From a bacterium (lineage in GTDB: Bacteria; Cyanobacteriota; Vampirovibrionia; Gastranaerophilales; UBA9971): DNA of 49,334 nucleotides. The notes under the pieces are model-generated. The model ran no database searches. It was not told the DNA's origin and saw nothing but the letters and a program-made list of their open reading frames with translations. Both the position numbers and the translations under genes were made by a program. Location: the NCBI GenBank assembly GCA_037147175.1, contig JBAWVS010000016.1, positions 1-49,334 of the forward strand. The letters run 5' to 3'. Of the stretch, positions 1 to 49,334 are shown piece by piece (within the stretch, counting starts at the first letter, position 1; each line of letters starts with the position of its first letter).

Positions 1-49
1 GCTTAAATTAACGGAGTACTAAGTTTTAACTGTAAGAACAAATGGGGTA

Positions 50-145
50 AGGTCACCGCTGCGATAGCGTTCTTTGATAAATTCGGGACCTTAAGAAATT
101 TTATTGATTCTCCGATAAAAAAAGAAGAGAAAAAGTAATCGGAGG
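50..145 (+). promoter_or_regulatory. Structured leader that can sequester the transposase ribosome binding site
   Basis: Two nested inverted repeats precede the transposase. AAGGTC at about 50-55 pairs with GACCTT at about 88-93. CTCCGAT (110-116) pairs perfectly with ATCGGAG (138-144). The second hairpin contains most of the Shine-Dalgarno GGAGG (141-145), which sits 8 nt before the ATG at 154. A stem that hides the SD would limit translation of read-through transcripts, a control known for several insertion sequences. The pairing is seen; the regulatory role is inferred. Confidence 0.45.
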
Positions 146-153
146 AAAAAAGA

Positions 154-1365
154 ATGTCAAAGTTATTTACAAAGGAACAAGCAAGAAAATTTCTAAAAGA
201 AGGAAATTTTAAAAATGCAGAAGGCATAGCAAGCGCCATAAAAGAAAGTTTCAAAGAAGTATTGCAAGAAGCCCTTGAAAATGAGCTTGAAGAAGAGCTC
301 GGCTATTCTCGATATGATTGGGCAAACAAAAATACAGACAACAGCAGAAACGGTCATCATAAAAAGACTGTTCGCTCAGAGTTCGGCAAAGTGGAACTTG
401 ATATTCCGCATGATAAAAAAGGCGAATTTGAGCCTGTCATCGTGCCAAAGAACTCAAGAGAAGTATCTCCGAGCATAAATGATATGATAATTTCAATGTA
501 TGCCAAGGGAATGACAACTCCCGACATTCATTTTCATATGCAAAAAATATACGGGCTTGATATTTCAGAAGATTTAGTATCAAAGATAACGGATAAAATC
601 CTCCCGAAGGCAAAAGAGTGGCAAAAAAGACCGCTCGATTCTATTTATCCTATAGTTTATCTTGACGGTATGGTTTTTAATGTTGTAGATAACGGCTCTG
701 TCGTGAAGAAAACAGCATATATTGTTTACGGAGTGAACACAGACGGGCATAAAGATATTCTGGGAATTTGGATAGGAGAAGCAGAATCTTCTAAATTTTG
801 GATGTCTGTTTTGTCTGACCTCAAAGAACGAGGGGTAGAAGATATTCTTATTGCCTCAATAGACGGACTGACAGGATTTAAAGATGCTATTAAGGCAGTT
901 TTTCCTAGAACAGAAATCCAAAGATGTATTGTGCACCATATCAGAAATTGTACGAAACACGTTGTACATAAAGACAGGAAAGAATTTTGCAGTGATATGA
1001 AGCCTATTTACAAGGCAATAAATGAAGAAGCAGCAATTGAAGCTTTTGATGAATTTTCTGAAAAATGGAAAACAAAATATCCTTATGCCGTAAGGTCTTG
1101 GAACAACAATTGGAATGAACTTATGGCATTTATGAAATTTCCGGCTGAAGTAAGGAGGCTGATTTACACCACAAATCCGATAGAAGCTTTTAACAGGGGC
1201 GTAAGAAAAATTACAAAATCTAAAACTTCTTACAGAACTGACGAAAGCCTTTTTAAGATTTTATATCTTGCATCTATTGATATACTTGATAAATGGACTA
1301 TGCCTCTTCAGAATTGGAGTTTGATTTTTAATCAATTAGTGATATATTTTGAAGGAAGAATTTAA
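154..1365 (+). CDS. IS256-family (mutator-type) transposase
   Basis: This is a 403-residue DDE transposase of the IS256/MULE class, the usual full length for the family. The catalytic triad is visible: Asp171 in YLDGM, Asp237 in SIDGLTGF and Glu344 in TTNPIEAFN. The conserved helical insertion (QRCIVHHIRN, around 256-265) lies between the second Asp and the Glu. No frameshift or internal stop is present, so it looks active. A good SD (GGAGG) precedes the ATG but lies in a hairpin. I could not identify the terminal inverted repeats or target duplication with confidence, so the element is annotated by its gene only. It sits at the edge of the defence island and converges with the TrlF-like gene. 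Confidence 0.95.
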   Translation: MSKLFTKEQARKFLKEGNFKNAEGIASAIKESFKEVLQEALENELEEELGYSRYDWANKNTDNSRNGHHKKTVRSEFGKVELDIPHDKKGEFEPVIVPKNSREVSPSINDMIISMYAKGMTTPDIHFHMQKIYGLDISEDLVSKITDKILPKAKEWQKRPLDSIYPIVYLDGMVFNVVDNGSVVKKTAYIVYGVNTDGHKDILGIWIGEAESSKFWMSVLSDLKERGVEDILIASIDGLTGFKDAIKAVFPRTEIQRCIVHHIRNCTKHVVHKDRKEFCSDMKPIYKAINEEAAIEAFDEFSEKWKTKYPYAVRSWNNNWNELMAFMKFPAEVRRLIYTTNPIEAFNRGVRKITKSKTSYRTDESLFKILYLASIDILDKWTMPLQNWSLIFNQLVIYFEGRI

Positions 1366-1367
1366 AA

Positions 1368-1401
1368 GATGATAATTTCTTTTTACAAAAAAATTATCAT
1401 C
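1368..1401 (+). terminator. Hairpin just after the transposase stop
   Basis: GATGATAATTT (1368-1378) pairs perfectly with AAATTATCATC (1391-1401) around a 12-nt loop, 2 nt after the stop codon. The stem is AT-rich and has no long T-tract after it. It is probably a weak terminator or a transcript-end structure. Confidence 0.45.
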
Positions 1402-1508
1402 TCAAACAAAAAGTATAAATTTAATTTTTATCAGAATCAAAAGAATTATTTAAAATCCCATAAATTCTTCATTTACTAAGGGTGATTTCTTTTTGTTTCT
1501 CATGTGAA

Positions 1509-1546
1509 AAACCTCCGTTTTCTACTATACGTATTTTCGGAGGTTT
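1509..1546. terminator. Hairpin between convergent transposase and trlF-like genes
   Basis: AAACCTCCG (1509-1517) and CGGAGGTTT (1538-1546) form a perfect 9-bp stem with a 20-nt loop. The position between convergent genes suits a bidirectional terminator. It could also belong to the right end of the IS. Confidence 0.4.
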
Positions 1547-1610
1547 ACACAAAATTATTTATGGATTCAATTTTTGGAAAATTTTTGCCGCAAGTTTTTT
1601 TAGTTAAATT

Positions 1611-4538
1611 TTAAAATTTAAAATAAGTATTATCACGAGCTCTAAATGCAGGCATTGTACCCTCTAAAATATTTACCAATTTCTCGTTAATTACAGGGTT
1701 TTCAATTGACCCAACTATATATTTTATTTTAGGGAAATCAGTTGAGCTAAATTCTGAATATATAATTTGTTCTGAATCGCAGACTACAGCCAAGTTAGGG
1801 TTATGTGTAACAATAATTACTTGTCTTTTTTTCTTTGCATTTTTGATCATTGGTACTAATACATTATGAATAGTTTGATTATCCAAATTTTCTTCAGGTT
1901 GATCTAATATTAATGGAACAGTAGATTTATCAGCCAATAAAAAGAAAATCAATAACAGTAGACCTCTTTCTCCTGGTGATAATAGAGAAATTGTTTTGTG
2001 ATTGAATTCTAAATCATAACCTACATCAAGGTAATCTAGTGAAAATATATATTTATACAGAGCTTTCCAATTTTCTAAGCCACTAATTTTTAATGAATTA
2101 GCTATAGTTTGTTCATTTTTATCTGTAATTTCTTGAATAAAAGAATCACACATTTTCAAAAGAGTGCCTTTGCTATCCAAGCTTGTATCATAGAAAAGAG
2201 TTTTAAATGTTTGTTCTTTCTTCTCTCCATAAAAGTTTCCACGTTTAGCTATATAACTCATTATTTTATTTTCAAAATCATCTTGGTTTATTTTTATATC
2301 AGTATTGAAGGAAATATCGATATTTGCTTCCGGAATTTCTTTAAACTCTTTAATATAATTTTCAACATCATTACTTAATGATTGATACACATCTTTTATT
2401 TCTATTAATTTATCAAAAATTTGACCTGAATAATCTTTAATTTTATTGTATAAATCCAGTTTTTGTTTTGTTATTGCGCAAATATAATCTTTCGAACATA
2501 AATGTTCATAATAAAAATATGTATCTTTTATTTCAAATGGAGATTGCTGATTTCCTAATATTTCCTGTTTTCGTTTTTCCAATTCTGTTTTTTTATTTAA
2601 ATATTCTTGATATAATTTGTATTCTCCAGACAGTTTTTCTTCTTCAATTTTTTTATTGTTTTTTAAAACTTCTATTTCTTTTTCTATTTTATCTATTTCA
2701 TTTAGTTTTAAATCTTTATTCTGAATAAATATCTGCTTTTTACATTCTATTGGTGATTTATTAATATCAAATTTAGCAATATCAGTAAAATTAATTTGAA
2801 TAACTTTCAAATCATTATCTAAATCAATCTTAAAAGATTCACATTGTGCTTCAAAAGTTTCTAATCTTGATAAAACATTATTACAAATATGCTCATGTTG
2901 TGTAATAACATTTAATTCGTCTTTTAGTTGAACTACAATGAATTCTTTTACTTTAATTACTTTTTCTATATCTACAAGTATTGTATTATCTATTACACTA
3001 GAAGGCTTAGATGGTTCAAGTAACGCTATTATTTCAGCTTCAATATCTTGATTTTGTCTAATAAATTCTTCTAATTTGCTTTTATGAAAATTAATATTAC
3101 TTGTTGCTAAGGTAGTTTCATGATTAACATAATTGTCTATAACTTCATCTAGCTCAGACTTAAGACGAGAAATTTCTTTTTTTATAGAATCTTTTTTTAT
3201 CTTGATTAAATCTTTAAAGTTTTCTGTTCCTAAACACTCTTCTATTTTTAAATGGTTAAAAATAACTTTTTCAATTTCTTTTTTAAATCCATCCTGTTCA
3301 TCCGTTAAATTACAAATTTGTTCAAAATAATTTTGAGGTACATATCGAACTCTTTCTATTTGATCTTTTTGTGTCTGACTAGTGAGAGAAAATTCTTCTA
3401 CTAAAGCTTTTTGTTCTTCACTAAATTGATTTTTCCAATATAATTTTGCTTTATGACTTCTTCCGGGAATAATTTTATAAAATTTCTTACTATTTAAAAA
3501 TGAAAAATGTTCTATATTATAGCTATTTCCAAGAAGTCCTATAATATCTGCTAATGCACTTTTTCCACTTCCTTTATTACCAATAATAGATATTAGCTCT
3601 GGGTTTAATTTGATTTTGGATTCAAACCATTTTTCTGGAGAATCTCCTGAATATACTTCAAGTTCATTTATGTATTTTGTTTTATTTAATTTTATATCAT
3701 TAAGCTTCGGAGGTTCTTCTCCAATAAAAATTCGTTCATTAGGTTCTCTTATTATTTGCTTCAAACCTTCAAAAGTTAAATCCGCTTTAATCCAAGTAAA
3801 TTTTTCACCCAAACAATTTCTATCACTAATACCTTCTTTTGTTATTCTTCTACAGTCAGAAGCCATTATATATGACATATTTCTTGCATAATCTGAATTC
3901 GTTTTATTGAAAACGCTTTTATAAAAATCACCCCAAGTTTGATCATTTAAAGGCTTTGATATCTGAGTGATTTGAACTTGTTCATTTTGCCATTCTTGAA
4001 TTCTTCTTTGTCCATTTATTGTTTTGAAATTAAACACTCCATTTGAACTATCCGCATGAGCAAATATGAATAAACTACTTAAACACGCTTGATTAATAAT
4101 CTCTTTAATTTCAGAAATGGATTTAGCGGAACCTGGTATCGTTGAACCAATAAGTTTAGTTCCAACGGGAAAACATTGTTTAACTATTTCATATATGCTA
4201 GTTAAATCAGTATTCTCTGGAAAAATTACTAACAAATGAATACCACTACCATCTGTAGTGGTTATTTCAAATCCTGGAAAAATGACAATATTTTTATTTT
4301 TAGCTTCTTCCTGTATATACGGAATTAAACATTCATCAATATTATTACAAAAATTATGGTCGGTTATTGCAATAGCACTTAATCTTTGCTCAACTGCAAA
4401 ATCAATATATTTTTTAGCAAAATCACGTTTAGCATCAATGCCAGAGGTAGTAACTTTCTCTTCCCAGTCTCTATCAATAGCTGTATGTGCATGCAAATCC
4501 CATTTTCGCCACTCTGAGCCACGTGAAAATTTATTCAT
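1611..4538 (-). CDS. TrlF-like PHP-domain/SMC-type AAA ATPase (predicted defence protein)
   Basis: This is a 975-residue fusion of an N-terminal PHP phosphoesterase and an ABC/SMC-type ATPase. PHP metal-ligand motifs are intact: DLHAHTA (14-20), TDHN (59-62), GFEIT (89-93), HxD near 161-163 and SDCRR near 227-231. The ATPase has Walker A GNKGSGKS (about 320-327), a long coiled-coil middle, an ABC signature LSPGERG (about 853), Walker B LILDQPEE (about 879) and an H-loop VTHN (about 912). NCBI names this architecture TrlF. Its neighbours point to nucleic-acid conflict. I chose the ATG at 4538 because AAGGA lies 9 nt upstream; an ATG at 4574 in the same frame lacks a convincing SD. The family assignment is confident; the biochemical target is unknown. 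Confidence 0.85.
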   Translation of the reverse strand: MNKFSRGSEWRKWDLHAHTAIDRDWEEKVTTSGIDAKRDFAKKYIDFAVEQRLSAIAITDHNFCNNIDECLIPYIQEEAKNKNIVIFPGFEITTTDGSGIHLLVIFPENTDLTSIYEIVKQCFPVGTKLIGSTIPGSAKSISEIKEIINQACLSSLFIFAHADSSNGVFNFKTINGQRRIQEWQNEQVQITQISKPLNDQTWGDFYKSVFNKTNSDYARNMSYIMASDCRRITKEGISDRNCLGEKFTWIKADLTFEGLKQIIREPNERIFIGEEPPKLNDIKLNKTKYINELEVYSGDSPEKWFESKIKLNPELISIIGNKGSGKSALADIIGLLGNSYNIEHFSFLNSKKFYKIIPGRSHKAKLYWKNQFSEEQKALVEEFSLTSQTQKDQIERVRYVPQNYFEQICNLTDEQDGFKKEIEKVIFNHLKIEECLGTENFKDLIKIKKDSIKKEISRLKSELDEVIDNYVNHETTLATSNINFHKSKLEEFIRQNQDIEAEIIALLEPSKPSSVIDNTILVDIEKVIKVKEFIVVQLKDELNVITQHEHICNNVLSRLETFEAQCESFKIDLDNDLKVIQINFTDIAKFDINKSPIECKKQIFIQNKDLKLNEIDKIEKEIEVLKNNKKIEEEKLSGEYKLYQEYLNKKTELEKRKQEILGNQQSPFEIKDTYFYYEHLCSKDYICAITKQKLDLYNKIKDYSGQIFDKLIEIKDVYQSLSNDVENYIKEFKEIPEANIDISFNTDIKINQDDFENKIMSYIAKRGNFYGEKKEQTFKTLFYDTSLDSKGTLLKMCDSFIQEITDKNEQTIANSLKISGLENWKALYKYIFSLDYLDVGYDLEFNHKTISLLSPGERGLLLLIFFLLADKSTVPLILDQPEENLDNQTIHNVLVPMIKNAKKKRQVIIVTHNPNLAVVCDSEQIIYSEFSSTDFPKIKYIVGSIENPVINEKLVNILEGTMPAFRARDNTYFKF

Positions 4539-4817
4539 TGTTAGCATTCCTTTTATAAAGCTATATTGTATCATCTCAATTTACAAAAAATTGCATTATT
4601 AAGTTTTATAAAATTTGATAGTAAAATGTAACAGATTCTATTGTTTTGAAAGTTTTAATAAAATGAAATTTTAGTAGGTTAGATCAATTTTTATTTAATA
4701 ACTAATCTAAATTTATCTTATTTTGTTATGTTAGAATGTATGCAAAGTAATCTTGTTTAGAAAAAGATACATTTCTATCTTGTCCGTTATTTGTCCGCTT
4801 TGCCTTTATAAGTATAA

Positions 4818-6674
4818 TTAATTTTCAAAGAAACCTTCTCTGCCAATATTTTTATTTCCTGTAAATTTAATATAATTTATTTTGTCTTTTGTTGTTGCTG
4901 AGGGTTCTTTATTATCTAATATTATTATCTGCTTTTCTTTATATTTTGATAGTCCCTCGAAAAATGCTGACTCTAGCTCTAAAGATAGTTCATCGTTTTG
5001 TTCTGCTTTCTCGCTACCTTTATATGCCGTTAATGGTGAATCTAAAACAACTATATTCGAGTATTTTAATTTTTTCTTCTTCGTATACAACATTAACCCA
5101 ATTATGAAGGCAGAAAATAATACAGACCGATGACCTTTACCAAAAGCATTTCGTTCCTCACCGGATATTATTATGTCATTAATAACAGGATCAAAATGAA
5201 CTGTTTCTGTATTTGGATATTTCCAGTCTTTTAATAAGGCTATAATTTCTATACATAAATCGTAATAAAGATTGCTTTCAATTTCCTTATTACTAATATT
5301 TGCAGGTATTTTTTCTAATAATTTATCGTTCAACTCCTTCCTTCTAGTAGTTAAATCTTTTAAGCTTAGTTCTTTTAGTTCTAAACTATCGTATATTTTT
5401 TTATATTCTATACATCTCTGTAATTCTTTCTGCTCAACTGAAAAAACAGGTTTTAGTTCTTTTTCTATATAAGATTCAATTTCATTAATTTGTCTTTGAA
5501 TATCCTCAAAAGTACTGTTTGTTTCCTTTAGATAACTCAACATTGGGGAAGTTGTGTTATCTAAATCTTTCATTTGATATTTTATTTTATCCCTCTCAAC
5601 GACACAAGCCTTCTGAATTTCTTCCGTTTTGTAAGTTTTGTTTGATTCAATTAAAGCAAATTTGCTTTCATCAAATAAATTGCCACATACGGGACAATCA
5701 ATGTCTTCAAATTGCGATAAAAGAATATCGCCTTCGATAATGAATTCTAATCTGTCTAAATCAACAACATAATGTTGTTTTAAAAGGTTAAATTTTGCCA
5801 ATAAACTTTCTACCGTCAATTTTTTATCACTAATTAACTGACTTTGTTTTATTAAACTATTTTTTCTTGTAATGTATTCACTGATTAATTTACTATCTGA
5901 ACTGATTTTTGCCGTTAATTGATTAATTTTATTATTTATTTGGTTTATATCAGCATCTAAATTATGTATTAGATTATTATTTTCTGTAATTTGTGACTCA
6001 ATTTCGCCTATAAGATTTTCGATTAGTTCAATTTTAGCCTGAATTTTTGATTTATATATTGCTGGTTTCTCAATTTTTTCAATATCACTATCATCTAACC
6101 CGGTTAATAGTAATCTTAATATATTTATTTCCTTTGTTTTAAGAGTATATTGTCCTGAGAACACAGGGGAATTTTCAGTAGTAATTCTTGTTTCATCTAT
6201 TAATGTTAAATGAGCTATATCTCTGTAACTAAAATTTAAAGTCTCACCCTGCATATTCTTCTTAATTAATTTATCATTAAATTCAATTAAACTAAGTAAA
6301 AAATATGAAATAGTATCTTTTCTTCCCTGTATATTATCTGCTAATAGGATTTTAGGTTCAATATTGGATGTTATATCATCAATTTTACAATTATAAAGAG
6401 AAAAGTTTCCACCATTTAGTCGTCTCTTTAAAGTTATAAAAGTTCCATCACTTTTTTCAATCTCTAAAAAAGCAGAAGTATAACCCGTACTTCTCTTAGC
6501 ATTTCGTGGCTTTTTAGCTGTCCCCAGAAGAAAATTTATACATTCAAAAACATATGATTTGCCTGTATTAGAAGCTCCTGAGATTACATTTAACCCTTTA
6601 GAAAAAGCAACTTCAGCATTTGGTAGACCAGGTCCTGTTACTCTCAGTTTTTTAATTATAAAACCATTATTCAT
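4818..6674 (-). CDS. ABC-3C system ATPase: Rad50-like, zinc hook (DUF3732-like)
   Basis: This 618-residue RecF/SMC-class ATPase has Walker A SGASNTGKS at about 32-40, a coiled-coil region at about 205-300, and a zinc hook CPVC at 327-330 at the apex, followed by a second coiled coil. The C-terminal half carries a signature-like segment (GKGHRSVLFSAF) and Walker B VVLDSPL. Ser replaces the usual catalytic Glu after the Asp, which I associate with the DUF3732 group. It is the last gene of a three-gene operon; the middle gene ends 2 nt upstream. The order nuclease-domain protein, small middle component, ATPase matches the ABC-three-component systems predicted by comparative genomics of ABC ATPases. 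It probably powers the switch or loading of the nuclease subunit on nucleic acid. Confidence 0.82.
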   Translation of the reverse strand: MNNGFIIKKLRVTGPGLPNAEVAFSKGLNVISGASNTGKSYVFECINFLLGTAKKPRNAKRSTGYTSAFLEIEKSDGTFITLKRRLNGGNFSLYNCKIDDITSNIEPKILLADNIQGRKDTISYFLLSLIEFNDKLIKKNMQGETLNFSYRDIAHLTLIDETRITTENSPVFSGQYTLKTKEINILRLLLTGLDDSDIEKIEKPAIYKSKIQAKIELIENLIGEIESQITENNNLIHNLDADINQINNKINQLTAKISSDSKLISEYITRKNSLIKQSQLISDKKLTVESLLAKFNLLKQHYVVDLDRLEFIIEGDILLSQFEDIDCPVCGNLFDESKFALIESNKTYKTEEIQKACVVERDKIKYQMKDLDNTTSPMLSYLKETNSTFEDIQRQINEIESYIEKELKPVFSVEQKELQRCIEYKKIYDSLELKELSLKDLTTRRKELNDKLLEKIPANISNKEIESNLYYDLCIEIIALLKDWKYPNTETVHFDPVINDIIISGEERNAFGKGHRSVLFSAFIIGLMLYTKKKKLKYSNIVVLDSPLTAYKGSEKAEQNDELSLELESAFFEGLSKYKEKQIIILDNKEPSATTKDKINYIKFTGNKNIGREGFFEN

Positions 6675-6676
6675 TT

Positions 6677-7165
6677 TTATTTACTCCTAAATCCAACCTG
6701 TGAGAAGTTTCCACCCCATTTATGTAAGTTATTGGTTATATATTCGCTCAACTCTTTGTCTCCATATAAATGAAACTCGGATGCAATCCATTTAGCAATC
6801 CCTTTTGTTTTTTCAGAATAGCTTGAATCCAAGTGATTTATAAAAACTTTTGTCAAGGAAGAAGAGCTGTAAACAATGCCATTTTCATTGAAGTTAGTAG
6901 TTATTAATTGTTTTTTGCATAAAAACTCTACCGCTTTTTTTATCAGCTCTCTTCTTGCTAATACATCACCTATTCTAAAAGGATTTTCCGGGTGCAAACT
7001 TTCAGGTGCATTTTCAATATCGCCAGAATGTATTAATAAATAATCATAATATGTTAAACGGTTTAAATCACAATATTTTCCATCAAGTTCTGATAGAAGA
7101 ATAGCTATTCTTAAACTTATCTCCATAAAGTTATTAAAAATGGGTAAATGCTTATTTTTATTCAT
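6677..7165 (-). CDS. ABC-3C system small middle component
   Basis: This is a 162-residue acidic protein with no catalytic motif. Its N-terminal part (FMEISLRIAILLSEL, then LTYYDYLLIHSGD) and the later segment LARRELIKKAVEFLCKKQLI look like the winged-helix-like adaptor called the ABC-3C middle component (MC2-like). It overlaps the upstream nuclease gene by 8 nt and ends 2 nt before the ATPase gene, so the three are almost certainly co-translated. In the predicted systems this subunit bridges the ATPase and the effector. The assignment rests on sequence feel plus operon position. Confidence 0.72.
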   Translation of the reverse strand: MNKNKHLPIFNNFMEISLRIAILLSELDGKYCDLNRLTYYDYLLIHSGDIENAPESLHPENPFRIGDVLARRELIKKAVEFLCKKQLITTNFNENGIVYSSSSLTKVFINHLDSSYSEKTKGIAKWIASEFHLYGDKELSEYITNNLHKWGGNFSQVGFRSK

Positions 7166-8258
7166 CTTTTGGTACCCAAGTTATCTCGGTTCTCTCGTCT
7201 TCATTTGCTAATTGATGACAAATTCCGTATTTATCTCTAAATTCAAGTCTGGTTATGAGTGGATTATTTGTTATTTGTAAGTTTTTAGCTTCTCGTAAAG
7301 TCTCTTTTAAACGTTCATATCCATTCTCATGGACATCTTCTACAACATCAATAATTCCGTGAAGAATTTCATTTTGTAAATCTTCAAAAGGCTTTATTCC
7401 TAAAGATTCCATAGAAAATTTTTTTAATGCCTCCGCACAATAAAAAGATACTCTCTGCCTATTAAAATGATTTTTAAATTTAATATTTTTTTCTAAATCA
7501 TTTTTATCTTTTATCTCTTCCTCGGAAGAATCATTATAAGCCTCAAATAATTGCTGGATATATCTAAATTCCGTATCTTGTATTTCAGTTGGTGCGTTAT
7601 CTGATTTCAGACGTTGTTTTAGTCCTCCACCAAATCTTGGGACATAATAAGGAGTGGTGCTATGCTCCTCTATAATCTTTAATGGGGGATAATATTTAAT
7701 AATACTAAAGTTAAATTCTTGAATATATTCCAGTAAGGTTCCTGTACACTCGATTTCCGTGCTGACATTTATCTTGTTTTTGCAATTATTTGTCCAATTA
7801 TCAATCAATCCATTTTTCATATTCTCAGGATTTTCAAGTAATTTTAATAATCCGGGTGTTATTCCCATTGAAGAGATAAGATAGTAATTCTCGGGAATAG
7901 AAAATTCATTTTTATAGGTATAATAACAAAGTTTTCCGAATTCAATCCAAACATCACTGGGTCTTAAAACGTGTCCATAATGTTTACATTGATAATTATC
8001 CCACTTGCTTTTAGTAATATCTTCATCGTAATATGCAACGACATCTCTCCCTTTATCATTAGAACCGGGTGCTTTAAGAGCTACAGCATATTTATTATTC
8101 AAATATCCATGAATCCATTCATAAATAAAATCTTCAAATTGTGATGAAGAAAATATCTTTAATCTATCTTGAGGTAGTATAGACATTCCATTTTGCACAT
8201 CAATATTTTTTGTATTATCAAGTAACTCTGGTTTTTGGGGTAAGGTCAAATCGTCCAT
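7158..8258 (-). CDS. ABC-3C system effector with Mrr-like restriction endonuclease domain
   Basis: This is a 366-residue protein. The N-terminal part (about 35-140) carries an Mrr-like PD-(D/E)xK signature: Glu42 in an early helix, GSNDKGRD around Asp72, and QCK at 90-92 (the QxK form). The C-terminal part (about 210-366) is helical and charged, consistent with the conserved domain that ABC-3C effectors share. It is first in the operon and overlaps the middle component by 8 nt. The likely role is DNA cleavage or another nuclease activity triggered by the ATPase during phage infection. Nuclease fold: seen from motifs; defence role: from the family; trigger: unknown. Confidence 0.78.
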   Translation of the reverse strand: MDDLTLPQKPELLDNTKNIDVQNGMSILPQDRLKIFSSSQFEDFIYEWIHGYLNNKYAVALKAPGSNDKGRDVVAYYDEDITKSKWDNYQCKHYGHVLRPSDVWIEFGKLCYYTYKNEFSIPENYYLISSMGITPGLLKLLENPENMKNGLIDNWTNNCKNKINVSTEIECTGTLLEYIQEFNFSIIKYYPPLKIIEEHSTTPYYVPRFGGGLKQRLKSDNAPTEIQDTEFRYIQQLFEAYNDSSEEEIKDKNDLEKNIKFKNHFNRQRVSFYCAEALKKFSMESLGIKPFEDLQNEILHGIIDVVEDVHENGYERLKETLREAKNLQITNNPLITRLEFRDKYGICHQLANEDERTEITWVPKDE

Positions 8259-8408
8259 AAAATAATCTTCTAATACTTAATTACAATTATCTTACCAGAA
8301 TTAAGGTATTCATGATTGTTATGTTAAATTTCGTTTACCTTATAATTTATTTGACCTGAAAAAGCTAATACCTCAACTGCTTGTAATTTACGTTCTTCTA
8401 CAGGGTGA

Positions 8409-8711
8409 GCATATAGCATAGTCGTTAGGACAAAAGATTTTAAGGTATATTACAAAAAAGCACAATTAATTCAGCCGACAGATTTTGAATTTGAAATAAT
8501 GGAAGCTGTAAAAATTATCTTTGCCGACATATTTATCCCTGATGTGATTTACAGAAGTTCCGGCATCACTTTTGAAGATTTGACTGAACAAACACAGCTT
8601 TCTCTTTTTTCTAACGTGCAAAGCAACTTCAAAGCTGAGAAAATAACTTCTGCTTGGGACAAATTAGAAGATAAATACGGAAAAGGAACAATTTTTACTG
8701 GTATGAAGTAG
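8409..8711 (+). pseudogene. 5'-truncated Y-family DNA polymerase (DinB/UmuC-like) C-terminal remnant
   Basis: An open frame from 8409 (after a TGA at 8406) reads VRTKDFKVYYKKAQLIQPTDF, then IYRSSGITFEDL, then QLSLF and WDKLEDKYGKGTIF. This matches the little-finger domain and C-terminal tail of DinB-type polymerases, including a beta-clamp-binding pentapeptide (QLSLF). The palm, fingers and catalytic residues are absent. An in-frame ATG at 8499 would give a 70-residue product, but the homology extends upstream of it, so this is a decayed fragment rather than a small gene. It marks a recombination scar between the ABC-3C operon and the WG-repeat gene. Confidence 0.8.
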
Positions 8712-8772
8712 ATATACATACAATTTTGTTATAAGCTGTTTTTATAACTTTTAAGAAATATAGTGAGTGAAG

Positions 8773-10671
8773 ATGAAAAATAAAATTATAATTGCAATTT
8801 TATCTGTTATTATCTGCGTTAGCCTTGCTGTTGTTACTTATTCGCAAACAGATAGCAATAGTGTTCTTTATCCTATAGAAGTAGACGGAAAATATGGCTA
8901 TATTAATAAAGAAGGTAAAGTTGTTCTTAAACCAAAATTCGATGTAGCAAATGATTTTTCAGAAGGCTTAGCCTCTGTTAAGATTGGAACACTTTGGGGC
9001 TATATTGATAATATAGGCAGATTTATTATTAAACCTAAATTTCATATTGCTAATGACTTTCATGAAGGACTTGCTGCTGCAGGTTATGAAAAATATAACT
9101 ACAACATAGTAACTCAAATAGTTGGTTATATAGATAAACAAGGAAAATATGTTATAAAGCCTAAAGAGTTAGGTCCTTATATTTATGATTTCAAAGATGG
9201 AATTGTTGCTGTTCAGTCAAGTGATGCAGCTTGTGGATATATAGATAGAACAGGCAAATTGATTTTAGACCCTCAAAAACTTGGGTATTTCAATATGGTT
9301 GATGGTGTATGCATAGAGTTTTCAGAAGGACTACTGCCTGTGGAATACAAAGGTGGATATGGATATATCAATAAGCAAGGCAAATTAGTAATAAAAACAA
9401 AAGCATATTTCCCTGAAGACTTTGGAAGTGAAGATTTTATACCAATAGGTTCTTTTTATAATGGTTTTGCTTTTGTAAGAATGGGAAAAAATGAAGTTTA
9501 TATTGATAAAAATGGTGAAATTATTAAAAATCCACCAATTGAAGCACAAAAAGACTTTTCTGAAGGACTTGTTTGTGAATACTTAAATGATAAATATGGC
9601 TATACTGATAAATCAGGAAATATTGTTATTAAACCAATATTTGACTACGCCGAACCATTTAAAAATGGTCTTGCAAGAGCAGAAATCGGAAATAAATACG
9701 GTTATATAGATAAATCAGGTAAATTTATTTGGTTTAATATTAGAAAACCTGAGAATACAGAAAATCAAACCACTAATGAAAATGATACAGATTTTGAACC
9801 TTATATGCTAAACCTACAAGAGAAGATAAAAGCTAACTGGCATCCACCAAAGGGCGATTCTAGCAAAAAAGTTATTGTTTTATTTAAGGTAGATAAACAA
9901 GGAAAAGTTTTAAATTCAAAAATAAAAGAATCATCAGGTGACAATAAGCTGGACAGTTCTGCTCTTGAAACCATTGATAAATGTAATCCTTTTGACCCTC
10001 TTCCATCTTCCTTTAAGGAAAATAATGTTGATATTGAATACACTTTTGTCTATAACTTGAAGAACTCAAAAGACTATGAGGCTTTAAGAAAAAATAAAAT
10101 TGTTCTGTCAGAAGAAAAGTCAAAATATTTTAAAAAAGAATATGGCATAATTTCAAATGATAAGTTAATAGGGCAGGCTTTAGATTTACTAAATAACTCT
10201 AAATATTCAAGTGTAATTAGTTCACTCCGTGGAAATAATAAATCAGAAAAACCAATTCAAATATATTTTAAAGAGTTATCATCGTATGGAGATAAATTTG
10301 CCAATTTTGATGCATTAGGCTGGACAAACAAAGGTTATTTGTATATTTATATAAATGAAAAACATATTGATGCGCCTGCAGAAGCTATAGCAAGTTTAAT
10401 AGCACGGATAGAAGTCCATCAAGACGAAGAAGATTCATTAAATGAAGAAATTTATTCTACAACCAGAGAAGTTGGTGTATGGAATGAACTTATAAAAAAC
10501 AATCCTGAAGTAGTTTTAAAACCTTCTGAGCTTGTTACAAGGGAAAATAAACTGCTTGAAAAATACAAAGAAGGTAATTATACAAATAAATTTATAAAAA
10601 ATATAATTTATTCTAATTCTGCGTATCAGAATTTGCCTCAAACCTCACCCGGATTTGAAACTATTGAATAA
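8773..10671 (+). CDS. Secreted WG-repeat protein with TonB-type C-terminal domain and degenerate peptidase-like tail
   Basis: This is a roughly 632-residue exported protein. A signal peptide (about 1-26) precedes about seven WG/KWG-type repeats (roughly 30-320) built on the pattern YGYI-(D/N)K-xGK-x-V/I-KPKF...F-(S/E/N)-(E/D)G-LA. A TonB_C-like domain follows (about 340-430: NLQEKIKANWHPP, later VIVLFKVDKQGKVLNSKI and SSGDNKLDSSALETI). The last 170 residues contain AIASLIARIEVHQDEEDSLNEE and VGVWNEL. These resemble a metallopeptidase helix that normally reads HExxH with a downstream EE...E-W pattern, but here the first His is missing. I prefer the ATG at 8773; a GTG at 8767 is possible and neither has a strong SD. 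It is likely co-transcribed with the cupin gene. Function unknown. Confidence 0.75.
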   Translation: MKNKIIIAILSVIICVSLAVVTYSQTDSNSVLYPIEVDGKYGYINKEGKVVLKPKFDVANDFSEGLASVKIGTLWGYIDNIGRFIIKPKFHIANDFHEGLAAAGYEKYNYNIVTQIVGYIDKQGKYVIKPKELGPYIYDFKDGIVAVQSSDAACGYIDRTGKLILDPQKLGYFNMVDGVCIEFSEGLLPVEYKGGYGYINKQGKLVIKTKAYFPEDFGSEDFIPIGSFYNGFAFVRMGKNEVYIDKNGEIIKNPPIEAQKDFSEGLVCEYLNDKYGYTDKSGNIVIKPIFDYAEPFKNGLARAEIGNKYGYIDKSGKFIWFNIRKPENTENQTTNENDTDFEPYMLNLQEKIKANWHPPKGDSSKKVIVLFKVDKQGKVLNSKIKESSGDNKLDSSALETIDKCNPFDPLPSSFKENNVDIEYTFVYNLKNSKDYEALRKNKIVLSEEKSKYFKKEYGIISNDKLIGQALDLLNNSKYSSVISSLRGNNKSEKPIQIYFKELSSYGDKFANFDALGWTNKGYLYIYINEKHIDAPAEAIASLIARIEVHQDEEDSLNEEIYSTTREVGVWNELIKNNPEVVLKPSELVTRENKLLEKYKEGNYTNKFIKNIIYSNSAYQNLPQTSPGFETIE

Positions 10672-10682
10672 GGAGAAATATA

Positions 10683-10955
10683 ATGTCAAAGATTCTTGTT
10701 AAAAAACTTACTGAAGAAGAATTAAAATCTTTAAACTTTGATAACTGGGGAATCTGGACTTGCGAAGTTTCCAAATTCAACTGGGAATACTCAGACAAAG
10801 AATCTTGCTACTTGTATGATGGTCAAGTTACAGTTGAAACCGATGAAGAAACCGTAAGTTTTGGAGCAGGTGATTTTGTTGTTTTCCCAAAAGGCTTAAA
10901 ATGCGTTTGGAACGTAAAGCAACCTGTAAGAAAATCTTACAAGTTCGGAGAATAA
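10683..10955 (+). CDS. Small cupin-domain protein (DUF861/cupin_3-like)
   Basis: This 90-residue single cupin has the DUF861 pattern: WGIWTCEVSKFNWEY, ESCYLYDGQVTVETD, then FGAGDFVVFPKGLKCVWNV. The beta-barrel motif 1 Glu and the motif 2 GDFVVFPKG are recognisable. The His metal ligands of enzymatic cupins are mostly absent, so a binding or unknown role is likely. A perfect AAGGAG starts in the stop region of the WG-repeat gene and lies about 8 nt before the ATG, so the two genes are translationally linked. Confidence 0.8.
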   Translation: MSKILVKKLTEEELKSLNFDNWGIWTCEVSKFNWEYSDKESCYLYDGQVTVETDEETVSFGAGDFVVFPKGLKCVWNVKQPVRKSYKFGE

Positions 10956-10994
10956 TACAATAAACTTCACTTATTAATTTTTGAGAAATAAGGT

Positions 10995-13646
10995 GTGCTG
11001 AATAAATACAAACAATTTGAAATATATCTCAAGGGAGAAAATAAGACTGATAGCGTTCAGGCTTTTAAGCGTATCGGCAATAAATATAATGTAACATTCA
11101 CCAATGGCAAGACTTTTACCTATAATTTGAATAATGTCCGAATAATCGAATCTGCTTTAAATGCCCAGAAGACTCGTGATTGCTTTGATTATCTTAAAGA
11201 TATCGCTGTTGCAATAGGACTTAATGCTGAGATAGATAAAGGGAAAGTAGTAAATATTCTATCGCATAACTACTCAAAAATTGACTTTGTCACACCTGAT
11301 AGTATGCTTGGTGCATTCCTTTGCGGTAAAATCCCTGAATCCCCGCTCAATAAATCCGGAGTAGCACATTGCGGAGCATTTTTTAAAGAAATTAAATCAC
11401 AAAAACCTGTTGTAATAACAGACACTATATATCCGTTTGGTTTCAACGCAAGTCAAAAAGATGCTGTTGACAAGGCATTAACAAACCAACTTAGTATAAT
11501 TGAAGGTCCGCCTGGAACGGGCAAGACTCAAACTATTCTAAATATAATTGCGAACGCTGTAATGAGAGATGAGAGCGTTGCTGTAGTTTCAAGCAATAAC
11601 TCCGCAACAAAAAACGTTCTTGATAAACTCCAAAAATATAATGTTGATTTTATTGCAGCATATTTAGGAAATACAGCAAATAAAATAGATTTCATAAATT
11701 CACAGAAATCGTTACCTGATATGACCGGTTGGAAATTAACTGCTGAAGCTATTTTAAAATTGCGGCAAAATTTGAAGCTGCGTTATATCAACTTAAAAGA
11801 AAAACTTGCTCAACAAAATGAATTATCATCCCTAAAACAAGAATTATCTGCAATCAAAACAGAAGAACAGCACTTCTTGCAATATTTTGATAGTCTTGCT
11901 CCCCAGCTAGAACCGCAAGCTGTATATAAAATTAAAACATCTGAAAAAGCACTTGAAATGTGGTTATTGTGCGAAGCACAAGAAAATATACCGCAAAACA
12001 AGGGATTTATTGCATTTATTAAACGCCTCTTAGAATATTTAAAAATTGGGGACAGACGCAAACCGCTAATCCATAAATTACTTGAAAAGTATTCATATCA
12101 GTATCTTATAGCAGTATTTCAACAGCGATTTTATAAGCTTAAACTATCTGAATTAAATAAACGGATTTCAATGCTGACTAATGAACTTGACTTATTCGAC
12201 TTCAATGTAAAAATGCGTGAGTATTCTGAAATTTCTGCACAACTTTTGCGTGCAAAGCTTGCCGAGCAGTATTCTGAAAAAGACCGCAAGGTTTATGAGC
12301 TTGTTGACCTTCGGAGAAATTCTGAAGGATTTATTAAAGACTATCCTGTAATTTTAAGTACGACATACTCGCTTCGCAGTAGCTTATCTAAAAGCGTAAT
12401 GTATGATTATGTCATTATTGATGAATCTTCACAAGTTGATTTGTGTACAGGAGCACTGGCTTTATCATGTGCGAGAAAAACCGTTGTTGTAGGAGATTTG
12501 AAACAGCTTCCAAACGTAGTAGATACAAAAGCATCGAATGCTACAGATGCTATTTTTTCAAAATATGACTTGCCCGAGGTATACCGCTATAAGAACCACA
12601 GCTTGTTATCCGCGATGACAACTATGTTTCCTAATGCACCAAAAACCCTTCTTCGTGAACATTATCGCTGCCACCCAAAGATAATTGAATTCTGTAATAA
12701 AAAATTCTATGATAATCAGCTTATTGTGTTGACAGAATATGAGACTGAACGTGAACCTCTGATTTTATACAAAACTATAGAAGGCAATCACGCACGAGAA
12801 AGAGTTAACCAACGGCAGATTGATGTTATAAAGGAGGAAATTATTCCTCAACAGAAATTAAATACGATAGATGGCTCTCTTGGTGTAGTCACTCCGTACC
12901 GCAATCAAACAAGTGCCCTTCAAAAAGCGTTTGAAGGAATGCAAGTCAAAGCAGATACAGTTGACAAATTTCAAGGGCAGGAAAACAAAGTTATTATTCT
13001 TTCAACAGTTGATAACCAGATTTCCGAGTTTGCCGATAATGCAAACCGATTAAACGTTGCGGTGTCACGTGCGATAGAACAATTAATTGTTGTCGTAAAC
13101 GATAATGATTCACTGCAAGATACAAATATAGGCGATCTTGTTCGATATATCGAGTACAATAATTTCTCAGTTATTGATAGTAATGTATATTCAGTTTTCG
13201 ACTATCTCTACGGTAGTTATGCTGAATGCAGAAGAAAATTCCTAGCAAATCGCAATCGTATATCGATATATGACAGCGAAAACTTGATGTATGCACTTAT
13301 TGAAGATGTATTGAAAGATAAAGGTCTTAACAATTTTGGCGTTTCAGTTCACGTCCCGTTAAAAATGTTAATTCGTGACACGAACCTGATGACTCCGCCA
13401 GAAAAGAAATATGCGATGAATGATTGGACGCATGTGGATTTTCTTATTTTCGACACAATAGATAAATCGCCACGCTTAATAATCGAGGTGGACGGTGCAA
13501 AATACCACGCTGAAGGAACAAGACAGTCAGAGCGTGATGCGATGAAAAATGAAATTCTTAATAAATATGGTTTGCCTTTATTGAGGTTTAGAACTGACGG
13601 AAGCAACGAGCGTAAAAAATTAATTGAATTGCTTGATGGTATTTAA
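10995..13646 (+). CDS. Superfamily 1 (Upf1-like) helicase fused to a Vsr/DUF2726-like nuclease domain
   Basis: This is an 883-residue protein. SF1 motifs are complete: Walker A GPPGTGKT (171-178), Walker B VIIDESSQ, motif III VVGDLKQLP, motif IV LREHYRCHP, motif V DKFQGQENKVIILS and motif VI NVAVSRA. An insert of about 200 residues with coiled-coil character separates Walker A from Walker B. The C-terminus has a PD-(D/E)xK-like segment, LIIEVDGAKYHAEG (Glu831, Asp833), ending in LPLLRFRTDG as in Vsr/DUF2726/DUF559 nucleases. The start is GTG at 10995 with a weak, very close SD. Helicase-nuclease fusions of this kind are frequent in defence islands. A role in foreign DNA or RNA processing is inferred from that and from the neighbours. 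Confidence 0.88.
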   Translation: MLNKYKQFEIYLKGENKTDSVQAFKRIGNKYNVTFTNGKTFTYNLNNVRIIESALNAQKTRDCFDYLKDIAVAIGLNAEIDKGKVVNILSHNYSKIDFVTPDSMLGAFLCGKIPESPLNKSGVAHCGAFFKEIKSQKPVVITDTIYPFGFNASQKDAVDKALTNQLSIIEGPPGTGKTQTILNIIANAVMRDESVAVVSSNNSATKNVLDKLQKYNVDFIAAYLGNTANKIDFINSQKSLPDMTGWKLTAEAILKLRQNLKLRYINLKEKLAQQNELSSLKQELSAIKTEEQHFLQYFDSLAPQLEPQAVYKIKTSEKALEMWLLCEAQENIPQNKGFIAFIKRLLEYLKIGDRRKPLIHKLLEKYSYQYLIAVFQQRFYKLKLSELNKRISMLTNELDLFDFNVKMREYSEISAQLLRAKLAEQYSEKDRKVYELVDLRRNSEGFIKDYPVILSTTYSLRSSLSKSVMYDYVIIDESSQVDLCTGALALSCARKTVVVGDLKQLPNVVDTKASNATDAIFSKYDLPEVYRYKNHSLLSAMTTMFPNAPKTLLREHYRCHPKIIEFCNKKFYDNQLIVLTEYETEREPLILYKTIEGNHARERVNQRQIDVIKEEIIPQQKLNTIDGSLGVVTPYRNQTSALQKAFEGMQVKADTVDKFQGQENKVIILSTVDNQISEFADNANRLNVAVSRAIEQLIVVVNDNDSLQDTNIGDLVRYIEYNNFSVIDSNVYSVFDYLYGSYAECRRKFLANRNRISIYDSENLMYALIEDVLKDKGLNNFGVSVHVPLKMLIRDTNLMTPPEKKYAMNDWTHVDFLIFDTIDKSPRLIIEVDGAKYHAEGTRQSERDAMKNEILNKYGLPLLRFRTDGSNERKKLIELLDGI

Positions 13647-13982
13647 TCCATTATAAAATTTCTTAAAGCTATTTATTTAAAATTTTTGTTGTTTTTAAAT
13701 AATTAAAGATAAAATATACGTTTAATTCCTTATTAATTGTACGATATACCATTTATAATGTCATTTTTGCCAGTAATAGTAAGAAAAACATCACTAGGTT
13801 AACCCCTGGATCAATGTTTTTTAATTCAAAATATACTATTATTGTAGTATAAGATTTAAAACTTAATTAACAATTTAGTTTGCAAATTTAAACAAAATTT
13901 CTTCAGAAAAGATAAAGTATTTAATACAATTTCGGTTACAAAAGATTATTAACAAACATTTTAAACAGGGAAATTTAAAAAT
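13647..13982. other. 336-bp AT-rich intergenic region before the phage-like module
   Basis: No gene is visible. The region is very AT-rich and contains one clear dyad at 13832-13851. It separates the helicase gene from the HTH gene and is the natural place for the promoter of the phage-like module, and possibly for its left boundary. I saw no repeat matching the other end. Confidence 0.5.
13832..13851. promoter_or_regulatory. Perfect 7-bp dyad, operator candidate upstream of the HTH gene
   Basis: TATACTA (13832-13838), 6-nt spacer, TAGTATA (13845-13851). The dyad lies 132 nt before the HTH gene, in the only long intergenic gap of the module. It also contains -10-like hexamers on both strands. 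A homodimeric regulator could bind it. Sequence seen; binding inferred. Confidence 0.4.
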
Positions 13983-15194
13983 ATGCATACTGATTCACAG
14001 AACACTACTTCAACATCAAATTATATGCCAGCAGAAAATAATCATATTTTGGCTATGGGAGAAAAACTTAAGGAAGCCAAGAAATTTGTCGAGAAAGTTA
14101 AAGACAGGATAGCCGAAAACCCTGATACTTGTTACTATGCGTACAAAACATTTGTCGGTGCCTCTATTGAAAGTTTCTTTGAATTCATTTTTGCCAGCCC
14201 CGATAGTGATATTAACTGGGAAGATCCCGGATATGAGCTGCATTATAATGTGAATATTGATAAAAATTTGAACCGGGTAGATTTTATAGTAAACGAAAGC
14301 CATGTTAAAGATGAAGAAACTTTCAACAAAAAGCTAACCTCTGTTTTTGTCTATATTCATAATGTTTTCCTGCTTGATGCCCTTTCCAGGGACACAGTAG
14401 CCTTTAAGCAAGGTGAAAACTACAAATACTTGATAAATTCAGAGAAAATTCTGGATGAAGTAGGACATATATATAATCGCTACGAAAAATCAAAAAGGAT
14501 TATTGAACTTACCCATCATAAAATACATTTTCCATTCCATTTCAACAAACTTAATAATAGAAAAGCTCTGATTCAAACATTATCCGGTAAATTAACCGTT
14601 GAATTTGTGCCGTTAACGGTAGATAAAGAAAAATATATGGGTCATTACCCAATAATTGTATCTCTTTCATGTGATCAAAGCTTGAATAATTTTTGTATTG
14701 AAGAGAAAAGAGAAATATTACAAAAAATTCTGGAATCGGTAAGAACTCAAGTATTATACGAAGACGAAAGTAAAACGCCGGTAAGCAAGACAGAACAAAA
14801 TAAGGAGTTTTTAGAAATATCTGACAACTTTATTGAAATGGGCTTTACAGGCAAATTGCTTATAGATAAATCCCTTAAGTCTGATTTTATAGGCGGAAAT
14901 ACCCTGCAAATTAAAGTAAATAGATTACATGTACAGGAAAAACCTCAACAGAAACTAACTTTTAACAAGCCTAAAGTAAAATTAACCGAAGATGAAGAAA
15001 GATTTCTTGTTCTATATGCTAAAGAAGGCATTAAAAATTACGCTAAAATTGCAGAAAAAATGTTTTGCAGTGAACAAACTGTTAAAAACTGGGCTCAAAG
15101 TGTTCAATATAAATTGCGTGCAAATAATATACCACAGGCAATATATTTGTATTTTGTGCCAAACAGTGAGGATTTATCACAAACTCTATACTAA
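13983..15194 (+). CDS. Protein with C-terminal HTH (LuxR/sigma-70 region 4-like), unknown N-terminal domain
   Basis: This is a 403-residue protein. The C-terminal segment (about 335-395: LTEDEERFLVLYAKEG, then NYAKIAEKMFCSEQTVKNWAQSV) is a typical helix-turn-helix of the LuxR/GerE or sigma-4 type. The first 330 residues are not recognised; they are mixed alpha/beta and charged, with no signal peptide or transmembrane segment. AGGG lies about 13 nt before the ATG. It is the first gene of the phage-like module and may regulate it, perhaps through the dyad upstream. A response regulator is unlikely because no receiver-domain Asp pattern is visible. Confidence 0.6.
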   Translation: MHTDSQNTTSTSNYMPAENNHILAMGEKLKEAKKFVEKVKDRIAENPDTCYYAYKTFVGASIESFFEFIFASPDSDINWEDPGYELHYNVNIDKNLNRVDFIVNESHVKDEETFNKKLTSVFVYIHNVFLLDALSRDTVAFKQGENYKYLINSEKILDEVGHIYNRYEKSKRIIELTHHKIHFPFHFNKLNNRKALIQTLSGKLTVEFVPLTVDKEKYMGHYPIIVSLSCDQSLNNFCIEEKREILQKILESVRTQVLYEDESKTPVSKTEQNKEFLEISDNFIEMGFTGKLLIDKSLKSDFIGGNTLQIKVNRLHVQEKPQQKLTFNKPKVKLTEDEERFLVLYAKEGIKNYAKIAEKMFCSEQTVKNWAQSVQYKLRANNIPQAIYLYFVPNSEDLSQTLY

Positions 15195-15273
15195 AGTTTA
15201 AACTATAGTAAGCGATTTCCTATGCCTAATCGGGAACAAAGGTATTAGTTACGAAAAAAAGGTAATTAATACT

Positions 15274-16590
15274 ATGAAGCTAACTGTAGATTATATCAAC
15301 CCATCAGAAATTAAACCCTACAAATCGAACCCCAAAATTCACAAAAACAAGCAAATTCAGCAGATAGTGAATTCCATCTCCGAGTTCAGGTTCAACAATC
15401 CCATTCTGGTTGATGAAAACAATGTGATTATTGCAGGACACGGACGATTATTGGCTGCCAATCACCTGAACATGCCGCAAATTCCTGTGATTAAACTCTC
15501 ACATCTCTCCGATGCCCAGAAAAAAGCTTATCGAATTGCCGACAACAAACTTACAGAAAACGGCGAGTGGGATTTTGACCTGTTAAAAATCGAGTTTGAA
15601 GACTTGAGCAATCTTGAACTTGATTTTAATCTTGATATCACAGGGTTTGATACTGCTGATATAGACGTTATGCTTGATGATACGCTTACAAATAAAGAGG
15701 TGAAGCTTGATGAAAAAGCTAATGCCGTTCCTTTTATTCCTGAAAACGAAATAGTTTCACAACTTGGCGACATCTGGCAATTAGGTAAACACAAAATTAT
15801 TTGCGGAAATTCATTGGATAAGGCTGTATTTGAGCTTTTATTACAAGACGAAAAAGCCGCTATGATATTCACCGACCCGCCGTATAATGTCAAGGTCGAT
15901 GGACATGTATGCGGTCTGGGTAAAATTAAGCACAAGGAATTTTCTATGGCATCAGGGGAGATGTCAGAGGAAGAATTCCAAAATTTTCTCTCTGTAAGCT
16001 TTAACTTGCTTAAAGAATTCTCAACAGACGGATCGCTTCACTATATCTGTATGGACTGGCGGCATATCAAAGAAATAATTAATGCCGGGAGCGTTTATGA
16101 TGAATTTAAAAATCTCTGTGTCTGGAATAAAGATAACGGCGGAATGGGATCTTTATACAGGTCAAAGCATGAGCTGATTTTTATCTTTAAAAACGGAAAA
16201 GAATCACATATTAATAATATTGAACTTGGTTCCCATGGCAGATACAGGACAAATGTTTGGGATTATCCCGGGGCAAATTCTTTCGGCAGCGACAAAAACA
16301 ACCTCAAATTTCACCCGACAGTAAAACCCGTTGAAATGGTAAAAGATGCCATTCTGGACGTCACAAACAGGGGTGATATCGTCCTGGATGCTTTTTTAGG
16401 TTCAGGAACAACATTAATAGCTGCTGAAAAATCAGGCAGGGTTTGCTACGGCATCGAACTTGAACCCCTGTATATTGATACAACAATCAGAAGATGGCAA
16501 GAATTAACCGGAGCTTCTGCCATAAATTTATTTTCAGGTAAAACTTACAGGGAATTATTGGAGGAAAAGAAAAATGCCAAAGAAAACTAA
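15274..16590 (+). CDS. ParB-like N-terminal domain fused to N4/N6 DNA methyltransferase
   Basis: This is a 438-residue phage-type DNA modification methylase. Residues 1-100 form a ParB/sulfiredoxin-like domain (EIKPYKSNPKIH, ...PILVDENNVIIAGHGRLLAA). The methyltransferase has motif IV DPPYNVKVDG (201-210) and, near the C-terminus, motif I FLGSGTTLIAAEKSGR followed by YGIELEP. The circularly permuted order (IV before I) is the beta class, giving N6-methyladenine or N4-methylcytosine. No cognate endonuclease is adjacent, so it looks like an orphan phage methylase. It overlaps the DUF5681 gene by 17 nt. An AAGG SD precedes the ATG. Confidence 0.92.
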   Translation: MKLTVDYINPSEIKPYKSNPKIHKNKQIQQIVNSISEFRFNNPILVDENNVIIAGHGRLLAANHLNMPQIPVIKLSHLSDAQKKAYRIADNKLTENGEWDFDLLKIEFEDLSNLELDFNLDITGFDTADIDVMLDDTLTNKEVKLDEKANAVPFIPENEIVSQLGDIWQLGKHKIICGNSLDKAVFELLLQDEKAAMIFTDPPYNVKVDGHVCGLGKIKHKEFSMASGEMSEEEFQNFLSVSFNLLKEFSTDGSLHYICMDWRHIKEIINAGSVYDEFKNLCVWNKDNGGMGSLYRSKHELIFIFKNGKESHINNIELGSHGRYRTNVWDYPGANSFGSDKNNLKFHPTVKPVEMVKDAILDVTNRGDIVLDAFLGSGTTLIAAEKSGRVCYGIELEPLYIDTTIRRWQELTGASAINLFSGKTYRELLEEKKNAKEN

Positions 16591-17011
16591 AAAATCCGAA
16601 AATCCACAAAATCCTGAAAAATATGAAGTCGGATACAAAAAACCTCCAAAGGATTCCCAATTTATACCCGGTCTTTCCGGTAACAGAAAAGGCAGACCTA
16701 AAGACCACAGAAACACATACAATATGCTGACGGAAGTTCTGGACCAAAAAATCAGCATAAAGGAAAACGGCAGGGATTTAAGAATCTCCAAAAAACTTGC
16801 AATGATTATGCAGCTTGTGAATAAGGCTGTTAAAGGTGATGTCAAAGCCATAAATTCCCTGTTGCCACATATGCTTATGGCGGATGTTAAGGAAGAAGAT
16901 AAAAACAAGATTCTGGCATCCATTAGCCAGGATGACAGAGAAATTATCACCAATTACTTAAAAAATGTGTCGGATTTTGACGGCATAGAGGAGGTTAAAA
17001 CACATGATTAA
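16574..17011 (+). CDS. DUF5681 protein, probable small-terminase-like component
   Basis: This 145-residue basic protein has the DUF5681 N-terminal hallmark: VGYKKPPKDSQFIPGLSGN followed by RKGRPKDH. Helical segments follow (LTEVLDQKISI, LAMIMQLVNKAVKGDVKAINSLL). In phage and prophage regions this family commonly sits directly before the terminase large subunit, as here, and is thought to serve as the small terminase or DNA-recognition partner. It overlaps both neighbours (17 and 8 nt), so the three are translationally coupled. Confidence 0.82.
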   Translation: MPKKTKKSENPQNPEKYEVGYKKPPKDSQFIPGLSGNRKGRPKDHRNTYNMLTEVLDQKISIKENGRDLRISKKLAMIMQLVNKAVKGDVKAINSLLPHMLMADVKEEDKNKILASISQDDREIITNYLKNVSDFDGIEEVKTHD

Positions 17012-18533
17012 CGACAAAAAAGCACTGTTAAATTCTCTCCTTAGAATAAACTTCAAATCCTTTGTAGAAAAGGTGTTTAAGGAAGTTTCCCCGAACGCAA
17101 CTTATCTTGATAACTGGCATATTGATGTAATTTGTCATGAACTTATGGATGTTCAGGAAAATTATGCAAATCGGCTGATAATTAACATCCCGCCTCGCTA
17201 TATGAAATCTATTATCTGCTCTATCGCATTCCCTGCTTTCATTCTGGGACATAATCCCAAGGCAAGTATTATTGTAGTCAGCTACGCCGATGAATTGGCT
17301 TCAAAACTTGCACTTGATTGCAAAAAAGTTATGGAAAGCCATTGGTACAAGGAACTTTTTCCAAATACTAGATTATCAAAAAAATCCATAAACGATTTTG
17401 AAACCACAAAAGGCGGGGGTCGATACGCAACTTCCATTAACGGAACACTTACGGGTAGGGGTGCAGATTACATCATTATCGATGATCCAATGAAACCGAT
17501 GGATGCATTCTCAGATTTATTAAGGGATAAAACAAATGATTGGTATGGAAGCACACTTTATTCAAGGCTTAATAACAAGAAAGAGGGCAAAATTATTGTT
17601 GTAATGCAAAGACTTCACGAAGAAGACCTCTCAGGTTATCTACTCAATACGGACCCGAGTTTTAAACATATTAAAATATCCGCTATAGGTGAAGTTGATG
17701 AATGTTGGTGGGCTATAGACAGAGTTACAGGTTTAGAAAAATGGTTTCCCAGAAAGAAAAACGAAGCTCTGCATCCCGCAAGGGAAGATTTAGCAAAGTT
17801 ATATCAGGCAAAAGAGTATATGGGCGAGTATAACTTCGCCGGGCAATACCAGCAAAACCCAGCACCAAGGGAAGGAGGTGTGATTAAAAAGAAATGGCTT
17901 CAGTTTTACAACAAGGAAGCACTATTTAAGGCTATTGAAAATGAAGAAATTAAGATTAATTGCATCATCCAGTCATGGGATACAGCCAGTAAGATTGAGC
18001 AACACAACGATTATTCCGTTTGTATAACTATGCTCAGGGACAGAAATGACAAAAATTATGTGCTGGATGTCTATAGGGAAAAGCTGGAGTTTCCATTCCT
18101 GATCAAAAAAATTGCACAAAAACATAATGATGCCAAAGAAAAATACAAACACCGAATAGAAGTACTGATTGAAGATCAGGCATCCGGCACAAGCTTAATC
18201 CAGACATTAAGGCAGGATTACAAGATATACCCAAAAGGCATAAAGCCCGAGTATGACAAAGAAACAAGGTTAATCTCAGTTTCAAATTTATTAGAAAACG
18301 GAAATTGCTTGTTCCCTGAATATAAACCTGACTGGTGGTTGGATTTTGAGCAGGAATTGCTCAGATTTCCAAAATCAAAACATGACGACCAGTGCGATGC
18401 TCTAAGTCAAGCGTTGAATGAAAAAGTATATGCTTTTTCTGAACATGACTATCTCTCAAAACCCAGAGCTAAAACTGAAACGGATCGGCTTATGGACGGT
18501 TTTTATACAGAACCGGACTGGGATTTAATGTAG
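17004..18533 (+). CDS. Phage terminase large subunit
   Basis: This is a 509-residue, full-length TerL. The ATPase domain has a Walker A-type NIPPRYMKS (61-69), Walker B IIIDDP (157-162), and a following coupling region. The C-terminal RNase H-like nuclease has QSWDTASK with its Asp near 326, EDQASGTSLIQ, and the late acidic DDQCDAL. An excellent SD (GAGGAGG) lies in the end of the DUF5681 gene. TerL packages concatemeric phage DNA into a prohead. No portal, capsid or tail gene follows, which is unusual for a gene this intact. Confidence 0.93.
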   Translation: MINDKKALLNSLLRINFKSFVEKVFKEVSPNATYLDNWHIDVICHELMDVQENYANRLIINIPPRYMKSIICSIAFPAFILGHNPKASIIVVSYADELASKLALDCKKVMESHWYKELFPNTRLSKKSINDFETTKGGGRYATSINGTLTGRGADYIIIDDPMKPMDAFSDLLRDKTNDWYGSTLYSRLNNKKEGKIIVVMQRLHEEDLSGYLLNTDPSFKHIKISAIGEVDECWWAIDRVTGLEKWFPRKKNEALHPAREDLAKLYQAKEYMGEYNFAGQYQQNPAPREGGVIKKKWLQFYNKEALFKAIENEEIKINCIIQSWDTASKIEQHNDYSVCITMLRDRNDKNYVLDVYREKLEFPFLIKKIAQKHNDAKEKYKHRIEVLIEDQASGTSLIQTLRQDYKIYPKGIKPEYDKETRLISVSNLLENGNCLFPEYKPDWWLDFEQELLRFPKSKHDDQCDALSQALNEKVYAFSEHDYLSKPRAKTETDRLMDGFYTEPDWDLM

Positions 18534-18639
18534 CCAATTGTATGGTTCAGAGTTACAAAATCTTAATAAACAGGAGGTTATGCGCGAAAAAACAAATTTA
18601 CAGATTATTTTTACAAAAAAAAAGAAAAGGATGCAAATT

Positions 18640-19086
18640 ATGAAAGAAATTACAATTCGCGAATTTGACCCTTGTAGATGCTTTAGAAGCCAAGAAGATG
18701 CCAGAAATTGGCTTTTAAAAAACATTTACAAGTTAGAGAAACTCATTAATTCTGAAATCAAAGAACCTAAATATCTTGATGATGTCCCGGAGTTTATACG
18801 GCCTGATATTTACGGAAAAATAAGAAATTCTCGAGACTTATTGGTAGTTAGTATAAATCTTGATAAAAAAATCACCAACGATGATCTCAAAAAATTTCTT
18901 GATACCGTGGCTTTCAACGACGCATCATTAGCGGTTTGGGTACTGACAGAGATTGATGAGAGACTGCAATGTATGCTTGAGTGGATAAGTCAAAAAATGG
19001 AGCCGAAAGTGGAGTTTTTAATATTGAAATTGTCCGCATTCGAAGTTGAAAAGTCCGGACCGGCTCTTAGCTTAGACAGAATGTAG
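18640..19086 (+). CDS. Unknown protein, possible divergent PD-(D/E)xK-like fold
   Basis: From the ATG at 18640 (AAAAGG 9 nt upstream) the product is 148 residues. In-frame starts at 18538 (TTG), 18580 and 18631 are possible. The N-terminal segment (ITIREFDPCRCFRSQEDA) is not recognised. The C-terminal segment, DASLAVWVLTEIDERLQCML...VEFLILKLSAFEVEKSGPA, resembles the second half of RecB-like nuclease domains of the DUF4268/NucS type (pattern VIWI...ALDWLN...FFGVEL...S.PAP). The expected ExK is not clear. It follows the terminase gene and ends before a strong hairpin terminator. Function not assigned. Confidence 0.5.
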   Translation: MKEITIREFDPCRCFRSQEDARNWLLKNIYKLEKLINSEIKEPKYLDDVPEFIRPDIYGKIRNSRDLLVVSINLDKKITNDDLKKFLDTVAFNDASLAVWVLTEIDERLQCMLEWISQKMEPKVEFLILKLSAFEVEKSGPALSLDRM

Positions 19087-19118
19087 TCTTAGCATACCGA
19101 CATAATACAACCCCAATC

Positions 19119-19166
19119 TCCTTATGCAAACTAACATACAACTGTTATACGCATAAGGATTTTTTT
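19119..19166 (+). terminator. Rho-independent terminator after the terminase operon
   Basis: TCCTTATGC (19119-19127) pairs perfectly with GCATAAGGA (19151-19159), followed by seven T residues. A smaller AACA/TGTT helix can form in the loop. It ends the methylase-terminase transcript before the DUF2924-recombinase pair. Confidence 0.75.
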
Positions 19167-19292
19167 ATGACCGGCAAATTAAATTGTCTTCTCTCAGAAA
19201 CAAACCAGACAATAAGCTTCTTAAATGCTTGATTTCAGAGACAGAAAGAGTGATTAATGTGTCTGTACTTAAGTATAGAAAGGATTACAGAC

Positions 19293-19739
19293 ATGACAGA
19301 AACCATCGAAGAACTGCAAAGTCTGCCAAGACAAGAATTAATCCAAAAATGGAAAAAATTGTTTAAAACAAATTCCCCTCAACATGCAAGAAAAGAATTC
19401 CTGATAAAGCATATTGTGTGGGAACTTCAGGCAAAAAAACAAGGCGGTTATTCGGCACAGACAAAAAAGCAGCTTGATAAACTTGCGGAGAAACTCGCTA
19501 AAAAGCAAGATGTTAATGAAAATGACGTGAAAGAAACCTGTCGACAAAGTTCTGTTTTTGAGATCAAATCGGGTACAAAGCTCATAAGGGAGTATAAAGG
19601 CGAGAAACACGAAGTTATAGCTCTTGATAAAGGTTTTAAGTATAAAGATAAATTTTATAAAAGCTTATCAGCCATAGCAAATGAAATAACCGGCACAAGA
19701 TGGAACGGTAAAATCTTTTTTGGAGTAAAAAGCGCATGA
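19293..19739 (+). CDS. DUF2924 protein, partner of the serine recombinase
   Basis: This is a 148-residue basic protein of the DUF2924 family. The diagnostic C-terminal half is clear: GTKLIREYKGEKHEV, ALDKGFKYKDKFYKSLSAIA and TGTRWNGKIFFGV. DUF2924 genes are repeatedly found directly before phage-type large serine recombinases, where they may act as a DNA-binding accessory or directionality factor; that role is not proven. I chose the ATG at 19293 because AAAGGA lies 8 nt upstream; an in-frame ATG at 19257 lacks an SD. It overlaps the recombinase start by 4 nt (ATGA), indicating coupling. Confidence 0.87.
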   Translation: MTETIEELQSLPRQELIQKWKKLFKTNSPQHARKEFLIKHIVWELQAKKQGGYSAQTKKQLDKLAEKLAKKQDVNENDVKETCRQSSVFEIKSGTKLIREYKGEKHEVIALDKGFKYKDKFYKSLSAIANEITGTRWNGKIFFGVKSA

Positions 19740-21412
19740 GCATTGCAGGTAAAAAAATAATCAGGTGTGCCATTTATACAAGAAAATCTTCGGAAGAAGG
19801 TCTTGATCAGGATTTCAATTCTCTTGATGCCCAAAGAGAAGCCTGCGAATCATATATTAAGTCTCAGCAACACGAAGGCTGGGTTCTTGTCGAAAAACAA
19901 TATAATGATGGCGGATTTTCAGGAGGCACTTTAGAAAGACCTGCGCTTAAAGAACTGTTTCAAGATATTGAAGCCGGCGAAATTGATACTATAGTCGTTT
20001 ATAAAATTGACAGGCTTACTCGTTCCCTTATGGATTTTTCCAAAATTGTTGAATTATTTGATAAAAAAGCAGTTTCATTTGTTTCAATAACACAGCAGTT
20101 CAATACCACAACCAGTATGGGGCGATTAACACTTAATATTCTTCTGTCTTTTGCTCAATTTGAAAGGGAAGTTACAGGCGAAAGAATAAGAGATAAAATT
20201 GCCGCATCAAAGAAAAAAGGTATGTGGATGAGCGGAAAGCCGCCCATCGGATATGAATTAAAAGAGAAAAAGCTTTTACCGGATGTTGAGCATATGAATA
20301 AAATAAAAATAATTTTTGAAAAATATCTTGAATTAAAAAGTGTGCCGGATTTAACCGGTTACCTGAAAGAAAATAATATAAAAACTAAAAATAATATATT
20401 TTTTACAAAAGGAGCCTTATATCATATTCTGCAAAATAAAATTTATGTCGGTTTAATTACACACAAAGACAAAGTATATGACGGTGAACATCAAGCTATA
20501 ATTGAGAAGGATGTTTTTGAAAAAGTTCAACAAATATTATCACAAAACAGAATTGACAGAAAAAATTCAATAAATGCTAAAACACCTTCATTCCTTGCCG
20601 GAAAGCTGTTTGATGATGCAGGAAACAGAATGACTCCAAGCCATAGTAATACAAGAAACAGAAAGTACAGATACTATGTCAGTCAAGCAATAATTCAAGC
20701 CAGAAAGAATGAAGCAGGTTCTGTATCGAAAATTCCCGCAGGTGAAATTGAAAAAGTTGTTACTGAAGAAATTAAAACATTTTTATTTAATACAAAAAAT
20801 ATTCATCAATACATTGAAGATTACGATATTCATAAGCAAAAAGAACTGATGTTATCAATAAAAAGCTTGCAGCATGATATTAAAACCGGGTTTAATAATG
20901 CTTTTATCAGGACAATCTTAAGCAAAATAGTTTTGTATAAAGAAAAAATAGAGATTACTTTTTGCAAGGAGCAATTACTAAAAGCACTACATTCGGTAAA
21001 TTCTAATACAATACTGCCTGAAGAAATTAAAAAAGATACTACTGAGCCAATTTTTATTACAAAAGCTTTACGGCTGTCACAGACTTCTAAAAATGGCGGC
21101 ATAATAATAATCACGGATTCGCAAAAACAGGATGTTAATATTAACCCTCATTTAATTAAAGCTATAGCCAAAAGTCATTACTGGAATAATCTTTTACTAT
21201 CCGGCGAAGCGGTAAGCAGTAAAGATATACAAAAAATGGAAAATTTAAATGATAACACTTACATTAAAGATGTTTTACGTTTAAGATTTCTCGCTCCTGA
21301 TATTACAGAAAAGATTTTAAACGGTACTCAGCCACCGGAGATGAGTATTCAGAAACTTTTTAAGATTAATACGTTTGATTGGACTGAACAAAGAAGATTA
21401 TTGAATATCTAA
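19736..21412 (+). CDS. Large serine recombinase (phage-type integrase)
   Basis: This is a 558-residue recombinase. The resolvase domain (8-150) has the nucleophile in YTRKSSEEG (Ser18), the segment SLDAQREACESYI, FSGGTLERPAL, and VVYKIDRLTRS. The Recombinase domain follows (KGMWMSGKPPIGYEL). In place of a Cys zinc ribbon there is a GNRMTPSHSNTRNRKYRYYVS segment, typical of the DUF2924-associated subgroup. Its gene ends the phage-like module, about 235 nt before tRNA-Ala, so it is probably the integrase of the element. I could not find matching att repeats. An SOS or lysogeny link is not visible. Confidence 0.93.
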   Translation: MSIAGKKIIRCAIYTRKSSEEGLDQDFNSLDAQREACESYIKSQQHEGWVLVEKQYNDGGFSGGTLERPALKELFQDIEAGEIDTIVVYKIDRLTRSLMDFSKIVELFDKKAVSFVSITQQFNTTTSMGRLTLNILLSFAQFEREVTGERIRDKIAASKKKGMWMSGKPPIGYELKEKKLLPDVEHMNKIKIIFEKYLELKSVPDLTGYLKENNIKTKNNIFFTKGALYHILQNKIYVGLITHKDKVYDGEHQAIIEKDVFEKVQQILSQNRIDRKNSINAKTPSFLAGKLFDDAGNRMTPSHSNTRNRKYRYYVSQAIIQARKNEAGSVSKIPAGEIEKVVTEEIKTFLFNTKNIHQYIEDYDIHKQKELMLSIKSLQHDIKTGFNNAFIRTILSKIVLYKEKIEITFCKEQLLKALHSVNSNTILPEEIKKDTTEPIFITKALRLSQTSKNGGIIIITDSQKQDVNINPHLIKAIAKSHYWNNLLLSGEAVSSKDIQKMENLNDNTYIKDVLRLRFLAPDITEKILNGTQPPEMSIQKLFKINTFDWTEQRRLLNI

Positions 21413-21429
21413 AACATCATTTTATTTTT

Positions 21430-21458
21430 GAAGTTGCTGCTAAAACCGGCAGCTTTTT
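21430..21458 (+). terminator. Terminator of the recombinase gene
   Basis: GCTGC and GCAGC form a short GC-rich stem around a TAAAACCG-type loop, followed by TTTTTT. It lies about 20 nt after the recombinase stop codon. Confidence 0.65.
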
Positions 21459-21607
21459 TCTTTGCTTAAAATAAAACGGGGGCTAGTGAAAAAGTAAAAA
21501 GAGAATTTTGCATAACTTTACACAAAATTTACACGAAATCTCTCTTATATGAATTCTCTTTAATTTTACAACTGGCAGAAATCGCCGTGGGTGCGGGAAA
21601 TTTGGCA

Positions 21608-21632
21608 ACAAAAAAGGGGCTTCTCTCCCCTG
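21608..21632 (-). terminator. Terminator of tRNA-Ala
   Basis: On the minus strand AGGGG, a 7-nt loop and CCCCT are followed by a run of T. It lies 15 nt beyond the 3' end of the tRNA gene. Confidence 0.65.
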
Positions 21633-21646
21633 CTTTGAAAAAGATA

Positions 21647-21719
21647 TGGAGCGTAGGAGATTCGAACTCCTGACCCCCACACTGCCAGTGTGATGCGCTA
21701 CCAACTGCGCTAACGCCCC
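21647..21719 (-). tRNA. tRNA-Ala (GGC anticodon)
   Basis: The 73-nt cloverleaf has acceptor GGGGCGT/ACGCTCC with discriminator A, D-arm GCGCAGTTGGTAGCGC, an anticodon stem TCACA/TGTGG with loop CTGGCAG (anticodon GGC), and T-arm around GTTCGAATC. The acceptor stem contains the G3:U70 wobble pair, the main identity element of tRNA-Ala. CCA is not encoded. It is the first core gene after the recombinase. tRNA genes are common integration targets, but no duplicated tRNA end was seen. Confidence 0.95.
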
Positions 21720-21864
21720 AATTTTTATGAAATTATATAAAAATTTTTCTGTTTCGCCTAAAATTAATATTACAAATCAATAATAATTGTCAATAAAATT
21801 GTTTTTGCAATCCGACAAATAATTATTAATAATTAAACATTTAAGAGTTTAAGAGTTTATAAAT

Positions 21865-22467
21865 ATGACTTATTTATCCGATAAAGAAGCTGAAAACATA
21901 GAATCCATATTTGAAAATGACGGAGTAATTGCATTTCCAACCGATACCGTGTGGGGAATAGGCTGCCTGCCTGAAAATATAAAAGCAGTAGAAAAAATTT
22001 ATTCAATAAAATCAAGAGATGCAGGAAAACCCTTGATTCTACTGGGTAAAAACCTTGAAAGTCTTCTACCGTACATAGAAAAATTGCCCGAAACAGCAAA
22101 AAAAATTACAGAAAAATATTTTCCCGGAGCGTTAACTCTTGTTGTTAAAAAAAGCCCTCTTACCTCTGATTATATTACTGCCGGCTTTAATACCGTAGGG
22201 ATAAGAATTCCTGACTGCCCTGTTTTTATTGAAATGCTGGAAAAATGCACATATAAAGGTGTTATCGCCACAACAAGCGCGAATATTTCTGAGATGGGCG
22301 CCGTATCCACAAAAACAGAAGTAATAAACTCAATTGGTGATAAAATTGATTTCATTCTTGATGATTTTGGCTTCATCTCGAAGGGGAAAGAGTCAACGGT
22401 TATTTCTATAGACGAATCAGGAATTATTAAAGTTTTAAGACAGGGAGCAGTAGAGGTAAAAATATAA
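21865..22467 (+). CDS. tsaC: L-threonylcarbamoyladenylate synthase (YrdC/Sua5 domain)
   Basis: This 200-residue YrdC-domain protein makes threonylcarbamoyl-AMP from Thr, bicarbonate and ATP for the t6A37 modification of ANN-decoding tRNAs. The signature FPTDTVWGIGC (about 26-36), IKSRDAGKPLILL, a YFPGALTLVV segment, VGIRIPDCP and TTSANISE are all present. The length matches the stand-alone domain and lacks the Sua5 C-terminal extension. Its stop overlaps the rpiB start by 1 nt, so the two form an operon. Confidence 0.95.
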   Translation: MTYLSDKEAENIESIFENDGVIAFPTDTVWGIGCLPENIKAVEKIYSIKSRDAGKPLILLGKNLESLLPYIEKLPETAKKITEKYFPGALTLVVKKSPLTSDYITAGFNTVGIRIPDCPVFIEMLEKCTYKGVIATTSANISEMGAVSTKTEVINSIGDKIDFILDDFGFISKGKESTVISIDESGIIKVLRQGAVEVKI

Positions 22468-22904
22468 TGGAAAAACCAAAAATAGCAATCGGATCAGACC
22501 ATGGCGGATATGAATTAAAAGAAATCGTTAAATTATATATTGAAAAACATGGCTACGAATATAAAGATTTTGGGACACATGACGGAAATTCCATAGATTA
22601 CCCGATTATTGCAAAAGAAGTCGCCAAAAAAGTTGCCTGTAAAGAATTTGATAAAGGAATACTTGTTTGCGGCTCCGGTTTAGGGGTTGCAATAGCGGCA
22701 AACAAAGTCAAAGGTGTCAGGGCTGTAACCTGTCACGACACATATTGCGCAAAAATGAGCAGACTTCATAACAATGCAAATGTTTTAACTATGGGCGGCA
22801 GGGTTATTGGTGCTGATGTCGCTTGCGAAATTGTAAAAATCTGGATAGAAACTGAATTTGAAGGCGGTCGCCACCAGAGAAGAGTTGATATGCTCGAAGA
22901 ATAA
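22467..22904 (+). CDS. rpiB: Ribose-5-phosphate isomerase B
   Basis: This 145-residue LacAB/RpiB sugar-phosphate isomerase interconverts ribose-5-P and ribulose-5-P in the non-oxidative pentose phosphate pathway. Motifs: IAIGSDHGGYELK at the N-terminus, GTHDGNSIDYP, ILVCGSGLGVAIAANKVKGVRA, and TCHDTYCAKMSRLHNNANVL with the active-site Cys in CGSG. TAATG overlap with tsaC shows translational coupling. Confidence 0.96.
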   Translation: MEKPKIAIGSDHGGYELKEIVKLYIEKHGYEYKDFGTHDGNSIDYPIIAKEVAKKVACKEFDKGILVCGSGLGVAIAANKVKGVRAVTCHDTYCAKMSRLHNNANVLTMGGRVIGADVACEIVKIWIETEFEGGRHQRRVDMLEE

Positions 22905-22922
22905 TCTGGATTTAGCCAAATA

Positions 22923-23654
22923 TTATTTATTGAGCTCTTTTGAAATAGCAAGTCCTGCTTCATCACAAGGCAATTTTTCATTAATATAGTTATTTTCACT
23001 ATTTGCTTTACTAAAACCAAAAAGTTCTCTCATTGGTACAATAAATTTCCCATGAAAATTAGTTGCAAATTCGCCAAATTTTCCTGTTGTGCCTGCAGCA
23101 GCTGTACCGAACATGTGATAATACTTGCCTGCAAAATCTTTATTATCTTTAATTGGAGTTAATATACTTGCCAAATATGCCTCACCCATTTTATCAGCCA
23201 TACTTTCATTAAATTCACCGTCATGCTTTTTTACATAATTATTGAAAAATTTTTCGCCAACAAGTTTTTCAATTCCTACTTTATCATCATAAACAGAACC
23301 GATTTCTCTTGCCCTACCTGTCATTTTCAAAGCATCCTGCGCTGTAATTAAAGCCTTAACTCTATCTCCTTTATTTAGTTCAAGAGAAATTTTGTATATA
23401 TCCTGCGGTTCTACTTTTTTTCCGCTTTTTGCTTTTATAGATGAAAGTTTTCTTACATCTTCCATTAATTTATTTTCTTTATGAGTTCTATACCCTGACT
23501 CTAAAACATCATAAGGCATAAGATGTCCAAAAACCATACCTGTAGTACTAATATCCTTATCTACAGTTACTTTGTTTTTATGAGTATTATTATAATTTTG
23601 TTCTACTTTTTTGAACAAAACAGGCAGTTTAGCTAAATTCACATTGTTTCCCAT
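22923..23654 (-). CDS. Unrecognised 243-residue protein
   Basis: I do not recognise this family. The protein is soluble-looking, with no signal peptide or transmembrane helix. Segments worth noting are ALKMTGRAREIGSVYDDKVG, MADKMGEAYLASILTP, and a glycine-rich FGTAAAGTTGKFGEFATNFHG near residue 185. A clean SD (GGGAGAGAG) precedes the ATG. It is convergent with rpiB, separated by only 18 nt, and stands alone on its strand. It could be a lineage-specific protein. Confidence 0.65.
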   Translation of the reverse strand: MGNNVNLAKLPVLFKKVEQNYNNTHKNKVTVDKDISTTGMVFGHLMPYDVLESGYRTHKENKLMEDVRKLSSIKAKSGKKVEPQDIYKISLELNKGDRVKALITAQDALKMTGRAREIGSVYDDKVGIEKLVGEKFFNNYVKKHDGEFNESMADKMGEAYLASILTPIKDNKDFAGKYYHMFGTAAAGTTGKFGEFATNFHGKFIVPMRELFGFSKANSENNYINEKLPCDEAGLAISKELNK

Positions 23655-23924
23655 AAAATTCTCTCTCCCGTCATAACCATACCTATATATATAAAAACAA
23701 AATATATGGAATAATTGCTTAAAATTTAAAACTCATAAATATTTAATTTCTGGAGATTATTTTTCTTTAAATATTTATGGAAAAATTTTGTTTTTTTGCG
23801 AGTTCAGGTTAGAAAAAAATAAAATATTTATTGGTCAAAATATTTATTTAATAATAGAATGATAAATATAATATTTTTTTATTTTGATCGGGAGCTTTAA
23901 TATTAGTTGGGCAGGATGTTTTTG

Positions 23925-25862
23925 ATGAATTTTACTAAAAGAAAAATATATTCAAGTTTAGTGATTACCGCTATTCTTTTGAATGTTTTTTCTCATTCTT
24001 CAATTGCAAAGAACAATCCGGCAACAGATGACGAAAAGCACTCTGTAGAAGTAAAAAATATTGATGCAGGAAGTATTAAACCACTTGAAAACAAAACTTA
24101 TGACAGTGCTGTTACAATAAAAGAAATTGATATAGACGGAAATAACCTTGTAAATACTCAAAATATATTAAGTAAACTTAATATAAAACCCGGAGAAAAA
24201 TTTAACAGGGATTCAATACAGGAAGATTTAAAAAATATCTATAAAATGGGATATTTTACCGAAAAAATAAAGGCTGTTCCCCAACAAACCAATGATGGAA
24301 TCACTTTACATATTCAGGTTGAAGAAAATATTCCTGTTACAGGGTTCAATGTTACAGGTAATAATGTTGTTTCGAATGAAGAAATTCTAAAACTGCTCAG
24401 CAGTCAAGAAGGTTTGCCTCAAAATATTACCGAATTAAACAATTCTATTAAAGATATAGAAAATTTATATGCAAGCAAAGGTTATATTCTTGCAAAAGTA
24501 CAGAAAATTTCCGATGATCCTGATGGTGTAATAAATATTCAACTGAATGAAGGCAAAATTCAGGAAATTAATATTTCCGGAAATACTAAAACAAAAGATT
24601 TTGTAATTAAAAGAAATTTAACGATAACTCCGGGAGAAGTTTATAACGAAAATATCCTAAAACAGGATTTAGCAAGATTATTTGGGACTCAGGCTTTTTC
24701 TGATGTTCGAAGAGTTATTTCCGCATCTGCCGAAGATCCTGATAAATATAAAATTACCATTGAAGTTGACGAAAAAAGAACGGGCTCGATTTCATTAGGT
24801 GGCGGTGTTGATACTGAAACAGGCTTTTTTGGTTCTGTAGGTTATGCAGATAACAACTTTAGAGGATTAGGTCAGGAATTAAATACTAATTTTACTATGG
24901 GAAGCGGAGTAATTTTTAATGATTCTTCCGTTGTTGATAAAGCTCCTCTTCAATTTGAAGCCAATTTTGTAGAACCGAGATTAAAAAATACTCTTAATTC
25001 ATTGCGATTAACAGCTTTTGCAAGAGATCTGGCAAGCTATCAAGTTCCGCTGGGCATAGAAAAAAGATTTGGGGGAGAAGCAGAGATTGCAAGACCTATA
25101 AAAAAAGTTCCAAATTTAGCTGGCAGCATTTCTTTGGGCGTTGAAAAAGTAAAATTATCCGAAGGTGACGAAGCAGGTATAAAACAAAAGTTTGTAGATG
25201 GCGGATATACTGATACATTCAGAATATCAAAAAGAGCAGACCAGTTGCAGGGTGGAACATATCTCACCTTAGGGCCGGGAGTTGTTTATGATACGAGAAA
25301 CAGTATTATCAATCCTACTGAAGGCTGGTATGCATCAACATCATTAAAAGAATCTTTCATGTTGTTCGGGGATGCAGGAACATTTGGAAAAATCAGCGGT
25401 TCAGTTAGAAAATATTATCCCGTAGGCGAAAAATCCACTGTTCTTGTAAGCGGAAAGCTTGCTTCAAAAGTAGTCGGAGATTTGCCTGAATTTGCTGCTT
25501 TTAGACTTGGCGGACCTTATTCAGTAAGAGGATTTAGAGAAGGCGATATTGGAAACGGTCAAGGCTTTATGATGGCAACAACAGAATTCAGAACACCTAT
25601 ACCTTATATGGACAAAGTTAAATACAAATTTCTAAGAGATATTAGAGCAGCTTTCTTTGCTGATGCCGGTACTTTATTCCATAAAACTTTTGTAACCGAT
25701 CTATACAATAGACCCGGTTATGGAATTTCTGTCGGCAGCGGGTTAATAGTTCCAATTCCTATGTTAGGTCCAATAAGATTTGATTATGGTTATCCTATAA
25801 CTCACGTAGGTGCCGGCAACAGAAAAGGTATATTTACATTTGCTGTAGGTGACAGATATTAG
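23925..25862 (+). CDS. bamA: Outer membrane assembly protein BamA/Omp85 with three POTRA domains
   Basis: This is a roughly 645-residue Omp85 protein that inserts beta-barrel proteins into the outer membrane. A signal peptide (about 1-30) precedes three POTRA domains (about 50-125, 128-200, 205-275), each with the GN...L...PG pattern, e.g. IDGNNLVNTQNILSKL and ISGNTKTKDFVIKRNL. The barrel starts at GSISLGGGVDTETGFFG and includes the L6 motif GGPYSVRGFREGD. Three POTRAs, rather than five, is the cyanobacterial-type arrangement. I chose the ATG at 23925 (CAGGA 8 nt upstream); TTG 23907 and ATG 23916 are alternatives. It is followed 20 nt later by an OmpH/Skp gene, the classical pairing. Confidence 0.92.
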   Translation: MNFTKRKIYSSLVITAILLNVFSHSSIAKNNPATDDEKHSVEVKNIDAGSIKPLENKTYDSAVTIKEIDIDGNNLVNTQNILSKLNIKPGEKFNRDSIQEDLKNIYKMGYFTEKIKAVPQQTNDGITLHIQVEENIPVTGFNVTGNNVVSNEEILKLLSSQEGLPQNITELNNSIKDIENLYASKGYILAKVQKISDDPDGVINIQLNEGKIQEINISGNTKTKDFVIKRNLTITPGEVYNENILKQDLARLFGTQAFSDVRRVISASAEDPDKYKITIEVDEKRTGSISLGGGVDTETGFFGSVGYADNNFRGLGQELNTNFTMGSGVIFNDSSVVDKAPLQFEANFVEPRLKNTLNSLRLTAFARDLASYQVPLGIEKRFGGEAEIARPIKKVPNLAGSISLGVEKVKLSEGDEAGIKQKFVDGGYTDTFRISKRADQLQGGTYLTLGPGVVYDTRNSIINPTEGWYASTSLKESFMLFGDAGTFGKISGSVRKYYPVGEKSTVLVSGKLASKVVGDLPEFAAFRLGGPYSVRGFREGDIGNGQGFMMATTEFRTPIPYMDKVKYKFLRDIRAAFFADAGTLFHKTFVTDLYNRPGYGISVGSGLIVPIPMLGPIRFDYGYPITHVGAGNRKGIFTFAVGDRY

Positions 25863-25882
25863 TGTATAACGGAGTGAATATT

Positions 25883-26359
25883 ATGAAAATGTTTAAAAAA
25901 ACTATTGTTTTGCTGGCTGTTATGTCCATAATTTGCGGATATACAGCAAAATCCTATGCGGCAGGAATAGCTGTCGTTGATCTGGATAAAATCAGGGATA
26001 ATTACACTAAATCACAAGAACTTGCAGCCGATTTAAAAGTTAAAGAATCTGAACTTCAAAAATTTGTAGTTGATGCTCAAAAACAGGTTCAAGATGCTAA
26101 AACTCCTTTAGAAAAGAAAAATCTGGAAGATAAATTAGGCGAGCAGTTTAATATAAAAAGAAATGCTTATGCAAACGATCAATCTCAAAAATGGGGTGTG
26201 ATTGAAGATGCTGTTATTAAATCAATAAAAGAAATTTCTGCCTTAAACAAATATGACATAATTTTGAACAAACAGGTTGTTATTGACGGCGGCTTTGATA
26301 TCACTGATGACGTGCTTACAAAATTAAATACACCGGCTAAAGCCACAAATAAAAAGTAA
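25883..26359 (+). CDS. skp: OmpH/Skp-family periplasmic chaperone
   Basis: This is a 158-residue exported protein: signal peptide 1-27 ending AKSYAA, then AGIAVVDLDKIRDNYTKSQ, a coiled-coil middle (KVKESELQKFVVDAQKQVQDA), and a C-terminal KYDIILNKQVVIDGG-type strand with DITDDVLTKLN, as in OmpH/Skp. It holds unfolded outer membrane proteins in the periplasm for BamA. The ATG at 25883 has GGAG 9 nt upstream; a GTG overlapping the bamA stop is also in frame. It is in an operon with bamA. Confidence 0.9.
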   Translation: MKMFKKTIVLLAVMSIICGYTAKSYAAGIAVVDLDKIRDNYTKSQELAADLKVKESELQKFVVDAQKQVQDAKTPLEKKNLEDKLGEQFNIKRNAYANDQSQKWGVIEDAVIKSIKEISALNKYDIILNKQVVIDGGFDITDDVLTKLNTPAKATNKK

Positions 26360-26383
26360 TTAAGTTTATAAAGAAATTCTATA

Positions 26384-26411
26384 TTGACTTAAGTACTGCT
26401 TGTAGTATTAT
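26384..26411 (+). promoter_or_regulatory. Sigma-70-type promoter candidate for tRNA-Phe
   Basis: TTGACT (26384-26389), 16-nt spacer, TATTAT (26406-26411). It lies about 87 nt before the mature 5' end of tRNA-Phe, in the gap after skp. Confidence 0.5.
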
Positions 26412-26497
26412 TTTAATCGGAAGAGGCTTTGCCGTTCGTATAAAACAAATTTGCCTTAATTAATTCATACAAAACAAACGTAATCAATAATAAATAT

Positions 26498-26570
26498 GCC
26501 GAGATAGCTCAGTTGGTAGAGCAAGGGACTGAAAATCCCTGTGTCCACAGTTCAATTCTGTGTCTCGGCA
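26498..26570 (+). tRNA. tRNA-Phe (GAA anticodon)
   Basis: The 73-nt cloverleaf has acceptor GCCGAGA/TCTCGGC with discriminator A, D-arm GCTCAGTTGGTAGAGC, anticodon stem AGGGA/TCCCT with loop CTGAAAA (anticodon GAA), and T-arm CACAG/CTGTG around TTCAATT. CCA is not encoded. A T-run directly after the gene can serve as terminator. Note TTCAATT in place of the usual TTCGAAT T-loop. Confidence 0.95.
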
Positions 26571-26682
26571 TATTTTTTTTGTTTAATATTTTATTAAAAT
26601 CAAATTCAAACATCCTGCAAATGTTCGTTTTTGTTTTGCAAAAATACAGTAAAATGATTACTAGAGGTCTTTGAGGGCAGAG

Positions 26683-27312
26683 ATGAATTTAAACATAATC
26701 AGACATAAAATATTTATTATTTTTAAATTATTTGTAATTTTAATAATAGTTTTTTTACTATGCGGTTATGGTTATGCAGGTGATTTGCCGCAGTTGGGAA
26801 AATCAATAAAACCGGATGACGAAAAAGAAATTCAGGACAAACAGCAGGCTCCTGCAAAAATAGATAGTGAATTTGAATTTCCTGCAACAAAAACGTTTTT
26901 CCCGAGAATTTATTCAAGCCGTAATATAAATAAATACAGCGATTACTTGCAGGATATAAAACAGATTGAGCCTATTCTAACAAGCTTGAAACAAGTTATT
27001 AAATCTGATAATTCAGATAAAGTTCAGCAGTTTTCCGCAAAAGTAAATATTATTAATTTATACGTTGATGATTTGAAAGAAAAATACGCTAACAGACAGG
27101 AAAAAAATTACGAATCTTTTAAACAGCTTGTTGTTCTTAATAAATACCTCACCGAAGCTGCAAATTATCAAAGAATAGCAGCTAAAAACAAAAAGAACTC
27201 AAAAGGCACTGCTTCTAACAAACTTGACTATGAAAAATATATAAGTCAAAAAATAAATAAATATTCAAGTTCACTTGATGCGGTTCTTGAAATAATACAA
27301 AATGCAAATTAA
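26683..27312 (+). CDS. Exported or membrane-anchored protein of unknown function
   Basis: This is a 209-residue protein with an N-terminal hydrophobic segment (about 15-35) ending near YGYAGDLP, consistent with a signal peptide or anchor. The rest is charged and helical, Lys-rich, with a C-terminal coiled-coil tendency and no recognised domain. GAGG lies 6 nt before the ATG at 26683; a TTG at 26671 is also in frame. It is convergent with rmuC, ending 2 nt from that gene's stop. Confidence 0.65.
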   Translation: MNLNIIRHKIFIIFKLFVILIIVFLLCGYGYAGDLPQLGKSIKPDDEKEIQDKQQAPAKIDSEFEFPATKTFFPRIYSSRNINKYSDYLQDIKQIEPILTSLKQVIKSDNSDKVQQFSAKVNIINLYVDDLKEKYANRQEKNYESFKQLVVLNKYLTEAANYQRIAAKNKKNSKGTASNKLDYEKYISQKINKYSSSLDAVLEIIQNAN

Positions 27313-27314
27313 AT

Positions 27315-28478
27315 TTAAATTTCTTCTTTAGAATATTTTTCGGGAATTATTTTTGAAGTTTTAGCACCTAAATCCCGTAATTTTTCTACCTGATTAATAA
27401 GATTTCCGCGACCGTCGAGTTTTTTTCTTGCGGATTCGAAGCTCTCAGAAGTTTTATCAAAGTAGGTTTTAATATTTTCAAGGTCACTGAGCAACCCGAC
27501 AAATTTATCGTAAAGTTTACCGCTTTCTTCAGCTATTTCAATTACGTTTTGCGTTTGTTTTTCGTGCTTCCAGAAAAGTTCTATAGTCTTAAGCGTTGTT
27601 AACAGGGTCGAAGGCCCAACGAGAAGTATTTTGTTACGCCATGCAAAGTCTATTATATCGCTGTCCTGCTGGAAAATTAAATTAAACGCGCCTTCCACAG
27701 GAATAAACATAAGCACGAAATCAGGTGTGTTAATATCTTTTATCTCTTGATAGAACTTACTTTTAAGGTTTTTAATATGGTCTTTTGTGGAATTTATAAA
27801 ATCTTTTAAGTTATTTTGATCATTTTTTTCATTATTATAAAATCTTTCGTAAGATAAAAGTGAAACTTTAGAGTCTATAATTAAATGCCTGCTGTTAGGC
27901 AAGTGAATTGTTACATCAGGTCTGAGAATTTTATTATCAGAATCCTTAAAAGTTTGCTGCAAAGTGTAATGATGATTTTCTAACAGCCCTGAGATTTCCA
28001 GCAGCCGGCTCAAAATAAATTCGCCCCAGTTTCCCTGAGTTTTTACCTGACCTTTGAGCGCATTTGTAAGATTATTAGCCTCCTGACAAATCTTTTGGTT
28101 ATTTTCGGCAAGCAGTTTTATATGAGTTTCAAGAGAAGTTATTTCTTTTGCTTCTTCCAGTCTTGTTAGTTCGATCTTTGTTTCAAACTCAATAAGCTTT
28201 TCCCTGAATGGTCTCAAGAGGTTAAAAATTTCTTCCTGATTTGTTTTAGAAAACTCACAGGAATTTTGTTTAAGAATTTTAGCGGCAATTTCTTCAAATT
28301 CCCTGCAAAATTTATCCTGCAACTCAGTTTCTCTGGTTAAAGAGCTTTCAAGTGTTTGCTTTTCGGCTTCCATATAGGTTATTTTGTTATTTAAAACGAT
28401 AAATTTCTTTATACCAAACAATAAGACAATTAAAATCCCTGAAAAAAGCCCTATTATAAAACTAATAAAATATTCCAT
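27315..28478 (-). CDS. rmuC: RmuC-family DNA recombination protein
   Basis: This 387-residue protein has an N-terminal transmembrane helix (about 5-25), a coiled coil (about 30-140), and the RmuC core nuclease-like domain (about 150-340: GNWGEFILSRLLEISGLLE, RPDVTIHLPNSRHLIIDSKVSL, DFVLMFIPVEGAFNLI, and FAWRNKILLVGPSTLL). RmuC limits inversions at short inverted repeats. The ID-SK motif is consistent with a PD-(D/E)xK-like site. It lies 26 nt downstream of mutL on the same strand, a DNA-repair pair. Confidence 0.93.
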   Translation of the reverse strand: MEYFISFIIGLFSGILIVLLFGIKKFIVLNNKITYMEAEKQTLESSLTRETELQDKFCREFEEIAAKILKQNSCEFSKTNQEEIFNLLRPFREKLIEFETKIELTRLEEAKEITSLETHIKLLAENNQKICQEANNLTNALKGQVKTQGNWGEFILSRLLEISGLLENHHYTLQQTFKDSDNKILRPDVTIHLPNSRHLIIDSKVSLLSYERFYNNEKNDQNNLKDFINSTKDHIKNLKSKFYQEIKDINTPDFVLMFIPVEGAFNLIFQQDSDIIDFAWRNKILLVGPSTLLTTLKTIELFWKHEKQTQNVIEIAEESGKLYDKFVGLLSDLENIKTYFDKTSESFESARKKLDGRGNLINQVEKLRDLGAKTSKIIPEKYSKEEI

Positions 28479-28504
28479 CGCCCGGACACCTTTTTTATCT
28501 TACT

Positions 28505-30379
28505 TTACTGAATTCTTCCAAAAAACTTTGCTATTTCTTTCATTGGAATTGTATGGCTGATTTTTCTGCCATGTGGGCAAGTTTTATTGAATTTTGTACC
28601 TATCCAGTTTATTATAAGCTCTTCCATCTGCCACAAAGACAGTTTTTCGCCTGCTTTTACCGCTGCCCTGCATGCAATTCTTTCCAGTATTTCGTTTTCT
28701 ATGTTTTCAGCATTTGTTTGGACGGATTCTACTAAATCAAAGATGATTTTTTCAGGATTTTTATCCGCCAGCATTTGGGGAATCCGTTTTAATCTTACGC
28801 CAAAATTAAGATTTACTTGTGTTTTAGTATCGACAGGTGCTTGCATCGCTATTGCATTATCGCTTAATGTTTTAGAAATCGGTTCAAACGGCACAAATTC
28901 AAGTTCAAAACCATATTTTGAAAGCAGTTCTAAATTGTCTTGAAGCATTAAAACTTGCTCTGTATCAGGCTCTACAACTTCAGAAGTTAATAAAAGCTGA
29001 GAATTTTGAGTTTTATTGTCTTTAAGTCTTTCATAAAGGTATCTTTCATGGGCTATGTGCTGGTCAATAACTTGCAATCCTTCTTCTGATTCGATAAGAA
29101 TATATGTATTATTGAGCTGACCAATAATTTTTGGCTTTAGAACAGAAATTTTTTCATTATTTTCATGGATTAATTCAATTTTGTTTTGATAGACTTCAGT
29201 ATTTTTAACAGGAATAGATATTTCTGTAATCTCATCATCTCTTAAGTCAGCAAATCTTGAAAAATCCACAACTTTTGAGTCATTATTCGAGAATTGTTCA
29301 GACATATGAGTTTGAAGTGTTGAAGCATCAAAGGGAAAATTTTCTTGTTGTTCCTGATGCACAATTCTTAAGCTGTTTAGCGATTGCTTGCCCTCAAGAG
29401 CTGACTTTATTGCCGAATAAACAAAATTAAAAATCAAATTAGGCTTTGTGTATTTGATTTCTCTTTTTGCGGGATGTACGTTTACATCAATTTCATTTGC
29501 CGGCATAATTATATTTAGCGAGGCAAAAGGGTATTTACCTGAGGGGATAAGGTCTTTCAATGCAGTATCTATAGCTTTTGATATGATAGAACACTTTACT
29601 GTTCTTCCATTTACAAAAATATAAACGGCTTTTTTGTTTGAGCGGGTGAAATTAGGATTGCTTATGTATCCATTAATCTTTAAATCGAACTGATTATCTT
29701 CAAAACTAACAGCAGAAAGCTCTTTTATAATGTCTTTTGAATAAATTTCACCTATTACTATAGCAAGATCTGAACTTCCTGTAGTCTTTATAATTGAATG
29801 TTTTTTATGTATGAGGTTAATAGCAACTTCAGGATGGGCAATAGCAATGTTCTGAAGAGTTTCTGTTATGTTAGCAAGCTCTGTTTGTTGCTGCTTAAGA
29901 AATTTAAGCCTTGCAGGAATATTATAGAATAAATCTTTAACATCCATGATTGTTCCGACAGCGCATCCTGTTTCTGAAATCTTAACTTCAGAATTTTGGC
30001 AATCTGCTTTTAACCCATGAGAATCTTCTGCAGTTCTTGTAATACAGGTAACTTTTGCGACAGAAATGATGCTTGCAAGCGCTTCACCACGAAACCCGAG
30101 TGTATTTATAGCCCACAAATCATTTTGATTTTTTATTTTGCTGGTCGCATGCCTTGAGAATGCCAGAATCAAATCATCTTTGTGTATGCCATATCCGTTA
30201 TCAGCAACTCTGATATCTCTAGAGCCGTTAGAGATTTCTATTTCAATTTTTTTCGCACCGGCATCTATGGAATTTTCGACAAGCTCTTTAACTACAGAAG
30301 CTGGTCTTTCTATGACTTCTCCGGCAGCAATCTGGTTTATTAGGTTTTCAGGAAGCAGTTTTATTCTTTTCATCATCAT
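28505..30379 (-). CDS. mutL: DNA mismatch repair protein MutL
   Basis: This is a roughly 624-residue MutL. The N-terminal GHKL ATPase has INQIAAGEVIERP, ELVENSIDAGA, VADNGYGI and GFRGEALASI. The C-terminal domain carries the endonuclease motif as DQHIAHERYLYE (consensus DQHA-x2-E-x4-E, with Ile for the first Ala) and a late CPHGRK. It is therefore of the latent-endonuclease type found in bacteria without MutH. Three tandem ATGs occur at 30379, 30376 and 30373; an upstream TTG (30403) has no support. It is followed by rmuC. Confidence 0.96.
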   Translation of the reverse strand: MMMKRIKLLPENLINQIAAGEVIERPASVVKELVENSIDAGAKKIEIEISNGSRDIRVADNGYGIHKDDLILAFSRHATSKIKNQNDLWAINTLGFRGEALASIISVAKVTCITRTAEDSHGLKADCQNSEVKISETGCAVGTIMDVKDLFYNIPARLKFLKQQQTELANITETLQNIAIAHPEVAINLIHKKHSIIKTTGSSDLAIVIGEIYSKDIIKELSAVSFEDNQFDLKINGYISNPNFTRSNKKAVYIFVNGRTVKCSIISKAIDTALKDLIPSGKYPFASLNIIMPANEIDVNVHPAKREIKYTKPNLIFNFVYSAIKSALEGKQSLNSLRIVHQEQQENFPFDASTLQTHMSEQFSNNDSKVVDFSRFADLRDDEITEISIPVKNTEVYQNKIELIHENNEKISVLKPKIIGQLNNTYILIESEEGLQVIDQHIAHERYLYERLKDNKTQNSQLLLTSEVVEPDTEQVLMLQDNLELLSKYGFELEFVPFEPISKTLSDNAIAMQAPVDTKTQVNLNFGVRLKRIPQMLADKNPEKIIFDLVESVQTNAENIENEILERIACRAAVKAGEKLSLWQMEELIINWIGTKFNKTCPHGRKISHTIPMKEIAKFFGRIQ

Positions 30380-30481
30380 CGCACTTGTTATAAAACGCTT
30401 CAATTATAACATTTATATATTTTTAAAAGTTTTAATATTTATTAAGTCTTTATTTAAATCGAATTGCTAAATCGCCCAAAT

Positions 30482-30566
30482 TGTCATTGCGAGCAAAGCG
30501 AAGCAATCTATAAAAAATAAAATGGATTGCTTCGTCGAGTCAAAAGCCTCTCCTCGCAATGACGCG
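30482..30566. repeat. Palindromic interspersed repeat, copy A (GAGCAAAGCGAA loop)
   Basis: The left half GTCATTGCGAG...GAAGCAATC (30483-30508) is the inverse complement of the right half GGATTGCTTCG...CTCGCAATGAC. Inside the left half a smaller stem ATTGC/GCAAT closes the loop GAGCAAAGCGAA. Copies B and C share the loop with different stems. It lies between mutL and rpoD. Confidence 0.8.
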
Positions 30567-30593
30567 TAAATTTAATTAGCAACCAGCGTTATT

Positions 30594-30660
30594 TAGAAGC
30601 TGTCTTGTTAAAATAAAAATCGCCTTGTCAAGCGAGCAATTTTTACAAAATAGGCTCTTA
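30594..30660. repeat. Short copy of the MITE-like element (AGCTGTCTTGTTAAAA ends)
   Basis: It starts AGAAGCTGTCTTGTTAAAA and ends AAAATAGGCTCT, the same termini as the 130-bp copies at 44806 and 48551, with an internal deletion. It abuts the rpoD stop codon, and its internal AAAAATCGC/GCAATTTTT dyad could terminate rpoD transcription. Confidence 0.7.
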
Positions 30661-31701
30661 TAGTTCTTCGCCAATGTAATTTTTCAGGCTTTTTACGCCT
30701 CTATTATTTCTGCAAAGTCTTTTCAGTTTACTTATAGCCCTATTTTCAATCTGTCGAATTCTTTCTCTTGATACTCCGTATCTTGTACCGATTTCTTCAA
30801 GAGTTTTTTTGTTTCCATCATCATTAAGCCCGAATCTCATTATCAAAACATCTCTTTCTTTTGGGCTGAGCTGGTCAAGGATTTTCTTGATTTCGGAAAA
30901 TAAATTTTCTTGAATTACCTTTGTATCAGGAGAAGTAGAGCTGTTATCTATTAAAAAATCACCAATTCTTGTTGATTCTTCTTTTTTATTAAGTGGTGTT
31001 TCAAGACTTATTGTTGATTGAGCAGATTTCATAACCGCTCTTAATTTTGACAACGGAATATCGAGCCTTTCAGCTATTTCTTCTTTTGAGGGCTTTCTGT
31101 TTAATTCATTTGTCAGATCGTATGTAGCTTTTTTAATTTTTCCGATGGTTTCTATCATGTGGACAGGAAGTCTTATAGTTCTTGATTTATCGGCTATGCC
31201 GCGAGTAATAGCTTGCTGTATCCACCAGGTTGCATACGTACTAAACTTATATCCTTTTGTGTAATCAAATTTTTCGGCAGCTTTGATTAATCCCATATTT
31301 CCTTCCTGAATTAAATCAAGAAACGAAAGTCCTCTGCCTATATATTTTTTTGCAATACTGACAACTAAACGCAGATTTGCGTTAACAAGTTCTTCTTTAG
31401 CTTTTTTGCAGTGATTTTCTTTTATTTGTTTAGCGACTTCAAATTCCTGATCAGGAGATAAAAGTGAAATTCTTCCAATTTGTTGAAGATAAATTTTTAC
31501 GGCATCGTCAGAACTTGTTGTTTCTTTTTCAACTACAACTTCAGGCTCTTCTTCTTCCGGTATCTCAAAATCCTCGGCATCATCTTCAAAAGAAGCCTCT
31601 TCTGATTCTTCATCGAATATATCATCCTGTTTTTTAAAAGATTTAGATTTCATTTTAACCGGTAAATCCTCTATATTTTTTCTACTTTTAGCTGCATCCA
31701 T
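30658..31701 (-). CDS. rpoD: Principal sigma-70 factor (RpoD/SigA)
   Basis: This is a 347-residue sigma factor. An acidic N-terminal stretch (about 20-65, Glu/Asp-rich) is followed by region 1.2 ([20 protein letters not shown]), region 2 ([20 protein letters not shown], then [12 protein letters not shown]), region 3 ([16 protein letters not shown]) and region 4 with [14 protein letters not shown]. The size and region 1.2 resemble cyanobacterial and plastid sigma factors, with no long non-conserved region. AAGGGG precedes the ATG. It is a single-gene unit whose 3' end touches a MITE-like repeat. Confidence 0.95.
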
Positions 31702-31837
31702 TAATATTTCCCCTTAAATTATTTTATTACAAATTTCATTTTTACGATACATCCGTTAACTCAAATTTCATCCATATCGTTGATTTAATTTGAAACTTGT
31801 ACAATTAACAATTTTAATTGTTGCGTATATCATTCAA

Positions 31838-32590
31838 TCAATTAATTTTTTTTAATATTCTCTGCCTGACTATTTCATAAATTAATATACTCGCAGCATT
31901 AGCTACATTCAAAGAATTAATATTATCGGACATCGGTATTTTAACCAGCATGTCACAGTTCTTAGTTACTAAAGAACTAATTCCCTGATTTTCACCACCT
32001 AGAACAAGTGCGCAGTTCATGTCATATTTTTGGTTGAAATAATAAGTCTGCGCAGAACCTTCTGCTCCGATTATCCAGAAATTGTTTTCTTTTAAGGTTT
32101 CTATCGTGGTATTTAAGTTACTGACTTGAATTATAGGAACTTTTTCTACTGTACCCGCGCTTGATTTTTCAACTGTAGATGTTATTTGGCTTGAATGTCT
32201 TTTTGGGATAATTAGTCCGTCAACACTTGCCGCCGCAGCTGTTCTTATTATTGATCCTAAATTATGCGGATCTTCTACTTTATCTAAAATTATTAGCAAA
32301 GCGTCATTTTTATCTTTTAATTTCGGCAACAAATCTTCTAGTTCTGTATATTCTACGGGAGAAACGGAAGCAGCTATTCCCTGATGAACTCCGTCTGCAA
32401 GCTTATCCATTTTTTCTCTGGGGACATCCTGAACATTTATTTTGTTTTGCCTTGCAAGTTTAAGAATATTTTTAATTTTTGAATCAAATTTTACACCTAT
32501 TACAAGATAAATTTTATTTATTCTCTTTGGATTTACTTCCAAAAGCCCTTCTACAGGATTTTTTCCGTATACAATTTCTTTTTCGTCCAT
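31838..32590 (-). CDS. rlmB: 23S rRNA 2'-O-methyltransferase, RlmB/TrmH (SpoU) family
   Basis: This 250-residue SPOUT methyltransferase has an N-terminal L30e-like substrate domain (YGKNPVEGLLEVNPKRINKI) and the knotted SpoU domain with KVEDPHNLGSIIRTAAA, CALVLGGENQGIS and IPMSDNINSLNVANAASILIYE. By homology it methylates the ribose of G2251 in 23S rRNA; the exact nucleotide is inferred. AAGGAAG precedes the ATG. It is divergent from aroH across a 76-nt promoter region. Confidence 0.92.
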   Translation of the reverse strand: MDEKEIVYGKNPVEGLLEVNPKRINKIYLVIGVKFDSKIKNILKLARQNKINVQDVPREKMDKLADGVHQGIAASVSPVEYTELEDLLPKLKDKNDALLIILDKVEDPHNLGSIIRTAAAASVDGLIIPKRHSSQITSTVEKSSAGTVEKVPIIQVSNLNTTIETLKENNFWIIGAEGSAQTYYFNQKYDMNCALVLGGENQGISSLVTKNCDMLVKIPMSDNINSLNVANAASILIYEIVRQRILKKIN

Positions 32591-32666
32591 TATTTCTTCC
32601 TTGTTTTAAAAAATTTTATTAATAAGTATAATTAAAACATAAGATAATGAATCAAAGGGAAAATAT

Positions 32667-33044
32667 ATGCAAAATATACTTGTTTCTAGAGCAGTCAGAG
32701 GCGCAACAACAGTAGAAAATAACATGGCAGAAGAAATTTATCTTGCTACAGTCGAATTGCTAAAAAAAATGATTGAAAATAACTCTATTGATTCTAACGA
32801 AATAGTAAATGTGATTTTTACTTTGACGCATGACCTTGATGCAGCGTTTCCGGCTAAGGCGGCACGTGTTCATCTTGGCTGGGATAATGTTCCTATGATT
32901 TGCACACAGGAAATCCCCGTCCCTGACAGCTTAAAAAATTGCATCAGGGTGCTTATAACTTTTAATACATCAAAACCTAAAAATGAAATCCGTCATATTT
33001 ACCTGAGAGATGCCCAATCCCTCAGACCTGATCTGATAAAGTAA
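32667..33044 (+). CDS. aroH: Monofunctional chorismate mutase, AroH type
   Basis: This is a 125-residue AroH-class (trimeric alpha/beta barrel) chorismate mutase, which converts chorismate to prephenate for Phe and Tyr. Recognisable residues: RAVRGATTVENN at the N-terminus (active-site Arg), FTLTHDLDAAFPAKAAR, and the C-terminal IRHIYLRDAQSLRPDL with another active-site Arg. AAAGGG precedes the ATG. It stands alone, divergent from rlmB. Confidence 0.95.
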   Translation: MQNILVSRAVRGATTVENNMAEEIYLATVELLKKMIENNSIDSNEIVNVIFTLTHDLDAAFPAKAARVHLGWDNVPMICTQEIPVPDSLKNCIRVLITFNTSKPKNEIRHIYLRDAQSLRPDLIK

Positions 33045-33234
33045 GCGATACTGCTTTTTTCTAATCATATACCCTCTTTTGCATATTAAGAAATATTAAA
33101 ACGAATTTCGCCTTTAGAGAAGAGGCTTTTGATAAAATCATAAAGTTTTTTCTAGTCTTTAATGTTAATTAATTTTTTTACCATTTTTATAAATATTGTT
33201 AGTTTAATAAATAATTATAATGAAAGGATAATTA

Positions 33235-34614
33235 ATGAAAATACAAGATAATAATTTTGTTTATTCAAATACAAGAACTAAGCTATCTTTTAAAGGGCTA
33301 AAAAACGCATCATCACTTATAAATTCTGCACGAATGACGGATCAGTTCATAAAAATGGCTAAAATTGATACCGGCTCAAATGAAGTAAAAGCAGAAAATG
33401 GTCAAATTCCAAGCACACCTTGCCAAATAGAATTTGCTAATAAACTGGCAACTGAGCTTAGACAAATGGGTTTAACAGAAGTAGAAGTTGATAAACACGG
33501 TATACTTACCGCAACTTTGCAAAGTAACATTAAAAACAGCAAAAATCTGCCTGTCATAGGGCTTATTGCACATATTGATACAAATGAAGACGTCCCTACA
33601 GGACCTGTAAACCCTAAAATTCACAAAAATTATCAAAACGGTAATATTTTACTTGAAAATGGAGTTAAAATTACAGAAAATGAATTAAAAATTCATAAAG
33701 GGGAAGATATTATAACTTCAGACGGAAAAACATTGTTAGGATCTGACGATAAGTCAGGCATAGCAGAAATAATTGAAATTTTAAATGTTTATAAAGAAAA
33801 TCCTGAAATAAAACATACTAAAATCAGAATTGCATTCACACCTGATGAAGAGACAGGAATGGGCGCAGACAAATTTGATATTAAAAAATTTGGTGCAGAT
33901 GTAGCTTATACTATAGATGGTGGAAAACCCGAAGAAATAGAGTCAGAAACATTTAATGCTTACAATCCTGAAATAAAAATAACAGGTAAAAATGTTCACC
34001 CCGGTTATGCCCACGGAATCATGATCAACGCTTTAAAAATAGCAGCAAAATTCATAACCAAATTACCAGAAGATGAAGCGCCTGAAACAACAAAAGGAAG
34101 AGAAGGATTTTTTCATGCTTTTGATATTAATGGCAATGAAGAAAGTACAACTATAAAAATGCTTGTAAGGGATTTCGATGGAAAAAAAGCTGAGGAACGC
34201 GTGAAATTTGTTGAAAGTTTAGCCAAACAGCTTGAAAAAGAAAACCCGCAAAGTTCAATTACAGTTAAACCGAATTATAAATATGGAAACATGAAACAAA
34301 AGCTTGAAGAATTGCCTGAAGTTATTACATTTGCTAAAGAAGCAATTCAAAACAACGGATTAATTCCTGAAGAACTTCCTATAAGAGGAGGAACTGACGG
34401 TTCCAACCTTACATTAAGAGGTTTGTTAACACCCAATCTTGGGGCTGGCATGAATAATATACATTCAAAAAATGAATTTGTAACTATTCAAGATATGTCA
34501 AAATGTGCTGCAAATATTCTTAATATTGTAGACGTTTGGACTAATAAAGCACTTTCCAATGAAGGCGGAATAGTTGACAAAATTAATCAAAGAAGAACTT
34601 TAAACATAGAGTAA
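33235..34614 (+). CDS. pepT: Peptidase T (tripeptide aminopeptidase) with an unusual N-terminal extension
   Basis: This 459-residue M20B zinc peptidase removes the N-terminal residue of tripeptides. Metal ligands and catalytic residues are in place: HIDTNED (His-x-Asp), LLGSDDKSG, FTPDEETGMG, YTIDGGKPEE and NNIHSKNEF. The conserved domain begins only near residue 38 (QFIKMAKIDTGS). The first 35 residues, containing TKLSFKGLKNASS, are extra compared with typical PepT. AAGGA lies before the ATG, so the extension is real. A similar N-terminal LSFG motif occurs in the two paralogues at the end of the window. Confidence 0.93.
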   Translation: MKIQDNNFVYSNTRTKLSFKGLKNASSLINSARMTDQFIKMAKIDTGSNEVKAENGQIPSTPCQIEFANKLATELRQMGLTEVEVDKHGILTATLQSNIKNSKNLPVIGLIAHIDTNEDVPTGPVNPKIHKNYQNGNILLENGVKITENELKIHKGEDIITSDGKTLLGSDDKSGIAEIIEILNVYKENPEIKHTKIRIAFTPDEETGMGADKFDIKKFGADVAYTIDGGKPEEIESETFNAYNPEIKITGKNVHPGYAHGIMINALKIAAKFITKLPEDEAPETTKGREGFFHAFDINGNEESTTIKMLVRDFDGKKAEERVKFVESLAKQLEKENPQSSITVKPNYKYGNMKQKLEELPEVITFAKEAIQNNGLIPEELPIRGGTDGSNLTLRGLLTPNLGAGMNNIHSKNEFVTIQDMSKCAANILNIVDVWTNKALSNEGGIVDKINQRRTLNIE

Positions 34615-34615
34615 C

Positions 34616-35512
34616 TTATTGCACTGAGTCTAAAAACTCTTTTACTTCTTTAAAAAACCATTCGCTTTCGTGGTGGCTTCCTGTCTCAGAAATAAACAGC
34701 TTTGCTTTGGGGTTTAATATAGCCAGTTTATAAGACATTTCTACAGGAACTGTTTCATCATTTTTTGAACCGCCTATTAATAATGGCGATTTGATTTTAC
34801 AAATTTTCTTATCCGTAGAAAATTTTGTGATTAACGGAACATATTTTACAAATTTTGTTGATAAAGCACACCAGAACCCGAGTTTACTTTCTAAAATAGA
34901 AGTACTGGTTAGATGAATTGCTTCATCTCTTAGATTTGTAAACGTACTTTCAAGTATTATACCTTTAAATTTATCTCTTGATGCGATATCCGCAACTATT
35001 GCACCACCCATAGAGCGTCCCCAGAGAATTATATTATCTCTTTTTACATTTTCATTATTTACAAGATAATTTATAGACGACTCAAGATCGATATATAGCC
35101 CTTGCTCATAAGGCACGCCTTCGCTTTTGCCGTGCCCCCTGTAATCAATCATAAATATTCCATAACCGTTATTAGACAAAAATTGCGCTACATTTTGCCA
35201 CTCACTCAAGTTTTCTCCCTGTCCATGACAATAAACAATGGTAGATTTATTATCTTTAGCCTTGATATACCAACCGTTTAGCTTAATGCCGTCTCTGCTG
35301 TAAAAATAAGTATCCTGTACAGGCTTGTCAATATTAATTCTTACTTGCGCAAAGTCTTTATCAATAGGGTAGAAAATCAGCTTATCTTCCATTCCTGAAA
35401 AAAACAGGCTGCTCACAAAGATATTCGCCCCTAATGCCGAGCTTAACAGGCATGTTACAACCTGACCCGGATTTTTTTTTGTGAACAATTTCGCTATTTT
35501 AGAAAAAAACAT
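34616..35512 (-). CDS. Alpha/beta hydrolase with N-terminal membrane segment
   Basis: This is a 298-residue serine hydrolase of the BEM46/ABHD13-like group. An N-terminal hydrophobic stretch (about 18-42) suggests an anchor or signal sequence. The fold follows: oxyanion region YCHGQGENLSEW, DYRGHGKSEG, nucleophile elbow GRSMGG, acid in GSKNDETVP, and His in GSHHESEW. The substrate is unknown. It is convergent with pepT; the two stop codons are adjacent. Confidence 0.87.
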   Translation of the reverse strand: MFFSKIAKLFTKKNPGQVVTCLLSSALGANIFVSSLFFSGMEDKLIFYPIDKDFAQVRINIDKPVQDTYFYSRDGIKLNGWYIKAKDNKSTIVYCHGQGENLSEWQNVAQFLSNNGYGIFMIDYRGHGKSEGVPYEQGLYIDLESSINYLVNNENVKRDNIILWGRSMGGAIVADIASRDKFKGIILESTFTNLRDEAIHLTSTSILESKLGFWCALSTKFVKYVPLITKFSTDKKICKIKSPLLIGGSKNDETVPVEMSYKLAILNPKAKLFISETGSHHESEWFFKEVKEFLDSVQ

Positions 35513-35575
35513 TTACATACCCCGAACCTTCATAAAATTATTTATTATTAGTAGCATTTTATACTTTCTAATACT

Positions 35576-35609
35576 AAAAAGACAAATCAAGCGATTGATT
35601 CGTCTTTTT
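35576..35609. terminator. Strong bidirectional hairpin terminator
   Basis: AAAAAGAC (35576-35583) and GTCTTTTT (35602-35609) pair, with an inner AATCA/TGATT extension across one mismatch. A and T runs on both sides make it usable in either direction. It is placed to end nagA-strand transcripts before the hydrolase gene. Confidence 0.65.
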
Positions 35610-35625
35610 AGATAAATTCAGCTAT

Positions 35626-35656
35626 TGTCATGTTGAGCAAAGCGAAACATCTGTCC
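35626..35656. repeat. Interspersed hairpin repeat, copy B
   Basis: TGTCATGTTGAGCAAAGCG followed by AAACATCTGTCC. The stem ATGTT/AACAT closes the constant loop GAGCAAAGCGA. I saw no clear right half of the larger palindrome here, so this copy is partial. Confidence 0.65.
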
Positions 35657-35766
35657 CTTTTGGGTTTTAAGCTTAGATGCTTTTTGGCTGTTTCTTAAGA
35701 CTAAATCACACAAAATAAAAATCGCAGTATTTAGGTGGATTTGGACTATCCGGCAATTCACGCTAA

Positions 35767-36921
35767 TTAATATGCAATATTACCGCTGATAATAGTTTGT
35801 TTAACCTGAAAATTCTCGTCCCACAAAACCAAATCCGCATCAAATCCCTTATCGATAAAGCCCTTAGTGGTCAAACCTAAGTTATTTGCAGGATTTAGAG
35901 AAGAAAACATTAAGAAATCTGAAAAACTTATTTTATCTTGGTTTTTCCTGAAATTATCGTCTAAAAACGCCAGACTTCCTGCGAAAGTTCCTTTTTCATT
36001 AACTGCTTTTTCATTTTTCCGATAAATTTTTTGTCCGCCGAATATTATATGGTCTTCCGCATTTTTATTTAAGGGCAACGAGTCGCTTATAAAAATAATT
36101 TTCGATTTTGGTTTTGTCCTCAGGATTAAATCTAAAATTATAGGGTGAAGATGCTCATTATCAGCTATTACTTCTGCATAAATTTCATCGTTAACCAGTG
36201 TTTCGCCAATAATGCCCGGATTTCTGTGATGAAGCTGCGGCATTGCGTTAAATAAATGCGTAACTTGCTTTAATCCAATACCTGCCGCTGTTTTTAACTC
36301 TTCATGAGTTGCTCTTGAATGTCCCGCTGAAGGAATTATATCTTTTTTCAGTAAATATTTTGTAAACTCCATATTTTTGTCCAGTTCAGGAGCAAAAGAA
36401 ACTATTTTTATATAATCGTTTTCAAATTTCTCAAAGTTCTTTATATTTGGCTCAAGTATATAGTTATCAGGGTGAATCCCTTTAAAATCAGGGTTAAGGA
36501 ATGGTCCTTCAAGATGAATCCCGATTATCTTCGCGGAATTTTCAGGTTGCGTTTCTATTGCTGCTGAAATTTCTTTTATTTGACGCTTAATATTTTCCTC
36601 AGAATCGGTCATTATTGTTGCAACAAGAGAAGTTACTCCATATTCAGGCATCTTTTTAGTCAGATATAATATTTCTTCAGCTTTTGCATTATTAAAATCA
36701 ATCCCATAACCGCCATGAATGTGCTGATCTACAAGTCCTGGGGTAATAGTTAATTCATTTGCGTCAATAAATTCAACTTCATCAAAATCTTTAGCAATTT
36801 CAAAGTCATAAGACGATGAAATATCAATAATTTTGCTTTTATAAACGGCAATATTTCCAATTATTTTTGGGCAATCAGGATTTTGAATAAAACCATTTTT
36901 TATAATTGTTAATTTTTTCAT
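35767..36921 (-). CDS. nagA: N-acetylglucosamine-6-phosphate deacetylase
   Basis: This 384-residue amidohydrolase makes glucosamine-6-P and acetate in amino-sugar and cell-wall recycling. Motifs: PGLVDQHIHGGYGIDF (metal-binding H-x-H), HLEGPFLNPDFKGIH with the Glu ligand, SAGHSRAT and VTHLFNAMPQLHHRNPG (His ligands), and FISDSLPL with the catalytic Asp. The family usually has SDA; here it is SDSLPL. The length is normal. It is the last gene of the minus-strand run, 18 nt after the O-methyltransferase gene. Confidence 0.94.
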   Translation of the reverse strand: MKKLTIIKNGFIQNPDCPKIIGNIAVYKSKIIDISSSYDFEIAKDFDEVEFIDANELTITPGLVDQHIHGGYGIDFNNAKAEEILYLTKKMPEYGVTSLVATIMTDSEENIKRQIKEISAAIETQPENSAKIIGIHLEGPFLNPDFKGIHPDNYILEPNIKNFEKFENDYIKIVSFAPELDKNMEFTKYLLKKDIIPSAGHSRATHEELKTAAGIGLKQVTHLFNAMPQLHHRNPGIIGETLVNDEIYAEVIADNEHLHPIILDLILRTKPKSKIIFISDSLPLNKNAEDHIIFGGQKIYRKNEKAVNEKGTFAGSLAFLDDNFRKNQDKISFSDFLMFSSLNPANNLGLTTKGFIDKGFDADLVLWDENFQVKQTIISGNIAY

Positions 36922-36939
36922 AATTCACCGTGCTTGAAT

Positions 36940-37530
36940 TTATTTATTTATTTTTAAAGATACCAGCAAGCCTGCGCCTATATCTAATTTAACCGTTTGA
37001 TAATCTTCATGTGCCGTCATCATGTCAATGTAGTTCCATAGCTTGCTTTCGTGAGAAACTACATTATCAGCTACAATCATGCCGTTTTTTTTGAGCATCG
37101 GATGAATGAGATTGAAATATTCAGCGTATTCCAGCTTGCTTGCATCAACAAAAGCAAAATCTATATAGGGGATATCGTTATCTTCATGGAGATAAAAAAG
37201 CTTAAGATCAAGCCTTTCGAGAATTTCGATAATTTTACCCTGAATAAGTGTTACTTTATCGAGCAAATTACATTCTTCAAGGTTTTTTCTTGCCAGTTCT
37301 TTTCTTTCTTCAGAGTATTCAATTGATACAAGATGTCCGCCTGTTTCTTGCAGTGCCAGCGCCAGCCATATCGCAGAGTACCCGTTTGAAGTCCCGAGTT
37401 CCAGAATATTTTTGTAATTGCCAGATTTTATAAGCAAGTTCAGAAAATTCGCAACTTCCGGACTTATATTCCAAAATTCACTGCGAGTTTTCTGAAGTTC
37501 CACCAATTTTTGTTGAATTGTTTCTTCCAT
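36940..37530 (-). CDS. Class I SAM-dependent O-methyltransferase (MTF_3 type)
   Basis: This 196-residue protein is similar to the catechol/caffeoyl-CoA O-methyltransferase family. The SAM-binding motif ILELGTSNGYSAIWLALAL, motif II HLVSIEYSEERKELARKNL, and DFAFVDASKLEYAEYFNL plus ADNVVSHESKLW (metal-binding acidic residues) are visible. The substrate cannot be deduced. Only 9 nt separate it from pyrE, and nagA follows 18 nt later, so it is in the same transcript. Confidence 0.88.
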   Translation of the reverse strand: MEETIQQKLVELQKTRSEFWNISPEVANFLNLLIKSGNYKNILELGTSNGYSAIWLALALQETGGHLVSIEYSEERKELARKNLEECNLLDKVTLIQGKIIEILERLDLKLFYLHEDNDIPYIDFAFVDASKLEYAEYFNLIHPMLKKNGMIVADNVVSHESKLWNYIDMMTAHEDYQTVKLDIGAGLLVSLKINK

Positions 37531-37539
37531 AAACCTTCA

Positions 37540-38100
37540 CTATACAGCCGTTTTAGTTCTACTACCCGGTTTCTCGATACTTTGACCTGATTTACACATA
37601 AAACATTCATCAGGAGCGTAAATTTCAGGATTAATTTGCAGTAACGATTTTATTTCCAAATCAGTCTGACCGCTTGTTCTATCAACCAGACTTCCGATTC
37701 CAGCTACTTCAGCACCGAAACTTTTGATAATTTCTATAGTTTCTTTTGTTGATTTTGCGGTGGTTATAACATCTTCTATAATAAGGACTTTCTCTCCTTT
37801 GTCAAGGCAAAATCCCCTTCTTAACAACATTATACCATCTTTTCTCTCGGTAAAAATAAATCTCTTGCCTAAAGATTTTGCGACTTCGTAGCCTATAATC
37901 ACTCCGCCTAATGCAGGTCCGACTACAACGTCTATTTCGCTTTCCGAGAAGAGATTTGCAATTAGTTTTCCTGCTTTTTCCGCATATTCCGGATATTGAA
38001 ACAGTTTTGCACACTGAAAATACTGATTGCTGTGAAAGCCTGAACTTAATTCAAAATGTCCTTTAAGCAAGCTTTCTGTTTTAATTAATAGGTCTAGCAT
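37540..38100 (-). CDS. pyrE: Orotate phosphoribosyltransferase
   Basis: This 186-residue PRTase forms OMP from orotate and PRPP. The PRPP motif VLIIEDVITTAKST is clear, together with the N-terminal LLKGHFELSSGFHSNQYFQC and the GPALGGVIIGYEVA segment. The C-terminal tail CMFCKSG-like (PDECFMCKSG) is typical of one bacterial subgroup. It lies 11 nt after pyrD in the order pyrK-pyrD-pyrE. Confidence 0.95.
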   Translation of the reverse strand: MLDLLIKTESLLKGHFELSSGFHSNQYFQCAKLFQYPEYAEKAGKLIANLFSESEIDVVVGPALGGVIIGYEVAKSLGKRFIFTERKDGIMLLRRGFCLDKGEKVLIIEDVITTAKSTKETIEIIKSFGAEVAGIGSLVDRTSGQTDLEIKSLLQINPEIYAPDECFMCKSGQSIEKPGSRTKTAV

Positions 38101-38111
38101 AAATATTTTCC

Positions 38112-39044
38112 TTATTTATTTTCATATCTTAAATTATTTAACAAGTCGTCTAAACTACTGTAATTTTGTTGTTTCATAAAACTATTTAACTCATCAACCA
38201 GTTTTTCACTGATATCAGGATGAGTAAAATTCGCTGTCCCTATCTGAACAGCATCAGCACCAACAGCAAAAAATTCCAGCATATCCTGAAAACTCGAAAT
38301 TCCTCCCATTCCTATAATGGGAATGGCTGTGTGTTGCCTGATTTCATAAATAAAATTCAATGCCAGAGGCTTGATACAGCTTCCTGACAAACCGCCTTTT
38401 ATGAATTTAAATCCTTTAAAGTTATTATTTATATCTATATTCATCGCCTTAACTGTATTAATGGCAGAAATTGCGTCAGCTCCTGCCTTTTCTGCTGTCA
38501 TAGCCATTTTTTCAGGGAAAGAAACATTTGAACTCAATTTTACAATTATTGTATTTTCAAAGTTTTTACGCACTTGACAAATCAGCCTGTAGAGGGTTTC
38601 TTCATCCTTCCCAAATTCCAAACATCCGCATTTTACGTTAGGGCAGGACAAATTAAGTTCTATAGCAGGGATATTGTTTGTTTGACAAATTTTTGCAAGC
38701 TCAACATATTCTTCAATACTTGAGCCTGCTATATTTACAGCAAAATTTATATTATTTTCTTTTAATACAGGAAGTTTATTCTCAATAAAATCGTAAATTC
38801 CTGTATTTTCAAGCCCGATAGAATTAATAAGACCGTTTTTAATTTCTTTAATTCGAGGTTGGGAGTTGCCGATTTTAGGATTTAGAGTTATGCCTTTTGT
38901 GATTATAGCCCCAATATTAGCTACTTTCATAAAGTCATCGTACTCATTAGTGTATCCGAAAGTCCCCGAAGCCGTTAAAATGGGATTTTTCAGTTTTAAT
39001 TTTCCGATATTTACAGAAGTATCCGGCTTTAATAAATTTGACAT
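38112..39044 (-). CDS. pyrD: Dihydroorotate dehydrogenase B, catalytic subunit
   Basis: This 310-residue class 1B enzyme is the FMN subunit that oxidises dihydroorotate to orotate and passes electrons through PyrK to NAD. Motifs: ILTASGTFGYTNEY, the catalytic-Cys loop LNLSCPNVKCG, IVKLSSN, and FMN-phosphate binding GMGGISSFQDMLEFFAVGA. Class 1B is confirmed by the adjacent pyrK, whose stop overlaps this start by 1 nt (TAATG). Confidence 0.96.
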   Translation of the reverse strand: MSNLLKPDTSVNIGKLKLKNPILTASGTFGYTNEYDDFMKVANIGAIITKGITLNPKIGNSQPRIKEIKNGLINSIGLENTGIYDFIENKLPVLKENNINFAVNIAGSSIEEYVELAKICQTNNIPAIELNLSCPNVKCGCLEFGKDEETLYRLICQVRKNFENTIIVKLSSNVSFPEKMAMTAEKAGADAISAINTVKAMNIDINNNFKGFKFIKGGLSGSCIKPLALNFIYEIRQHTAIPIIGMGGISSFQDMLEFFAVGADAVQIGTANFTHPDISEKLVDELNSFMKQQNYSSLDDLLNNLRYENK

Positions 39045-39811
39045 TATAATAAAACCTCACTTCCATTAAAAACAGGTCCGTCTTTGCAGATTCTTTTGTT
39101 TACTAATTTGCCGTTTTCTTTGATTTGAACGGTACACCCCATACAAACACCTGTTCCGCAGGCAAAATCTCTTTCCAGAGCAACTTCTGTTTGGATATTA
39201 TATTTTTCTGCGACCTGAATAATATATTTTATAGCAGCATTTGGTCCGCATGTGTAAATTTTTTGCGGTTTCGTTTCTTTTATAATATTTTCCAGATGTT
39301 TATCCAATCTTCCTTCAAGCCCTGCCGAGCCATCTTCGGTTATAATGATTTGATTATCACTGTGAGCGTAGTCTAAATAAGTCTGCGAACATTCCATAAA
39401 AGTATAATTTATTGCCGACTTGTTTAATATTTCTGACAAAAAAATAATCGGGGCAATTCCTACACCGCACCCGATTAATAGTGAATTTTTATTTTCCGCA
39501 TTGAATCCTTTGCCTAAAGGACCTATTACATCTGTCAAATCTCCACTATTAAGGGATGAAAGATATTTTGTGCCTTTGCCTTTAATTTTATAAATTATTT
39601 CAAAAGTGTTGTTTTTAGAATTTGCAATGCTAAAAGGTCTTCGCAGCGTTAAATCTTCGCATAATATAGATACAAACTGCCCCGGTTTGGCGTTTTCTGC
39701 AATTATTTGATTTTCAAAAGTAAGTTTCCACGTATCTTCAGAGAGTTTTACATTGCTTAAAACTTTTACCTGATGCGGACCCTTTATTTTGATTTTTGTT
39801 TGTAACTGCAT
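39044..39811 (-). CDS. pyrK: Dihydroorotate dehydrogenase B, electron transfer subunit
   Basis: This 255-residue FAD/[2Fe-2S] reductase subunit has FAD-binding RRPFSIA, NAD-binding LLIGCGVGIAPIIFL and CGPNAAIK, and the cluster motif CGTGVCMGC followed by a fourth Cys in KRICKDGPVF. It transfers electrons from PyrD to NAD+. It heads the pyrK-pyrD-pyrE cluster and overlaps pyrD by 1 nt. Confidence 0.95.
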   Translation of the reverse strand: MQLQTKIKIKGPHQVKVLSNVKLSEDTWKLTFENQIIAENAKPGQFVSILCEDLTLRRPFSIANSKNNTFEIIYKIKGKGTKYLSSLNSGDLTDVIGPLGKGFNAENKNSLLIGCGVGIAPIIFLSEILNKSAINYTFMECSQTYLDYAHSDNQIIITEDGSAGLEGRLDKHLENIIKETKPQKIYTCGPNAAIKYIIQVAEKYNIQTEVALERDFACGTGVCMGCTVQIKENGKLVNKRICKDGPVFNGSEVLL

Positions 39812-39889
39812 ATAGTCCCTGATTATTTTATTATTCTCTAGTAAATTACTCTAAGAACGCATTATTTTCAAGTTAAGGTTACGAAAATA

Positions 39890-40741
39890 TTAATTCATTA
39901 AAAGCAAAACTTCCCTGATAACTTTTGCGGCAGTAACTGTTGAAACTCCCGAACTGTCATAAGGCGGAGATAGTTCCAGAACATCTGCTCCCACAATATT
40001 CAGGCCTTTAAGAAGCATCAACCAGCTCATTAACTCATTATAAGTCATACCGCCCGGTTCAGGCGTACCTGTTCCGCTCATCAGGCTCGGATCGAGGACA
40101 TCCAGATCTATAGATAAAAAGACAGGTTTATTTTCGAGAAGTTTTAATCTTTCTTTTAACTTATCCTGAGTTTTTACTATAGTATTATTGTCTTTCATCC
40201 ATTGGAATTCTTCTTGTGTACCTGAGCGAATGCCTATCTGGATTAAATTATCAGGAGTAATTACTTCGGAAATTCTTTTCATAACGCAAGCATGAGAAAG
40301 TTTTTCATCTAAATAATCTTCTCTGACATCAGCATGCGCATCAAAATGAATTACAAAAATCTCGGGATATTTTTCATTGTAGGCTTTTATAACAGGAAAA
40401 GTTACAAGATGCTCTCCTCCTATTCCCAGCCATTTTTTGTTGTATGCAAGTGTTTTTTTAGCGGCTTTTTCTATTGTTTGAAGTATATTTTCTCTATTGC
40501 CCAGCTGAAAATCGATTTCTCCCGCGTCATAAAACTTGACTTCATCAAGATCTCGCTCTTGAATTGGAGAATAAGACTCCAGTCCGTACGAGGCTATTCT
40601 TATGAGTTCCGGTGCAAATCTTGTGCCGGGTCTGTAGGAACACGTTCCGTCATAAGGAAGTCCAACCATTACGCAGTCAGCCTCTATAAAATTTTCTGTG
40701 GAATTTGTCCAATTCCTCGGTAAAAATGGGACATTTAACAT
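39890..40741 (-). CDS. speB: Agmatinase (ureohydrolase)
   Basis: This 283-residue manganese ureohydrolase yields putrescine and urea from agmatine. All metal-binding motifs are present: GGEH (108-111), HFDAHAD (132-138) and SIDLDVLDP (210-218). The substrate is inferred from similarity and from its place next to speE and speD. It lies upstream of pyrK across 78 nt. A separate arginine decarboxylase must supply agmatine; it is not in the window. Confidence 0.93.
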   Translation of the reverse strand: MLNVPFLPRNWTNSTENFIEADCVMVGLPYDGTCSYRPGTRFAPELIRIASYGLESYSPIQERDLDEVKFYDAGEIDFQLGNRENILQTIEKAAKKTLAYNKKWLGIGGEHLVTFPVIKAYNEKYPEIFVIHFDAHADVREDYLDEKLSHACVMKRISEVITPDNLIQIGIRSGTQEEFQWMKDNNTIVKTQDKLKERLKLLENKPVFLSIDLDVLDPSLMSGTGTPEPGGMTYNELMSWLMLLKGLNIVGADVLELSPPYDSSGVSTVTAAKVIREVLLLMN

Positions 40742-41027
40742 TTTGATTTTCCATATTCTGATTTATAAAGAAATTTTATCATGTTTGAATCGAAATTCGA
40801 TTAGTTACTTATTGTTAAGAAATATTAAAAAAATTATTTTTGAATATCAATATTTGTGTCTTAAATTTTTATAAACAATATTACAGAGGAGAAGCAATTA
40901 TTTTCTTGTGCAAACTTTAAATAGTCAGAAGTAAAAATAATTAATTATAAGAAATGTGTCAGATAAATTTTATGATTTTAGAATGAAACATAATTTTTAA
41001 AAATTTATTAATGAAAAAAATTTTAAT

Positions 41028-41870
41028 TTATTGTTTTACGATATCCCGAATAAAGTTCGGCAGGACGAAAACTGATTTGTGAAACTCTCTGTTGTACAAC
41101 TTAGCATGTTTTTCAATTTCTTCTGCGGCTTTGATATTTTTGATTTCGGTCGGATTTACAGTTTCCGAACAGAAAGTCCAGCTCCAAAAAGAACCCGGAT
41201 ATGTCGGAACAGGTGCAATATAAGTTTTAACAACAGGAAAAACTTTTTTGAGCAAACTTGAAATTAATCCCAGCTCTTTTTGGTTAAGAATCGGTGATTC
41301 GCTCTGGGCAGCCATTACACCGCCTTCTTTAAGTGCATTTTTGACGTTGGTATAAAAATCTTCTGTAAATAAACCTTCGCCAGGCCCCATCGGGTCGGTT
41401 GAATCAATCAAAATCACATCAAAATTCTTGCTTTGTCTTTTCATATATTCAATAGCGTCTTCAACATTGATTTTAACTCGTGAATCATCAAGCTTTCCTG
41501 CTATAGAAGGCAGATATTTTTTGCTTACTTCTATAACTGCCCCGTCAATTTCACAAAGCACAATTTCTTTTACCGAAGGATGTTTTAAAACTTCTCTTAC
41601 AGTTCCTCCATCACCGCCACCAACTATGAGTACTCTCTCAGGGTTTTGGTGTGCGAGCATCGGAATATGTGAAATCATTTCATGATAGAAAAATTCGTCT
41701 TTTTCTGTAGTCATCACAAGTCCGTCAAGAAGAAGCATCTTCCCGTAGGCTTCAGTTTCGATAATTTCAACTTTCTGAAAATCAGAGTATTCACTGTGCA
41801 AAATATCCTTGATTTTAAATGTTAAACCAAGTACATCTTTATATTTTTCTGTATACCATATATCTGTCAA
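41028..41870 (-). CDS. speE: Spermidine synthase (aminopropyltransferase)
   Basis: This 280-residue enzyme transfers an aminopropyl group from decarboxylated SAM to putrescine. Motifs: nucleotide-binding VGGGDGGTVREV (83-94), LCEIDGAVIEVSKKYLP, DAIEY near 138, and the catalytic DSTDPMGPGEGLF (Asp156, Asp159). The C-terminal gate region YPGSFWSWTFCS is present. It is followed, after 286 nt without a gene, by speB. Confidence 0.96.
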   Translation of the reverse strand: MTDIWYTEKYKDVLGLTFKIKDILHSEYSDFQKVEIIETEAYGKMLLLDGLVMTTEKDEFFYHEMISHIPMLAHQNPERVLIVGGGDGGTVREVLKHPSVKEIVLCEIDGAVIEVSKKYLPSIAGKLDDSRVKINVEDAIEYMKRQSKNFDVILIDSTDPMGPGEGLFTEDFYTNVKNALKEGGVMAAQSESPILNQKELGLISSLLKKVFPVVKTYIAPVPTYPGSFWSWTFCSETVNPTEIKNIKAAEEIEKHAKLYNREFHKSVFVLPNFIRDIVKQ

Positions 41871-41998
41871 TTTTTTGTTCTCTTTTGTTATTATTTATTA
41901 TACTAAGCAAGCTAACCGGCTGCATGATTGTGGAGATTAGAAGCCCAAAACAACACTGTCAGACTCTAAATTTAATTTGCATGCTATAAAACACCCAA

Positions 41999-42439
41999 TT
42001 ATATTTGAGTTTTGATCTGAAAGGGAGTTTCGATAATTTCATTATTTTCTGTGTTTAGCATTCCGCGTTTTAATTCACTGTAAGATGAAGATCCTGCGTG
42101 GAATTTTTGTTTCAGATATTCATAAGCAACAAGCGGATCGCAAGAATCGCCGCATGTAAAGAGATCTACAGCTGCATATCCAAATTCCGGCCATGTGTGA
42201 ACGGCAAGATGCGATTCTGATATTATTACAACACCACTTACTCCGAAGGGGCTAAACATATGAAAGTTTTTTTCAACTACAGTCGCACCGCATTCAACTG
42301 CTGCTTCGACCATATATCTCTCAATTAATTCAACATTATTTAATACATTGGAATCACAGTTATAAAGTTCTGCCAGAACGTGTCTTCCGAGGTTAACAGT
42401 TTTATTTGTCGTCATTTGTGGATTTGTCTGTAAATTCAA
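41999..42439 (-). CDS. speD: S-adenosylmethionine decarboxylase proenzyme (prokaryotic type)
   Basis: This 146-residue class 1B (SpeH-type) proenzyme cleaves itself at Glu-Ser in [13 protein letters not shown], making Ser76 the pyruvoyl group. His81 and Cys96 (LFTCGD) are the usual processing and catalytic residues. It makes decarboxylated SAM for SpeE. The TTG at 42439 has a GAGAGAG SD-like stretch; the ATG at 42415 gives the usual N-terminus ([16 protein letters not shown]) but no SD, so the start is uncertain. Confidence 0.93.
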
Positions 42440-42735
42440 TTTTTTTTAATCTCTCTCTAAACTAACCAGACCGCTTATTTTATATGTTATTTATGAAAAA
42501 TTATCATAGAAAATAATGATAATCAAGAAACTTTATCATCTTGGATTAATAGAATAAAGTGTCTTTTCGTTAGTATTATTTTGTATTCGTCTATAAAAAA
42601 GATATTTGTTTATAACAAAATGTAAATTATTATTTAAATAAATAGCCAAATTTCCATAATATTGGAGGTTTAGAGCATTAATTTTTTTATAGTCCATGTT
42701 AATTTGAAGTTTTACAACTATAAGACAAAATTTAT

Positions 42736-43254
42736 ATGAAAAAAAAAATAAATACAGCCGGGAGGGTTCCTTGCAAATGCAGAATAGTTAGTCTGGATTT
42801 ACTTTCGATTTTTCTTAAATATCAGGACAGAAAAGACTGTATTGTGTCTTTGTTGACAGATATAAAAAACAAATTCGGGTGCATTACAGAAGAAGACCTG
42901 ATTTGTATAACTGAACATTTTGATATTTCCGAAAACGAAATCATGGAAGTTGTAAGTCTTAATAATGAACTTGAAATAACACCTATAAAACAGCATTTGA
43001 TACGAGTTTGCAGAGGAATTGTCTGCCAAATTTGCGGTTCCGATAAATTACTTGAAGCAGCGAGTAATGAACTTAAAATTATTCAGGGAAACTGCACAGA
43101 AGATAACAAATTCAGGCTGGAAGTGGTTGAATGCGTAGGATTTTGTGAAATTGCACCCATTATGGCCATTGATAATGCTTTTTACGGAAATATTGACGTA
43201 TCTGATGCCACAGCACTTATCGCGCATGAAAAACAGAAAAACAAATCATGCTAA
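42736..43254 (+). CDS. Stand-alone NuoE-like [2Fe-2S] thioredoxin-fold protein
   Basis: This is a 172-residue protein. The N-terminal helical region (VSLLTDIKNKFGCITEEDL) and the thioredoxin-like [2Fe-2S] domain with CRGIVC (C-x4-C, about 95-100) and CVGFC (C-x3-C, about 135-139) match the 24-kDa subunit of complex I and of NAD-reducing hydrogenases. No nuoF or nuoG or hydrogenase gene lies nearby, so it may serve a multi-subunit enzyme encoded elsewhere. The N-terminus (INTAGRVPCKCR) carries two extra Cys residues. The SD is weak. Confidence 0.82.
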   Translation: MKKKINTAGRVPCKCRIVSLDLLSIFLKYQDRKDCIVSLLTDIKNKFGCITEEDLICITEHFDISENEIMEVVSLNNELEITPIKQHLIRVCRGIVCQICGSDKLLEAASNELKIIQGNCTEDNKFRLEVVECVGFCEIAPIMAIDNAFYGNIDVSDATALIAHEKQKNKSC

Positions 43255-43320
43255 ACATGTTGTTAAACAACCCGGGTCGCCAACTAGCTAAAATTATTGC
43301 AAATATTGATTTTTGAGAAT

Positions 43321-43415
43321 GTCATCCTGAGCAAAGCGAAGGATCTGTCCAATTTGTGATTTTAGCTAAAAATGCTTACTGGACAGATTCTTCGGGCTTT
43401 AGCCCTCAGAATGAC
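43321..43415. repeat. Palindromic interspersed repeat, copy C
   Basis: The left half GTCATCCTGAGCAAAGCGAA + GGATCTGTCC is matched by the right half GGACAGATTCTTCGGGC...CTCAGAATGAC. The inner stem ATCCT/AGGAT closes the loop GAGCAAAGCGA. It lies between the convergent NuoE-like gene and engB, where it could end transcription in both directions. Confidence 0.8.
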
Positions 43416-43448
43416 AATTTGTAAAAATAAATTAATTAACGACAGGGA

Positions 43449-44033
43449 TTAAACGAAATCGTTTATAATTCCTGTAAAAACCGTTAAAATCTTATCTTTT
43501 CCAACGCCTGTTTTCGATGAAAACTCTATAACTTCTGTTTCTAAAAGTTTTGATATATTTTGAAGCGACCTGAAAGCTTCATTTTTTGAAAGCGTATCTG
43601 TTTTAGTTACCAGTGTAATAATCGGAATCCTATAAAACTCTAGCCAATCCCTCATTTGAAGGTCATTATTTTGTACGTCATGCCTTGAATCAATAAATTG
43701 AATTACTGCTTTTAAAGATGTCCTGCCTTTTAGGTATTCTTCAAGTGTCTTGCCCCATTTTTCCTGTTCTGTTTTGGAAATTTTCGCATAGCCGTATCCC
43801 GGTAAATCTGCAATAATTATTTCTTCATTTATATTAAAAAAGTTAATAAGTCTTGTTTTTCCGGGGGTATTACTGGTTTTAGCCAGCTTCTTTCTGTTTG
43901 TTAAGGTATTTATGAAAGAAGATTTGCCCACATTTGAACGGCCTATCAAAGCAATTTCGGGCAGGTTGAAATCAGGACAATTTTTAAGACAGGTTGAGCT
44001 GGTTATAAACGTTGCGTTGGTTACTTTCTTCAT
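43449..44033 (-). CDS. engB: Ribosome biogenesis GTPase EngB (YihA/YsxC)
   Basis: This 194-residue TrmE-Era-family GTPase takes part in 50S assembly. G1 is GRSNVGKSSFIN, followed by switch I around TSNTPGKTR, G3 DLPGYGYA, G4 TKTD and G5 SSKTG. The start region (MKKVTNATFITSS) overlaps the upstream 103-residue reading frame by 50 nt and has no clear SD, which suggests translational coupling. Confidence 0.95.
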   Translation of the reverse strand: MKKVTNATFITSSTCLKNCPDFNLPEIALIGRSNVGKSSFINTLTNRKKLAKTSNTPGKTRLINFFNINEEIIIADLPGYGYAKISKTEQEKWGKTLEEYLKGRTSLKAVIQFIDSRHDVQNNDLQMRDWLEFYRIPIITLVTKTDTLSKNEAFRSLQNISKLLETEVIEFSSKTGVGKDKILTVFTGIINDFV

Positions 44034-44295
44034 TTTTTATGCCATTAATCTTTTTTTTATGTCTTTTCCAGGTATTTGATAACAAATCATAAGTTTTCTT
44101 ATCATTTATCACAGTTATTTGCGCAGAATCATCTTTTTTAAAATCAATATTGAAAAGTTGATTTTTATGTGAAGAAAAAATATTTTCTGTTTCCAACATT
44201 ACTATCTCAAGAAATTTATCCTTAAGAATACTTAAGGACTCCCTGTTAAAAATTTCGAACGTTCTTAAAATATCAAATGTTCTTTTCTTTTTCAC
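43984..44295 (-). CDS. Small unrecognised protein overlapping engB
   Basis: This is a 103-residue basic, Lys-rich frame starting at GTG with AGGCG upstream. No domain is recognised; segments are FDILRTFEIFNRESLSILKDK and ITVINDKKTYDLL, with a basic KRHKKK. The 50-nt overlap with engB in another frame is unusual, and its C-terminal 17 residues are encoded by engB sequence. It may be real and translationally coupled. The absence of another gene in this gap and of a clear engB SD favours it. Confidence 0.5.
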   Translation of the reverse strand: MKKKRTFDILRTFEIFNRESLSILKDKFLEIVMLETENIFSSHKNQLFNIDFKKDDSAQITVINDKKTYDLLSNTWKRHKKKINGIKNEESNQRNVYNQLNLS

Positions 44296-44544
44296 TTTTC
44301 GCCTTTTTTCTTTATAGAAATTATAGAAATTTTAGCAGATAAATCAAAATTTTGAAAATATGTTTAAAAATTGAACTCAAGTTGCTAACTATTGCAAAGA
44401 ATTGTAAATGTTATGAGCCGTATATAACAAATATAGCAATTTTATATAACGCGCTGTTTTTATATAAGTATAGAAGATATTTCAAAATAAAATATCAAAA
44501 AAATAAATAATATCAAAGTTAGTTAATAAAAATGGAGATTAATT

Positions 44545-44733
44545 ATGGCCAGAGTACTGATTTCAATGCCCGACGAATTCCTTTCTATGATTGACAACAT
44601 TGCCGACACAGAACAGAGATCCAGAAGTGAACTAATTCGTGAAGCATTAAGGACTTATATTCATAAGTCAAAAGTTAGAGAAAATAGTTTAGCCGGTGAA
44701 AATGCAAATCTTCTAGAATCATTATTTGAATAA
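44545..44733 (+). CDS. Ribbon-helix-helix (CopG/MetJ-type) DNA-binding protein
   Basis: This 62-residue protein has a beta-strand (ARVLISMPDEFLS) followed by two helices (MIDNIADTEQ and SRSELIREALRTYI), the RHH pattern of CopG antitoxins and small repressors. GGAG lies 8 nt before the ATG. No toxin gene is adjacent and a terminator follows directly, so it is a solitary regulator here. Confidence 0.88.
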   Translation: MARVLISMPDEFLSMIDNIADTEQRSRSELIREALRTYIHKSKVRENSLAGENANLLESLFE

Positions 44734-44749
44734 TTACAAAATTTATATA

Positions 44750-44785
44750 AAAACCCCGTTTATTAACAAACGGGGTTTTATTGTG
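44750..44785 (+). terminator. Rho-independent terminator of the RHH gene
   Basis: AAACCCCGTTT (44751-44761) pairs perfectly with AAACGGGGTTT (44768-44778) around a 6-nt loop, followed by a T-rich tract. Confidence 0.85.
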
Positions 44786-44805
44786 TTTAAGTACACGTAA
44801 AACTT

Positions 44806-44936
44806 AGAGCCTATCTTGTTAAAAATATAAAAATCGAGATATACAAGTTTTATAGGCTCGTTTTAAGGACTGCGGTTAAAATCGGAAACGGCTTGTTTGA
44901 CAAGGCGGTTTTGATTTTAACAAGACAGCTTCTTAT
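44806..44936. mobile_element. MITE-like element, copy 1
   Basis: This is a roughly 130-bp element without a reading frame. The ends are AGCCTATCTTGTTAAAA and (reverse complement of the other end) AGCTGTCTTGTTAAAA, an imperfect TIR of 16-17 bp. The copy at 48551-48683 is almost identical in inverse orientation (one internal substitution and a 3-nt difference at one end). A shortened copy is at 30594. The internal sequence has further dyads. Confidence 0.78.
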
Positions 44937-44954
44937 ATTATTTAATAAAAATGC

Positions 44955-46043
44955 CTAGGATAACTCAAGAATTTTCTTAGAGATCAAATCACCCATTTCT
45001 GAAGTACCTACAAGGATTTTTCCGTCGCTCATTATATCAAATGTTCTATATCCTTCTTTAAGGACATCTTTTACCGCATTTTCAATAATATCAGCTTCCT
45101 TATCAAGATTAAAACTGTATTTAAGCATCATAGATGCTGACATTACAGTTGCTATTGGGTTTACTTTATTAAGTCCTTTTAAATCCGGCGCACTTCCATG
45201 AGAGGGTTCGTACATAGCCGGACCTTTATCGGTAAGGCTTGCGCTTGCAAGCATCCCCAGCGAACCTATAAGCATAGATGCTTCGTCTGAAAGAATATCG
45301 CCAAAAATATTTCCTGTAACAACGACATCAAATTGTTTTGGGTTTCTGATTAATTGCATGGCCGCGTTGTCAACATACATATGAGAAAGTTCGACTTCAG
45401 GATAATTTTTTGCTACTTTTTCTACTGTTTCTCTCCAAAGCCTTGAAACATCGAGAACATTTGCTTTATCAACAGAACAAAGCTTTTTATTTCTTTTCAT
45501 TGCTATTTCAAAAGCTATTTTGGCGATTCTTTCTATTTCATATTCCCAGTAAATCATGTTATTAAAGCCGACTTTTTGTCCGTTTCTTTCTTCTACGCCC
45601 TTAGGTTCTCCAAAATAAACATCGCCTGTTAATTCTCTGACAATCATGATATCTACACCTTTGATATACTCTTCTTTTAATGTAGAAGATGATACAAGCT
45701 CATCATACATGACAGCAGGTCTTAAGTTAGCAAAAAGTCCCAACTCTTTTCTGATTTTCAAAAGACCTTTTTCAGGTCTGATAGCAGGGTCAAGAGTATC
45801 ATATTTCCAATCACCTACTGCGCCAAGAAAAACCGCATCCGAGTTTTTGGCAAGTTCGAGTGTTTTGTCGGGAAGAGGGCTTCCTGAATCATCTACTGCG
45901 ATTCCGCCTATTAAACCGTACGTATATTCAAATTTATGTCCGAATTTTTCCGATATTGATTTTAAAACTTTGATGCCCTGTTCAATGACATCAGGACCTA
46001 TTCCATCTCCCGGAAGCACTGCTATTTTATATGTTTTTGACAT
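44955..46043 (-). CDS. leuB: 3-isopropylmalate dehydrogenase
   Basis: This 362-residue NAD-dependent enzyme performs the oxidative decarboxylation step in leucine synthesis. Motifs: N-terminal [47 protein letters not shown], and the metal site in [14 protein letters not shown] with [11 protein letters not shown], then [17 protein letters not shown] precedes the ATG. It follows leuD in the order leuD-leuB with a 23-nt gap; leuA and leuC are not in the window. Confidence 0.96.
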
Positions 46044-46066
46044 TATAAGAACGCCTTTCGTATAAT

Positions 46067-46564
46067 CTACTTAATCCCCAGTTTTTTTTGCGTATAATTA
46101 ATCAAACCGCCTACTTCGATAAGCTCTTGAATAGATTTTGGAAACGGGTTGGTCTGATAGGTTTTATTTTTGGTTAAATTTTTGATTTCTCCGTTATCAA
46201 GATTCACTTCGATTTCATCTCCTGAATCAGTTTCATTAGCGATTTCAGGATTTTCTAAAATAGGAAGCCCGATATTAATTGCATTTCTGAAGAAAATTCT
46301 TGCAAAACTTTTTGCTATTACAACAGAAATACCGCTTTCTTTTATAGCAATCGGAGCATGTTCTCTTGAGCTTCCGCAGCCAAAATTTTCTCCAGCGACT
46401 ATAATATCCCCGATTTGAACGTTTTTAGCAAAGGTTTCATCGATGTCTTCCATACAATGCTCGGCAAGTTCTTTTGCATCTGTAGTGTTTAAGTATCTTG
46501 CAGGAATAATAACGTCTGTATCGACATCATCTTTATATACCCATGCTTTACCAATTTTTGTCAT
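46067..46564 (-). CDS. leuD: 3-isopropylmalate dehydratase small subunit
   Basis: This is a 165-residue aconitase-swivel subunit. Motifs: [21 protein letters not shown] at the N-terminus, the substrate loop [11 protein letters not shown], and [17 protein letters not shown] chose the ATG at 46564 because AGGAG lies 8 nt upstream; an in-frame start at 46615 would add an unlikely basic leader. It needs LeuC, encoded elsewhere. It is in an operon with leuB. Confidence 0.94.
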
Positions 46565-46809
46565 AATTTTTCTCCTCTTATGATAGTTTTCAAATTTTAA
46601 ATTATTATATAACACAAAATTATTACAAAATGTAAATATGGATTTTTCTAGCAGATTCTTTGGCTGAGGCTATTTTCTGATTTTTAGCAAAATTTTTCTC
46701 ATGATTAAGTGTCACTTTTTTATATTCACGGACATTAAGTAAACAGATGTTATAAAAATTTAATTTTTATTTAGATAAAACTAAAAATCAGGAAAGCGAG
46801 AGTTTAAAC

Positions 46810-47673
46810 ATGGCAATTAGTTCTGTTATGAGTAGATTTATTCCAAAAACAGTAGATCTGAAAACATTTCAACAGCTTTTAACTTCAAAACACAGCCCTA
46901 AAAACACTAAAATATTTGCTGTTACAGCTGATACCTTTATGAAAGCTACACAAGATTTGACGGAAATAACCATTCCTCGAAATCTTTTACTGAAAGTAAT
47001 TGGTTCAGGAACAGTTAATAAAAAAGTTATTCTGGAAAAAGGCAGTCAACTCAGGGCTTATAAATTAAAGATTAAAGGCGATGTTAAAACAGAAGGCAAA
47101 AAACTTAAAGTTTTTGCTACAAATAATTTAACTACAGATTGGGGAGCAAAAGCCAAAGTTGAAATAGTTGAAGGTGATGCCTTAAATAAAGAAGGTCGAC
47201 AAACAATTAAAGTAGTAGACGGCGATTCATACAACTTCGGCAAATACCAAAAAATAGGAGAAACAACTGACGGTATAAATTATGGAAACACACAAATAAT
47301 TGGCAACGCATGGGGAAACCTGGAAAATCACGGTAAATACCAAAGAAGTAAGTTTGTAGAAGGAGATGCCAACACGTACGGAGGTCTACAAATTAATTCA
47401 TCTGTTAATAGTGCTAATAACTTTGGAAAAGGTATTCAATTATCTGGTGTAACAAGAAATGCAGACAATTATAATTATCTTGTTAAAACTGAAGGAAATG
47501 TTTTAAAAATGACTGAAGATCCTGATAATCTTAAAAAAGGGGTTCAATTAACAGGTATTGCCGTAGGTGAGTCAACAAATCATGGAAACAAAAATACCAA
47601 AGGGATTCAATTAACAGGCATCAGCTCAGTAGAAAAGATTTTAGGCAGGGTACTGAGCGTATTCAATATTTAA
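46810..47673 (+). CDS. Unrecognised repeat protein, putative beta-solenoid
   Basis: This is a 287-residue protein with no signal peptide. From about residue 80 it consists of irregular repeats of roughly 20-25 residues with the pattern (V/I)-x-GD-A/S-x-N-x-G-x-x-Q, for example EGDALNKEGRQT, DGDSYNFGKYQK, IGNAWGNLENHGKYQ and EGDANTYGGLQ. These are followed by three GIQL(S/T)G or GVQLTG units toward the C-terminus. Such Asn/Gly-rich periodicity suggests a right-handed beta-helix or a bactofilin-like polymer. Family not recognised. It precedes the paralogue pair on the same strand by 48 nt. Confidence 0.6.
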   Translation: MAISSVMSRFIPKTVDLKTFQQLLTSKHSPKNTKIFAVTADTFMKATQDLTEITIPRNLLLKVIGSGTVNKKVILEKGSQLRAYKLKIKGDVKTEGKKLKVFATNNLTTDWGAKAKVEIVEGDALNKEGRQTIKVVDGDSYNFGKYQKIGETTDGINYGNTQIIGNAWGNLENHGKYQRSKFVEGDANTYGGLQINSSVNSANNFGKGIQLSGVTRNADNYNYLVKTEGNVLKMTEDPDNLKKGVQLTGIAVGESTNHGNKNTKGIQLTGISSVEKILGRVLSVFNI

Positions 47674-47721
47674 TATAAGTATGTTTCAAATAAAAATACA
47701 AAAAATTAGAAGGAGAAAAAA

Positions 47722-48255
47722 ATGATGACAAAAATTTCACTTACACAACCAATGCCAAATAAAGCACTTTCTTTTGGTAGATCTTATCATTACAACGATT
47801 TGTTTTCTGAAGCCATACAAAGTAACTCAGTAACAATAACCCCTCAGGAAGAAGAAAAACATCTGGAAGATATGTTTAAAAAAATGAAATCAAAAAAATT
47901 AGCGCCTATAGATTTGCTTGATCCGCGTCTGTGTTCAAGTAGACCTATGGTTCCGGAGATAATGAAACTTATTGACCCTCGAAAAGATGACATATGGACA
48001 GACTATAAAGAGCATTTTTTTGAAGAAGGTGCATCCGGAAAGAAAGGACGTATAGTAAAAATCAGGATGCCTGAATATACGCCGGAAATATTTCCGGCTC
48101 CATTGCGGATAGTAGAAATCCCTCTTGATATAGAGTCTTACGGAAAAGGAATTTATACGCAATACGATAGTACTATGACAGAAAGATCCAAAAAACTCTT
48201 TAAGGCTATTTTAAGCCATACAACAAAATTTAAAGAATGGGTAGGACGTATATAA
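47722..48255 (+). CDS. Unrecognised protein, tandem paralogue 1
   Basis: This 177-residue protein is about 80% identical by hand alignment to the next gene. The N-terminus reads KISLTQPMPNKALSFGRSYHY; the middle is charged (EEEKHLEDMFKKMKSKKLAP), followed by a conserved KKGRIVKIRMP...FPAPLRIV-IPL and YGKGIYTQYD. No known domain, signal peptide or membrane helix. AAGGAG lies 7 nt before two tandem ATGs. A hairpin follows the stop. The family is unknown and probably lineage-specific. Confidence 0.7.
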   Translation: MMTKISLTQPMPNKALSFGRSYHYNDLFSEAIQSNSVTITPQEEEKHLEDMFKKMKSKKLAPIDLLDPRLCSSRPMVPEIMKLIDPRKDDIWTDYKEHFFEEGASGKKGRIVKIRMPEYTPEIFPAPLRIVEIPLDIESYGKGIYTQYDSTMTERSKKLFKAILSHTTKFKEWVGRI

Positions 48256-48276
48256 AGTCCCTGAAACTAAACAAAA

Positions 48277-48309
48277 AGAGAAACCTATTGAAACCGGATA
48301 TGTTTCTCT
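48277..48309 (+). terminator. Hairpin after paralogue 1
   Basis: AGAGAAAC (48277-48284) pairs with GTTTCTCT (48302-48309) across a 17-nt loop. The T-tract is short, so this is a weak terminator candidate. Confidence 0.5.
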
Positions 48310-48550
48310 ATTTCGTCATCGTGATTAATATAAGTTTTTTTAAATGAAAATAATGAGAACTTGGCTCTGAAAGGAAAAGGAAAGAAAAAATGAACTTTGG
48401 AATCGCAACACAAAAAAATCCGTAAAAGGAGGTAAAAATGACCAATTAAAGACTGATTTTAAACAATTTTAGTAAATTTTATTCGAAATATTTAAAATAT
48501 TTAAATTGAGAGTGCTATTCGAATAAAAGAGTTAATTTTTCAACGCTCTC

Positions 48551-48683
48551 TAAGAAGAAACTGTCTTGTTAAAATCAAAACCGCCTTGTCAAACAAGCCG
48601 TTTACGATTTTAACCGCAGTCCTTAAAACGAGCCTATAAAACTTGTATATCTCGATTTTTATATTTTTAACAAGATAGGCTCC
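48551..48683. mobile_element. MITE-like element, copy 2
   Basis: This is an inverse-oriented, nearly identical copy of the element at 44806-44936, starting ACTGTCTTGTTAAAATC and ending TTTTTAACAAGATAGGCTCC. It sits 14 nt or less upstream of the duplicated leader of paralogue 2. Confidence 0.78.
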
Positions 48684-48734
48684 AAGTATGTTTCACGTAA
48701 AAATATAAAAAGTATAAAGTATAAGGAGAAAATT

Positions 48735-49295
48735 ATGATGACAAAAATTTCACTTTCACAACCAATGCCAAATAAAGCACTTTCTTTTGGTAAATCTTAT
48801 CATTACAACGATTGGTTTTCTGAAGCCATACAAATTAACTCAGTAACAATAACCCCTCAGGAAGAAGAAAAACATCTGGAAGATATGCTTGAAAAAATGA
48901 AATCAAAAAAATTAGCGCCTATAGACCAGTTTGATCCGCGTCTGTATTCAAGTAACCCTATGGTTCCGAAGATAATGAAACTTATTGACCCTCGAAATGA
49001 AGACACTTGGACAAAGTATCTAGAGCATTTTTTTGAAGAAGGTGAGTCCGGAAAAAAAGGTCGCATAGTGAAAATCAGAATGCCTCAGCGTTCAACAGAA
49101 ATATTTCCGGCTCCATTGCGGATAGTATCGATTCCTCTTGATAAAGAGTCTTACGGAAAAGGGATTTATACTCAATACGATAATACTATGACAGAAAAAT
49201 CCAAAAACCTCTTTAAGGATATTTTAAGAAATACAGCTAAATTTGAAAGATGGCTAGGACGGATGCCTTATGAGGAAGTCCTAGTGTTCAGTTAA
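48735..49295 (+). CDS. Unrecognised protein, tandem paralogue 2
   Basis: This 186-residue protein is the second copy of the preceding gene, with the same N-terminal PNKALSFGKSYHYND and the KKGRIVKIRMP core. Its C-terminus is 9 residues longer (PYEEVLVFS). Differences cluster in the middle (residues 65-97) and at the C-terminus, so the copies are diverging. AAGGAG precedes the ATG. The MITE-like element lies directly upstream. Confidence 0.7.
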   Translation: MMTKISLSQPMPNKALSFGKSYHYNDWFSEAIQINSVTITPQEEEKHLEDMLEKMKSKKLAPIDQFDPRLYSSNPMVPKIMKLIDPRNEDTWTKYLEHFFEEGESGKKGRIVKIRMPQRSTEIFPAPLRIVSIPLDKESYGKGIYTQYDNTMTEKSKNLFKDILRNTAKFERWLGRMPYEEVLVFS

Positions 49296-49334
49296 GTTAA
49301 AAGTTTAGAACAAATTTTCTTTTTTCACGTCTTG

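Follow-up and report, generated by a model that had tools for sequence, protein, structure and literature searches.

Why should a peptidase T carry an N-terminal extension whose short motif recurs near the start of two unrelated proteins elsewhere in the same stretch of DNA? The question is raised by a window of 49,334 nucleotides (the whole stretch analyzed here, and part of contig 16 of a 2.66-Mb genome) from the Gastranaerophilales, which are non-photosynthetic cyanobacteria of the class Vampirovibrionia/Melainabacteria, live in animal guts, and are little studied and have hardly been brought into culture. An address tag common to their N-termini would offer a first handle on the destinations of many unannotated proteins, and a preliminary description of the window had proposed that the motif, which it wrote as LSF(G/K), might be a lineage-specific sorting or anchoring signal. 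Our analysis partly supports the first of these ideas, provided that the motif is corrected, and a lineage-specific sorting signal is our leading reading; anchoring is disfavored because the leader is predicted to be disordered and is not hydrophobic. The features on which the argument draws are collected in table 1.

Table 1. Features of the window and two further loci of the same genome, with the evidence for each.
Feature	Position	Strand	Evidence
pepT-like gene, 459 aa, tripeptide aminopeptidase with N-terminal extension	33235..34614	+	NCBIfam profiles; E. coli K-12 PepT 41% identical from residue 33 on
AAAGGA, ribosome-binding-like site serving the upstream start	33223..33228	+	Sequence
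Disordered leader, PepT residues 1-23	33235..33303	+	AlphaFold2 pLDDT <50
M-K-I start, first element of the bipartite leader	33235..33243	+	M-[KNQ..]-[IV] over-represented in strict-motif proteins
LSFKG motif, PepT residues 17-21	33283..33297	+	Fits the phi-x-F-x-G consensus of the order-wide ~530-aa family
Orphan paralogue 1, 177 aa, LSFG at residues 16-19 (47767-47778)	47722..48255	+	No Pfam/NCBIfam family
Orphan paralogue 2, 186 aa, LSFG at residues 16-19 (48780-48791)	48735..49295	+	No Pfam/NCBIfam family
Soluble protein with the FlhA cytosolic domain only, preceded by an unrelated N-terminal stretch	L059:13521-15053 (own genome, contig 28)		Profile match
Divergent type III cluster: ATPase, full-length FlhA-2, FliH	L062:14632-19080 (own genome, contig 31)		Below flagellar and injectisome cut-offs

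With regard to the enzyme itself, its NCBIfam matches, both running from residue 33/34, reach 480.2 bits against NF003976 (cut-off 255) and 396.5 bits against TIGR01882 (cut-off 285.75), and an alignment of eight PepTs from the order leaves H113, D115, D172, E205, E206, D228, and H410 invariant, positions that we take to be the metal-ligand and catalytic residues of PepT (H..D, DD, EE, D, H). By profile cut-offs and retained residues the gene is thus a peptidase T and a predicted tripeptidase. Residue 3 of E. coli K-12 PepT aligns with its residue 33, which puts the extension at about 30 residues, close to the 35 first counted, and KLSFKGL does lie inside it (N-terminal sequence MKIQDNNFVYSNTRTKLSFKGLKNASSLINSARMTDQF). 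The start at ATG 33235 is credible because AAAGGA precedes it, whereas ATG 33334 (residue 34), the one alternative start within the leader, has no ribosome-binding-like site upstream; PepT orthologues moreover conserve sequence (YIN/LIN..R) upstream of the Met at residue 34. The leader is polar and predicted to be disordered, with no Sec h-region.

True PepT proved to be rare, being present in 8 of 286 genomes of the order, and its N-terminus varies among these eight. In three the extension contains an F-G motif (the window copy, NTNFGKS at L098, and PVNFGQK at L097), two have an M-[K/R]-I leader devoid of it, another two have no extension, and the copy at L095 has a Sec-like signal peptide at the place of the extension. 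Because F-G motif, M-[K/R]-I leader, and Sec-like signal are found in the same place, the extension looks like a localization slot. The copy at L095, taken on its own, would imply an extracytoplasmic tripeptidase.

The two terminal paralogues both begin with MMTKISL(T/S)QPMPNKALSFG(R/K)SYHYND, so that the NKALSFG noticed at the outset does stand in both at nearly the same distance from the N-terminus as the motif of PepT (F18 in the paralogues, F19 in PepT). Being copies of each other (143/177 residues identical, 81%) with no relative found when 59 further Gastranaerophilales genomes were searched, they count as one independent instance of the motif. The pair stops 39 bases short of the end of the window and contig, which may truncate a longer tandem array. 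Elsewhere, mobile DNA in the window's first half is suggested by open reading frames at 154-1365, 17004-18533, and 19736-21412, named by eye as transposase-, terminase-, and recombinase-like.

Taken literally, the motif fails in this genome the test that the preliminary description set for it, enrichment at N-termini, whereas the broader phi-x-F-x-G form introduced below passes it. Once the proteins of the finding itself are set aside, [IL]SF[GK] within residues 4-48 occurs in 2/706 proteins of this genome versus 12/3639 internal windows, which is no enrichment, and across the order its excess is weak (13/2018 vs. 28/9884, p 0.015). Other sampled N-termini (MIKGITPAPNFTGNLV, MIKRVTPLPSFTGKLI, MVAPISFSGKMLL, MKVNNINKTSFGNL, and MEKNKLSFKGGYK) hinted at a broader element, which is made of M-[K/N/Q]-[I/V], a spacer of variable sequence that is polar, disordered, and rich in Asn, Lys, and Pro, and then [P/I/V/L]-x-F-[K/T/N/G]-G, LSF(G/K) being one version of it. 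We counted a strict form of its second part, [VIP][NST]F[KTSGN][GSA] within residues 4-48, using internal windows of equal length as control, on reading frames called mechanically (at least 90 aa, start chosen by a simple ribosome-binding-site score) rather than taken from curated annotation. Near-duplicates were removed (2930 reduced to 2311), these de-duplicated sets replacing weak early statistics on raw reading frames, and the order-wide ~530-aa family described below was excluded from the count.

The strict pattern was then found in 28/2016 order proteins against 37/9854 internal windows (odds ratio 3.7, p 7e-7; 28/2018 vs. 37/9884, p 6.6e-7, in the set used for the literal motif), p-values that are optimistic since the pattern was picked after the data had been seen; overall, the broader element is 3-4 times enriched at N-termini in the Gastranaerophilales. 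Shuffles and altered motifs are the safer evidence: over 200 composition-preserving shuffles of the N-termini, strict matches averaged 9.6 and never exceeded 20, the reversed motif occurs in 4/2016 order proteins, and replacing F by L (14/2016), Y, I, or W leaves no enrichment at order N-termini; nor is the strict motif enriched in E. coli K-12 (1/193 vs. 4/891 internal windows). Without the proteins of the finding itself, the organism's own genome, the 80 named loci, and other relatives each give about 1.4% versus 0.3-0.4%, the own-genome hold-out alone (5/339 vs. 10/1715, p 0.086) not being significant. Among class families, enrichment is suggestive in f9, f14, and f15 (7/130 vs. 12/661 internal windows), and there is no enrichment in the small samples from f8 and f10-f13. 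Strict-motif proteins also start more often with M-[polar]-[IV] (11/25 vs. 271/1450 of the others without a hydrophobic N-terminus, p 0.004), which is why we regard the element as bipartite. One locus, L133:11149-15154, encodes three small neighboring proteins with PNFTG, PSFTG, and PNFAG leaders.

The clearest evidence for the motif that comparison of sequences affords is its conservation in the family of about 530 aa excluded above, which is present in 59/60 sampled genomes of the order and absent from 25 genomes of the phylum outside it. A scan of named genomes with this family gave 80 loci, among which the nearest to the organism's own copy is from UBA9971 (68% identity); an additional 30 loci yielded 28 family sequences, the partial L200 and L201 falling out. 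Among full-length members at named loci, 85/94 have F-x-[GAS] or FG within residues 4-60 (52 of them the strict F-x-G), and in several of the remainder Y or H replaces F. From a diversity pick of 49 sequences, 48 entered an alignment in which the motif column is F in 40/47 and the +2 column G in 37/46, neighboring leader columns being variable; the conserved column has the variable spacer on one side and the folded domain on the other. The AlphaFold2 model built from 48 sequences has a mean pLDDT of 86, its residues 1-23, motif included, falling below 50. Members (L193-L222, L246-L325) are helical and lie as an adjacent pair in many genomes. The family gives no functional clue, since it has neither a Pfam match nor a convincing solved relative (best Foldseek E 0.075), and its neighbors as named by eye (SGNH-hydrolase-like, an ATP-synthase cluster, and others) include no secretion genes. 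In our reading, the extension of PepT and the N-termini of the paralogues each represent an instance of one N-terminal short linear motif specific to the Gastranaerophilales, and we hold it highly probable that this motif is real. The idea of a lineage-specific motif common to unrelated proteins accordingly stands for the broader phi-x-F-x-G element, which is enriched, exceeds its shuffles, and is conserved within variable leaders, but not for the literal version in the genome where it was first noticed.

What such an element may do is suggested by its setting. The motif is short, lies in disordered N-terminal leaders, and sits on carriers that mostly have no hydrophobic N-terminus (3/28 strict-motif proteins have one vs. 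542/1992 of the others, p 0.05); this suggests an address that one shared receptor recognizes, and a role in targeting or docking seems probable to us. In the mechanism that we put forward, a conserved receptor would read the leader as an address on proteins without a Sec signal peptide, and a divergent type III export gate (FlhA-2, FlhB-2, and ATPase-2) would be the most likely candidate for it. Export would then apply to PepT and 5'-nucleotidase, as salvage enzymes, and to the orphan paralogues, as lineage-specific proteins. An unstructured N-terminal leader is what a type III substrate should have, and that of PepT is predicted to be so.

The candidate gate is widespread. A FHIPEP (FlhA) protein was detected in 60/60 order genomes and FlhB in 59/60. 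Sorted by bit score, a classification of our own, the FlhA proteins fall into three kinds: the canonical flagellar one (about 860-890 bits), found in 19/22 genomes outside family f2 and in 0/38 f2 genomes; a second full-length one, FlhA-2 (about 670-736 bits), found in 56/60 order genomes, including 37/38 of f2; and, in most order genomes, a shorter protein with the cytosolic FlhA domain only. Flagellin is present in 21/60 order genomes and in 0/38 of f2. The FlhA-2 of the window organism (L062, 704 bits as a full-length FHIPEP protein) remains below the cut-offs of both flagellar FlhA (TIGR01398, 658 vs. 772.1, when the canonical FlhA of L330 scores 866.9) and injectisome SctV (TIGR01399, 583.6 vs. 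692.25), and the adjacent ATPase is likewise below the curated cut-offs of both FliI and SctN. Its identity to other FlhA proteins is 70-71% in f2, 57-65% in f9, f14, and f15, 42-47% in f10-f12, and 33-38% for the canonical copies. Since FlhA-2 is conserved, is below both cut-offs, and is present in the flagellin-less f2, it represents a divergent, conserved type III export gate. At L331, canonical FlhA and FlhA-2 are convergent neighbors in one genome.

The 5'-nucleotidases bear on the same question. In the class families f8 and f13, FlhA exceeds the cut-off in 0/12 genomes and 11/11 nucleotidases have a Sec-like signal; in the families with FlhA-2, 18/19 (the exception being L192) have no Sec-like signal and a polar leader instead, five of these 18 with the F motif in some form. 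Sec-less and Sec-bearing enzymes may, however, represent distinct subfamilies. Both searches covered 11 f2 genomes, and in 10 of these the Sec-less nucleotidase, or a paralogue that was not fetched, is convergent with an FlhB gene less than about 0.9 kb away, an arrangement that may be a single one inherited within one family; the FlhB NPTH motif was seen at two (L165 and L174) of the 30 fetched nucleotidase loci.

On this basis, we tentatively favor a leader that is a targeting motif read by the divergent type III gate, a reading to which we give somewhat less than even weight: the tie to the gate is correlational, and both the targeting role and the gate as its machine are inferred. Its bolder form, in which the leader would be the sequence-defined substrate signal of an unrecognized filament-less type III lineage, near-universal in the Gastranaerophilales and present in some sister families, we consider rather unlikely. 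Several observations run against export. The gate is so nearly universal that finding it together with the motif within the order carries no information; among the f2 nucleotidases next to FlhB, those whose leaders could be read, namely those at fetched loci, mostly have no F motif; f10-f12 have an FlhA 42-47% identical and yet show no motif enrichment in the small sample; and the spacing of the two parts of the leader is often far below the distance between signals, 19-30 residues or more, that passages of PMC8983047 give as the requirement of the flagellar gate.

Two further difficulties for export are at the same time what recommends a cytosolic docking motif, by which the disordered leader would tether its carriers, enzymes and small proteins alike, to a scaffold or condensate particular to the lineage, with no export at all. 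Some carriers are expected in the cytosol (a sigma-70 factor, a uridine-kinase-like protein, and CheR-like methyltransferases), and part of the ~530-aa family bears a similar element in its C-terminal tail (VTFKS, LSYTG; a looser pattern in 38/94 tails), which fits docking better than an export signal. However, the motif is not enriched at C-termini across the order (63/2311, below the internal rate), no scaffold candidate was identified, and the Sec-bearing relatives of PepT and of the nucleotidase point to an extracytoplasmic role. We consider docking somewhat unlikely.

It is improbable that the element has no function and reflects chance matches in Asn/Lys-rich, low-complexity N-termini. 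The flat count of the literal motif in this genome would fit chance, as would the behavior of the motif-finding models, both of which we dropped in favor of short anchored patterns: unsupervised expectation maximization (EM) missed the motif, recovering composition only, and a seeded 12-column EM model trained on half of the data was over-fitted, its enrichment being weak or absent outside the training set (at a score >6, B 7/323 vs. 16/1524 and C 3/245 vs. 19/1148). The residue context around all N-terminal Phe was, for its part, too diluted for the motif to appear. Chance, however, does not account for a strict count above all 200 shuffles, for the flat reversed and F-substituted versions, or for an F and a G conserved in the otherwise variable leader of the ~530-aa family. 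We find quite improbable a regulated degron or protease-adaptor tag recognized by Clp or Lon, which would suit a short, disordered, N-terminal leader common to unrelated proteins but would be unusual, we think, on proteins of a family spread over the whole order or of tandem orphan families. Finally, a flagellar gate-recognition motif of the classical kind (FXXX-phi, with hydrophobic residues at the N-terminus) that the ordinary flagellar apparatus would recognize, despite the bipartite layout and a residue +4 from F that is M, L, or F in 52/78 members of the ~530-aa family, is very improbable and, as stated, largely refuted by spacing and by presence in flagellin-less genomes, given that the F of this family lies at residues 6-53 (median 19), often too near the N-terminus, that motif-bearing members persist in the flagellin-less f2, and that the window PepT has K23 at +4, hence no F-x-x-x-phi, with I3 and F19 15 residues apart, short of 19-30.

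Were the bolder form, a sequence-defined signal for a filament-less type III lineage, to be correct, much of the exported proteome, including PepT, 5'-nucleotidase, and many orphans, would be predictable directly from sequence. If the gate reads the tag, genomes reported as flagella-less (passages of Soo 2015, PMC4451040, mention flagella lost in part of the order, and passages of Di Rienzi 2013, PMC3787301, a partly lost flagellum in MEL.A1) would keep a conserved secretion machine with a readable consensus signal. Our search of the open literature on Gastranaerophilales, Melainabacteria, and Vampirovibrio, most subscription journals being outside its scope, found no title on such a motif or secretion system in this order.

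How, then, do these parts compare with known systems? The catalytic protein is like known PepT (TIGR01882, NF003976; PDB 1fno, 1vix, 3ife) from residue 33 on, to which the window enzyme adds its leader with an FxG motif. FlhA-2 is, like FlhA and SctV, a full-length FHIPEP protein, but differs from both in lying below their equivalog cut-offs and in occurring without flagellin in f2. Type III effector signals are likewise N-terminal, disordered, and polar; they are generally described as having no sequence consensus, whereas the leader described here has one. Early flagellar subunits have export signals of similar layout: passages of PMC8983047 give for FlgD the signals 2SIAV5 and GRM 36FLTLL40, that is, as in our leader, a small hydrophobic residue at the extreme N-terminus, an unstructured spacer, and a short Phe-led motif. 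In contrast with the purely hydrophobic core of these FlgD-type signals, however, our element has G at +2 and a spacing that is often far shorter, and it is carried by soluble enzymes and orphan proteins, in genomes that have no flagellin.
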